A stretch of DNA of 64,000 nt. Source: Dichotomocladium elegans (Eukaryota; Mucoromycota; Mucoromycetes; Mucorales; Lichtheimiaceae). The position numbers and the translations under genes are program-made. The stretch spans positions 248,001-312,000 of the forward strand of contig JAIXMN010000016.1 of assembly GCA_025716815.1 (NCBI GenBank). Reading direction: 5' to 3'. The notes beneath the pieces were generated by a model. It was not told where the DNA came from. It was given only the letters and a program-made list of their open reading frames with translations, and did not search any database. How positions within the stretch are numbered: the first letter of the stretch is position 1; the number at the start of each line of letters is the position of its first letter. This document shows, piece after piece, positions 1 through 64,000 of the stretch.

Positions 1-704
1 TAGTTTATTTCGCTATCTCGGTGTTCCATTTTAGAAAGGGTTTTGCTCGATATGGAAAATGAGATAAAGAGCCATGAGTCAATGTTAGAATAGTTGAGGA
101 TGCGTTGAGTCACCCCTACTTACGCGGGTAACCTCATGGGGTGGCTACTTGTCAGTTGGTCAGTCCGCCAATATAATGCGTTCTTTTCCCCTTATCATAG
201 CTATTCCTTCTGCCCTCCCGCTCTCCAGGGACGGGCCCAACACGTGCAGTCGCCTGTCAAATATTAATGCAGGCCTACTCCTGTCAAGTGCATCTCACTG
301 TCTCAGGCAATCAATAGTTGAACAATAGAAGCCGATGGGATCTTTTTCCTATTGTATGTACATCGGCATGGCTGGGGGTGGGGATGACGGTTTGGGGAAA
401 GGATCAGCCAAAGCGGAGAGAGAAAAAGCGACCCGTCGTGCTGTTTGCCCCATTTTTAATACGGCATGTGCAACATCATTGTGCAGGACCCTTTTTCTTC
501 TCCAAACTAGAAAGGAACGGCCGCCTTTTATATATTTATTTGGGAGGGAGTGTTGCCGTATCTCGTCGTGTTGAAGAGTGAACGACTGCGTGCCTATCCA
601 CTGCATAAAAGCTTGAGGCAGACCTCCGACTCTTGTCATCCCTGAAGAAAGAGAGAGAGAAAGAGGAAAAAAAAAAGAACAATCCAGCAGAACCTAAGCC
701 ATTG
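1..704. other. Intergenic region upstream of the DCN1-like gene
   Basis: I see no convincing gene here. Short ORFs on both strands have no recognisable domain and overlap one another. A CACGTG palindrome lies at 241-246 and an AT-rich TATA-like stretch at about 527-540, roughly 170 bp before the first usable ATG of the DCN1-like gene. The last part (about 640-680) is purine-rich, as is common in fungal 5' leaders. Confidence 0.5.
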
Positions 705-2035
705 ATGTCACTCAAGCGCAAATTGGAACAACCATATTCGTGTTTTGATCATTTTACCATGGGCGGAAAACAGAGTCAAATGACACATCATCACAAGCGG
801 GCTAATAAGCAACAACAATCTTATAAGCATATTCATGTCGCAACACCATCTCAGCCCATCCCTGTCGTAAAACCAGCTACACCATCAAGGTAAATAAAAA
901 AAGGGGGAGACGGAGACACATGAAAAGGCAGGAGAAGAGTGAACGATCACAAAGGTTACTTGAAATCTAACATCAATTGATGCTAGTCCAGAGGTACAGA
1001 ATAAGAGACGGGAGAAAGCATATATATATGTGTGTGCGCGCGTGTGTGCGCAGCTGTGTACGGGACTGCGCATGCTAGTATGAAAGGATCTCACATGGCA
1101 CCATCAGTTCAACGTAAAGCAATGCCTTCTTGAATTCTCTCGTTATGCGGATCCACATAGCCCCAATATCATTTCTCCAGAAGGAACGCAGCAATTTTTT
1201 GAAGATCTAGGATTGTCGATTGAAGATGTAATCAACGCAGTTCCTCCTTGACGAGAATATCGATCAGCACTCATCTGTGGTATATAGGAACTGGTGATTG
1301 CATTCGCCTGGAAAATGAATCTCACGACGATGGGCTATATTACGATGGATGAATGGACGGCGGGTATGCGATCATTAAAGTGAGTCTCTAGGCCAGTCTC
1401 TTGGGGTGAGGTGGGAGAGAGAAAGGTGGTGCTTTTGATGTGTGGCCTGACGAGGCGCATAGTGTGGATTCAATGGCGGGGCTGAAAGCAATGCAAGGCG
1501 AGCTGGCGCGGATGCTGGACGATCCTGACCAGTTCAGGGAACTATACCGCTATACCTTTGGATACGCAAAAAACAAGGATCAAAAGTGCATGGATGTCGA
1601 AGTAAGGATACATACCAAGCAATTTTGTTTATATGAGACAGACAGATTGGGGATTCAACCAAGATCGACATGGTAGATTGCGATGGCACTTTGGACCATG
1701 ATGCTTGAGCCGCGGTATCCGTTAGTTAGCGAGTTTAACACATACCTAAAGGTATGACGCATGCGCATCTGTGCATACGAAGACGTCCTTCTGATCCATG
1801 GATTCCCAGGAAGTGCAACCTGTGCGGGTGATCAATAAGGATCAATGGCAGAGCTTCCTTGAATTTTTGACCACAATGACACCGGATTTGTCGCTTTACG
1901 ATGAGACTTCGGCATGTAAGTTATGGGGAGTGGAAGCAGGAAAAGGGAAAGAGAGAGTTCCATCGCTGACGCGGGAATCTAGGGCCAGTCCTCTTTGATG
2001 AATTTGTCGAATGGAAACGAGGTGGAAAACAATAA
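705..2035 (+). CDS. DCN1-like protein (cullin neddylation co-E3, PONY domain), multi-exon
   Basis: DCN1-like proteins help the E2 Ubc12 transfer NEDD8 to cullins and so activate SCF-type ubiquitin ligases. The conserved PONY (cullin-binding) domain can be read through at least five exons: IISPEGTQQFFEDLGL (about 1165-1215), AWKMNLTTMGYITMDEW (about 1303-1355), a helix with FRELYRYTFGYAKNKDQK (about 1533-1588), ALWTMMLEPRYPLVSEF (about 1684-1737), VRVINKDQWQSFLEFL (about 1819-1870) and the closing LFDEFVEWKRGGKQ, whose stop codon is at 2033-2035. The first-exon start at 705 (MSLKRKLEQ) is a guess from frame and position. The exon-1/exon-2 junction (donor near 867, acceptor near 1107) is the least certain. 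It most resembles the animal DCUN1D4/5 branch. It is convergent with the aminotransferase gene, only 70 bp away. Confidence 0.85.
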
Positions 2036-2105
2036 ATATCCTTAAGCGACGAGTAATCATTTTAATTTCTACAAGATGTGATGATGATGCTTCCTTTAAA
2101 CACAA

Positions 2106-3828
<1,723 letters not shown>

Positions 3829-5249
3829 GGCTCTGTATTTATCTGTCTGTGAATTAAATGCAGTTGGGGGGGGACGGCGGGGAAGGGCGGATTGAAGGGC
3901 AGTTGGTAAGAGAATGTGACACGTCCCCGAAGAGATATATATTCGTCGCGTAGAATGTGATGTGTTGGTAGGATGGAGTGGCTAAAGACCTACAATAAAA
4001 AAATATAAATGGCGTATGGACAGGAAGGGATCTTACTAGTTTATCTGGTTAGTGGGATTGTTCCATTCTTTTATCAAAACTTTTTGGTTTTTTCCGTTCT
4101 TTGTCATAGACTGCCTTAGCATGTGAATTTCAATCGAAACACGCCAATTGTGTTCTGGAAGGCAAGCGATCATTATGACCAGCAGTAGGGTGGATGCGCG
4201 GAGGGAGAGAAGGATTGCTGTTGTGCGACCTTCATCGTTTCGACGTTATGTGTAGGTAGGTTTAGCTCGATCCGGTCGACCAATCCCAGTGACGTACAGC
4301 CGCGGAAGAGCTGCGATTGGCTTATTTAGGGACAGCCCGTCGATTACTTCTTTAGGTCTCGCCCAAAGCCGGGAGGAAAGCTTCTTTTTGTTTCCTCCTG
4401 TATACACACACACACATGCATGCACCGCGCTGTGTGTGTGTGTGTGTGTGTGTGTGTAGGGTGGTGGAGGAGTTAAGGAAGAATGAATCTTGCGATAATC
4501 GGATAAATGCATTCATAAGGTCATGCGCCTTGTTTGATGAGAGAGTGGAGGATGGCGCAGTCGCAGAAGGCTAGGTTGCAGTGGTGATCCGGTTAAACTG
4601 GAACCGATGTTCAATTCGAGTTCATCCACATCTTCGTTGTGAGTTTTGGCTAAAGATGTCGTTCCTAGAAAGACGAGAACAGCCTAGGTGGATGTTCTTT
4701 CTTTTTCTTTTTTCGATAGTACCCATTTGCAGCCAGTACCCACGACTCTCATCTCTTCGAGGATGGAGTTTTTTTTTTTTGTGGCACAGTCCCACTCCCA
4801 CTCCTTCTCTCTCTCTACTCTCCTGGTTTGCTCCTTTGTCCATCTCATTTGCTCGCTCACCCAACATCTTCTCGGCACAGAGCGGACCAAATCTTGCCTT
4901 TCTAGGTTCGATGACTGGCTTTGTTGAACCTAAACATACAACATTGTAGCGATGTTTTTTGTATCCAGTTATAGACCCACTTTTCGGCCTATTCGACTTT
5001 GGTCCTGCTGTTGGTGTGCGGTGAACTGTTATCGGGATGCAAGAAGATGAGAAGGAAGAGAGGAGGACTTTGGGTGTGTAACAAGGAGGGGTTGTGCGAC
5101 GTGTTCAGCTGCTCGGCTGGCAACGATCCGGGGGTGAGAGAGTGAGCTTCAAAGTTATTATACCTGTGCATTCTCAAAACGCCTTTTATAAAGGAAGAGA
5201 AGTACGATAACGGCATTGTGAGCCGGGGCCGCATGAGTGTGTTTCAAAG
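3829..5249. other. Intergenic region between aminotransferase and cyclin genes
   Basis: No gene is supported. The stretch holds the promoter side of the aminotransferase, a CA/TG microsatellite pair near 4.4 kb (listed separately), a T-rich run at 4768-4782 and pyrimidine-rich sequence at 4790-4870. The overlapping ORFs at 4.6-4.95 kb are low-complexity reading of these tracts. Confidence 0.5.
4404..4458. repeat. Facing (AC)n and (TG)n microsatellites
   Basis: An (AC)n tract (4404-4416) and a longer (TG)n tract (4431-4457) are separated by ATGCATGCACCGCGC, so the segment is both a dinucleotide repeat and an imperfect inverted repeat that could form a hairpin. Confidence 0.9.
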
Positions 5250-6643
5250 CTAGACAGCTGTATTTATTGCGGGAGCAACAGCAGTGATCTCCTTCTTTTG
5301 TTTCTTTTGGACAAGACCATGAATAAGTGTATACCATCTATCAAAGGTCGGCTTGCTAATGAAGAGCTTGTAGTCAATCAGGCCCAGGAAGGCCATCTCA
5401 GCTGCATTGATTTCAGCAATGTCCAAACCCGCAATCTTTGCCCAAGCCTTATTGCGGTAGTTCTTATCTTGAAGGTACTTGGAGGCCACCATAAGTGATG
5501 CAAGAAACATGCGCCGTCCACATAGGATAATATCCTGCGTTCGGTCCTTTTTCGCATGATGAGACTGGTCGCAAAGACCTTCCGCAGGTGAAGTCGCCGC
5601 CAGGGGCGGAGACAGGGGCGGTGATGGCATGCGGCGCACCTGGAGCCTTTCATGGACACGGCCTTTCACCCGAAAGAGGTAGAACAGACTCAACTGCAAC
5701 GTGAGGTACGTCGCCTTGGATCGCTTAAGGATTTCTTGAACGAAATTGCGGGTCGTCACGACCTTGCCGTCCTTGAGCGGATACCATATAGAATCAATGA
5801 TTTCGGCTGCAACGTCTAATAATCAACGTTTTTGAGCATTCACGAACTCGACAAAAGAGATTGTTCATATTATTGCGCGGAGGAGGATAAGGAACGAATG
5901 CGTGCAGAGAGAGTGTGTGCGTATATACATGTATACATGTATACATACAGATATACCTCCCGGTGCTTAGTGTCAAGACAGCAATCGCAGCGCGTTCGTC
6001 ATCCCTCCAAAGATGCTATCTTTCTAATGTTTTATTCCTGTGTATGTGCGTACTCACCAACAAGCTTCTCGATCATGATGGAGCGTTCCTGATGATTCGA
6101 GTGCAGGAATTGTCTGTACTTTTCACAAGGCTTACTATCGTCTGTAACAGCCTCAGCTGATTGTTGATACCGCCGTTGCTCTGATTGTGCGAAGGACGTG
6201 TCATTGATGGCTGTGTCCTTACAAGTCGGAGCATCAGCAGAACCGCTGACAGGAGCTGCATCGCAGGCATATGAATCATTGGCCCTATACGTTTCGCATA
6301 GGTCATTGCGAGTCTGTCCAGGAGGGCTGGTTAGGCCGGTGTCTGCGGTAATATCCCTGACTGCTGTTTTCGTTGCCACTGTTGTTGCTGAAGTTGGTGT
6401 TGCTGCTGGTGTTGGTGGAGGGTGGACAATATGAGTGGTAAGTGAATAAAGGGTAGGGTCCGTCGTGGATTGTTGAAACACATTTGTGGTTGAAAGATAA
6501 TACGGGTGATAGCGGTATTGTTGGCGAAGATGGTGGTGGTGATGAGTGCGATGAGAGTAGTAGGAAGGGGCGGAGGTAGGAGCCCTCATCACGGAAGCGG
6601 AGAGCGGCTCGAAAGGTGGTACATGAACATCGGATGTGGTCAT
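5250..6643 (-). CDS. Pcl/PHO80-family cyclin (partner of a Pho85-type CDK)
   Basis: Two exons. Exon 1 (6058-6643) encodes a low-complexity N-terminus with a HHHHH run and Thr/Ser/Pro-rich sequence, then the start of the cyclin box. Intron 5816-6057 has a GTGAGT donor and a TTAG acceptor, giving the junction KLV-D-VAAEIIDSIWYPLKD. Exon 2 carries the diagnostic Pcl cyclin-box motifs FVQEILKRSKATYLTLQLSL, FYLFRVKGRVHERLQ, CGRRMFLASLMVASKYLQDK, NKAWAKIAGLDIAEINAAEM and LIDYKLFISKPTFDRW. Such cyclins pair with Pho85-like kinases in G1 progression, polarity and nutrient signalling. Odd point: about 40 residues rich in Ser-Pro (MPSPPLSPPLAATSP) interrupt the box between the LFYLF and CGRRMF helices. 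Intron 1 contains an unusual ATGTATAC-type short palindromic repeat at 5925-5948. Confidence 0.9.
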
Positions 6644-7770
6644 TTGTCAACGGATTGGATAATCAGTTTGTTAGTATAGGCTTATTGGCACATTGGGGAG
6701 AGGAGAGTGTGTGATAAACAGAAAAAGTAGTAGTGTCGATTGATGAATGACTGAAGAGGAGCTTAGAAGCGGCGGCTGATGCAGGTATACATGACAGTAG
6801 GAAGATGGGTAGTTGTGGAAAAAGTTTTGTTTAGAGAATTTCAAAAGAGAAAATTGACAAGAGTCGGTTTTGCTAAGAGCCGTTTAAATGGATATTCGCT
6901 TGTGATAGAGTGAAGAGTGTCCGAAAAGGGGAGTGCCAAAAAAACAGCGGAGGAGTGAAAAAGGCGAGGTGTGCTTCCCAAAATGTGGCCGCTTTTATAG
7001 AGCGGGGCTGGAAATATGTTTGGGGGACGGGGGGAGAACATCCAATCAGAGTGGCTTGGAACTGCTGCGCAACATACTCTCTCTTGAGGGGGGGGAGGTC
7101 ATCCTGCATACGGTAGCCGCCATCCTGGGCCGGCATTTATGAAGGAGCGATTTCCTGCTTTGATCGAGAGTACTCAGGCACCCATCCCAAAGCCAATCTA
7201 TTGATTGAAACAGAATATCAACTTGCATGTTTTTACTCGTAACGAAAATCGATTATCCCACCACGCTTCCTAAATAAATTGGCGACTTACCCTTTTAATT
7301 CCTTTGTACAAGGTGACGGCATTGAGTACCCATGATATTAGCCAAATTCAGTAGCTCATGAGGTTCATGCTGCGGTGTCCATTGTGAGCAACTTCGTTGC
7401 CCCCTCATGGTGAATGGAATGATCATTATTTTTTCTCGTTCCTGCAGATATACAAATTCTTCCTGAATCCACTTAGCACAAAAAGCAAAGATCTCATACA
7501 TACAGCCTACTATGGCACGATGTAAAGTGCGTTGGAGCAAAGGAACGTAGATATCTTAGTGAGGGGAGCGGACAGATCTCGCAACTCAGAGATCGGCATT
7601 ACAGTATGCGATAAACCCCGATAGCCTCTTTAAAGGGCATAAGATATGTGCTACTGCAGGATATGCGGATGGCAATCTTTTACTGTCCGAGGATAGCAGA
7701 TCGAGAACTTTATGTGAAAACGAGAGTTTATAAGTCCCTCATCCCAGCATATACAAGATATGATTCAAGC
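6644..7770. other. Cyclin promoter region and arrestin 3' flank
   Basis: The left half is the upstream region of the cyclin gene, with a TATA-like box on the minus strand at 6992-6999. At 7295-7540 the minus strand has an 81-codon open frame (reading IVGCMYEIFAFCAKWIQEEF and onward) that looks somewhat protein-like, but I recognise no family and see no clear splice partners. I leave it unassigned. Confidence 0.4.
6992..6999 (-). promoter_or_regulatory. TATA-like box TATAAAAG, possible cyclin promoter
   Basis: On the minus strand TATAAAAG lies about 350 bp upstream of the cyclin ATG, which would imply a long 5' leader of roughly 300 nt. Only the motif and its position support it. Confidence 0.35.
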
Positions 7771-10098
7771 TTATTTTAGACTATTTGTGTGTCGCGCAAG
7801 TCTTTTATCTCGCCTTGAAAGAATGTCCAGCAGCTCTTCCTCGTCGCTATGCTCTGATTCACTTTCGCTGATTTCATGAGGTATGTAGATATTAGATGTT
7901 CCTGGAGCGGATTTGATTGACATAGGTACTGTCAATGTGCCAGTAGTAGATTTGCCTAAATTATTTGCTTTGATGTTTGCCTTGCCGCTGTCCACCTCCT
8001 CGTCTGATAAGTCCGAGTCAGGAAAGATATTGAACGTGAACGTCATATCATCGATCTGCTTTTTTTCATCCACATCGACGATCGCTGGTACGGGCAATGT
8101 CTGCTCCTGAATAGGTAGGCATGTTGAAGCCAATAGTGCATCTGACGCCACATTTTTCACCTTTGCGGGCGGTAGCTTTCCAACAATTGCGTCTGATGTG
8201 GCTTCTGGATTTGGCATGCTCTTCTTGGTAATATCAAAACTGTTTTTCTCCGTGCCATCTCTCCAACTCTCTTGGATTGCATCCATAAACGACGTGCGAT
8301 CCATATCAAGGTTTAATGGACCAATCAAATCGTCGACTTTGGGTGGAGCGTTATCAGGAGGAGGAGGGAATGCAAACGGAAAAGCTGTGCAAGTAGGGGT
8401 ATTAAGAGTGGTGGCAGGTGACAATGGCACTTTGCTGCCGCTGCCGCCGCCGTTGCTGCTGCTGCTCTTGTTGGAATGATCTGATTGAGGCGAAGTCGAC
8501 GGCTGCCCTGTTTTCGTATTGCCTACAGATACATCCAGAAAGTCCATCACTTCATTGTTACTGACATACGATCCACCAACAGTTGCATAAACCACAGAAT
8601 ACTTACCGATGTTCATGTTGCCGTAAATTGTGGCCGCGGCTATCAACTTCTTCATATTTGCACGCAGCGTGCCGTTCTCAGCGACTATCCTCGTTTTACT
8701 TTCTTTGTCAAGGCTGATATTTTCATGCACGGGAACGAATTGTGGACGCAAGACGTCTGGAGGCACATGATTTCTTGCGAGCGGCAAGGTTCCAATCTCG
8801 ATAGGTATTTCAATGTCCATCGGCGGCAAGTCAGTACCAGCGTTTGATATGTCCTGAAGGACAGCGACAACGCGGACCTTGTAGCTTATTTGCAACGGAC
8901 TGAATTTGATACCAATGGTGGGTGAGATTGTGGAGGGTATCAGCAACAACCGTTTGATGGTTTGAGTAAATCCATTGTCGGCTGATATGTCCACATCAGC
9001 CTTGATATAATGCACAATAGATTCGGGTAAAACATACGATCTACAGCGGAAGTAGCATCGTTGGCAGTAAGCGTGTGCTCACCGCCACATATGCGTCGGA
9101 TAATACACATCTTTTTTGTATCTTCGCTTTCTACACCTTCGCAACTTACATTCCTCCACTCACTACGCGGACAGAGCGTACAAGTGAAACATTGAATGCA
9201 TCGGCAGCTTTATACGGCTTTGCATGCACTAGGTCGATGGTAATCGGCAATGCTTGATCTGTGTTTGAAATACATTAGCACTCGCTTTCCGAGGCTATCG
9301 CGTAACAGGAAAAACTACTTGCTCCTCGTGTATGTTTTTTTCGGGAGAGTGACCTTGAGAATACTGTTTTTATGTCCCTCTGATACAGAATATAAGGTCA
9401 ATGCAGCACTGCTGTCACTCATACTGTTACTTACGGCTGAGATGACATTCTGCAGTTTGCGGATCCTGGAAACCAGCAGCGGATGTATCGAGATTCTGCA
9501 ATATCGGCACCCGGAGATTTGCCTTCAGAGGAACCGAGAAGTCCGGTTTTGGTTTCTCTATCTGGGCCTCAACAATATATTCCACAATACCGCCCACGTT
9601 ATTCTCGCTCTGCAAGCCACGATATATTAGAACAAGTTGCTTTCCACCACTTTCTATTACCTCTGAACAGCTCGGCAGCTCAGACCCTTCAGGCACCTTG
9701 ACAGAAAAGGGGAAAATATACTGTTTTTGTGATTCAATAAAGAAAAACCGATCTAAGGAGGTCGACTTTATGATGCCCATGCCGGGTGGAATAAGTTCCA
9801 TGTCTAAGGGATCCCAGCATGTCTTTCCCGATGCTAAGTCAGACGACGAGCCTTTTAAATCGAGTATGTAAGTCTCTTTGAAAATTTCGTAAACATCGTG
9901 GACTGCAGGTTCGATTTGCACCCGAATCTGGCCAAACCAAATTATGCGCATGCGGGAAATCTTGAATGCTTTTGGGGATTCAACAACGACATTTCCGTGA
10001 ATGGTGTCTCCGCAGAGATAGTATTTATGTTCCTCGAGGTGGATGGATACATTTGCGTTTGTCTGCCTTCCCGTTACTCTGAGAATGTGCTTCATCAT
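7771..10098 (-). CDS. Alpha-arrestin-like protein (arrestin N and C domains), multi-exon
   Basis: Alpha-arrestins of fungi are adaptors that recruit Rsp5-type ubiquitin ligases to membrane transporters and receptors. Exon 1 (about 9435-10098) encodes an arrestin N-domain: VSIHLEEHKYYLCGDTIHGN, VVVESPKAFKISRMRIIWFG, and the late motif YIFPFSVKVPEGSELPSC. One or two short exons follow at about 9019-9255 (for example LPITIDLVHAKPYKAADAFN). The last exon (to 7771) begins with the C-domain: VHYIKADVDISADNGFT, FSPLQISYKVRVVAVLQDI and PPMDIEIPIEIGTLP. The C-terminal tail is long, Ser-rich and acidic (HSDEEELLDILSRRDKRL), with a Ser tract encoded by CTG/CCG-rich triplets near 8440-8475. I do not see a clear PPxY motif. 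Exact junctions in 9019-9255 are uncertain. Confidence 0.85.
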
Positions 10099-11481
10099 TG
10101 TTCAAGACAACACAAGAAAAGTGGAAACGAAATCGGGTTGTTTAAGACACTCAACTCTCACTTTCCCAAGTTCTTTGGTGCCCTTTCGCAGACTTTGAAA
10201 TAAGTTTGTGCGACACCATTAACGGATATCGATGTTTAAATATCTCATACACGGAAAAAGATGTCGCACAAAGGGCTTATGAACTTGGGCAGAGCCATGC
10301 TGTCGATGGCTATGGCCAGTTCACAAGATCCAGATGTAACGACATCGCTAAATATCAGCTGAACCGTCTGTTTACCGGCCCTTTCAAAGAGTATAATTAG
10401 TAGAAACTATGAAGACATGCACAGATTTGTAGGACTTCTCTATCCATTAACCTTTAAACACGCCCAATACACGCCTGTCTGTGACCTCATCACAGACGGG
10501 CACACCAATTTCAGATAGGATCAGCAAGCGATGAACATCGCAGCATTGTTTATCACATAGTCATCGCACCGCATTATGTATTTTTCCTGGTTCAAGCTGC
10601 TTTGTTGTGATTTCCTATAGATAATGAACAGCCCGAGGAATCTAGTTCCTTCATCAAGACCATCCTGAACACACTCTTCCATATCCCTATGCGCTATAGT
10701 CGCTATAATACTCCACTGTAATCTAACATCCATTCCTCTTTGTAGATTGTCCATCGTACCGGTAGCTGATGATCAATGGAAGAGAGGATAATTTCTGTGT
10801 CCCTCAGATGGGCCTGGAATCTAATCTCATATGTATATGGGAAGGAGTAATGTTTTCTATTGACTAAAAGTAAAAGTAAAAGATGGTGCATTCTGAAAGG
10901 CATATCTCGTTGTTGCTGTAGCAGTATAGGGAACAAAGACGCTCGAAGGAAAAAGGATAGAAGGGCTGGGCCCTATGAATCTTTTGCAAATAATATCCGA
11001 ATGGCCCTAAACAGGCAAGAGAATGGACATATAGTATTTTCTAGGAAAGCATATGCCTTGGCTTATCGAAAACGATAGATAATTTGTCGTAGATCATGCT
11101 ATGAAGCGGAGTAGCAAAGAAAAGCGGTGATTTTTGTTTATTTCCGTTCCATCTCAACGCGTTCACCGAGGAGACGCCAACCTTTGATTATGTCCATACC
11201 AATGGCCTACTTAGGAAGAAGAAATACCCCACTGCACTAATTAGAGGAATTGATGTAAAAGATCTTGTACTATGCGTACATTTTGCAAGGAGAGTGGGAA
11301 TATGCAGGGTGATGGTACCGATCTCCAAAAAAAAAAAATCAGATAAATATACTTACCGCCCGATGCAGACGGACCGTATAAAAACGCAATCTGGGGCGGG
11401 GGGGACACAGACGATTGTTGTTATCTGATGGATTTACAATAAACACAACTCCCGTCCTTGCCACCTCCCTCATTCCTGACA
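10099..11481. other. Divergent promoter region between arrestin and LRR genes
   Basis: This 1.4-kb stretch separates two divergently transcribed genes. Minus-strand open frames at 10521-10936 (for example YEIRFQAHLRDTEIILSSID and WTIYKEEWMLDYSGVL) look slightly protein-like and could be exons of a small gene or a relic. I could not connect them or recognise a family. A poly-A tract lies at 11327-11338. Confidence 0.4.
11377..11384 (+). promoter_or_regulatory. TATA box for the LRR gene
   Basis: TATAAAAA lies 98 bp upstream of the LRR gene's ATG at 11482, followed by a G-rich patch and then an AC-rich leader. The spacing fits a fungal TATA-driven promoter. Confidence 0.5.
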
Positions 11482-13485
11482 ATGCCTATCTTTGCACCAT
11501 ATCTGAGTGGTGGGAAGACTTTGCAAGGCGTCTTGCTCCCTTCAGAACACAATCCCATTGAAAGTCAATCCCTCGTTGACATTGAGTCATGCATTGATGA
11601 TCCCAACCTGGCCCCGTTAGGCGACCATGTTACTCGCAACGGAGAGATTCCAACGAGCAATCGAACAAGGATCATGCCTACAGCGGATGAGGAAGGCCAG
11701 GTGCAAATACAAAAAAAAGCTCCTAAAAAGGTGGTCCGCACCGACGGCGTACTCTTATTACGACGGCGAGGAATGGAATCCGACGAGCTCGCAGAACAAC
11801 TCAATCATTTATTACCACCGCTAGCTCCCTTTCTAAACCCTTCTGCACGTTTTCAAGGCCTTGTTGAGCTGGACATCTCACGTAATCGCCTCTCGCACTT
11901 GCCTAACAACCTTGCCATGCTCAATCACCTCAAAATTCTTAACGTGTCGTCGAACCTCCTTACCACTGTCCCGCCCGTCCTCTACTCGCTTACACAACTC
12001 CAAGTCCTCAACCTCTCGCAGAATCTCATCACCTCCATCCCTCCCGACATGCCCGTTTGTCTACCCAATCTCAAAACGTTGTGTATGGCTGCCAATTGCA
12101 TCGAGCGCATCGATGCCGATATTGGTTTGTGGGATCAAATGGAACATTTCCAGCTCGGTTCTGTATTCGGGGGTAATCGTCTCTCACATATCCCAGATAA
12201 GATAGCAGACATGCACCGGCTTCAAGAACTTGATCTTTCCCACAACCGTTTGCGGTCTCTTCCATCGAACATGCGTCTTACCGCTCTTGTCCATCTCAAC
12301 GTCTCTGATAATCAGCTCGATACCTTACCTAAATCCATTGCCCAGTGCCGGAACCTCAAAACCCTCAATGTGTCAAAGAACCACCTCACCACTTTACCTG
12401 CCGATCTTGTGCAGCTGAACCGACTTGAGCTCTTTGATCTTAGCGAAAATCTACTCTGTATCCTGCCAGCCGACATCCTTGAGCGCATGCATACTACCCT
12501 TCTGATCACCGGCAATCCGCTGACCCGCCCCGGCCACTGCGATATCCAGGGAACTGGTAGCAGTGCATATGCGCAGATCTTGAGGCAAATGACCATGCGC
12601 GCAGTATCCACCGCACCTCGTTGTGGTCCACATGGTATGGGCTGTGAGAACATCGGGGATAGAAGCAGAAGCAGAAGCAGCGGAAGTAGATATCATCGTA
12701 GCCATAGCAACGGCAGACTACCTGGCAATCGTCCTCGACGGCACCTATCGCCGCAGTTACCTGATCAGCAAGCGCTCAGTAACAATAATGACGACGATGA
12801 CGATGATGCGAGTATTGACCGTGAACTCTCATACCATGCCCGTCAGCTGAACATCCAAGGATCCCGCCCGAGCACGCCCCAGACGATGGTTGGATTGGTG
12901 TCACCGCCGACCACGGATAACACAAGCACGAGCTCAATTACTAGTGCCAGCACTAGCGCGAACAGTATGGGGAATGCAGGCATAGAATCAGTAGAAATAT
13001 TACCACCCGAATATCCGCTACTACAGCGGCTACCGTCACATCTATCAAACCAAATACGACCACTATCTTCCGAATTAACAGATGAGGATGGATATGAGGG
13101 CGAGGAAACGCTAGAGCAGGAACAGCCGAGCACCCACGTCGAAACCCAGGGCCATCATCTAGTCCATTCGCTTAGGGAACTTGCAGCGCGTACGATTCTC
13201 AAGCATCGAGTCAAGGTTCCTTTGTGTTTTCTCCCTGATCAACTGGCATACGACCTCAAAAGCCGGTCAAGGCCTTGTGCCATGTGCCATGATCCATTCG
13301 TCAACGAATGGATTACATCTGTCCAGGTGAAGAGCTACAAGGGCCATCCTGCCGTGGTGCGTCGGGTTCGCTTCTGCTCAACAGCATGCTGGCAAAAGTG
13401 CCTAGACAAACGACGCCAGGATGAGACCGAAGAGGCAGAAAGCACTTCCGATCGCCCATCACCACCATCGCCGATGTTTTGGTGA
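11482..13485 (+). CDS. Leucine-rich repeat protein with C-terminal Cys-rich (zinc-finger-like) domain
   Basis: A single long exon of 667 codons. I start at the ATG at 11482; the open frame extends further upstream but with no earlier ATG. About ten leucine-rich repeats of the LxxLPxxLxxLxxLxxLNLSxN type fill residues 120-355, for example LVELDISRNRLSHLPNNLA and LVHLNVSDNQLDTLPKSIA. A disordered middle follows with SRSRSSGSRYHRSHSNG and an NNNDDDDDD acidic run. Near the end is a conserved Cys module CAMC followed by CSTACW (about 13276-13390), set in PLCFLPDQLAYDLKSRSRPC and a segment with VRRVRFCSTACWQKCLD. The Cys spacing suggests a metal-binding domain. LRRs of this kind act as protein-binding scaffolds; the specific partner is unknown. 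Confidence 0.9.
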   Translation: MPIFAPYLSGGKTLQGVLLPSEHNPIESQSLVDIESCIDDPNLAPLGDHVTRNGEIPTSNRTRIMPTADEEGQVQIQKKAPKKVVRTDGVLLLRRRGMESDELAEQLNHLLPPLAPFLNPSARFQGLVELDISRNRLSHLPNNLAMLNHLKILNVSSNLLTTVPPVLYSLTQLQVLNLSQNLITSIPPDMPVCLPNLKTLCMAANCIERIDADIGLWDQMEHFQLGSVFGGNRLSHIPDKIADMHRLQELDLSHNRLRSLPSNMRLTALVHLNVSDNQLDTLPKSIAQCRNLKTLNVSKNHLTTLPADLVQLNRLELFDLSENLLCILPADILERMHTTLLITGNPLTRPGHCDIQGTGSSAYAQILRQMTMRAVSTAPRCGPHGMGCENIGDRSRSRSSGSRYHRSHSNGRLPGNRPRRHLSPQLPDQQALSNNNDDDDDDASIDRELSYHARQLNIQGSRPSTPQTMVGLVSPPTTDNTSTSSITSASTSANSMGNAGIESVEILPPEYPLLQRLPSHLSNQIRPLSSELTDEDGYEGEETLEQEQPSTHVETQGHHLVHSLRELAARTILKHRVKVPLCFLPDQLAYDLKSRSRPCAMCHDPFVNEWITSVQVKSYKGHPAVVRRVRFCSTACWQKCLDKRRQDETEEAESTSDRPSPPSPMFW

Positions 13486-14146
13486 AAAAGACGGCGGCAG
13501 GGATACCCTTCACATACACACATATCATTTTCATATCTTGTAGATAATCACTTTCATTTCGTTTTGTTCGTTTCCGCCTAACTTATGTTTTATTTCGTCT
13601 TGTTCCCGTTCTTGCACCCCATACTACCCTATACACCACGTAAATGTAACTAGTCTGTTTTTTCTATTACAAACATACCAAAACAAACATGCATTCGAAC
13701 AGATACCATGGGATTTTAGAAACACCCCTCCCGCCCCACTCCAAACTTTAATTGTTCGATCTGATAAGAAATCGGAGTTTCAGGAACGCTTTTTGTTTGT
13801 TTCAAATCATCGATGTTGGGCCCGTCAACGCAACGGGTGCATGCCCTATATATTTAAGTGGAGATCCTGGTCATCATCATCGTCCTTTCTTCACGGCAAG
13901 CATCATTTTCTACTTTGTTCTGGGACACGCCCATATCCTATCATTTGTTGGGACATCATCATGGTTTTGATTTATTTAGACGGCAGCATTGGATACATAG
14001 TAATCTGGGAGAAACAGACGAATGAATGGTTTGTTTTCTTGCTTTTTACACGCTAGAGGACACAACCATATGGACACGTGCGGTAATAAAATCCAAAAAA
14101 AAAATATCACAAACAGGCGTCGTGCAAGTACTTGGATCTTTTGGGT
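13486..14146. other. Convergent 3' regions (LRR gene and Zn2Cys6 gene)
   Basis: This 660-bp stretch lies between two convergent genes and is T-rich in its first half. Short ORFs at 13752-14056 have no recognisable content. I see only 3' untranslated sequence. Confidence 0.5.
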
Positions 14147-14904
14147 TTACCAATATATACTGAAACTGGCAGCGGTAGGAGGAATATGTGAGAGGAGCAA
14201 TAAAGACGGACTGCTCTCGGTGGCTATGGGAGGGGCTATCCGACCGCTCGGGGAGCCTGTGTATGCGGTTGGTGATGCGACGGATGATAGGTTAACGGTC
14301 GTCGTCTGTTGATCATAAAGTTCTTCTGACAAGAACGATGGCGTGAAAAAAAACGGTTGACTATCAAGTGTTGTGCGGTTCGTTTCGTTGACGCCCTCAG
14401 GCAATGGTTGATAATCAAGCGGATGTCCAACCACTTCGCGGGCGAGAGCACGCGGGACCTTCTGGCGCGGTTTGTATGGCCCACGCCGGATACCCTTACG
14501 GCGCGGTTTACGAGGTGAGTCGATGCATGATGCTTCGAGACCAAGTCGGAGACAACGTTTGCAGGCTCGGCCATCGTCGCATTTTTTGCAGGCCTTTTGA
14601 CAATGGACTATCAATGTGTGTGTATGTTAGTGATATTATACATTAGTGGTGGGAAACTACGGGAGAGGGAGCTACGTAGTGGTGGAATAAAAAAAAGCTT
14701 ACTACAGGCATTCTTGACTTGTTTGCGTTTTGGTTTCTTGGGAATCGAGAGAGATGACTGGACCGCGACAGAACTTCGTTGGGACGACAGGATCGGTGGA
14801 TCCACTGCCACAGCATAGACGTTATGGAGCGGATCCATCCTGAGCATCGATAGCTGATCTTGGAGTGAATGGTACTCGAAAAGTATACGTGAAAACAAGT
14901 CCAT
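14147..14904 (-). CDS. Zn2Cys6 (binuclear zinc cluster) transcription factor
   Basis: Two exons joined by an intron at 14608-14702 (95 nt; GTAAGC donor, GATAG acceptor). Exon 1 encodes an N-terminus starting MDLFSRILFEYHSLQDQLSM and ends in KPKRKQVKNAC. Exon 2 continues as I-HCQKACKKCDDGRACKRC and LRLGLEASCID, completing six cysteines of a Zn2Cys6 DNA-binding domain, followed by the basic tail RKGIRRGPYKPR. The RKGI-RGPYK tail is found in a conserved class of fungal zinc-cluster factors close to the gluconeogenesis regulators (ERT1/AcuK-like); that is a resemblance from memory, not a proof. The domain sits internally (residue about 70) rather than at the N-terminus. The C-terminal 90 residues are Ser/Thr/Pro-rich, as for an activation region. 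The protein is short (about 220 residues) and lacks a visible fungal_trans domain. Confidence 0.85.
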
Positions 14905-17655
14905 GTTTGGGAGATGGCGTCTGCATAAATGAGAGAACCGTAAGATAGCGACTTAATATTTATAATGACTTTCTCCCAGACAGACTTCTCTCTGACAAGA
15001 TCGGCTGTTCCTATTTTATGCCTCAGCAATCCAGTTACCTCTACACTCGCGGTCCCTCCCAATCATCAATGCATGTTCAGCTACAGTAGCTCACACACAT
15101 TACCCTTTTTCTAGTTGCATGCCGAAACAAAAAAAGGAAAATGGACATTGTCCTACAAGTTTCAGTTCCCCCATTTAACTTGACAGCCCCCTCTTTTGCC
15201 TCCTCAACATTTTGCCGGATGATCCCAATTTTCGAAAAGTTCAAAGGTCCCAATGCCCAACTTTGGTCCACATCATCAATCTATCCGTGCATCATTGAGC
15301 CAACTAATATGACTTTTTCCATACCGCCGCATCGCTGCAGGTGCTGCATAACCTGTGAGGCTATGATGACTCCTTCCCGGAGTATGAATAAAACAGATAA
15401 TAAACAGCGTAGCTACGCCAGCTCCGTTGTGGCAAGAGGAAAACGTGGGGGACCAGAAAAGTGGAAGCTTGGATCCAGCCTATAATGCTACACTGAGCTT
15501 TCCCAGCGTCCCATTCATAGCATGCGATATATTCACAAGAAATTGGCAATGGAACCACGCCGGAAACAGTAAGGACTTAAATATCATAGCCATTCATCCA
15601 TGCGATCCACTCGCCTCGCGATCGAAAAGCGCTTACATATCTAATTATTAAGAATAGGCAGCACAGATATGATGACCAATCTTATACATTTTATTTCTTC
15701 TTTCGCCATGAGATGAAAAAGAAAAGAACAAACGAGAAAGAGGCAAATCTACAAAACTCGTCATCTGAAGAGCCATATAAGGTGAATATCCTATATATGC
15801 AACCCATCCATTTCGCCTAACAAATACTGTTAGTTGAGAATAAAAAATCTTTTTACGACAGAAAGAAGTCAAAGGCTTTCATGAAAAGGTTATGTCTTTT
15901 TTTCTCTTTTCTAATCTCTGCCTTCCGTCAGCGTAGCTAACGCACCGCTTTGGCGGCGTACTTCTATAGTCAAGGGTAAGTCCATTTACCCGCACATCAT
16001 AAGATATACTTTGCATGTTCCAGTTTTCGAAGCCCAATATTTAGCAAAGGACACATATACTTCGGGTTAGGGTAAAAGAAAATATGGCTACACTTTCTTC
16101 CGTCTGTGCACCGGAAGAAAACATTGGTGCTTTCCTTTTATCCCTCCCACCACGTTCCTCCTTTTTCTTGTCTGTCCTTCGATAATGAATGTTCGAAAGA
16201 AACATGACACGTGCTGAGATCGGATAAATAAAATGGACGAAAGATAACCGACCCATATGGACCAAGGCGCTCCAATAAATGATCGCCGATGATCCTGATA
16301 TCCAGAATCCATGACCTAATACATGCGCTTACCAGTGGCATGCGCGTGTCGTATACACGGGATAGAGCGCTCATGGAGTATCCTGGGCAGCTCTAAACCT
16401 GGTTACATTAATATTTCATTTCGGTGCTGCCCCAAGCACATATAGAGTGTTTCTCTGCTATGAGGATGCATAATTTATTATAACGAGGTGATTTAGTTGA
16501 CACCAAGAATGCCATTTCTGCGGACACCCACCGTGCCTTTTCACAAGCACATGAGCAAGATCTAGATGCCGGTTTTCTTTTGCTACGCAAATACACACAC
16601 CACACACACGTATATGCCCCACCCTTTGGCATTATTTTACCCGACACAAGTAAACACTTGCCCAGAAGATACGTCAAATGCCACTCAGAAAACTCGGCAA
16701 AGTATATCCTCCATAAAATACGCCAGATTGCTCGAGTCTGCTGATCCTTCTCCTTCTACTGCGTAGCAGAACACTTGGTTAACCAGAATAATGGGACGGC
16801 ATGGCGTGCCTCGTTTTCAATGGAGGGGGGCTTGCATTAACACTTCTAAAAAGCAGCCTGTCGTGTGAAAAAAAAATAAGACTTTGATACATATATTACG
16901 TAGAAACTTCGTGACCATGTGAATAGTAGGCCGTTTCTTCAAGAGAGTCCAACGGTCCGGTGTGATCCCAAACGCATAATGCATGCTTTTTTCTCGGAAA
17001 GGAGTATGCTGGACTCAAATTTGTCAATTATTCTCTATAAGCTATGGTTTTCTACATCTCCAGTTCCAAGCTCATCCGGTGAGAACACCTGAAATTCTCT
17101 GCTATCTTTGCATCCCGGAGGCTCATTATATGTATGCCGGGGAGAATGCGATTAAGTAAAAGCAATGCGTCCGTTCTGCTATTGTACAATGGGATCAAAA
17201 ACATCCATGTAGTCAACGTTGTTCATTGTGATATAATATCAAAACGTGTATATTTAATACTAACTTTTCAATATTATGTCCTTCCAGTTTTATATACACA
17301 TGCAATATATAGCAGAATAAAACATTCTAAAAAATCCATCGCTACACATTTATCCACTATTTATATGATTTATGGAAGAAGTTCTAATTAGGCCGACTGG
17401 TACTCCGTTTTGACGCGGGTTCTTGGAGATGGTAGCACTATTACAGATAAGGTGCTCGTGTTTGTATAGGTGACCACTATCATAGATTATATGACCTTGT
17501 TCCTTCAGACCATCCTCACGTCGGTAAAACCTCATAAAAACCCAGTGGGAGAAAAATAGAGGGAAAAAGACTGTGGAAATGGATCTAGTTATAACGCGGT
17601 GTCATGGATCCTTCAATCCGTAATCACCTATGCGACAGCAAGTAAAAAAATGTTC

Positions 17656-17804
17656 TGCAAAGATCACGTTAAAGTAGAGTGAACTGAAATTTTTTAGTGT
17701 GGCGTTCTCAATCGATGTGCAAGAGAAGCGTGCAAAGATGTGTCTAATCGAATGTGCAAAGGTCACGTTAAAGTGGAGGCACTGAAATTTTCTAGTGTGA
17801 TGTT
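17656..17804. repeat. Two-copy direct repeat, about 50 bp each
   Basis: A unit beginning TGCAAAGATCACGTTAAAGT at 17656 recurs at 17755 as TGCAAAGGTCACGTTAAAGT. The copies (17656-17706 and 17755-17804) share GATCACGTTAAAGT, ACTGAAATTTT and TAGTGTG blocks at about 85% identity. The partial start TGCAAAGATGTGT at 17731 hints at a third, eroded unit. Confidence 0.8.
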
Positions 17805-17934
17805 TACAGCAGATTTTGGATGACTGTGGTCTATGAAGGTTACAGGGGGTGAACAACTGTCTGGTATTGCCCCACTAATGCTGAAAGTGTGTATAAATAC
17901 GTTGATCGAAATACAAGTTTGCTGTTTTTTATTA

Positions 17935-17958
17935 CACACACACACACACACACACACA
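17935..17958. repeat. (AC)n microsatellite
   Basis: An uninterrupted run of about 12 CA dinucleotides in AT-rich non-coding sequence. Confidence 0.9.
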
Positions 17959-18747
17959 AGCCCAGGCTATATACTGTATCTTCATCAAAATGTCAGAACT
18001 TACATTCGCGTTCGAGAAATGCGCTATTCCGGATTCTTTCGAGGAATAAGCTTTTCTTGAGGACGTTGAGGTTGATTTAACAAGTGCAACATTAGCTCAA
18101 TGGAATAATGATGTTGATGGGGGTGTGCATGAACTATTCACGCTGCATGCAAGTTACTTAATGACCTATTGTTTGTAAAAATGCATTTTGGATTAAATAT
18201 CGAAAAATAAAGAATTCACAAGAGCACAAATGAACATCAATTAAGGAACCTCACGAGGATGAACCCAATGAGCCTGCCCCTGTCGCTACGTAGCAGTAGC
18301 AGTAGCAGTAGCTATATATTCACATTTGATATTATATTTATGAATACTCATTACATAAAAAATGCATTGCCCGTAATTGCAAGTTTTGCTAGAATGCAAA
18401 ATCACAACGTAAATTGCAGTGCATTGAGAAAACGCAACGATAGAAATGTATTATGATGTGCGGCCAGAGCGCATTGGGACGAACAGAAGAATGCTAAAGC
18501 AGCAGAGCGCAAAAGAGCAGAATAAATCAGTGTAATACAAAACAAATGGTGTGCAACCTCTATTGGGGTCGAACTTGCAAAATCATTTACGGAGAGCGCA
18601 AAAACGGGAGGAGAGATCCAGTAGAAGCATACTGCAAAATACGTCTTCCTGCGAATATCACACGCAGCGCTCTACCACACCCGCCAGGAAGACAATATAT
18701 ATAGAACATGATCGAGCGGTGAATGTATTTGCAATTCTCGTACGAAT

Positions 18748-20640
18748 ACCACACACAAACTGCGTATTATTCCTAGCCTGGCCTTGTTTCATCGCATGAA
18801 TTAACCAAATGTTGATCTCGCCACGGAATTCAACCGATCGGGCTGGATCTGTAGAGTGTACATAATCCGTCGCACACCGGTATGTATGCTGTCTAAACTC
18901 AAGACTACGTGCGTTGTACCCGTGTTGCAGCAATCCGTTCCACCCCTCTAGCAGCCTAGAAACAGACGGGGCAGTTGTCATTTAAGAGGCACTACGTAAG
19001 AGGTTCCTGTGGTAAAAACATCAGCTGCTGCCGCGCTCTTAGATGCTGTAGTCCCATTGTGTCATTGTTAATACAGGAAGCATGTGAGTGCCAGTGGCGC
19101 TCTCCATGTTTGGGTGGGTTTCGGGCTCCTAATCCTTGATACCCTCTGTATTTTTGAAATGCATAGCTATCGTCTCCCATTGACCTTTTTCATGGTTGCT
19201 TGCGAGGACCAGGAGAAGATAGGTGGAATCTATCCCGGATGCAAAAGATTGCTGCTGGCACAGAGGCAACCGGAGAGCAAGGTGGTACACCGTGCCATGG
19301 TTTATGGCGGTGGCATCTTGGAAGTGGGCAAGTGCATTCATACAACGGCGAGAACGAGATTGTCATAGTTTCATTTTGCTTTATTGACTATCGCGAAGCA
19401 TTTACACAAAACAGGAAGTTTGATAAGAACCATTGGATTGCAGTGAGAGGTCTCTACGTGCGTCTGATAGCCACTACCGATCAAGGATTTGGCAACGTCG
19501 AGCTCGAAGGCCAAAGCGTAGAGCAACCTCATACCTCGATATGCATGTTATTTTTTCTATTGCGCGGTTATTGTTGAAAAGCGCAATTCTTACCTATGAA
19601 AGTGTTCCTTTTCTCCATCCATCCTGCTTTCTTTCGATCAACAGCAGCAGTAGCAACATGTCACCCACCATCAAGATATCTCCATCGGACAGGCAGTCTG
19701 TGTGGAAGGGTTGTGTTCAGCTGCGGTAAACCACTTACCTTTTTTGTATCTGCTCGGAGGTTCACGCTACCAGTTGGGGGTTTAAAAATGAATATTTTCC
19801 TTTTCCTTCTTCCGCCATTCTCTTCCCTCTACATCTCGCTGGCCGGTCAAATCCTCCCTTTGCCCAAGCACCAACGCGTCTATCTCGAGAGAAACTAACA
19901 GTTGCTTGGACATCAGAGACAGTCGACGGGCTGGATCCTTCTGAGTACCGATGCGGTACTTTGAAAAGACACTAACAGTTGCTTAGGCATCAGGGAAGAT
20001 CATGGGCCGGATCCTCCTTAGCAACAACGAGTTTGTTTCTTTCAAAGCTGCCAGGCATCGGTGAGGATTGACTGGACGGCAAACGAGCAGGATCGACAGG
20101 ACGGACCATACGGGGTAGATAGAGTAGTTCCTTCTCCAGCCTGAGACAAGATCAAGAAGTACCTGTTCAAATGATCAGATGTACGTGATCCCCTGTGTTT
20201 ACCGCATCCCGCAGACGGTGATACATCTTGGTAGGATACCTCAATGAGGGACTAGGGTACACCCCCGGGTCCAGAACCTGGGGGGGGCTCGAAGGAGACC
20301 AAGATAAATGCGGATATCTTGCCTCTAGAGCGGAGGCACATGGTAGTCGACTTCCTCGCGGTTGTCTCTGGGAACATAGCCCTCATGGCTCTGGCCAATT
20401 GGACTATCAATTAGTATAGTATTGCTATCCATACTCTAATAAAAAGTTCTTTATCTTATCAAAGCTATTACTTTTTCACGGGTCGCGGTCAGAGCAGAAT
20501 GAGCGTGTTTTTTTTAACACGGTCCTCGGGGGGTGCGTGTTATCGACGTGGTCATGGGGGATGCGTGCATTGTTGTCATAAACCAGAGAAGACCGCGAAA
20601 CATCGTATGCCAAGGTGTGATCTTTTTGCCTTTGAATTTG
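18748..20640 (+). repeat. Left arm of a 1.9-kb inverted duplication
   Basis: This 1893-bp segment is the reverse complement of 21811-23705 with only scattered substitutions and one- or two-base differences (by eye about 98-99% identity). Outer homology starts at ACCACACACAAACTG and inner homology ends at CTTTTTGCCTTTGAATTTG; both edges are abrupt. Each arm holds several open frames of 60-125 codons on both strands, none recognised. One (minus strand, from 18981) starts MTTAPSVSRLLEGWNGLLQH and stays open across the outer breakpoint into unrelated sequence. Near the inner end are G/C-rich stretches and a TAACACG-rich segment. I cannot assign a transposon class. Confidence 0.95.
19894..20040. 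repeat. Decayed tandem repeat (77-bp period) inside the inverted-repeat arm
   Basis: The unit starting ACTAACAGTTGCTTGGACAT at 19894 recurs at 19971 as ACTAACAGTTGCTTAGGCAT; both units contain a GGATCCTTC/GGATCCTCC block. A weaker third unit (GCTGCCAGGCATCGGTGAGG) starts near 20048. The mirror copy lies in the right arm at about 22411-22557. Confidence 0.75.
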
Positions 20641-21810
20641 AAGACAAATAATACACCATACCTGCCTATGGTGAAAATGAAATGATCTCCCTAGTGCATT
20701 GATATTTGATATATACGAGCTTGATAAAATAAAATGTTTTCAAAAGTATGTGAGCTACTGTCGCGGATACGGGACCGACAAGAAAGTGTAGCGCAGGAAG
20801 ACGTAGAGTCGGAGACAGGTACGGACCAAGAATGCATTGGCAGTGGTAGTGCGGGCAATGGAGTAGAGGGGAAGATTAGGAACTACTCTAGAAAACAATA
20901 CTAATACTAGAAACCATCATTGTGTCTGACAGGAAAGAATCAATACAAGACAGAGCAAGAAACAGAGGTCAAGAGAAGAATGCCGTAGCCCTGCAGTTCA
21001 TAACACTGCGCTTTTACAGACGGTACTAAGCAGGATTATTGGCTTATCCACCTCTTCTGCAGCACGCCTCGACTCTCCTCCCATTCCAACATTACGAAGC
21101 CCGCTAACTGGTAATGATTGGGGGACAATGCTCGATGACTACCGCTTGTATCACTACTACCAGCCAGGTCCGAATCATATAGAAAGAGAGTTGTTTTTGT
21201 TCAATAAACAGGATCCCGTCTCAAAGACTCGATTTTGGCCTTAACTGTTTTAACACCTGCGATTAACTCTCAAACCACCATAAAGAGCTACTTTACAGGG
21301 GGTGGGTGTTAGGTATCTCCCATCACACAGCATGTACCAATTCGGATAGCTACCAGGAACAAGGCAGAGCCCGAGAGATTGGAGAAAGGATAAGTACGAA
21401 TCGATAGAACAGATAGACAAAGAACTGATGACCAGGGATGATATAAGACGAGGATAATCTGATGATGTTTTATTACAACAAATACATGGGTATTATACTA
21501 GACCTTGTGGAGAGACGTACGGGATATATTGAAAAATGAAGACGGAGTGATTAATGCAGTCGAGTAGAATAAGGGGCGAACGCTCTCGAATAATCCCATT
21601 TTGAATCGCAACAGTTTACATTAATAAGGGCCCCAGTAAGAGACATCAGCAGACAAGTTCATGGCATCGGGATGTTGCTCTTCAAAACACTATGCGCTTA
21701 CGCCATAGCTGCAGGGGCTCAAAATTGAGTTTCGTCATAATTATAAGTTCATTGTTCAATTGGTGAAGGGTAGTGAATAGAGAACTGGTACTTTCTATGT
21801 TGTTTCCCTC
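20641..21810 (+). other. Unique spacer of the inverted duplication, with a possible small gene relic
   Basis: The 1170-bp spacer is present once. An ATG at 20734 opens a 56-codon frame (MFSKVCELLSRIRDRQESVA, then acidic and Gly/Ser-rich) ending at 20904. After a TACTAAT branch-point-like sequence and a TCTGACAG acceptor, a second frame is open at 20930-21244 (about 104 codons: QERINTRQSKKQRSREE at its start, MLDDYRLYHYYQPGPNHIER later). The pair looks like two exons, but I found no in-phase strong donor. I recognise no family. The rest (21245-21810) shows no coding signal. Confidence 0.35.
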
Positions 21811-23705
21811 CAAATTCAAAGGCAAAAAGATCACACCTTGGCATACGATGTTTCGCGGTCTTCTCTGGTTTATGACAACAATACACGCATCCCCCATGAC
21901 CACGTCGATAACACGCACCCCCCGAGGACCGTGTTAAAAAAAACACGCTCATTCTGCTCTGACCGCGACCCGTGAAAAAGTAATAGCTTTGATAAGATAA
22001 AGAACTTTTTATTAGAGTATGGATAGCAATACTATACTAATTGATAGTCCAGTTGGCCAGAGCCATGAGGGCTATGTTCCCAGAGACAACCGCGAGGAGG
22101 TCGACTACCATGTGCCTCCGCTCTAGAGGCAAGATATCCGCATTCATCTTGATCTCCTTCGAGCCCCCCCCAGGTTCTGGACCCGGGGGTGTACCCTAGT
22201 CCCTCATTGAGGTATCCTACCAAGATGTATTACCGTCTGCGGGATGCGGTAAACACAGGGGATCACGTACATCTGATCATTTGAACAGGTACTTCTTGAT
22301 CTTGTCTCAGGCTAGAGAAGGAACTACTCTATCTACCCCGTATGGTCCGTCCTGTCGATCCTGCTCGTTTGCCGTCCAGTCGATCCTCACCGATGCCTGG
22401 CAGCTTTGAAAGAAACAAACGCGTTGTTGCTAAGGAGGATCCTGCCCATGATCTTCCCTGATGCCTAAGCAACTGTTAGTGTCTTTTCAAAGTACCGCAT
22501 CGGTACTCAGAAGGATCCAGCCCGTCGACTGTCTCTGATGTCCAAGCAACTGTTAGTTTCTCTCGAGATAGACGCGTTGGTGCTTGGGCAAAGGGAGGAT
22601 TTGACCGGCGAGCGAGATGGAGAGGGAAGAGAATGGCGGAAGAAGGAAAAGGAAAATATTCATTTTTAAAACCCCCAACTGGTAGCGTGAACCTCCGAGC
22701 AGATACAAAAAAGGTAACTGGTTTACCGCAGCTGAACACAACCAATTCCACACAGACTGCCTGTCCGATGGAGATATCTTGATGGTGGGTGCCATGTTGC
22801 TACTGCTGTTGTTGATCGAAAGAAAGCAGGATGGATGGAGAAAAGGAACACTTTCATAGGTAAGAATTGCGCTTCTCAACAATAACCGCGCAATAGAAAA
22901 AATAACATGCATATCGAGGTATGAGGTTGCTCTACGCTTTGGCCTTCGAGCTCGACGTTGCCAAATCCTTGATCGGTGGTGGCTACCAGATGCACGTAGA
23001 GACCTCTCACTGCAATCCAATGGTTCTTATCAAACTTCCTGTTTTGTGTAAATGCTTCGCGATAGTCAATAAAGCAAAATGAAACTATGACAGTCTCGTT
23101 CTCGCTGTTGTATGAATGCACTTGCCCACTTCCAAGATGCCACCGCCATAAACCATGGCACGGTGTACCACCTTGCTCTCCGGTTGCCTCTGTGCCAGCA
23201 GCAATCTTTTGCATCCGGGATAGATTCCACCTATCTTCTCCTGGTCCTCGCAAGCAACCATGAAAAAGGTCAATGGGAGACGATAGCTATGCATTTCAAA
23301 AATACAGAGGGTATCAAGGATTAGGAGCCCGAAACCCACCCAAACATGGAGAGCGCCACTGGCATTCACATGCTTCCTGTATCAACAATGACACAATGGG
23401 ACTACAGCATCTAAGAGCGCGGCAGCAGCTGATGTTTTTACCACAGGAACCTCTTACGTAGTGCCTCTTAAATGACAACTGCCCCGTCTGTTTCTAGGCT
23501 GCTAGAGGGGTGGAACGGATTGCTGCAACACGGGTACAACGCACGTAGTCTTGAGTTTAGACAGCATACATACCGGTGTGCGACGGATTATGTACACTCT
23601 ACAGATCCAGCCCGATCGGTTGAATTCCGTGGCGAGATCAACATTTTGTTAATTCATGCGATGAAACAAGGCCAGGCTAGGAATAATATGCAGTTTGTGT
23701 GTGGT
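21811..23705 (-). repeat. Right arm of the 1.9-kb inverted duplication
   Basis: Inverted copy of 18748-20640, 1895 bp. Inner edge CAAATTCAAAGGC, outer edge CAGTTTGTGTGTGGT. The frame starting MTTAPSVSRLLEGWNGLLQH (plus strand, 23472) is intact here and continues past the outer edge to 23828 with a tail unlike that of the left copy, ending in RNSDRELFLLFVE. No target-site duplication is visible at either outer edge. Confidence 0.95.
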
Positions 23706-24543
23706 GCGCTCAGGCAGGATATCGAAACATGCGCGGAAAGAAGATCCTTTTTGCAAAAAGCAAGGAAGAATCCGCAATGGATGACAAGAAATTCCGACAG
23801 AGAACTGTTCCTTCTTTTTGTGGAATAGGTTCGTTAAGTAAAGGAATTTAAGCAGTAAGATTTCATCAGGATTACTCGAGAAACATGTGCGAATTTTATA
23901 CATACTTGGTCTTGATCGTTTACAGTACATAGCTGGACTTGATCAAACCGCCCAAGCGCACCCAATAATCTGTTTCCTTGTAGGAATCAAACTGTATAAT
24001 TGCAGCGACCAGAACCTGCGATACTACCCGCGAGCAGCAAGTAGTTTGAATAGAAATAAAAGACGTGTAACTCATGCACGGTCTTTTTTTTTATAGCTTT
24101 TTCTTCCTGCCCGTTAGACACTCTTGTCACTGCTACTTATCATATGGTTAACGCTGGGAGCGTGGACGGAAGGGAAAAATGCTACTATACCCAGGCGACT
24201 GGCGAATTTCAGTCGATGGAAACTGAGATCCTGAATGTCAAGGTCATATTGCCTCCATAAGGCATGACATTCCCCTTTTGACCGCTCTCATTCTGCTGAG
24301 CATGTGCTTCATGGCAAGATCGGCTTGATATGCGCCGTCTTCCAATATTGAAGCCGCGTCGCGCGCAGAAATCCTTACGTGTAATGACATCATTTACATG
24401 GACGTGTGCCTACATCCGTAAGTCCTAGGAAGATGTGATTTTGTATTTTTCGGAGGATTCAAAGAGAGGAAGATCGAGGAGTGAGATGCGCAAACACATT
24501 ATTAACAACAAAGGTATTATGAAAAAAGAAGAGGGGATGGTTT
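23706..24543. other. Intergenic region between the inverted duplication and DOA10
   Basis: Apart from the tail of the frame leaving the right arm (to 23828), I see no gene. The last 100 bp are the 3' flank of DOA10. Confidence 0.5.
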
Positions 24544-27500
24544 CTATGAAGATTCTTCTGCAGCAGCTCGTTCCTCTAAGTTGTGAAGTCGCTTGCCAAT
24601 GAGATACGTAGCATCGCGTACTTCATCAAGCCAGAGATGGGCGAACCGCGCACCAAGCAGGATTGCACCGAACACGATTGCTAAGCAGAATACAACAGGG
24701 TATGCGCAACGGAAAAGCGCAACCTGCATATCGTGATCGTTAATGCCAAGGATTCGGATGCTAGCGAGCGCCAGCAGACCAGGCACAACAATCGAGGCCG
24801 CAGTGCCAAGCACGACAGGAAGAATGAGCGACCGCACCAAAACGAAGAGGTTAGCTTGCATCAAGTTGTTGCCCACAACGTTATTTAGGAATCGCTGAAG
24901 CGCATTCTCTGGGAAAATGTTAACCAACCCAGAAATGATTGAAAGATACACAGCCCCAAGCGCCCAATCCTATATATTATTATCCCGATTGATCAGCACG
25001 CCATGCAAACCTAGAATTCTCTCACATATCGCATCTCCTCAAATATTTTACCTCCGATACATGGATCACTAACGCATCGCTGGACTTGGAATACCGGATA
25101 GGCATGAAAACATACATATCGACCGCAATTCCTAGCAAGAGAGGCAAGATAAATCCAACTACCATAGCAAGAAATATCGCCTTGAAAGCCTATAAAGAAA
25201 ATGAGTAATCGGCGTTAGCGTGAAGTAGAACCAAGATTACCTGTTGTGCTTTTGCTTTCAAGTAGGGGCTTATGATTACCCAATCCATGCGGACCTGTTG
25301 CCCGCCATCTTGCGTAGTAGAAGCAGCAGAGAAGGTTTCGTATTTGTTGCTAACCCAGTTGATGACAATGCTAATAAAAACCATGATATACGCTCCCACC
25401 ATGAAAGAATAGAAGTCGTGAACCGGCGTCTCGCCTGCCAGATACAAAGCGAAAATATGTCTGCCCACGAGAATGGGCACAACCGTCATTAAACATGTCA
25501 TTACCGAACAAGACAACCATATCAGCAAAGCAAAGGACATAATGCGTAAACGGAAATGCGGCGGGATATATACAATCATGGTGTTGTTTTCGATATCGCC
25601 AGACTCGGATGCGGCAGGGTGACCAAGGCGCCGCTCATTCTCATCTAGCGGTTCGAGCGTAATAGGGTCAACAGGAACGATCATCCGACGATCATCAGGA
25701 ACTGGAACACTGTCATGTCGAGGGACTCGCGCAAGATTACCGTCGCGCCTAAAGACCACCGGTGCACTATCATCCTCGTTTATGCCAACGTCCGAAAATA
25801 CGTCCGATGTAACATCCGCTTTTTGGCGTAAGATCCAGGCCTTTAATGTCCGTCGAACATGAGTGCCTTCTTCATCAGGATATCGTAAATTGAACATGAA
25901 GGAAGATAGACGAAGCTGACGGGATGCAACCAAACACCACTCAGTGAACATTTTCTTTGAAAGTTCCCTCGGTTTGATGTAAGAGACCAAGGGAGGGATC
26001 AGGAATTGGACTGCAAGAAGATCTAGAGAGAGTGTCGAGAGAGGTGTGCTATAGAGAGATAGTTCAAATCAATTAGTTGCACTCGCTCCACTTAGCTAAA
26101 ATACGCAGCACACATACTCATATGACCACCGAAGAGGATATATTCCGGTCCATTTACTAACAGCAAAGGTCACCGAGCCTATACCCGCAACAATCATGAT
26201 GCAATACATGAGCGCGCTCGAACCAATCTTTCGGACTAGCGTTAACACAGAGCGTTCGACCATTTCTTGAACAGGATTAAACTGTGGATCGTTTGGATCG
26301 CGAATAAACCACATAACGCCCGGTCGCACGACTTCGCGGATGAGGGTAATGAACACAGCAAAATGGAACATGAAGCCAGTACCAACGAACCAGTGTAGGA
26401 ATGTACTCGAGTACGGATTCTCGGTGAAAAATTGCCACCGCGTCGCCGCAGTCGCATCTTCAAACAACGGGAGAGAGGCCAAGTCAATGAGGATACCGCA
26501 TACAGTCGGGAAGAGAACAAGTTCGAGCACAATGAAAAAGAAGACTTTTAAGAATACACCTTGCTGACGAATCATATCGTTCATATTGTTCCCGGTGTCG
26601 TTGTGAGTGATTCGGCCACTTCGCGAAAGATACCAAGACCCGACAAAGATTAGGACCATGTAACCCATAAGTATACAGACGCTTCGATCCAGACCCGTCT
26701 GTCCAACTGCAAACTGGTGCCAACGATCTAAGACAGCGCATGCGATCATTTCAACCTTGCCTTGTACGGCGACAACGTACATTCCCCATGACATGGTATG
26801 ATCGGTAGGCATCGTTGCGATCATAGAGGACGTCGTCAATGTTGTAGTATTTACTTCTGATGCATCAAGATGGACCGAATTCAATATCTTTGACAGATAA
26901 GCATACATGATATCCACCATCCTCCGGAATTGTTCAGGAAGCAATTCGCTGAATCCTGTAGCCTTGGAAAGGAGGTACGGCATTCCATAATCAAGAAGGA
27001 AGTCCACGATATGATCGATGATATATCGTAAGATAGCGATAGGTTTGCGGATGAACTCGATTGGGCGAATCTGATATGAACGAGTAAGTAAAATGACAAT
27101 GCGTATTTGCATACAATGTTATGACTCACCGAAATTACCAGACGTCCAATAATGTAAGGGAACCATACAGCCACTGCCAAACAGAAAGCAATCATCATGC
27201 ACATCAAGAATGAATTCTGAACAAGCATGCGCATACTTCCGCGCATTCCAATAGCTTCCAAAACACCTTCAATATCCTCTCGGATATCAAAAGGCTCATC
27301 GTCATCCATTTCAGCATCTTGATTTTCATTTTCAGCATTCCATTGGTCATGTCCTGGCACAACAGGCGGCCTGCCTGGAGCCTCATCTTCCCACCGTGGA
27401 AATTCGGCTCGGTCTTGGCGTAGTTGTGGTTGTGGTTGCGGTCGAGGTTGCTGTCGCGGTTGCGGTTGCAGTTGCGGTTGCGGCTGCGGTTGCGGCTGCG

Positions 27501-28947
27501 GCTGCGGTTGCGGTCGCTGTTCAGTAATATCTTGAGTCCTAGTATTGCTGTCGTCTGATAAATCCTCGGAGTGGTGAGTATTGGATGGTGATCCTTCATC
27601 GGTATAGTCCGAGGGTGGTAATCCATATTCTGGCGTCAATCTGTTGAATTCAGGAGCACGCCATCGAACACTTGACGAAGATGTGTTATGCATGTCATGT
27701 TCACCCCTCCAGCTTGCAAGCAAGGCTTGGCGGTTGTTATCTTCAAAACCGTCCTCCCGATTTTGCTCGTCATCTTCGCTGCTCTGCCTTGATTGTTCTC
27801 TCCAAGCATCATACGTCGGCTCGGTATCCTCGCTGCCGCTAGCATATGAATGGTGATCGTTGTCAATATCAAACCGTTCAAGAATATCATGAAATTCTTG
27901 TCTCATCAATGGTTGTTGTACAGCTCCACGTTCGTCTGGATGGATATTTCGCACCATGTTAAATAGCAGCTCCTGGGCGGCTGGATCTGGAATTAGCGCC
28001 TGATCCGCCATTACCGGTTCCTCATCCTCCACATCAATTCCTGTGTCCATCGGCGTATGTTGAATGACCCATTCTCTGAAAAGATATGCCGCCACGAAAA
28101 CCACAATAACAAATGCAGTGATTATCTGTCCCTCAAAACACTCGCTGAGGAACCAGCTTTGTACGAAATAGGGAATGATGAGTTCACCTTGCAAATGTAT
28201 ATGTACTTGTGTATACTCACTTTATATCAAACAGCCATATACTGCTCTGCGAGACATTTTGGTCAGCCGCGGTACCGTTGATAGCAGCGTTATCACTAGT
28301 ATCTGTCGTATTGCTACCATGCTGGGCAAGGGTTTCTGTGAAGGGTATGCTTTCGCCGGTCCAGAAATAAAATCGCCATATGTAAAGAGTTATTATTGGT
28401 AGAATGACGAGCCAAACGGTGGCGACAATCAGAGCTCTAAAACATGTCCACAATAATGCGCTGGATTTTCGGATACATTGCTGCAAGACAACTTTGATGG
28501 GGATTCTGTCCGGCATATCGTCACGGTAGATGGGCGTAAACATGAATGGATATTCGCATAGCTCGCAGTATCTATCGTAAAAACAGTATGGTGAGGATTC
28601 ACACTACGGCTGGAGCGGGAAAGAGATGTAAAGAACACATACTGCTTCTTGCTATGTGATAACCATTCTAACAAACTAGCAAAATAGGTAATACGATTGA
28701 GTTAATCGTCTTCACGGTCATAATAAGTATGAAAGAATCATTTCTAATTCTTACCAGTCCTGATGTACAAAGCGAATGCTACCAGAGCATTTGCAAGGAT
28801 GGAAAAGTGGGTGATCGGGTGTAGATTCACATCTGCACACTCTGCAGATCTCTAGAGAATGAAGCGATCCATCATTAGCTTGTTTGATCATTCAGACCAA
28901 TCAGCTAGTTTTGTGAAGTGTTTCTTACCTTGGTCGTCCTCCATCAT
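24544..28947 (-). CDS. Doa10/SSM4 (MARCH6-type) RING-CH E3 ubiquitin ligase of the ER membrane
   Basis: Doa10 is a polytopic ER and inner-nuclear-membrane ubiquitin ligase for ER-associated degradation. The start is the ATG pair at 28942-28947 (MMEDDQ). A GTAAGA intron joins it to a RING-CH finger reading [32 protein letters not shown] and, in the next exons, [24 protein letters not shown], giving the C4HC3 ligands. Membrane segments follow ([20 protein letters not shown]). A long acidic, disordered loop then holds a Pro-Gln repeat. The conserved TEB4/Doa10 region is next (about 26096-27230: [37 protein letters not shown]), then the C-terminal half with [39 protein letters not shown] and a final helix ending [10 protein letters not shown]. 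The length (about 1,300 residues) matches fungal Doa10. All parts are intact; a Harbinger transposon lies just upstream. Confidence 0.95.
27422..27513 (-). repeat. Coding GGTTGC/GGCTGC hexanucleotide repeat (Pro-Gln repeat of Doa10)
   Basis: About fifteen units of a hexamer (GGTTGC, GGCTGC and variants on the plus strand) encode alternating Pro-Gln on the minus strand in the acidic loop of Doa10. Frame is kept throughout. Such tracts usually vary in length between strains. Confidence 0.9.
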
Positions 28948-29132
28948 TCATCAGTATGTGATAGAATGGTTGTCGAGTAACGTTCGAGCGTTTTAGGTAG
29001 TTGAATGAAAAAGTCACAATCGCAATTGGGGAGTAGGCATCGCTCCTCAAAAAAAGTCGAAGCGCCAGCTAATCCAATCAGAATGCGTTATCGGGGTTCC
29101 CAATTTGTCCAATCAAAAGTTACTAATGGTAA

Positions 29133-29164
29133 GAGCATCCCCAACGGTCTCAGACCCAAATTTA
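29133..29164 (+). repeat. Left terminal inverted repeat of the Harbinger element
   Basis: GAGCATCCCCAACGG is followed by TCTCA and GACCCAAATTTA. It matches the right end in inverted orientation over 15 perfect bases, then after a 3-nt length difference over the GACCCAAATTTA block. Confidence 0.9.
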
Positions 29165-29294
29165 TTCAATTTTTCATGTGCAGATTTAACACTGTCTTAA
29201 CTTTTTTGTTGTTCCTCCAACGGAACTGACCTATTTGAATGCCTAAATTTTTCAGTAACCGAACCTTCCTCTTCTTTCCTCATTAAAAAACCAC

Positions 29295-30624
29295 ATGACC
29301 GATTCTGAATTTTTCGACGAAGCATTCTTCTTATTCCAAACCGATAACGAGATGCATATACTTGAGCTTATGCAAGCCGAGGAATATTTCCTCGAAGAAG
29401 AACCCACCAATGTCGGTTCTGTAGCTGGGCATCGAGTCATCAACCGCAATCGCGTCGAGGGCCATCAACGTCTTTTCCAAGACTACTTCGCCGATGAGCC
29501 TGTCTATGGTGAGGCTCACTTCCGCCGTAGGTTTAGAATGAGTCGCCGCCTATTCTTGCGCATCGTCAACGATATAGAGCGCCACGACCAGTATTTCGTC
29601 CAGAAGATGGACGCTGCCCATAAGCCTGGTCTATCTTCTCTTCAGAAGGTTGTCGCAGCGTTACGTCAGCTTGCCTATGGCTACTCTGCCGACGCCATTG
29701 ACGAATACGTGCGAATTGGTGAAAGTACCGCGCGAGAATGCCTCAAGAAGTTCTGTCGGGCGGTAATCGAACTATACGAGGCTGAGTACTTGAGGCGTCC
29801 CAATGAGGACGATATCAAGCGTCTCATGGCGGTTGGCGAGAAGCGCGGCTTCCCTGGCATGCTTGGGTCCATCGATTGCATGCACTGGGCCTGGAAGAAC
29901 TGCCCCACAGCATGGCAGGGCCTTTATGGTGGCAAGGAAAAGGTCCCAACAATGGTGCTAGAAGCCGTGGCATCTCAAGACCTATGGATATGGCACTTTT
30001 TCTTTGGTCTTCCTGGGTCGTTGAATGACATCAACGTGCTCGACCGTTCTCCTGTGTTCACGGAGGTCCTGCAAGGTAGTAACCCATCCGTTTCCTTCAG
30101 TGTCAATGGCCACACATACAACACCGGTTACTACCTTGCTGATGGTATATATCCTAACTATACCACCCTCGTTAAGTCAATCCACCACCCGCAAACGAGG
30201 AAACACATGGTATGGGCAGCAGACGATATATCACGAAGTCATAACTAATAATTCATTAATGTAGTTGTTTGCCAAGGCCCAGGAATCGGCTAGGAAAGAT
30301 GTGGAGAGAGCATTTGGAGTGTTGCAGTCTCGCTTCAGCATCATCCAACAGCCGGCGAGACTGTGGAAGAAGGACGATGTCGGTGACATCATGAAAGCAT
30401 GTGTGCTTTTGCACAACATGATTGTGGAGGATGAAAGGGAGATTGGTGATGTAAATGACACCGAAATCAGCGGTGATTTCACCGTGTCTCGACCACAAAG
30501 GTATGATGTTGGCGACACCCATAGCCGATTCATTGAGATGCGTGATAGTGACACGCATATGCAATTGCGTCGCGACTTAGTCGAGCACATTTGGACGAAG
30601 TTTGGGGAAATGGCATTGCATTGA
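29295..30624 (+). CDS. PIF/Harbinger DDE transposase (HARBI1-like nuclease)
   Basis: Two exons: 29295-30209 and 30265-30624, with a 55-nt intron (GTATGG donor, TACTAA-like branch site, TGTAG acceptor), giving 424 residues. The N-terminal part contains VEGHQRLFQDYFADEPVYGE and HFRRRFRMSRRLFLRIVNDI, then YGYSADAIDEYVRIGEST, all typical of HARBI1/PIF nucleases. The DDE domain shows GMLGSIDCMHWAWKNCPTAW (first Asp), FGLPGSLNDINVLDRSPVF (second Asp), YYLADGIYPNYTTLVKSI (PIF-specific motif) and, in exon 2, a segment with ARKDVERAFGVLQSRFSII (Glu). No stop or frameshift interrupts it. It would cut and rejoin the element's ends, probably together with the Myb-like partner encoded next to it. Confidence 0.95.
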
Positions 30625-30721
30625 GTCCAGTAGAAATACAATCTTATTTGACCAATCGCTACAACTCATTATATCGATTAACCATCAAACAGAAAGAACT
30701 TATGCTGATGAGTAGAAGCAT

Positions 30722-31623
30722 TTATTCTTCAGTCACTTCTTTTACAAGATCGCTGTTGTCTTCTTCCCGGAGGTTGCGACCCTCTTCTTCCCGCAGACGA
30801 AGTACCATTCTCTTCACAAGAATGTCGAACGCTTCCAGCTGCATGGGGTCAGTGATGGAAGCGCGATTGAATGTCGCGAGTTCGACATCGGTGCGCCGCT
30901 CCATCGCCAGGGCATATCTCCCCCCGTTCTGCATTACTGAGGAATGTCGTTTCGACAACATTTCAAGGTATTCCTCGGAAGGGCGCTTGCTTTGAGCTCG
31001 CGCCTTCTCCTGCTTTCTTCCAGGAGGGCGCACATGGGGGCTAGCGTGCTCCTCGTCTTCCGCATCTGGGGTAGGGGCGGCAACAGGGGCAGACGAAGCA
31101 ATCGTGGTTCTCCTAACCTTCGGCTCATTTCTCTTAGCCACATATTCAGCCCACTTGGGCACGCTACGTAATATACGCCAGCAATGGGCTAAAGTGAATT
31201 TCTTCTTCTCTACAGACTTGAAGAGCTTCATTGCTTCGGCGAACTATCCCATATATTCAATCAGGGCATCCAACAAGTAGGACCAGAAAGATGAATTACC
31301 TGGTCTTCCTGGTTGGTCCCACTTGTTTGGAGCGCATCCACTTGCGAAAGATATCCAGTGAACTTGGATACCGACCACTGGATGGTGCGGAAGCGAGAGA
31401 ACAAGGCAGATTGACCTCTCTCGGTCTGCGTTGTCTTGTGTTTGTTGAAATCCTCGAGGATTTTACCCCACAAGACATCCAGCTTTTGGTCTACGCCAAC
31501 CACTGGGTCACAAGCGACATGAATATAGGACTTGCAAAGTTGCTCATCCTCTTCAACTTCCCAGTTTGGTCCCCTGTTACTAGCCGTGCGCGATGGTTCA
31601 GCAACTGGCTCTGTGAAAGACAT
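30722..31623 (-). CDS. Myb/SANT-like DNA-binding partner protein of the Harbinger element
   Basis: Two exons: 31300-31623 and 30722-31243, with a 56-nt intron (GTAATT donor, GATAG acceptor), 281 residues. The N-terminus has a trihelix/Myb-like domain with the three regularly spaced Trp/aromatic positions: NWEVEEDEQLCKSYIHVACD, VLWGKILEDFNKHK and RFRTIQWSVSKFTGYLSQV. The C-terminal half is basic and coiled (RLREEEGRNLREEDNSDLV), resembling the NAM-associated C-terminal domain found in second ORFs of plant and fungal PIF elements. In that superfamily this protein binds the transposon ends and brings in the nuclease. The stop codon is about 100 bp from the transposase stop, in convergent arrangement. 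Confidence 0.85.
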
Positions 31624-31792
31624 AATTTGAGTTAAAAAATTAAAGGAAGGGAAAAATAGGACTGTGTGTTTTCATGAATAAATCTGTTCCTCTTTTTCGG
31701 AATTGCAAAAAAAAGCCAAACTTATCCCTACTTTTAGGTCAGCCGTTGGAGGCAATATTTTCAAAAAATCAGACCCAAATTTACAAAATAAT

Positions 31793-31821
31793 TAAATTTG
31801 GGTCCGCCGTTGGGGATGCTC
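31793..31821 (-). repeat. Right terminal inverted repeat of the Harbinger element
   Basis: Read on the minus strand it begins GAGCATCCCCAACGG and continues CGGACCCAAATTTA. A nearby extra copy of the CAGACCCAAATTTA block at 31770-31783 can pair with the TIR to form a hairpin. Confidence 0.9.
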
Positions 31822-31824
31822 TAA

Positions 31825-33297
31825 GAGTCTCAGTAGATGTGTCATACGGAAAATCGAAATTCAATGATTAGAGATTCCCTGGGAATGGTACCGAATAAAT
31901 GATCAAGTGAAACTACTTATCTTAATTCAGGTGTTCCTTTTTATGAACAGACCGAATAATGGCACTGTCTGTATTGCCACATGTGAAACTATATAACCAT
32001 AAGTTAGGACAACAGTTTCTCTAGCGACAAATGCTGCGAAGGATGTGAGCCCCTGAGAGTCTATATCATATAAATAATGTGAGTGATTATGTATCCGGTA
32101 CTTGGGTATCGCTACACTTTCTTTGACAATAATGCTTAAATGTATTGCATACAGGCAGACATACTCACCTGGGGCATATAAAATGATCTAGTGGATGGTG
32201 CCGAAAGAAAAAAAAAAAAAGAAGGTACTTCGATGACATACTTTTCAGGTGATCCGTTCCAATTTATGAGTGGGATGGGCTGAAGAAGAAGAAGACGAGA
32301 GTCCATTTGTGACAAGTTATCTAGTTTTATTCCTAATGTCCATTCCACACATCCGCGAAATATAACCGAAAAAAGATTGTATCCCACCGTTTCTTTACGC
32401 CGAGAAAGTAAACAGGAGTCGAAGCACATGGGAACTGTGAACAATCCCAAAAATAAGGTGAGAAAGGAAACTGTGTCATCTATTGTGTCTGTCATTTTGA
32501 GCGGACTCGATGAGGCTGGAAATCAGACGTTACGCTCATCGAGATGGGCTATCAAGCAGAGCTAACAAGCAAATAGCAAAGGTGGTGTATCTTCTGCCAG
32601 AGATGTGAAAGAGGTGGCCGGTTGGTCCATTCGCAGCGCAATATTTGTTATCATTTTAATGTCACCTCAAGCATAGAATATATGTGAGAAATATAGAGAA
32701 AGCTAAAAGAAGACCAACATTTCGTGTGTGGATGATGCAACTAGTTGCCTGTTGCGAAATTTTACTATTTACTTCAATCAATCAAAAACGGTAATCCGTC
32801 GATGTTTATCGCTCAAGACGAAAGCCATTACAAACACTTTCGACACCACCGCAGCGGAAAGTTACACACAATACTTGACCTAACTGATATTTGCTGGTAC
32901 TGACTTTCAGGGCCTCTTATCAAGGGAAATAACAGCCAGGGCAAGCAAACAAATGAGGCGATCACCTAAAAAAGAAATTCGTTGACGTATGCTTGTGCAG
33001 AGGAATGCGGGTGTGAGGGGTATCTAGAAACTCCGCATATTCTCGCACTTCCACCGTTTAGTGGAGGTGTCAGGAAAAGAGCGGGTCTATCTGGTGAGTG
33101 TACAACCTCGTCTCTTCCTTAGCCCACATATGGATGAACGTAAGATTACTGTTTCTCCTTCAATCCAAAAATCTGAAGCAGTCGCCCTGCCGATTATACT
33201 TTTTCAAAATTGCGGCTAACAAATGAACAAACGTCTTTCTCGCCCCTTTCGGCCCGGACTCGCCCTCCATACGCGTACTCTCGATTCTTTATTGTAG
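31825..33297. other. Intergenic region between Harbinger element and TBC gene
   Basis: This 1.47-kb stretch has no recognisable gene. A 119-codon minus-strand frame (32136-32495) contains low-complexity Phe and Leu runs and reads as chance. The right end is pyrimidine-rich promoter sequence of the TBC gene. Confidence 0.5.
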
Positions 33298-35512
33298 ATG
33301 CTACTTCGCACAGGTTAGATAGTGCAATGGGGATAGACTGACAGGCCCATAACGTAATGCTAATAATTCGTTCAGGTCATTTTGGCGAAGACATGGTATA
33401 AAGCTCTCTGGGAGGTGCGGGTCGATAGTTGCATAAAACTCCCACGTCTGGCGTTACTTATTTATACATTCCTATCGTATAGTAATAAAAACAAAAGTGG
33501 CGGCAATAGCGGCAGCGGATCAGAATCATCGTCAATTGTCACTGCTAACAATTGCTCGACAAGAGTGGTGGGAGCTCACTACAACTATACTAACCTGGTC
33601 GGATCACATTCACGGACGTCCAAAACGAGCGGGACGTCTGGCATGCTCCCATCCCATTATGGATCGTCCCCATCTTCGACAAAGTCTAAAGGGTCCAGTT
33701 CAGCAGGTGCAGACGCTAACACTCCTCCTCCACTAAAGTATCATCAGCGATCAACGTCTTCACCTCATAAATCCTTTGATGCCTTTTTAAAAGATACAAA
33801 CGACGAATGGAGCGATGATCTCGGATACGAACTTCGCGATCGCAATAAAGAGACTCATTCCCCAGCGCCTTCACATCGGAAAGCGCTATCCAGTCCATCC
33901 AGCTCGTATCCTCAGTATTTTTCACCTAACTTGGGTGTTCCGGTTGTAGCAAAGCCATCAGCTATAGACGGTGGAAAGGTTGTCGCTGGTATTGGCGACC
34001 TATTACAAGGTCGGTGCTCGTATAGACAAGAAACGCTGCAACTGATTCCAGTCTTTTTTGGGGGGAATAGACCCTACGAATATTGTTTACCGTACGGATC
34101 CTAAGAACACATTGATTCCTGCACGAACACAAAAGTTCAAGGATATTCTTTCAGAGCCAAATGTGGATTTAGGTATATTTCTACATTCTGAATCAAAGGA
34201 GGAGCTTATTATTGATATTCACTATCGGTGAAAAATGGACAGGGGCGCTCAAGAAATTGAGTTGGAGCGGCATTCCCAATGAACTTAGATCGGTGGTTTG
34301 GCAACTTCTATTAGGGTACCTTCCCTGCAACATGGCAAGGCGCATAGATACACTAGCCAGGAAGAGGAAGGAATATAGCGACGCTGTTTCTAGCTCCTAT
34401 TCTAGGGGCACAGCCGGACTAGACCAAAAATTATGGCATCAGGCAAGCTTTTTGTCAAATTCCAATCATGACGGTGAGGTAGAGTGATCTCACGCTCGAA
34501 AGCCATAGATACATATTGATGTTCCAAGAACTAACCCTGGTGCGGCATTATACCAATACGAGACTACCCAACTTGTAAATGAAACGACAGATATTCGGGG
34601 AGAAACACTGCAGTGATCTGGTCATTTATACATATTTATAGTGCCTAGAACGCATATTATACCAATGGGCCGTACGGCACCCTGCAAGCGGATATGTTCA
34701 AGGAATCAATGACTTGGTAACACCTTTATTTGAAGTGTTCTTATCCTCCTATATCGGTAAATGCATTGAACATATGTGGCCGGGATGAGACCGGACGACT
34801 GAATGGAAATCTTTCCTAGACGTGAAGCCTGAAAACTTCGATATGAATCAGCTCGACGCAGGAACCCTTTCTGTGATCGAAGCCGACAGTTTCTGGTGTC
34901 TATCCAAGCTATTGGACGGAATTCAGGACAACTATACGTTTGCACAGCCAGGAATACAACGTCAAATTGCGACTCTGAAAGAACTTGTGTCACGTATCGA
35001 CGGTAAATGTGTACTATACCCGACAGATCCCGCTTACACCTGCCCCTAATACGAAGACTATCAAAACAAGGACAACTGGTAAAACATTTAGAAAAGGAAG
35101 GAATTGAATTCATCCAATTTTCATTTCGATGGATGAACTGCCTGCTGCTGCGGGAGCTTCCTATGCGAAGCACTGTACGAATGTGGGATACATACCTTGC
35201 TGAGGGGTCATCTGATGGCTTCTCCGAGTTCCACGTCTACGTATGTGCTGCCTTTCTAGTAAAGTGGTCTAAACAATTACAGAAGCTTGATTTCCAGGTA
35301 AATTCACTACGCTCCCGTCCTCCATTTATCGTTTCTAATACGATTCATGGTAATAATAATACCTTTACGTATACAAGGGGATAATGGTCTTCTTGCAGCA
35401 GCTCCCGACACAGACTTGGGAGGAGAAGGATGTTGAGCTACTGCTATCGGAAGCCTACATGTGGAAAACTCTGTTTCACAACTCACCAAGCCATCTCAAA
35501 ATTAGGAAATGA
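33298..35512 (+). CDS. Gyp1/TBC1D22-type Rab GTPase-activating protein (TBC domain), multi-exon
   Basis: TBC proteins speed GTP hydrolysis by Rab GTPases; the Gyp1 branch acts on Ypt1/Rab1-type proteins at the Golgi. The N-terminal exon is Ser/Gly-rich with FDAFLKDTNDEWSDDLGYEL. Next exons read NIVYRTDPKNTLIPARTQKF and FKDILSEPNVDL, joined to LKKLSWSGIPNELRSVVWQL. The catalytic motif IHIDVPRTNP (near 34515) supplies the arginine finger, and SGYVQGINDLVTPLFEVFL (near 34690) the glutamine finger. Later exons carry ADSFWCLSKLLDGIQDNYTF, EFIQFSFRWMNCLLLREL, TVRMWDTYLAEGSSDGFSEF and LPTQTWEEKDVELLLSEAYM. The stop is at 35510-35512. At least seven introns are needed. The start is uncertain: 33298 is the nearest upstream ATG but does not splice in phase by eye, and an in-frame ATG lies at 33643. 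Confidence 0.85.
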
Positions 35513-36421
35513 AAACATTCTGATGACTTATCTTTAGTCTACATATCTAATAGTAAGAACGCGCTCCATTTAAATCCTGGCGTTGATGATGGAAAATATA
35601 GCAAACCCTTTTTAATCCCGATTTTACTTATTCGATTGCGATGCCTATGAATTGCACTCTATTCATGAACTTAAATAAGTATCCTTTCTATGCCTTGCTC
35701 CATCCCCTGCAGTTTGAGCTTGGCGTCTGAAATTATAACCTTTGACCGCTAGCATTGCTGCTCTGGACCCGGCGGAGCTATTTCCACGCTTGTCTTTTCT
35801 CTTTGGAGTAGTAATACAATGGGGATAATGGGAAATGCATACTTTCACAACAGAGGGGGCTTGCTCCATAGTATCTATTGGGCTCCTTCAGGAGGAATTA
35901 TTCTCCTACGTTCAATAAATGGTATTCTGCGCGATAGGCGAGAAGAGGACGCGATTTCTGAGTAAAATGCAAATTGTCTCAATGAATGCGTCATGCCTGA
36001 AAATTTACCAAAAAAAAAAAAAAAAAAAATAATAGAGGCAGGCTCGTGTAAACATATTCCTTGATCTTCTTTCCATAAATAAATTCATATATACTAAATC
36101 GCCGCAGCTATAACCGATACTTACAGTATGTTATCGTATGAGGCATATACAAATATCGGTTTATGAAACATTGCAAGTTACAGTGGCAGACATATGAGGG
36201 AGATAAAACAAAAAAAGAGCGCGCAACAAAATTACATATAGAAGAATGAAAAATGATAGATGCAGAAGATGAACAAAAATCAGAATGGTAAAAGAGAACA
36301 CCAGAGCATGGATTTCTACATATGGAGGCAGAAGGAAAGGGGGAATGGAAGATGATAGCCATATAGAGAGAGAAAAGCGAAGCAAGGATATGAGGATGGA
36401 TGATCACAAGCTGTAGAATGA
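35513..36421. other. Intergenic region between TBC and C2H2 genes
   Basis: Convergent 3' flanks. A 20-bp poly-A run lies at 36010-36029. The 69-codon minus-strand frame at 35663-35869 has no recognisable content. The 36.1-36.4 kb segment is AT-rich, purine-biased 3' sequence of the zinc-finger gene. Confidence 0.5.
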
Positions 36422-37242
36422 TCAAATGATATACTCAGAAGCGGATGATGAGGGGGATGAGGACAGCGAAGGAAGTCGAGAATGAGTTGTAAAGGAATAG
36501 GAGACATGAGGCAAGATTGCGGCGTTTGAACGAGTGCTGGATGGGGAAACCGGTTCCAAGGGCTTGGGCTTCTTCCAATTGTGGTGATGGAAACTATGCT
36601 CGGTTAGCCCGTTTTCTTGTCCGCGCAATTTAACATTCTCGAGCTGTGGACAAAAATGTAGCTGCGGCAGTTGTCCCGAGTGACAATTATAGTCCGCAGC
36701 AGCCATTGATTCTGGCAATGTATCATTGTAGCGATAATTTTGAACTGGAGTAGCTTCCGCCGTAGTTGCCGCAGAAGTAATCGAGGATTTCCATGGCATA
36801 CGGCGCGACCGAGGAGAAAGATGGGTACGGTAATGCTGCATCATGTTATCTTGGCGAGAGAACCGTGATGGGCATCCTTGATAGAAGCACTGGAAGTTCT
36901 TTTCGCCAGTATGAATCCGCTGGTGCCGAGAGAGATGGCCACTAAAAGTGCACCTTGTGTCATTAAATGTCTTCATTGATTGCAAAATATACTGAAAGAG
37001 AGCACAACCACATACCTTGTTGTAAAGATCTTGTTACACCCAGGTTTGGCGCATCGGTACTTGCGGCGGACCATAGTGGTATGTTTTTGGCATTGTTGCT
37101 GAAGTGAAGTGTCAGTGCTATCACCGTCGTAATGATTCAGGATGCTGATATATCGGCCACTGGCATTTTTGATAAAGAGTGCAGCATTACCAGTAGTGTG
37201 AAGAGGATGCATGGTGTTGCTGTTATTGTTATCGTACGTCAT
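36422..37242 (-). CDS. C2H2 zinc-finger transcription factor (two fingers)
   Basis: Two exons (37016-37242 and 36422-36954) around a 61-nt intron (GTATGT donor, ACAAG acceptor) that splits finger 1. The joined fingers are C-AKPG-C...H-LSR-H and C-FYQG-C...H-YRT-H, both C-x4-C-x12-H-x3-H, linked by HTGEKNFQC. Before them is a basic KYRCAKPGCNKIFTTR segment; after them a Ser/Pro-rich tail with basic patches, ending SSSPSSSASEYII. The finger pair resembles stress-type (Msn2-like) or NsdC/MtfA-like factors, but I cannot name an orthologue. At about 252 residues it is small. It would act as a sequence-specific nuclear regulator. Confidence 0.88.
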
Positions 37243-40200
37243 GATACGGGAAGAAGAGATAATATCAGTGCTGGTGGCGTACTAGCAGATTGCTTTATTT
37301 CAGCAGAAGGATGGGTATATGGGAAAGAGATCGGAGCGACAGTTTACTATTTTATATTCTTCTTCCAAAAACTTACTACATTTCCCCCCTCCTTTTCCTT
37401 CTCCTACACAGCAGCAATTTTGAGAACTGCATGGAAGAAGATTTAGGAAGCGCACAGATACTTCGCTGCCCGAAGACCGAGAGATGCAAAAGAAAAATAT
37501 GTGAAAACCAAAATTCCCTCTCTGCTACTTTTAGTCGCTGATTCTTGTAATGTGGTGTCATTTTTAGCCCTGCATTATACGAAATAGGCAAATACCGACA
37601 CCGTATAAACGAAAAAAAAACGTGGGGGGGGAGATAGTGCATCAACACATTGCATAACTATACAAAATAAAATAGAAAAGAAGACGTGTGTATGCAGCAA
37701 ACAACAGCAATAGCTGGTAATAAGAATAGCTTCTCCTGACGAATGAGAATCGAAATCACTCATGGATGTCAAGTCAATTAACTCTTGCATACATAAGCCT
37801 CATTTGATTTGGTAATGACGTATACGTTCTTATCAACATCCCGTGCTTAATATAATATGATGCATTTGACTACGGGAATATAGGATTTGGTATGCCGAAA
37901 AAAAGGGAAAAAAGTACACCGTTCGCGCTTAGGATACTTGCCAGTGGCCTCGCGGAGATATGCATGTCTGTTTTCTAGTTATTTTTGGAAACACGGTACG
38001 TGTGGCGCCAAGGAAAGTTTATAAAGCAATATTACTCTTTTGCATATGTGACTGAAATGATGAAAGGAGGAATTGTATTTCATCATTAGCTTCATGATAA
38101 ACATGATTTCTCTTGTCTTGAGAATCTGTGCACAGGTCTTTCATTCAACGTCTATAAATGAAGTAGATAAATGTAACTTGAATCATTGTTAGCATTTCGG
38201 TGAAGTTACTTTGTTAGCACTCATCGGCATGCTTCTAAAGAAAGATCGACGAGACATGCAGCATACAAAATCTTGGGACTGAGATTTGCTCTCTCACTTC
38301 TTTCAGGGGAAAGAGGAGAGACAAAAAAGAACAGGGGTAAGAGACTGGAGTGATGCTTAGCAAGGGATTTCTCTGAACCACGGTGATCGTGGTTTAAGTT
38401 CTCGAGTGGGACAATGCGGATCCCATCATTCTAGAGTTATTTATGGTGCCACCAAATAACAAGGTCAGTAACTCATGCTACAATGAAGGGGTGAATCTGC
38501 AATCAGAGTAACTGTCTCTACGCAAGACATTGTCAGTGCTCTAACTAATCGACATTAAGTAAAACTTTTTTGACGCTCTTCTTTCCGATATAAAACGCAT
38601 CTTTTTTCGCGTGAGCGGCACCAAAGCATGTTCTTGATCAGAAGCTTTTCAATTATGTCATTCATAACCTTAAGAACAACCGCACTTAGGAGTTCTGAAC
38701 CTCTATAAGGGGATATTTATTTGAGAAGGAAAACCACCAAGTGCTGAGCCAGTTTGTTTTTTTTTTTTTTGCTCATGCAGGTTAACAAATACCAACATAC
38801 GGAGTTACATACGCAAATGGTTGATTGCCGATGAACGTGCATGTGCGTGTGTAAGCTTTCATTTCATCGTGAACGGACATCAAATCTGCAATAGAAGCCA
38901 TAAAATCTTTGCAAGAGAACATGTATGAGCAAAGGCTTTCCCTCTTCAAAGTACTGTACCCATACATTCATTTGCAGTGATCAGTCGATGTAACAACAAT
39001 GACTGCGCCTATTTTTGAATACCACTTGATCCACCACGTGCAGAACACCATTCGTTCTCTGTCTATTAGAGGAGAAAACCATTGTCACCCGTTATTATGA
39101 TCTATTCCAGTGGTCCATATACAAGCCTTTTTTTAGGACTACTCATAAGCTTTGGTAGTCCATCAGTACACAGGAAATAGTTGGCTGTCAATAGCATCAT
39201 TCAAATCATTATCACGATAAAACCCTCTATTTTGTCCCTAAACCCCGTTAACCATATGAAACGAACAGCGCGGAGGATGTTTCGTGCTACTCTATTTTTG
39301 TTTTTGGTACCTGAGTCAATCTGATTCTCTACCACTCCTGTTTAACCTTCTCCCTCATCCAATACAGTGATCCTAGCAATAACCATGTCTCTAAGCCATT
39401 TCCAACCATTACACGAGGTATTGTGTATTTTCTTCTCATTTCGTATAAACGAGAAACAATAAAGAACGGACGAAATCTGTATAAAATTGGCAGGTTATTT
39501 TAAACTATTTGTGCTAATTTTTCTCTCACGTATTGATAATCATAGGAGATGTAACAGGGCAGAATAAGGCCGGTGCTTTATTACTTATGTTCAGGAAATC
39601 TCGGATGGACACTCTAGCTGTTTCTCTTTATATAAATATCTAGAAACGAGGATGATCGCTGTATTTGGAATTTTTCAGCAATTGCCGTTGTCGATACATA
39701 TTGATGATGGCTAAAACTCTAACACCACTGATATTCGGATCCTGTTATTAGATCTAAAGGTTAGTTTTAATCAACATTATCGGAGAAAACAACCATACGC
39801 TTCAGTAGACTTATAATCAATGCCAGGCAAGACAGCCATTTGGGGCGCATAATATACTGGGTCTTATGTCATATAGCATCACGTGAAGTAGTGCCCTGCA
39901 AGTTCGGACAATTTATCTCCTATCGCGGAAATTCTACAATCGATCATCTCTTTCCATAGCAAAAGGCGTTACAGTAATTGTTGCCCTCTATATTGTAAGC
40001 AAATAATTAGAGAACAATCCATGATATGAGGGGTGGCATATCAGACATATTTTGAGCTCCTGCATTTCCCGTGTCCATTCTACAGCGAAAACGCTGATTC
40101 CGCTGAGAGGTGCGTCACATATAAGGACGGTTTATAATGTGCTTCACCGCAGAAACTGAACGGTAAGAACTTTTTTTCCAAACTAGGACGTATTCTCCTA

Positions 40201-40279
40201 TTGGCTTATAATGTGGTTCAAAAAAAAAAAAGAACACAGCCTGTACTGGGCTTTTATTATCCTTTCTCTTTACCCTACG
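37243..40279. other. Three-kilobase AT-rich gene desert
   Basis: No gene recognised. The first 250 bp are the promoter side of the zinc-finger gene. Short T and A runs recur (for example 38758-38770). A 61-codon minus-strand frame at 38782-38967 (SCKDFMASIADLMSVHDEMK and onward) reads somewhat like protein but stands alone. No mobile-element ends were seen. Confidence 0.45.
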
Positions 40280-40750
40280 ATGGTGCATCCATACTACAAC
40301 GCGCACCAACAGAATAGACTTCGTTCAGAACATCATCATACGCCTTTGTATTCGAATAGCAATACAAGAACGACTTCGTCTCGGCTTCAGTATTTAGAGA
40401 ATGTCCTCTCGCGCTTCGGACATCATCTATCAGCTCAAGAGCAGTCAGAGCTCTCCCGGTTTATGGTGCCATCACTTCAAAGCAGTTCGCAACCTGGTAT
40501 ATCGGCACCCTCTTCATCAGTTAGCAGCAGCATGACATTGAAACTGGAGTCATCGATAAGAGCATGGATGAGACGAAAGGAGAGCAGTGATACCAAGGAA
40601 ATTTCGACCGATATAATTACATCAATGATAGATGGCCGGCACCGAGAATCACCAGCCACTATCGGTTTCGATACAGAGCCTTCCTCCTTCAAGGAAGGTG
40701 GAGACGACATGAAGGAGGAACAGATGGATATTGATCAAGGAATAGAATGA
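40280..40750 (+). CDS. Hypothetical Ser/His-rich small protein
   Basis: An open frame of 156 codons from the ATG at 40280 (MVHPYYNAHQQNRLRSEHHH). The frame is open further upstream (to 40211), but those codons are a poly-A-derived Lys run and are unlikely to be translated. The sequence is Ser- and charge-rich, with a possible amphipathic segment SSRLQYLENVLSRFGHHLSA and an acidic end, DDMKEEQMDIDQGIE. There is no membrane segment and no recognised domain. The segment RLQYLENVLSRFGHHLSAQEQ resembles the short helical motif after fungal zinc clusters, but no cluster is visible upstream. It could be a real short gene or the 3' exon of a larger one. Confidence 0.45.
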   Translation: MVHPYYNAHQQNRLRSEHHHTPLYSNSNTRTTSSRLQYLENVLSRFGHHLSAQEQSELSRFMVPSLQSSSQPGISAPSSSVSSSMTLKLESSIRAWMRRKESSDTKEISTDIITSMIDGRHRESPATIGFDTEPSSFKEGGDDMKEEQMDIDQGIE

Positions 40751-41607
40751 TATCGGCTGCTCGGGCCTAAGAGTACCTCGCATGGCTAGTTTTCAACCGT
40801 CTGAAAGGGCGTGCCATACCGAACAAATACCACTATTGTCGCGTAGATGTTATCTTGTAGTATAGCGCTCACGAGAATGCATTCTTTATCCTCTATTGCC
40901 TATACTAGTGGTGCTGTAAGGTTCTCTTTTCCGAGGGAAGTTATTCACCGTCGCTCTCCCTCTCTCTCCCTCTTTCGATCGTTCATTTGCCCCTATTTTC
41001 AGGGCATCAGGCGTCACAAGTACTGCGCAATTTCGGAGCTAGATGATCGGTCCCTGCAGTAGAGAGGACGACAGAAATCAAAGCTCAATAACTGAGAGCG
41101 CGATTGTCCAAATGCTGATTCCCGAACTTTTTTTTTGTTTGGTCATCCATCATTCGTAGCATGAAAATAAGCGATGCGGAACATTAGGCTGATGTCATCG
41201 AATTAAGCGCCGCCCTGCTTCGGCCACTGCGATGATCGGTGTGTCAAATCGCCTGTTAGTGGGGCAAACAGCATCCTTAATGCGTGGGGTAAAATTGAAA
41301 AAGGTTCCCCACTTAAAACGAGATTCCTTACAATAAAGGCAGTGAAAAAAATTGAAAGGAGGGAAAAGAGGTACAACAGCATCCGCTGATTATGTGGACC
41401 CAGTTGCATGGGCCGTTAAAACAAACAGCGTCTCGAAACCATTAGCCCCAGGGAAATAAGCTGTCTCTTCTCTCTCATGTGACCCTTTTACGGTTTGACT
41501 TGAGCATGCTCCTGGTTTTTCCTTTTCTGATCTCCACTTTCTTCTTCTCCTCTCGGTAAAACGCCCTTTCACTTCCTCCCACCAGCCCCTCCTCCTCCCA
41601 CGTCCCT
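40751..41607. other. Intergenic region upstream of NAPE-PLD-like gene
   Basis: No supported gene. A 68-codon minus-strand frame (41203-41409) contains a possible membrane segment LLYLFSLLSIFFTAFIV, but it lies in what is probably promoter sequence and has no supporting features. Pyrimidine-rich tracts precede the ATG at 41608. Confidence 0.45.
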
Positions 41608-43476
41608 ATGCCTCTCACAAGCAGCAACAGACGGTTCTCGCTTGCCAACTTTCCTATCCCATTTGATCACCCGTATACCGTCCCGAGTCTCATCGCCGCC
41701 GTCACTGCGTCATCCCTTGTCTATTATTACCTTCAAAGCTCACACACCGCTGACCTCATTGAGGCTGTCCGCGTTCGGGATGTCAGCAAGCGGCGCCATT
41801 TGAAGCGTGCCGAACAACGCTATGCCAGCCTCAAGGTAAAGAACACCAGGGGTTGAGTACGCGTCCACCTGCCTGCATTTTCTTTTCTCGGTCACAATCA
41901 CACACTTACCACATACTATCTCTGAATGTTCAGGTCGAGCGTCGTTTCGTGAATCCTTTTGGGGAATGGCGGGAAGTCCAATGGTGGGAGACGGCGCTTT
42001 TCTGGCTATGTCGGTGGAAAGGAAACGGCATTCCTCGGTCAGAGGATGTAAGCGGAGAAGGGGGTTGACTTTATGGAAAAAAAAAAAAGACGAGCTGACT
42101 TTTTCTGTTTCAAAAAGGAGCTTGACAAGGCTCTACCAGTTGTCAAACCATCGATGGCTCTGATGTTTGGCAATAAGCAAAAAGATGGACAGCAGCAAGA
42201 CCAGGGTGTTGCATTAGCGGACTCTTGGACAAATATTGATCTTTGCGAGACGTCCAATCTTTCAAATCATTCTCTTCCTCCGGTAGCATTCACTTGGCTC
42301 GGGTAATAGATGCGGGGGGACGGGATGACACAATGAAGGAATGGGAAGTTCGGAGCTGACACACATAAACACACGCAATCAATTGTGCTCGTGTTATTTT
42401 GAATATCTTCGTAGTCAATCTACATGCTTAATACGCATGGAAAACCTTACTATCTTGACCGACCCCGTCTTTTCAAGATGCTCCGTCAATGACCATTTTG
42501 GCCCGAAACGACTGCGACCTATCCCGTGCACCATTGAGGAAATCCAGCCTTACCTTGATATTGTGCTGGTAACACACGATCACTTTGATCATCTAGGTCA
42601 TTCTTCAATATCCGGGTTTAAACAAAATTGCTGTGAATTGGCTGACATCTTTCCTCTCATATCTTTTCTAGATGAACGCGTAGTGCGTACTCTGGGAGAC
42701 GGAGTGACCTGGTATGTTCCTCTTGGATTGCGGAAATGGTTTGTGAAACGCGGTGTCGAGAATGTAAGACTATCATGCTCCGAATATGTTAGACAAAGCT
42801 CAAACACCTTGCGGATATACAAAGGTAGTGGAATTAGATTGGTGGCAAGAAGTTCATCATGATGGTCACCATGATACAAGCATAGCATGCGTACCGGCTA
42901 TGGTAAGGAATAAGCAAATCGAATGATCTTCTTTTCATTAAATAAGCTCTTCTATCTTCCTTCAGCATTGGAGTGGTCACCGTACATTATTTAACAAGAA
43001 CGAATCGCTGTGGTGCAGTTTTGTCGTGAAAACTGCAGGACATCGCGCCTTCTTTTGGTAAGATGAAACAGTCCTATTATCTGATGAGCGAGGCTGTTGG
43101 AATAATGGATTCTACACGTAGTGGTGACACTGGCTACTCACCTGAGCTATTCCAAGCCATCGGAGAGCGCTATGCGCCATTCACTTTGGCCGCACTGCCG
43201 ATCGGCAGCTTTAAACCCGAATTTCTTATGCAACATCTACATATGGGCCCGAGCGATGCTGTCAAGGTACATCACGATCTAAAGTTCCCGAGACTGTCCG
43301 TAGGCATTCATTGGGGTACGTTCATGATGTCCGATGAGTATTATCTTGAACCTGTTGAGCAACTCAAGAGTGTTTGGAAGCGGATGCTTGTCCGGAGAGC
43401 GGACGATGGGGAGCCCGAGGTCGCAGACACACGGTTCATTACTACTTCAATTGGCGAAACCATATGTCTGGATTAA
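41608..43476 (+). CDS. NAPE-hydrolysing phospholipase D-like metallo-beta-lactamase-fold protein, multi-exon
   Basis: NAPE-PLD family enzymes release N-acylethanolamines from N-acyl-phosphatidylethanolamine; yeast Fmp30 is the mitochondrial relative. Exon 1 (41608-41835) has an N-terminal membrane-like segment VPSLIAAVTASSLVYYYL. Exon 2 (from 41934) reads RRFVNPFGEWREVQWWETAL. Later exons give LTILTDPVFSRCSVNDHFGP, the zinc-binding VTHDHFDHLG (HxHxDH; near 42570), GVTWYVPLGLRKWFVKRGVE, a spliced VVELDWWQEVHHDG, SLWCSFVVKTAGHRAFF joined across an intron to CGDTGYSPELF, then VGIHWGTFMMSDEYYLEPV. The end is at 43476. The metal-binding His and Asp motifs and family length are preserved, so I expect an active enzyme. 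Confidence 0.9.
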
Positions 43477-45124
43477 AAGTATGCGAACTTCCTTAAAATC
43501 CCCTCTGCTTGACATACGCCATTTTTCTTTCGCATGCAATAAGCATTCTTCCTTTCACAAGCTAGTGCTATTAAAATTACTTGTCTCCCTATAGATTACA
43601 ATCATACAATAAACGTGTACGTACTTCATATTTTCCTCTGTATGAGGTTCCACTATATTATTTGCCGCTCACATGGTTCTTTATAAACTAAGAACCGTTC
43701 CCACACTACTAACTCGCAATGTCATAGTGCTCCATCGTATAAATTGTACTCCATTCCAACGTCTCATGAAGCTCAACATCCATTCATTTATTGGCACTTC
43801 TTTAACGTGGACAAAAATATTAATAAGGTCATGTGATATCATTCATGTTTTTTATTCAGCACCGCTGACCTACTTGCTTATTAAGGGCTCCCAAGCTTAG
43901 TCACAGGCGAACTAGTGCGCACTGGCCGGTCTTTCAATGGCCTTGATATATTGATTTGCGACAACGGTTGAACTACTTGCGATCACCATTCCGCCAATTT
44001 GTATTAGGAGCGGATAATTCTTACCTTGTCCACAGATTACTCATAAGGTATGCATCTTTTCATGACCTGGTAGAGGAAATACGATCTTGATAGCAGCTGT
44101 AGACAGGAAGCAGTAAATATTGCTTGATACCACAACAACAGGATGTTTCTTGCAGCATGGGTAGCCATCAAAACCACCCATCAAAAGGCTTACTCGAAAA
44201 CCGATCCCGCCCAGCAAGCTGAGATCCGTTAATTCGATTATATTTCTATATATACCACCAACATCGTAAAATAAGAAACACGTACTTTATTTTCCAAAAT
44301 AAATTTCGGAAATGAGATAAAACAATGTCGTACAAAATACAAAATAACGACGCATAGAATCGTATAAAGTTGTCGTATCAATAGGTAAAACGATTTCGGA
44401 TCCGCGGATTGGAACATGTTAGACAACAAAAAAAACACTACCTCCTCTCCATACCCGTTAACTTACCGCCGAAGAGTAGTATGGGTGTTCTGGCGATAAC
44501 CAGGACGGAAGATGTGGAGGAGGCCAGCAGCGACAGGGGACGAGACCAGTGGCGGCGGCGAAAAGGAATAAAAGGAATGGAGTGGGACCAGAAGCGGCAG
44601 CGAAACGGAGCGGAAGGGTGTTCAGGAACTCCTCTCTTCCATGGCCCATCAAGCACGGGTAGATTGGTTAATCTAAAAAGGACAGTGGATGTTAAATTGC
44701 AATAAAAGAATTCAGTATTATAGTGATCATACCGGATAAGACCATGGAAGAGAGGGGCGGATGTAGTTATGAGAAAAGCAGATTGATCAACTGTCCATTA
44801 TTTATAGGAAATCAAGGATCATACTATACTCTTTTTGATGCACGTCTTTCATGCTTTAACTGATACAGAGCTTGAAAACGCCTTGTTTTAATCTTTTCAT
44901 TTCCGCCGCGTAAAAATACAATGCAGAAAAGGAATTGGATAATAGCATTCACATTTCTAAAGTTTCAGGTTTTGCTAACACAATCATCGCAAATGGTCCT
45001 TTAAATACCGATACTTTATAGTCTTCAACATCTACAGCTACTTACAACTCACATTCAAAAGTAAGTTTCTTTTATCAATGGTTAGACATCAGAAACCGAA
45101 ATATTTGGTCGTCCCGGTACAGGC
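43477..45124. other. Region between NAPE-PLD-like gene and Fanzor relic
   Basis: No intact gene. It contains a fragment of the dispersed exon/intron cassette (44262-44660, listed separately), then about 450 bp of AT-rich sequence before the first Fanzor codons, where a promoter for the Fanzor gene would lie. Confidence 0.5.
44262..44660 (-). repeat. Copy 1 of a dispersed exon-1/intron-1 cassette
   Basis: On the minus strand a pyrimidine-rich, coding-like segment ends in a GTAAGTTAAC donor at about 44460, followed by intron-like AT-rich sequence with the ATTTTGGAAAATAAAGTAC block. The same order occurs at 51960-52215, where it is the first exon and intron of a multi-exon gene, and in weaker form at 48420-48650. 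Here the rest of the gene is missing. Confidence 0.6.
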
Positions 45125-47262
45125 ATGTCTTCACCCGCTACATCAACTACGAGTGTCTCCAGCATTCGCGATGTCAGTGACCGAATCCTTTCAGTGAAGT
45201 GTAGTATTCAAAGCATCGGCTGGCGAGAAGAGTACCGTGAGCGGTTACTAGAGGTGGTCGATATTGCCAATGCCACAACAGTGCACGCGTTCTCCTTCTC
45301 AAAGTATATCTTCCTAAATGAACTTCAAACCAACCAAGACTTCGACATTGCGATCTTCTTGAACAGCCGTTTTTTTTTCTGAAGTATGGCTCTCTTTAGT
45401 CTAATACGAGAGACGTGCACTTAGATCGTCCATCACGGTCAGGAATCGAGCTCTGATCAACGAGTACTTGCCTGGATATCTCCACCATCCAAATTACATG
45501 AGGCCATCTTTTCCGCATCCACAGTAATGCTCGATATATGAAGGCCGCAATATAAATGCAGCGTACAGCAACAATATCAACATGCGATTTGGTCAGCATC
45601 TCAGACGTGCCGTCAATACTTTGCTGGACATTCGACGTCAAAAGGCTATAATTGAAAGAGACCTGCTCGATCAGGGTTTGAGCACCGAAGAAATAAGCGC
45701 CGGTATTCTGGAAACCGTGATCGAGCCTGCCAGGCGCGTCAAATTGGCAATTAGTAGCCGACAGATTAACACAGATCTCATCAGGCATCAATCAGATGTT
45801 TTCGGGGAGGCTTTGCAGGCCCTATTGTCTGTTCTCACCTCTTATCCTGAAGGCTACAGATTCCAAAAAGACAATATCTACTACGACAGCAAGTCCCGCC
45901 CCGCCAACCACATGAAAGCCTTTTACCAGCTCGCTTGCTTGTTTCAACGTCTCGAATTACCTGCTTTTAATTGTTTCTCACTTCGTCTCAGATGGTCCCC
46001 ATGTTATATGTTTATCGACAGCAAAATGCTTTGCCAAAACATTCCGAAACGATCTTGGAACGATGATGACGAACTCGTCCACTTGGATTATTGGTATGAG
46101 GTAGTTGACCTCAATTCAAAAGCTTTCAGGCCCCAGAAAGAAGGCGATCTCATGTTCCGTGGCATGATCAGTACAGATGTCGTTGGGGTTACTGTATTTA
46201 AAAAGCTGAGAGTATCGCCGATGGTACCCGCGATACCTCTAAAAGCAAACAAGGAGCTTATCCCTTACATCATAAGCCTGAGCCGGGCGGGTCATGAAGA
46301 AATATCAGGTCGAGGTGTAGCCGTCGATCCAGGCCGACGAGACCTTATGTACTGCGTGTACGAGGAATCAACGAATATCGCGCCTCGACTGTTCCGGTAT
46401 ACCAACTCCCAGCAGGACAAGGCACGCAAGAGCAAAAAGTTCCGTCGGTTGAAGCAGCTGCACAAGGTGCAACAACCTGAAGTTGCATTTGCGGAGCACT
46501 GCCTGTCTGAGAAGCGAAGCCGCACACTGGTTCTGGATGACTTCCGCCGCTTTCTTCATGTAAAGGTCCGAGGTGTCCGACGTTCTCCAGGGGTTTTTAT
46601 AGTCATACCATGACCGACCACATGCCCCAAGCCTTTCTCTTCCGAAAACTTCTTCTGTCAGCTTATTTCAACAAACAACTCGCTGATGTCAAGCTTGTCC
46701 AAGACTTAAAAGTTTGGCAGCACTGCAGTCTTCATTTTCGGGAACTGGTCAGCACCTATGGCTCAATTTCCATGAGCCCATAAGTGGCAAGGGCTTCAGG
46801 GAACTCCTGCAAAAGCATGGATTCGAGGTGTACCTAATAGACGAGTTTAAAGCAAGCAAGTACTGTCCATCCAACACCGCCAACAACAGCAGCAACCGCG
46901 GCCCCATGTCCTTTGCCACGGTCTTTTGAGGTATGAGACTCATTCTTGCGTTTTTTATGTATTCGAAAGCCTAAGGAATTCATTGACCTCTGTACTGTAG
47001 ATGTCACAGCGAAAATTGCACACTGCGCACCGAAGACAGCAGTCCAGTACGTCGGATTTGGAACCGGGATCTTGCCGCTTGCCTAAATTTTATCCATATC
47101 ATTCACTGTCTGCGTGTTACCGGTCAAGTGCCAGAAAGCTTTCGGAGGACCGTTGTCCCAGAAGGCGTCGACAGACAGCACCTATATCACCGAGTACACG
47201 ACGGCGGCAGTGATATCATATATAAATATAATAAACATATGCTCCTCACTGAAGGTTTATCA
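45125..47262 (+). pseudogene. Decayed Fanzor (eukaryotic TnpB-like RNA-guided nuclease) gene
   Basis: The N-terminal part (45125-45382) is helical, with WREEYRERLLEVVDIANATT and FSFSKYIFLNELQTNQDFD. The core frame from 45528 to about 46590 reads HMKAFYQLACLFQRLELPAF and later GVAVDPGRRDLMYCVYEEST, whose Asp (46326-46328) fits RuvC-I. Further on come VYLIDEFKASKYCP (RuvC-II Glu, 46843-46845), then in another frame PRPHVLCHGLLR, a 70-nt intron (46931-47000), and CHSENC, forming the zinc ribbon, then RRIWNRDLAACLNFIHIIHC (RuvC-III Asp, 47068-47070). These signatures are those of Fanzor1/TnpB nucleases. Damage: a frameshift at the T9 run 45370-45378, in-frame TAA at 45402-45404 and 45525-45527, and frameshifts near 46590, 46711, 46768 and 46871. 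The gene cannot give a full product as it stands. Its 3' end abuts a Tc1 fragment. Confidence 0.85.
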
Positions 47263-47264
47263 AG

Positions 47265-47745
47265 GTCCTTTTCATACTGTAATGCCCATTGCTGTTTTTG
47301 CGCGAACATAGACCTTCTCTTTGTCGATGCGCATTGCGTGACCGCGCTTAAAGTTTGCTACTTTCATCTGAATCCTTTCGTGTGGGGATATGCGTAGCAA
47401 TAAGGTCAAGGTCACCCTTGCAAGATGGACTACGTAGAATACTCTGTGTGAAAACAACCGGATTGAAGAGAGTACATTTCCTCTTCAACGGCAGCCACAC
47501 TCATCAACAACACGGCCTTGCCAGTCATTGCTCATTTCAGACTGTAAAATGGGTATGAAAAAGCAAGCTAATATTTTTAGACAAGCTTTTTTTGTGCGAC
47601 ATCTTTCGCCGTGCATGCGACATTTGCTTTGTCATCATGCGTAAATATTTCTGGTCAAAACCCGACTTCTATTTTGTGATCTCGCGACTTCAGAATTGCC
47701 AGGACACGACTTCAATTTTGGAAAACGGGGTATATTTAGCGAGGA
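47265..47745 (-). mobile_element. Truncated 5' end of a Tc1/mariner (IS630-type) element joined to Fanzor
   Basis: About 480 bp align with 53130-53595, the N-terminal codons and outer end of the better-preserved Tc1 relic. Shared blocks include TAATGCCCAT, GAGAGTACA and TTTGTCATCATG, plus a repeated CGACTTC motif near the outer end. Only the start of the transposase frame (minus strand) remains; the catalytic part is absent and the Fanzor 3' end lies in its place. Internal deletions are present, for example between about 47310 and 47330. Confidence 0.75.
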
Positions 47746-49702
47746 ACTGGACACCTTGTGGGTAAACACCTTGAATACGTTACGACTACGTATTTGAGCC
47801 AACCTATGCATAACCTATAATGAACAAGGTCCAAGCCGTCTTGATGTATTCATTATAAGCGACATAGAGTATGGTTCAGATTGCAAAATTAAGACTTCCT
47901 TTAATTAACTTGTATTTCTAAACGATTAGATTCGAAGAAACAGATAATGGTGAAAAGATCGACACAAACAAAAACCTGGCGCTAACAAACCTCTTCACCA
48001 TAGCGTAAAATGAGGGACATAGCTACTCTCAGGTACCCTACATCTGTGGATGAGAAATGTCTGGCCTTCGCGTATCTATGGTGCGCCATTGCTGGGAGTG
48101 GGAAGTGTGTAGTGCACAGATAAATTCGGGCGCTTCATGCGAACAAGGTGTGCTTATAGTGCCTCATGGATACCGTTGTCTTGGTGAGCCATTGCCCTCT
48201 AACACATGTACACCTTGTATACCTGCCATTATGCAGATGATGCCTTGCTGGTTTGATTACCTTCAAAGGATATATATAGCGGTTGCACTCCATCTACCTG
48301 ATATTCAGCACCCACGGATGAAGATTATGTAGGCTGCATGTAGCAGCAGTTACAATGATGTGCCTAGAAATGCCTGATGGCTAGGAAAGAACCAGGATAA
48401 TGTCGGACTGTCTATCCTAGTTTATTTCGAAAATATATTTCATATATATACAAGATAAAATATTGTCATTCAAAGTATGAAGAGAATGTTGCATAACATC
48501 ATACGAAATTGACATCATCAAGTAAAAAGATTTCGTTAGTCAACAAAAATATTCACCCCACGCCATATACTTTGACTTAACAAACCAATTCACACCAGGC
48601 ATATCTAGATGTGCACGTGATGATAATCATGGCGGAAGAGTGGCTTGAGGTATTTAGGAATATCCGCGAGGTAATGGTTCACGCTTATCGATCTTTTGCA
48701 TTCCCAACCTCAAGGAAACGGAGAGAATATCTAGTTATAATATCTCTGTTTGCTGCTTCGGATTTGAACACACCATCTTTCTTATCATACCCGGTGGCTA
48801 TGGTGGTCTCAAACTATATTGAGATGCTCCCCTAATATTAACATCAATTTTAAGGCTGTGGTTATCTTGGCTCTTGATCTATTATCCTGTAACCACTGCA
48901 CGCGCAAAGCCTTCCTGGGCCAACGCGACTTCGACTCCAGAAATGGCGAGACGCAACCTTCACTTGGAGAAGCTTATATGTCGTATGCGTGCATTAGATC
49001 ATGGAAACGGCGACATAAATCCTTTCAGCCTTACTCCCTATTGGGAGTGCTGTCTGGATGTAACTTTCGATGGGTACATATTTATTTATTTGCCTGCTTG
49101 GTCTTCAATACTCAGTGGTCCTCGACTTCCCTAGCATTGCGGTACACAATTCCCTACATAGTTTAGAGATTGATTGTTTAGAATACATTGTTTAGAACAT
49201 ATCTCTGAAATCCCCGTACCTTGCATGTTAACATGGTTTCAACTGCATGTGGGAGCAATGGGAGTTCTTGCGCATTTTTTGGAAGGCTGAACGATCCCAT
49301 CTCGATCATCCTGTATAACGGCGCGTATGTTTCATCCATCTGATACAGGGTGCAATCATACCCTAATATTTTGGTTAGAATCGCACGCTATGTATTCGGG
49401 GATGGCACAAGCTCGCACACATTACCCTGCACAAGTAGACCACATGTCTGGGAGCTGGCAATATTTAATGACCTTAATACCGTCATCATTGCTTTCATCT
49501 GCTTCCCCAGTTTAACTCGGTCTTCGCAAACGTCGTCATCATCGTTAGCCTTGGTTGGAGGTTTGATCTCCACCGAAAGGAGATATACAACCCTCTTTCC
49601 GGGTTTTGTTGCCGCTGAGATGAATGGGTTAGAGAGATATGAAAAAAATATCTCTCTTTTATAATAATTCTATCAGAACGGCGATGCAAGTGCTTAATCC
49701 TG
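47746..49702. other. Accessory intergenic region with repeat fragment
   Basis: No intact gene. A diverged copy of the exon-1/intron-1 cassette lies at 48420-48650. Open frames at 48819-49166 show short protein-like runs but no recognised domain. The rest looks like eroded repetitive sequence. Confidence 0.4.
48420..48650 (-). repeat. Copy 2 of the dispersed exon-1/intron-1 cassette
   Basis: Shared with the 44.3-kb and 52-kb copies: an AT-rich block with TTTATTTCGAAAATA, then TTTCGTTAGTCAACA, ACCCC and ACTTAAC elements in the same order. The exon portion is mostly eroded (ATGGCGGAAGAG near 48630). Confidence 0.45.
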
Positions 49703-52215
49703 TTAGGACGTATCGGATGAGAGCATTCTCTTTTCATTGTCCTCTTCAAGACCAGTGATGGATTCTAAAAGTGTCTTCCACATTTTTGGCATTAGTTGCC
49801 GACAGCAATCTCGGGGCACTATGACGAGAGCAAATAAGCCAAGCACTTCCAACTTGAAAATAAAGTGTGAATACCAGCGATGTAATACGTCGGCAAAAGC
49901 CAGCAGCTCCTCGCCTCCGTCATCACAGGCCTCTAATAGCCACCGAGCAGTTTGTGCTTTGCACTCAATGAGTGATAACTTCGGAACAGCAGTATTTACC
50001 TGAAATATTGATGATGATGAATATTGACACATTTCAACGGAGATATCAAATGTTCATCAGCTAATTGAAACCGTCAGTCATCAGATTGGGGACCGAAGGC
50101 TGGATGCTTGAGAGAACCAAGATGCTTGTTTCATCCGAAACTGTCAGGAATAGGCGAGGATCAAAGACCTGGATCCTCCCTAGCAGCAAGAACCATCTTC
50201 AAGATTTTTGAACACCACATGAACCCCTTCGTAGGAAGTGTCCGTGTTGGAAGAGTCGGCAAAGTGCTGATCACTTGTGTGCATAATTCGTCCTCGAAGT
50301 ATTGCAGCACTGACTGATTCAGGGTATGTGAAAACAGGAAAATGTGACTTAATGCCCTGGAAGGAGAAATCTGTCTGGTATAAAAATAATTCAACTTACA
50401 ATTCACGAAAGTCAGGGAGGTTCTTACTATGCTTCTTGACTGAAGCATCCCGCACTTCAACAATTTCTTGGATATGTTTTCTCCGTCAACAACCACTAGA
50501 CTCGGATAAAACTGATTTAACAGCTACAACAGCACTAATGTAGTGATCGCCCGTTATAAATGATACGCTTAGTTTCAGCTACATCATGCACTAACGAACG
50601 GGAATAACCCCCGCCGATCAAATCGGTTCCCTGTAATATGTATCACTATAATGGGCGGTCATGTCATACCGTTCGCATCGTACTCCGTAATTATCGCTGA
50701 CCTCAGGATCGTCTGTCTCGCTCCTTTTCCTTTTTTTCTTCTGCCTGCTACGGTATTCTCCGCTCGAGATGCTGGGGTCGCTTTCCTCCTCGCCAGAATC
50801 ATGTCCGCGCTTTGTCGGGCTAAGCAAACAAGTTGTACAATAATAATTTGCTTAATGTCTTTAGGCCCGCGACGAGTGCAGTGTATACATACCAGATTGC
50901 TTTCAGTTCTCTTGCTCGTCTTTGAATTGCGTCTGCAAGAAACGTGGAAAAGCCGGCTTGGGTTTGGAACCCAGCAACCTTTTCCTCAACAGCAGCAAGC
51001 CCTACTTTATCCCGTTGTGTGCTCCAGAAGTTTCTATTGACAACATCCTTATGTGATCTCTAGCAATGCCGTTTCCGATTAGTTATAAGTTAACAGACAG
51101 GTGAATAACGTTACGAACCGCCAACTGATTCTTCAATCTTTTCAACTTGGAAAGAACGAAATTATTCCCTTCATTACGCTCTAGCATAAGTTTGATTTGC
51201 GCGGCAAGTTCGCGATGAGCAAAAGCCTTGCTTGCACTTGGGTTCTTCTTCAAGAACTCAAAGTCGAAATCTGTCATTTCCCACTGTGTGATATCTTTAT
51301 CCCAGTAGGATGCTGACGATAGGAAAAATATGACGCTGTTTAGTAACAGAATGTTTCTATACATACTGCGATTACAACTCACTTTCACTCAAGGAACTTG
51401 GCTGTAAAGACATTGGAGGAAGTAGTTGGATACTCACAAAGGGGATTTGAACTGTTACGAAATTTATCAAGTTTATGGCCTAGGACCAGTAGGGAAAATG
51501 GATATCCATATATAGAAGAGTAGTCATTATGCTGTCATCCACAGACGCCGCATCAGAAAACCACCAAGTTGTCACAATCAAGTCAAATTTTATGAGTATG
51601 CAAACATTATAGTGTTATCTCACCTTACTTGAAGGTCTGCCAGATGGATTTACAGGAGACGAACTACCAGCTTGAAAGGTTTCAGACAATGGGCAATCTG
51701 CCTTCAACATTTGTCGCAGTATTACTTGTCGAGAGATGGATAGATGGCGATGAAAGTGAATGATTACCTATAGCCTGATATTCTTCAAGCAGAGCTAGTC
51801 TAGATGCCTCAAAAAGAACTTGAGGTGGGGAGGAGGGATATGTGCCGAACTCTAAGGCAATAAGAACTTAATTGGCGTCCAGGAGCCGGCGGAGGGGTGG
51901 CACAATGGTGATAGCAGTGATAGAGGCACTAGTCAAAGAGTAGCGGTAGTTATCATCTTGTGTTTCTGTACTTTATTTTCAAAATAAAATGTCGCATGCA
52001 TAAGAAGGCCAAGACATACCCGTTAGTCAACAGAAAATATCAGCCCCCTTCTTACTCTTTAACTTACCCCGAAGGTATCCAGGTGTGCCATTGCGGCAAC
52101 AACGGCGGAAGGGTTGGAGGAAGGAACGAGGAGGGACGGCGACAACACCAGCGGCAGAAGCATCGGGGGAAGCAACGGAGGAAGAAGACGAACAAAAGCA
52201 GGTCGACGAAGCCAT
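49703..52215 (-). CDS. Uncharacterised multi-exon gene (repeated Mucorales-type family)
   Basis: I recognise no function. Exon 1 starts at 52215 (MASSTCFCSSSSSVASPDA) and ends at a GTAAGTTAA donor near 52067. Likely later exons on the minus strand read VLFEASRLALLEEYQAI (about 51770-51820), LRQMLKADCPLSETFQAG (about 51660-51720), PSSLSE, YWDKDITQWEMTDFDFEFLK and KAFAHRELAAQIKLMLERN (51130-51320), NRNFWSTQRDKVGLAAVEEK (about 50990-51040), a basic patch SRQKKKRKRSETDDPE (near 50720), and a last exon with LSLIECKAQTARWLLEACDD and LPKMWKTLLESITG-like sequence ending at 49703. The stretch 50040-50600 is hard to read in one frame, so the gene may be damaged. Orphan copies of exon 1/intron 1 nearby suggest a multicopy family, perhaps carried by a mobile element. 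Confidence 0.45.
51955..52215 (-). repeat. Copy 3 of the exon-1/intron-1 cassette (in gene context)
   Basis: Contains the Ser-rich first exon, the GTAAGTTAA donor, the TTGACTAACGGG block and the ATTTTATTTTGAAAATAAAG block seen at 44.3 kb and, in part, at 48.5 and 62.1 kb. This is the copy whose downstream exons can still be traced. Confidence 0.6.
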
Positions 52216-52328
52216 GGTGGGAGACCTGCGCATATGCAACCAAATCACGGTCCCACTCAAAATCCATATCCTCTTCTCTCGACGCATTGAGTTAGGCTGA
52301 TATCGTTAGCTACAGAAGATCCGGAATA

Positions 52329-53409
52329 TTACAAGATTGCAGAATCGAATAAGGTTGACCCATGGCCTTTTACTTTGCTCTTGATAACTGACCAAAACTC
52401 TTCAATCGGATTGAGCTCAGACGAGTACGGTGGAAGATAAGCACATCGATATCCTCGACACTCGATGTATGTAGAGATATCCTCAGCCTTATGGATAGCT
52501 GCATTATCCATTACCAAATAATGGCCCTTCATATGTTCACACTTATCCATCTCGTCCATCGTAGCCTTAAGGAAGCTGAGATCATGTCCAGTTACAGCTC
52601 CTCCGTTCGTAACTTCTGTTTGACCTGCCCTCTTTCTTTCCTTGTTTGGTGGCTGTGGAGAGTCTCTAGCTACATTTAATAATCCCTGATCCTAAGATTG
52701 CCGTTGTTTTTGCTCTTGTCTTGATATTGTGACCATTGCAGGAATCCCTTTCTTGGACCATGCCATGCTGCATTTCATATTAATATAGGATCCAGACTCG
52801 ACAAGGGAAACGCAATTTTCTCTAAAGTCAATGTCGGTCCTGTCCCATTTGCGCACTCGGTCAAGGCGCTCTTTTGGATCTTCGCAGCGCAATTCCTGTT
52901 TAAGGATGAAACCGAGCCTACTTTAATGACAAGTTTCATAAATTGATGGAGCGTCGTTTTGGATATTTTGAGATTCTCAGATCTTTGGACCAGTTGTTCC
53001 ATCTGCTGCTCTAGGACAATGGATGGATTCTCATCAATGCATTATCAAATGACGTTCTTATGCTCTTCATTAAGAATACGAGAACGATCCCTCCTTTAGG
53101 TTTGTTAAAAGTGCTTTCAATGTCTTTCTCGTATTTTAATGCCCATCGCTGAGCTGAACGAACATGGATTCCTAGCAGCTGATACACTCAAAACCTCTCA
53201 AACATCACTTTGAAAAATCTGGCCTTGTCTTGGTCAGTGTACGCTGTGTAATTGCGCTTGATCCCCGCTTCTTTCATCCTTTCGCTTGGGAATGTGAGTG
53301 GCAGTAAGACCAGAGTTATCTCTGCAAGATATGCTACGCAGATATTCAGTGCGAAAACAAACGGATTGCGGAGAGTACACTTCTTCATCAACAACATGAC
53401 CTTGGCCAT
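52329..53409 (-). pseudogene. Tc1/mariner (IS630-type) transposase, inactivated
   Basis: On the minus strand an N-terminal segment has KRNYTAYTDQDKARFFKVMF, then an in-frame TGA (53188-53190), then GIHVRSAQRWALKYEKDIES (helix-turn-helix), ENLKISKTTLHQFMK, the region with ENCVSLVESGSYINMKCSMA and WSKKGIPAMVTIS, and the C-terminal DDE part GHYLVMDNAAIHKAEDISTY, YRCAYLPPYSSELNPIEEFW and SVIKSKVKGHG. The last two carry the second Asp and the Glu (DD34E spacing). The first catalytic Asp is replaced: the usual LDES motif reads LVES. Several frameshifts separate the pieces. The outer end continues to about 53600. Confidence 0.85.
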
Positions 53410-53600
53410 CTTCGTGGGAAAATGGGTTAATCATTTCAGAATGTAAAAGTGTATAAAAGAGATGGAAGCGACATGTGACATTTGATTTGTCATCATGGGT
53501 ATTCTGGGGCAAAACGCAGTTTTTATTGTTGTGATCCTGCGACTTCAAATCCAAAATCGCTGTGGCAGACGGGAATGCATAACCCACCGTATCTGTTCTT
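53410..53600 (-). mobile_element. Outer end of the Tc1 relic
   Basis: Leader and terminal region of the transposase element. It matches 47560-47745 beside the Fanzor relic, including TTTGTCATCATG and GCGACTTCA blocks. I could not define the exact terminus or a TA target duplication. Confidence 0.6.
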
Positions 53601-54243
53601 TTAGGCGATCGCCTGGAATATTTGTTGCTTTCAAACGCACAGCTTTCCAGCTATACCACTAGGTAAACTCGTTGTTTACCCCTTGCCTTGTTCTAGAAAA
53701 TAAAATATCTATCGCAGACAACTGAAGGGGCTTTCCTGTAATTTTCAAGATCTCGAAAATCCAAACGTGGATAAGGATACCCAATACCATAATAAGCAAG
53801 CATGGGCAATGCCCCTAATTCACACAGCCGCAAGCGTATAGAAAAACCCGTAGATATCGCTGTATATTTCCCCCCACCCTATTCTTCATATCTTTAATTC
53901 GATTGAACAATTAAGTACATCTTTAAAAAGGAAGGGCCAAGAGAGAAACGATAGTTGAACGAGAAGACCCTGACGACCAGGTAATCACCATGGATTTTGT
54001 AAATATTCTACCGCGAAGTTTTGAATAGAAGGCCAATATATTTATAACTCCGTTTGTTCGTTTTGTAAAGGAAAGAGTGTACAGAGCGGAAGGGAGGATA
54101 TAAATCTCACTACTATGGTCGACTGATCGATTCGGAAGAGGCCGCTGAGAAATCCGGTATTCAAGCCCGCACCCATTCCATACCCCGACCTTTTTTTTTG
54201 TGGATGTTCGAAAAGAATGGAATATTACTAAGCACTTCTATCG
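53601..54243. other. Intergenic region between Tc1 relic and F-box-like gene
   Basis: No gene seen. It includes the promoter side of the F-box-like gene with a T-run at 54191-54199, about 45 bp before the ATG. Confidence 0.5.
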
Positions 54244-55239
54244 ATGTCACTAAACCCAATAGCCACGGCAAACCATCGATCATTAACAGAGATACCAATC
54301 GATGTCATTGCAACTATTGCAATTCGCCTTGACCTATGCTCATTATGGAATTTACTTGATACCTGCTCCTACTTGCGCTATAACCTCATGCCATATCGAT
54401 CGATCTGGCGCCGCATCGTCGTCGACCTCAAATACTGTGATCTCTCACAATTTTATGCTGCTCTCCGGCGACTCAAAGATTCCAACGGGCTCCGTCGGCT
54501 GATACAAGAGGTAAAGCTTTTTTCTTTTCTTTCTGGAGAAGTGACTAAGCTGCTGCTAAACAAAAGGAGTCCATGCTCCAGTTTCGCTCACTCTCTTCTT
54601 TGAACCTTTATATGCATATACATGCACGACACAAAAAAATAGGTCTGCATGGACGGAAACGACGACTCGATGATATCACCTCTCATTATGCTTGTTAAAT
54701 TTCCAAACCTTAAGCGCCTGAGTGCCCGCTATCGACGCTTCAATACTGATCTCAAGGTCGACACGAAGCTGCTGCAGGAAATGCTGAAGTCCGGCCAATT
54801 ACAGCCCAATTCGCTTCCGCTCGAACGCATGGACATTTATCACTATTACATGGCCCACGAACCCCATCTTGATGTCTTTTCACGTACCCTCGATCGATTA
54901 TCTTTCAATGACCATGTCCAGTTGGATATTAAGGAATGCGGACGAGCAAGATCCACAACGGACGAGCTTATCGATGCCCTTGATAATCTCAACCTGATGG
55001 CGTGCACACGCATTGTAGCAACGGATGCACGGTGCTGCGTCTGTGGATACAACTTTGTAAAATGCTGGTTATGCGAATCAAATTGTCCCGGATGTCGATC
55101 GAAGCGGCTGCCGCCGCTTGTGAATGACAAGATGAACCAATCTGGGACCTCTAACCCCACCAATAAGAACCCATCAACAACGAGCCGCGCAGATTCAGAT
55201 GATACCCTCAGCTTGGACGAGTTTAGCTTTTTTGAATAA
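54244..55239 (+). CDS. F-box-like protein with C-terminal Cys-rich motif
   Basis: Two exons, 54244-54510 and 54643-55239, intron 132 nt (GTAAAG donor, AATAG acceptor), 287 residues. Residues 14-60 fit an F-box: LTEIPIDVIATIAIRLDLCS, LWNLLDTCSYLRYNL and YRSIWRRIVVDL, suggesting a substrate adaptor of an SCF ubiquitin ligase. The middle has leucine-rich stretches (LVKFPNLKRLSARYRRF, LPLERMDIYHYYMAH). Near the C-terminus is an unusual cysteine cluster, CCVCGYNFVKCWLCESNCPG followed by CRSKRLPP (about 55033-55110), with CxxC pairs that could bind zinc. The tail is Ser/Thr-rich with an acidic end. The F-box call is from pattern only; the Cys cluster is directly visible. Confidence 0.75.
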
Positions 55240-55447
55240 TAACAATACAAAGATCGCCCGTCCATCGCTTCTCTCCCCCCCTGCCACCACCACCCCACAC
55301 ATCCCGTGCCGCTACCAAGCTTCTGATTCATATTAAATAGAACATATATTGAAGGTTGCAAGTGTAAAAAATGTATAAAATGGAGGGCGGAATAACTGAA
55401 ACATGAAATTATGCATGGCGCCCTGCACCGACTTCTTTGTTGTGGTC

Positions 55448-56557
55448 TACTTCTCCGGTGTAGGATGTGGTTTTTCGCCTCCTACTACGACTAACGAATT
55501 GGGCGATGTACTCGAGTCGGTGTCTTCTCCAGCTACTTCAGGATCGCGCTTTATCAGCTGCTTTTTGCGATGCAAGTATTCGAAAAAGTAGTACAATAGC
55601 ACGATCCCGATATCGAGGATGGCAATCGAGGTATAGTTGACGATTGTCAGTGCGTCGATTTCGCTCCTGAATGCTAATCGGTCATTGGATCTGATGAGCC
55701 CCCGTGTTTGGCATAATAAACACCACTCCTCTCAACTGTAATCAAATGGCGTAGATACCTAGACTGATGGATGAAAATACACTCCCGAAAAAGTCCATAA
55801 AGAGAAATCCATGAGATACGCCCTCAACGCGCCGCTCGCCTGTATGATGCGTATAACATGTACAAACAAGTGTAAACATAAATCAGTATCTTTTGTGTGA
55901 TTGGATCGTATGACAGGGTTTAGGAACTGACGAAAGATGTGAATATACTGCGGAAGAAAACCGACAATGATGGTGACGACAGGCAGCACACCAAAGAACT
56001 CGATTGCCCTGTCCAGATGACGCTTCTCGGCTGCCTATTTAGAATGAGATTTTCCATCAGTATAGGATTTGTTTATCAAAAAGAATAGGTTTACCCAGAA
56101 AGCGAACACCAGGCCTATTTCAAGTCCAGCTGTGAATATGCAAAGAAGAACGAACGCCAATGATGCCTTCCACAGAGACCACCTATGGCTGTAATGGAGC
56201 TCCTGAACAAGGCAAATATGCGCAATGAAGGTGAAGAGCTGAGGTTGGACGATAAGGGGCACTGCCACCTGGATACCAATGTTGTAGTTGCCGAGCAGTG
56301 CGCCTGACATGGCCCATATAAGCATGGTCCATGGTGATACCCCGTCAGTGGATTTACGTCGATACGACTTAATCACTGATCCGGTGAGAGAACATATCCA
56401 TGGACACGTAAGTTATTCTAGACACATACACACAATAATATATAGGTAGGTAGATAGGTGTATCATTGAACCACACACCTTGAGGTACCAGCTGGAATGA
56501 CCACAGGACGAGGCCAAGATAGCCAAACACCTGTTCTGCAATATATCTTTCTCCCAT
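55448..56557 (-). CDS. PQ-loop repeat membrane protein, multi-exon
   Basis: PQ-loop proteins are seven-helix transporters or receptors of the vacuole/lysosome and Golgi. I start at the ATG at 56555-56557 (MGERYIAEQVFGYLGLVLW), which leads into the first PQ motif SFQLVPQ. Next exons read SYRRKSTDGVSPWTMLIWAM, GALLGNYNIGIQVAVPLIVQ and SLAFVLLCIFTAGLEIGLVF, then EFFGVLPVVTIIVGFLPQYI (second PQ motif) and ALRAYLMDFSLWTFSGVYF. The last exon has DALTIVNYTSIAILDIGIVL, LYYFFEYLHRKKQLIKRD and the end GGEKPHPTPEK, with its stop at 55448-55450. Four or more introns are needed. The exact substrate is unknown; similar fungal proteins include the Ypq-type vacuolar amino-acid exporters. Confidence 0.82.
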
Positions 56558-56839
56558 GCGCGTGTACGAAAAAATAAAGAAAAGTGCTTAGATCCGAAAT
56601 GAATGCGATCTCCGGATTTATGATCTTTAGCGGGATCCAAAACAATGGAAGTTTGTTACTAATAGTGATGTGATTCTTGGATGATCTTTTGCAAAAAGGG
56701 GGAGATGCGAATAAATCAATGCAGGAAGGTCCTTGTGCTTACTTGTGTTGGAAGGAGGATGGACAGAGAACTTTTGTATGTGTGTGGACAGGAGGTGTCG
56801 GTGGAGAGTGGATGATGAATGGAGGTTATGGAAGTGCTG

Positions 56840-58436
56840 CTAACACGGTGGCCGGCGATCGACGAATGTTACGCTTTTTGAGTTTGGTATCCATTCCACT
56901 TGGAGCCTGAGGATTTGTTCTCCTGTTATAGTCGTCGCATAGAACGCCTCTTGTCGGAAAGGAAAAACGAAAACCGGTAAAAACCCACTACGAATGTGTG
57001 AATCGAAAAGCTCAATCCCGCCATCATTCGCGGGCTGGAATCTTGCCGCCTCGGAGTGTCGATAATAGTGCTCCGTCAATCGCTTCTGGTTTTCGTAGTC
57101 AAAAGCAATCCACATGTTTGCACCAGGGTGGCCGGCCGGTGCCGTGCTTTCTGCACGGAATACCCAGATGTTCCTAAGCTCTGCGGTCTTTGCAAAATCG
57201 CCAGTGTGTTCCTTCTGTGTCGTCGCAGCAAAACTGGCTCTCGGGAGTTGGCGTGCGATTTCTTCCTGTTGTTCGGGACTTAAAGTCTCGTCCCGTGGGC
57301 CTGTCACGTTCACTGTCCAGATTGATCGCCGACTATGTTGGACGGGAGTTGACATGGTTGCCATCGGCATGGGGGAGACCTGCTTCTGCTGCGGCTGGTC
57401 CGGTTTACTACTTCGGGGAATGGCTGCTGCAGTAATGTTAAATAAGGACCATGGCCATTTCTTCTTCTTAACAGGCGAGGCTGTCCCTGTTGACGAGGAT
57501 GCAGAGTCAGCAGATAAGGTTGGGGTAACCGTGGACGATCCTGAGTGATTCTCTTCGATCGCTTCCACCACGCGTCGGGATTGCTCAGGCGATTGGTAAT
57601 GTGGTTGTCCTCCAGGTTGTTGTTGTCCTGGAACTAATTCAGACTGCATCATTTCTCGATGTTGCGGCTGCTTCATGCGTAGACTAGATTTGACAAGGGG
57701 AGCAGGGTTTATTAGGGGCTTGACAGGCTGAATCTCATAATGATCCAGAGGCATATCCGTTATCTGCGCGGGGATCGACTTATTGCGCCAGGTATTTCTT
57801 CTAGTGATAATCGCTCGTTCGCGCATCACGCTATCTTCTTCGTCGTCGTCAGCATCATCGCCATAGTCGCTGTTCTCTTCGACATAATCATATCCATCAG
57901 CTCCACCTTTGCTATCGCTGTATCCAGTCGAATATCCTCCCACTGATGATGGTCTCGGCCTCAAATTATGGCGATCTTGTAGCCATTGTCGCCGATCCCG
58001 TGCTATTTCTGGTTCATCATAATAATGGTAATCCGCCTATAAATGACAAATGTAAGCATACAGACAAAAACGAGCTTATTTCTTCAAATAATGACAAAAT
58101 CCTTACTTCTGCCAGAGGAGGATGACGCTGGCGTCTTCCCTGGTGCAACCTTATGTTGTCAGACGATCGACGACGCCTCACGGGGATATTTTCCTGATAA
58201 TGTGGAGTACGACGATGAACGTCGAGATCGACAGTGCTCACTGGGCGTGTTGGCCGATTGCTGCGCGAGCGACGAGTGGTAGTGTGGTCATGGTATGGAT
58301 CACCCATGCGTTGACTAAATTTTTCTGCTGCTAGGCGGCCGATCATATCCGCTTGGTGCTCAAGTCGGCTGAGGCGTTGATCCATGTAAACATCATAGGC
58401 TTCATTACTAAGCTTACTCAAGGTATATGTTGACAT
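56840..58436 (-). CDS. Uncharacterised fungal protein with disordered middle and folded C-terminal domain
   Basis: Two exons, 58107-58436 and 56840-58036, intron 70 nt (GTAAGG donor, TATAG acceptor); 508 residues. Start at MSTYTLSKLSNEAYDVYMDQ, followed by a short coiled segment LSRLEHQADMIGRLAAEKF and an Arg-rich stretch. The middle is low-complexity (acidic DDADDDEEDS, Gln/Pro-rich, SVTP-type and KKKKWPWSLF). The last 130 residues look folded: NIWVFRAESTAPAGHPGANM, WIAFDYENQKRLTEHYYRHS, GGIELFDSHIRSGFLPVFVF and ILRLQVEWIP. This pattern of Trp, NQ and ELFDSHI reminds me of the WWE fold (an ADP-ribose/ligase-associated domain), but that is a guess. It is divergent from the Zn2Cys6 gene to its right. 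Confidence 0.7.
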
Positions 58437-58935
58437 GCGAAGCAGTATTTGTCCATAGAAAGGCCTGGAAAAAGAAAAAGAAGAGGAAGAGAAAACGAAG
58501 GAAGGAAGGAAAAAAGAAAAGAGAACAAAAGAGAAAGCAAACGCCACCACCAAATATGCCCTCTTTCTTCCCTTATACCTAAAATAGAATACTTTCGGTC
58601 ACCAGTGCAGGTCCTGGGGCCGCTTTTGTACTCTCCTAGATTGGAGACAGTCATGATAAAGCCTCTTGCCGCTCTTGGCATCCGCCGACTTGTGCCGTAG
58701 TTGAAGAATGGAATTATCTTTCCTTTGATCAGGATGAGTGAGATTCAAGTACAAGGCGCTGTATATTCCCACACACACCTGCGCACGTTCCTCTCGTTCC
58801 CTGATTACTTTTTAAATTTCGGGATATCCGAGAAAGGGAAGCGAGTCTATTTCTTTTTTCTCTCGTACAGTATTCACGAACCGCGAGGATTGTTCATTCT
58901 GGTTGATTAGTGTCTGAGAACCAAACTAAATCGAA
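58437..58935. other. Divergent promoter region
   Basis: A 500-bp stretch between two divergent starts (58436 minus, 58936 plus). It has a purine-rich AAAGAAAAAGAAGAGG-type tract at 58465-58545 and no gene. Confidence 0.5.
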
Positions 58936-61652
58936 ATGGACTTCGTTAAACAAGATCAACCACCTTGCAAACCTGTAACCAATGCACCATCAGTTGTAGG
59001 AGTGGGAGCTACAGTATCAGGAACATCGGGCACTTTAGGCAGCGCCACTAGACCTTTTGCTGCTGCTTATAACCACCCCCCATATGTACTCCCTATGACC
59101 AGCCGACCTGCTGAAAGCTCTGTTGAGGACGCTTCATGCGTAAAGAGACTACGAAAAGAACGAGCGTGTACGGTACCGCTTCCGTCATGACTCAAATTCC
59201 TTGCAATTAATCTATGCGACTCTATAGGTGATCTCTGCCGTCGAAAGAAAATTCGGTAACGGTCTTGCATAGAAGCAGGCAGGGGTGGGAGAAATCTAGC
59301 AGCCATATACACCCATTTGCCTTGAAGGCGGCTGTTTTTCTGACTGGTGATTGTTCACAGGTGTGATTTTACGCAAGTATATCCAGATATTTCTTGCGGT
59401 TCCTGTCGTAGCTACGGTAAATCTTGCACATTTAACGAGGTGAGCAAGGGTGCGCTCTTCGGATTTCCTACACACGGGTTGAAGCAGCTTTGGAGGGCGC
59501 TTATGTAAAAGATTAAATGCACATAAGGTTGCAAAGAAGAGAGGCCCACCCAAAGGATACGTTGAGAGTCTGGAAACCCGCCTGCGTCGTATGGAGGAGT
59601 TGCTTATAAATTTGGTGGATTCGGGAAAGTCATTACCGGAAGGCTGCCAAGACTTACTTGGAAAGGGCACCACGAATAATTCCGACATCGACGGTGGCAC
59701 CGGCTTGGACGAAAAGACAGAGAGCAATAATAGAAAAGTGGAGTCGATCGAGCGGAAAGATCATGCTCATGATAGCACGTCTTTGGCGCCTTCTCAATCA
59801 AAGAAGACTTCCGTAGAAACTTTCAGGAATTCCAATAGCGTATCAGTAGAACCAGCGCATGGCCCAGTCTACAGTTACTTTGGCGGATCGTCAGGTGTTT
59901 ATTTTTTGGCCAAATTTCTGGGTGAGGATAATTCCACAGTCGTTCCTGTTACGGACGACGATGTGATGATTTCAGACAGAACATCACACTTTGACCAATG
60001 TGCTTCTGGACAACCTATTCTCTGGAGATTCCCCGACAAGGAGATTGTCGACCGTCTTGTCAACATGTATGTTTTGCTCGAGAGAGAGAAAACTGTTCAT
60101 TACTAATATTTTCTGGATTAGATATTTCGAAAGGATGAACACGCTCTTACCTGTTATCGATGAGGACGAATTCAAAGCAAACTACCAAAAGGACATGGAC
60201 AGTATTTGGCCACCGCTTCTCGCGGCGATGTGTCGAGCAGGAAGCAGACTCTTGGAGGAAGATGACAGCATGCTGAAGAAGCATAATATCGGTCGAAATG
60301 ATTTGTTTCATATGTTTTCTAAGCAGATTGAAAGCAACAAAACCAGAGTCGATATATTATCTCCAAAGATTGAGTTCGTACAATTCCTTATTTTGCTCGG
60401 CAATAGCACGGAGAAATGGGGATTCAATACCCAAGAATGGGTTGTCATTAGTATGGCAGCGAAGATGGTAAGCCCAACAACGACAGATAGATACCTTTTA
60501 TCTGCTGACAAGAGGTATATCTAAGGCACAAGAACTTGGTCTCCATCGTGCAAGTACGGGACGTAGGCTCTCGCCGCGACAAGCTGAACAATATAGAAGA
60601 CTATGGTGGTCGGCCTATTCCATGGATCGGTGGGTCAGCACCGCCATGGGAAGGTAGGCCCACGTTGGCATGACCTTGTATCCTCTCTTCTAATTACTGG
60701 GTTACACATAGACCGTTATCTATTTCCGATGCGGATTGTGATGTCGATTTTCCAGCAGCTGAAGATGGTGGGCATAATTACTCATTCCTCGTGGCGATCA
60801 CAAAGCTTGCCTGTATTCTCGGCGATATCTCACGGGTGCTCTATTCTCCACGTGCACGCACGCTTTGGGGAGAAAACACAAAAGACGCAGACCAAATCTG
60901 CGCGAATTTCCAGAGAAAACTCGAAGAGTGGCGATTCAGCTTACCTCCTCATCTTCGTATTTATCCTGATGATGAGGAGCAACTAAGAATTGGCCAATTA
61001 CCTGCCGAACTCGAACAACGTGTGAATAGCGGTGGTAATTATATTTCTCAAAATGCACTCTACATTGTGGACAGCAGCGTATGGATATGATTTACCCAAA
61101 CACTATCTATTAGCTGGGCATCTCCTGGCGGCGTACTACTCCACAATGATTTTATTGAAACAGCGTTCTCACGATATCGACCAAAGTTTTCTGGCAACCG
61201 AGGCATCGAGAGCGACGTATTTTTCCGCTGAAAACATCATATATGTTCTCGGTGCTCTGCGTCCCAACACGGTTCTCGTTTTCAGCTCAGTCACTACTAG
61301 TATATATTTACAATACAGCAGACGTTTTGAGGGTGATAGACTTATGCAATTACACGACGGTTGCTCAGGCTTCGCGTTGTTCCAATCTGTAGGCATTATT
61401 TTAGTAGGCCTTACCGACCCAAATGCGGAACTCGTATCGAAATCAAAGGAATTGATCCAAAAATTCAAGATTATCTGTTCTCGATTTTCGGCTTACCTTC
61501 CACAGGTAAGATAAAATGGGTGGCTGCCGAATGGAGATGTTTCACAGATTCATACTCCGTTTTTATAGGATCCGGAGCGAGTGGGTATTGTAGAAGACCT
61601 CGAGCGGTTCGTGGAGAATGCTGCCGCTACTACTATCGGTGAACGGTTGTAG
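58936..61652 (+). CDS. Zn2Cys6 transcription factor with fungal_trans domain, multi-exon
   Basis: The zinc cluster is spread over three or four small exons. KRLRKERAC is joined to DLCRRKKIR, then to R-CDFTQVYPDISCGSCRSYG and KSCTFNE, giving six Cys, followed by VAKKRGPPKGYVESLETRL and RRMEELLINLV, the typical linker and coiled helix of this Mucoromycota class. The fungal_trans (PF04082-type) domain reads LVNMY|FERMNTLLPVIDEDEF, SIWPPLLAAMCRAGSRLL, then AQELGLHRASTGRRLSPRQA, RRLWWSAYSMDRWVSTAMGR, and PLSISDADCDVDFPA with SFLVAITKLACILGDISRVL. The last exon is DPERVGIVEDLERFVENAAA-TTIGERL, stop at 61650-61652. At least eight introns. It is presumably a nuclear regulator of metabolism; the target is unknown. 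Confidence 0.88.
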
Positions 61653-63373
61653 GATCTAGATTCAGCCAACGTTACTAAAGCCGACAACAACAACGGTGTT
61701 CGCGATACTCGGACGATAGATACAGCCGGGGTGGTCAAACAACCGAAATTACCCATACCATGGAAAATAAGCACGCTGTGAATACCATGTTTGTAAATTC
61801 TGAGGATTCAATTTCCATTATATAATGCGTGCATGCAACGAAGTGCAGGCATATTTATGTATCTACAATTAGAAGTGGTGTTGATATCTGCTGAAGAATT
61901 TATGGTTTACAGTTTAAGGAGCCTAAACAGTCTTCGACATTGCTCTCGGTCCCATGTCGTACGGTCACTACTCCATTCTGTAACTGCGTTTCTTACGTTC
62001 ATGCTATGATCAATATCTTATTACATGAAATGATCAACCAGATTTTCCATCCAAACAATGGTTCTCACTCTCGGACAAAAATATACAAATACCTGCGTAA
62101 TTATTCCTGATGTCCCATAGAAGCAGCGGCTAGTCTGTACTGTATTTTCAAAAAAAAAAAAAAAAAAAAACTTCGCGAGTAGGGAAAAATTATGTCATAT
62201 AAAAATAAAACAGATGGCATATCAAGGTGGAAAAGATTTCGCATGGTGTCAGGCGTCTACCAGGAAGGGCTAGATCACCAGAGCCCGATGAGCAAAGAGA
62301 GAAGGGATAATATCTTTCTTTATGACTAGCAACTCTCAACCATTCCCCGAAGACCGGTGCGAATATGTATCATATTCAGGCAGGCCGCCATATCCCGGTT
62401 CCCTAACCGCTGTCGCGGAGTGCCCTCTGCCGTGCATGCTATTATGCTGAATTTGACAGGTTATGAGCCGCGATTCCGGGCGCAAGGTCAAAGATCTTTC
62501 TGTGACCAGGAAGATCAAACGCAGTACTTCATTCTTTATGTTACCGCCACGATTGAATTGTATCCGCAGCAAGTCCAAGCACATGCAATCGCCCTCCTTC
62601 ATATATGCAGTGCTGTTAAAGATATTATTTTTTTGGTGTGTAACCAGGAAGAACACAGTAGATCTGACAATTACGACGATCCTGACTTTGGAACATCTAC
62701 TACAAGAGACCAGATCGCTGACATAGTCAACTTCTGCTATCTCACTACTGTCGGTTGCGTAGAGAATCTGTCAGAAAATTAACATTGCCGGATATGTACA
62801 ACATTGAGCTGGAGCGCAAAGGTCCGGCATCATGCTGGCTGTGGATCGTCTTGCAAGATTGCTGACCTCGATGGTGTGTGGGCCGATGGAACAACACACT
62901 GATGAAAGGGGCACAGCTAAGAACTCTTCTGTGTGCCTTGGCTGCTGCCTTTCCCTCACATAAGGCCAACTTTTTCTACCTCATGCTGCTATTGCTCCTC
63001 CAAACCTGTGCGAGAAAGTGTTTCCAAAGATCGACCATTGAACTGAAAAGATCGCACCAACTCATATCTCTGCCGCTGGTTTTCTTGCGATTACTCCACA
63101 TCCTTCAAGGTGCGGTTATCATACAGGACAAGCGCCCACAACGTCAAATGTAACCATCACGAAGTTATATGCAATGTTGGTTTTTTACCTATCAATATAC
63201 ATACTATGTTGACCACCGTAGAATTATCACAAGTCGTATCATAGTTCTCCCCCATGACAACAGTTAACTAGATACCTGCAATAGTGAGAGACGAATCCTT
63301 CGAAATTGCTCAGCTTTAAGCTATTCAATGCTTCACTGGTTCAGGACATCGATGTCTCGCATTCTAAAGACCT
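61653..63373. other. Accessory region with cassette fragment and unassigned ORF
   Basis: Contains a poly-A run of about 22 bases at 62150-62171 and a fragment of the dispersed cassette (62130-62260). A 141-codon plus-strand frame at 62357-62782 (with YFILYVTATIELYPQQVQAH and TTRDQIADIVNFCYLTTVGC) looks protein-like in its second half. It could be an exon or relic, but no family is recognised. No other coding signal. Confidence 0.4.
62130..62260 (-). repeat. Copy 4 (intron part only) of the dispersed cassette
   Basis: Shares the CTGTACTGTATTTTCAAAA start, ATGTCATATAAAAATA and AAAAGATTTCG blocks with the copies at 44.3, 48.5 and (first block only) 52 kb. No exon portion is visible. Confidence 0.4.
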
Positions 63374-64000
63374 ATTACGTTTTCTTTTGCTCTTCACAAC
63401 CGATCAAAATTGTTCAATACGTTTGATTTCAGGCGAGTAAAATGGAAGATAGCCGCATCGAGATCCTCGATGCTCGATGTATCTAGAACTATCCTCAGCT
63501 TCATGAATAGGTGCATTATCCGTTAGCATCTAATGGCCCTTGATATATTCATATCCATTTCATCCATGGCAGCTTTCTTAAAGCTGAGATAATGTCCCTA
63601 TATAGTTCCTTTGTTTGTAGTCGTGAAGTGCCCCGCTCTCTTTTTTTTTTTTTTTTTGTTGGTGGCTGTGGGAGTCTCAAGCTATATTTTAATACCTGAT
63701 GATGAAATTGCTTCCAAGACGGTAGTTGTTTTCATTCTTGTTTTTGGCACTGTAACTACTGCATAAATCACTTTCTTGGACCATGTGATGCTGCTCTTGA
63801 TGTTAATATCCAATCCAGATTCATCAAGGGAAGCACAGTTTTTCTAAAGTCAGTGTCAGCCTGTTTACATGGATTCATTTTTTATAAATTAATGATGCGT
63901 CGTTTTCGATCCCCTCAATTGCTCTAGGATAATTGACGGATTTCCATCAGCCCACTCTCAAATAGCACTCCGTACTCTTCCTTGAGAATCCGTGAACGAA
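63374..64000 (-). pseudogene. Second Tc1/mariner transposase relic, truncated by the window edge
   Basis: Aligns with 52363-53000 in the same orientation. On the minus strand it reads DNAPIHEAEDSSRYIEHRGS and RCGYLPFYSPEIKRIEQF followed by a stop where the family has a Trp, so the DDE domain is broken. Further frameshifts and a 17-T run at 63641-63657 follow. The N-terminal part lies beyond position 64000. Its age looks greater than that of the 52-kb copy. Confidence 0.75.

Follow-up and report, generated by a model that had tools for sequence, protein, structure and literature searches.

A dead Fanzor1-bearing Tc1/mariner-type transposon in Dichotomocladium elegans, its open relatives, and a covarying hairpin RNA near the element end that is probably an omegaRNA

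Why eukaryotic transposons keep a Fanzor gene is a question on which the genome of the mucoralean fungus Dichotomocladium elegans bears. The locus that raises it lies in C31:248001-312000 of this 39.4-Mb genome, a stretch of 64,000 nucleotides that is called the window throughout, where the initial annotation had read a decayed gene for a Fanzor RNA-guided nuclease. The transposon, the transposase and the RNA hairpin described here go beyond that reading, and a search of the open-licence literature found no paper on a Fanzor in D. elegans.

Sequence matches confirm the earlier claim: the gene is a Fanzor1 that has decayed in the nuclear genome of a fungus. When the four open pieces of 45086-47397 were queried separately against PDB sequences, the best match of all four was Parasitella parasitica Fanzor 1 (9cf0), a structure solved by cryo-EM, reached by the main piece at 45528-46613 (E 2.7e-46) and by those at 45086-45382 (1.6e-9), 46687-46929 (4.9e-6) and 46987-47397 (8.1e-6); the Spizellomyces Fanzor (8gkh) matched the main piece at 4.4e-10 and the piece at 46687-46929 weakly, at 0.13. 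In the profile search proposed earlier, Pfam and NCBIfam assigned no Fanzor/TnpB family to any of the pieces. Two Pfam matches to pieces, DUF459 (0.09) and AEP-TOTE (6.6e-4), fell under their own cut-offs, and the Cas12f1-like_TNB model, run against the whole genome, gave three weak matches, one of them above its cut-off. As to the extent of the gene, read at first as 45125-47262, the start stands, being an ATG, but the end lies nearer to about 47250, where the Fanzor frame runs into an antisense transposase relic (Table 1).

Most of the finer claims about the relic hold as well. All three RuvC motifs are readable at the places given in Table 1, and the short intron inside the zinc ribbon is in phase, with introns of 69 and 56 bp at the equivalent site in families B and D. 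Of the four cysteines claimed for the ribbon, the second of the first pair is lost in the window; in families B and D the RuvC D/E/D residues and the ribbon cysteines are complete. The lesions are borne out: a T9 slippage run at 45370, two TAA codons (45402 and 45525) that fall in the main piece's frame, frames that follow each other in the order 2-3-2-1 and, by our reading of the window against its relatives, a fourth break inside the zinc ribbon. Both TAA codons are absent from 16 aligned relatives, the second site being gapped in one of them. The T run is of equal length and in register in six copies of the window's own family, A (the window, L005, L006, L014, L018 and L020), with base changes in L018, and is shorter or longer in the other family A copies; either the six copies inherited one old break, or slippage has recurred.

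Table 1. Features of the element, its RNA and neighbouring relics in the window (strand: +, forward; -, reverse;., none assigned)
Feature	Position	Strand	Basis
Entire dead element of Tc1/mariner type with Fanzor1 (family A, 3446 bp)	44285-47730	.	homology among copies stops here; end motifs in register with TA
TA, presumed target-site duplication, distal side	44283-44284	.	end pattern
TA, presumed target-site duplication, transposase side	47731-47732	.	end pattern
Distal (non-transposase) end with inverted repeat	44285-44470	- (outward)	79-83% identity to five family B distal ends
Intron-like spacer, putative function	44285-44466	-	GTAAGT 44466-44461, CTAAC 44422-44418, AG as last two element bases
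C(UUCG)G loop of possible second small hairpin	44469-44474	-	read by eye
7-bp hairpin SL1 of candidate omegaRNA	44487-44506	-	compensatory changes in 7/7 pairs over 20 varied sequences
Fanzor1 relic in two exons, broken several times	45125-47250	+	PDB sequence matches, frame comparison
RuvC-I motif VDPGRRD	46323-46343	+	read in sequence
RuvC-II motif LIDEFKAS	46834-46857	+	read in sequence
GT..AG intron, 70 bp, in zinc ribbon	46931-47000	+	in phase
RuvC-III motif WNRDLAA	47059-47079	+	read in sequence
Transposase N-terminal relic, residues 14-181 of 475	47244-47607	-	tblastn E 7.6e-9
Transposase-side end	47595-47730	.	at least 40 genome matches among those listed, own included
Third RNA copy, another relic	48517-48653	-	RNA model E 1.8e-16; in training alignment as L037
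Second RNA copy, Fanzor-less transposon relic	52004-52126	-	RNA model; in training alignment
Transposase relic of Fanzor-less transposon	52290-53482	-	sequence match

The relic is part of a larger dead element, the ends of which were set by BLAST among copies. Transposase-side ends read TA-CACC/CACT..TTTTCCAAAATTGAAGTCG and distal ends TA-CTTTATTTTCCAAAATAAATTTCG, both alignable in register from the TA; the right end of the window element matches, reversed, the left end of family B elements, its left end matches their right end, and in the search of the window against five family B copies the distal end aligns whereas the Fanzor DNA does not. A TA in register, with inverted repeats or alignable end motifs at both ends, is the pattern by which Tc1/mariner elements are recognised, and it is on this TA pattern at both ends that the presumed target-site duplication rests. 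A transposase frame from elsewhere in the genome (L061), the sole full frame run against domain profiles, belongs to DDE_3 (E 1.8e-30). On these sequence features the element is classed as Tc1/mariner of the DDE_3 type, the window copy holding an N-terminal relic of the transposase only. Subterminal repeats are present at both element ends, and the number of a repeat of about 22-26 bp differs among the near-identical distal ends of family B (L030, L031, L084, L098, L103). Among the transposase-side ends counted (40 of 52 listed, 12 being left out as distal ends), CA precedes the TA in 16, as against 7 of 43 distal ends; none of the CA-type transposase-side ends comes from family A or B, which mostly have TA at this position, and they include L061 of family D as well as L047 and L070, which stand beside family C Fanzors.

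Other remains of the group lie nearby. A second dead transposon, devoid of a Fanzor, occupies 51971-53482 with its distal end at about 51971; a third relic of the same transposase family, at 63260-63972, is 67% identical over residues 370-469 and 45% over residues 192-370; and a short piece on the reverse strand at 62347-62439 matches the family B Fanzor over residues 624-654, with 61% identity (E 2.8e-4).

The main frame of the window copy finds at least 120 Fanzor matches in the genome, at no fewer than 106 places when merged at 3 kb, both counts being lower bounds. Family A, delimited at roughly 57% identity or more, has stops or frame breaks in all 17 copies compared, the window included; the expectation of the initial annotation that intact relatives exist elsewhere in the genome came true through long open frames in other families. 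By our count, at least 24 of the 120 listed rows match from residue 1 or 2 to residue 339 or beyond and have a stop-free frame of at least 600 aa, all 24 belonging to other families that are 42-47% identical over the piece searched; an open frame in such a listing is no proof of a whole gene, since one of the 24 (L026) has a break close to where it begins. Family B, about 43% identical to the window's family, encodes a 709-aa Fanzor over two exons, as in the element of about 3.9 kb at C35:1969004-1972906, and the copies compared are 96-99% identical. Seven of them were examined, and the six with equal exon-1 frames differ by 8 non-synonymous and 20 synonymous changes, where neutrality would give about 21 to 7 (2.9 to 1; P 4e-7), a P value that is too sharp because the copies share descent, with the direction still clear: the family B Fanzor is under purifying selection. 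The 722-aa protein of family D matches 9cf0 (E 3.2e-125) and 8gkh (1.3e-38) in the PDB, and its DPGRRD, DEYKTS and WNRD align to the equivalent motifs of both. This Fanzor (L082) also has a long RG-rich tail, which matches the RG tail of SmD1 in the PDB; the tail of the family B Fanzor is R-rich and shorter.

The nuclease and transposase genes are found in two relative orientations. In families B and C the Fanzor is co-directional with the transposase and has its 3' end toward the distal end; in families A and D it is opposite to the transposase, with the distal end upstream of it in A and expected there in D. One element on C57 has both genes unbroken, the family D Fanzor (C57:1660071 onward, forward strand) facing a transposase frame of 475 codons (C57:1663210-1664634, reverse strand). 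A locus on C44, set in different flanking DNA, shares 2.75 kb with it at 98.2% identity; the shared part begins at the transposase-side end and reaches the 3' part of the Fanzor, after which an insertion interrupts it, and this likeness points to a joint move of the pair. A host reading frame of 356 codons has its stop codon about ten bases from the C57 element (L061, at about C57:1664700).

Near the distal end, about 150-240 nt inward, the elements share a 7-bp hairpin (SL1) whose pairing is kept while its letters change. Its arms are GTCCTGG/CCAGGAC in family A, GCGTCAG/CTGACGC in B, GTGTCGG/CCGGCAC in C and GCCATTG/CAATGGC in the Fanzor-less elements, in which the hairpin is also kept. For a first alignment (A2) 36 RNA places were cut out and L016, L023 and L059 left out; its 33 sequences, 15 of them from family A, have double changes in 6 of the 7 pairs (44 double-changed cells against 14.1 +/- 3.5 in shuffled alignments). 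A more varied set of 20 sequences (A3, with L059 and a single family A member) has them in all 7 (31 against 10.6 +/- 2.5), a count that none of 500 shuffles attained, and the pairing is lost on sliding by 1-3 columns. Rows found by the strict motif search lean toward pairing, because that search demanded it; L022, L028, L046 and L047 (fuzzy search) and L043 (model) were found with no such demand. An RNA model run over 83 sources gave 55 matches that reach E 0.1, of which 33 are training places and several others near-identical copies; the window has three strong matches, at 44400-44526, 48517-48653 and 52004-52126, each a training-set place, and a further one stands at 10795-10884 (E 0.051). 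Rfam, searched with 44200-47800, returned one match, far under its gathering score (E 3.7). RNAalifold recovered SL1 alone from A2. A second small hairpin, closed by the loop that is written CTTCGG in 19 of the 33 and 7 of the 20 rows, and a pseudoknot between the SL1 loop and GGUAA are possible readings by eye, the changes in the pseudoknot being one-sided only.

What could this RNA be? According to the part of PMC11423790 that bears on it, SL1 has seven base pairs in the Gt, Spu and PpFz1 omegaRNAs, and the PpFz1 omegaRNA as a whole has 75 nt, with the 7-bp SL1 followed by a 4-bp SL2. Since these three solved guide RNAs of Fanzor1 begin with a 7-bp stem-loop, the covarying hairpin is, by analogy, probably an omegaRNA that Fanzor would bind. 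The loop-closing pair, which is U-G, U-A or C-G on the outward strand in 20 of 20 rows, favours that strand, as does the C(UUCG)G loop where rows have it, so that the RNA would read outward.

The window holds a dead Tc1/mariner-type Fanzor1 transposon, and we consider it probable, though well short of certain, that its live copies use an omegaRNA at the distal end, with a guide from the flank, for retention by cutting. A DDE_3 transposase, supplied in cis or in trans, would move a live element between TA sites; Fanzor1 would bind the omegaRNA, the scaffold of which begins with the 7-bp hairpin and the guide of which would be flanking host DNA; and the nuclease may then cut the site that excision has emptied, or the homologue that lacks the insertion, upon which repair would copy the transposon back. 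In favour of this, the hairpin starts 19 nt past the Fanzor stop codon in a family B copy on C35. Against it stand the distance of the hairpin from the end, where the SpuFz1 scaffold of 75 nt adjoins its guide, the Fanzors of families A and D, which point away from the distal end, and the counts of G-U pairs (12 versus 15 cells), which are neutral on the strand. In addition, the equal T-run length of six family A copies at a frame break means that this lineage may have spread after its Fanzor broke, and, if so, Fanzor in cis was not needed.

One addition to the omegaRNA reading, which contradicts nothing in it, is splicing of the omegaRNA precursor. An intron of the spliceosomal type, from GTAAGT just past the second small hairpin to the terminal AG, would take out the 80-180 nt that form the transposon end and bring the scaffold directly next to the guide in the flank; we advance this tentatively and hold it to be unlikely as matters stand. 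GTAAGT follows SL1 on its 3' side in 25 of the 33 and 12 of the 20 sequences, and does so in families A, B and C despite their differing surroundings. CTAAC, which is the fungal branch-point consensus, occurs in at least 21 of the 33 and 9 of the 20, lower bounds as some rows are cut before it. Among 26 distal ends with a CTAAC-like motif, eight have no AG between the motif and the terminal AG (four from family A, the window included, two from family C and two Fanzor-less), seven, from family B, have one AG only, 2-6 nt past the motif, and the other 11, most of them dead copies, have at least one in the zone; that all 26 finish in AG is partly by choice, because the pattern used to find the ends includes it. 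Splicing would leave family A with some 40 nt of scaffold, counted from SL1 as far as GTAAGT; the PpFz1 scaffold is similarly short. On the other side, 8 of the 40 transposase-side ends finish in AG too (25 do so in TG), and this end is AG-poor as well: two of four controls had 2 AG each, where 6.9 and 8.6 were expected. The acceptor, AAAG, is weak, AAG being a poor splice acceptor, and the branch point lies far off, 80-140 nt being a long distance for one; GGTAA, moreover, might alternatively serve as the pseudoknot partner of the SL1 loop. An RNA-guided transposon that employs the host spliceosome to make its guide RNA, with an intron ending exactly at the transposon boundary, thus remains on these sequences a speculative proposal that we would sooner doubt than accept. 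If true, splicing would be a new route of guide making that uncouples transposon ends from guide scaffolds, and it would go some way to account for the inversion of the nuclease gene in families A and D without loss of the guide. A spliced Fanzor or TnpB guide RNA is absent from the literature listings examined and from the main text of PMC11423790, PMC10432273 and PMC10711439, where words for introns and splicing are missing or unrelated, as are words for splicing in PMC3627910.

A little less credible again is that the hairpin is no guide RNA and that Fanzor uses another RNA; the hairpin would then belong to the transposase gene, as a structured 3' UTR or an antisense RNA, or serve as a DNA hairpin in transposition. 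It would fit with the hairpin being in the sense of the transposase wherever both could be placed, with its persistence in Fanzor-less elements, with the direction of the Fanzor in families A and D, away from it, and with the neutral G-U counts. Yet its position in the family B copy, 19 nt downstream of where Fanzor stops, and its 7 bp, the published length of SL1, speak for a guide RNA, and a sequence bound as DNA is expected to keep its letters and not only its pairing. Persistence in Fanzor-less elements has a precedent among guide RNAs, too, for in Spizellomyces punctatus, as far as the available part of PMC10432273 tells, the omegaRNA runs across the element end on the downstream side of Fz, and ghost loci that have lost Fz keep a similar RNA.

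That the window holds a single dead Fanzor relic of no further interest, with ordinary transposon inverted repeats at its ends, agrees with the dead state of this copy and with subterminal repeats at both ends, such as transposase binding sites would give, but is very improbable in view of the 106 or more places, the open families under purifying selection and the covariation of the hairpin.

With the omegaRNA reading preferred, the value of this genome is in what it holds together: near-identical open copies of family B, a locus with nuclease and transposase both unbroken, RNA copies that lack a Fanzor, and a family that is dead. Whether Fanzor helps its transposon to persist can thus be tested in one organism.

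IStrons are linked to TnpB. Combining a group I intron with an IS (PMC4227781, in part), they resemble the present elements in joining splicing signals to a transposon and differ in that their intron is self-splicing, whereas the spacer here would be of the spliceosome type and sits at one end only. Closer relatives are found among the Fanzors themselves. PpFz1 (9cf0-9cf3) is likewise a Fanzor1 from the Mucorales, is the best match of every piece of the window gene and has the 7-bp SL1, but carries in its RuvC domain the cyclophilin-binding FRI insertion of about 100 aa, which the available part of PMC11423790 reports from Parasitella and Rhizopus only. The family D Fanzor is without it, its alignment skipping residues 987-1095 of the PpFz1 chain; the family B Fanzor, at 709 aa, is no longer than that of D at 722, the absence by alignment applying to family D alone.

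SPu-1 of S. punctatus is alike in its putative TA duplications, in the CA conserved before its left inverted repeat (the SpuFz1 TAM is CATA), in an omegaRNA at the end downstream of Fz and in the many RNA copies devoid of Fz; it differs in that no transposase was found between its repeats, that its scaffold adjoins the end directly and that the RNA is downstream of Fz, as far as the parts of PMC10432273 and PMC3627910 at hand describe it. The Fanzor1 Tc/mariner elements PGv-1, PUl-1 and PUl-4 have, like those described here, TA duplications and mariner TIRs (Bao and Jurka 2013, PMC3627910, in part), and some elements of the PGv-1/PUl type encode Fanzor1 with a mariner-like transposase, others Fanzor1 only. 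High copy number is in print as well in that source, which gives about 150 loci for the Chlamydomonas element CRe-1 and a copy number of about 150 for the red algal CMe-1A, and diverse transposase partners of Fanzor1 are on record in the available part of PMC10711439. As Fanzor1 mariner elements with TA duplications, with or without a transposase, are thus already described, the window element is of a known kind. The Mucorales Fanzor elements in the seen part of PMC3627910 are MuDR-like or unclassified, whereas those of D. elegans are of the mariner type; what seems new, on the sequences compared, is a mucoralean mariner family with its nuclease-transposase pair, its two gene orientations and its covarying end RNA with an intron-like spacer.
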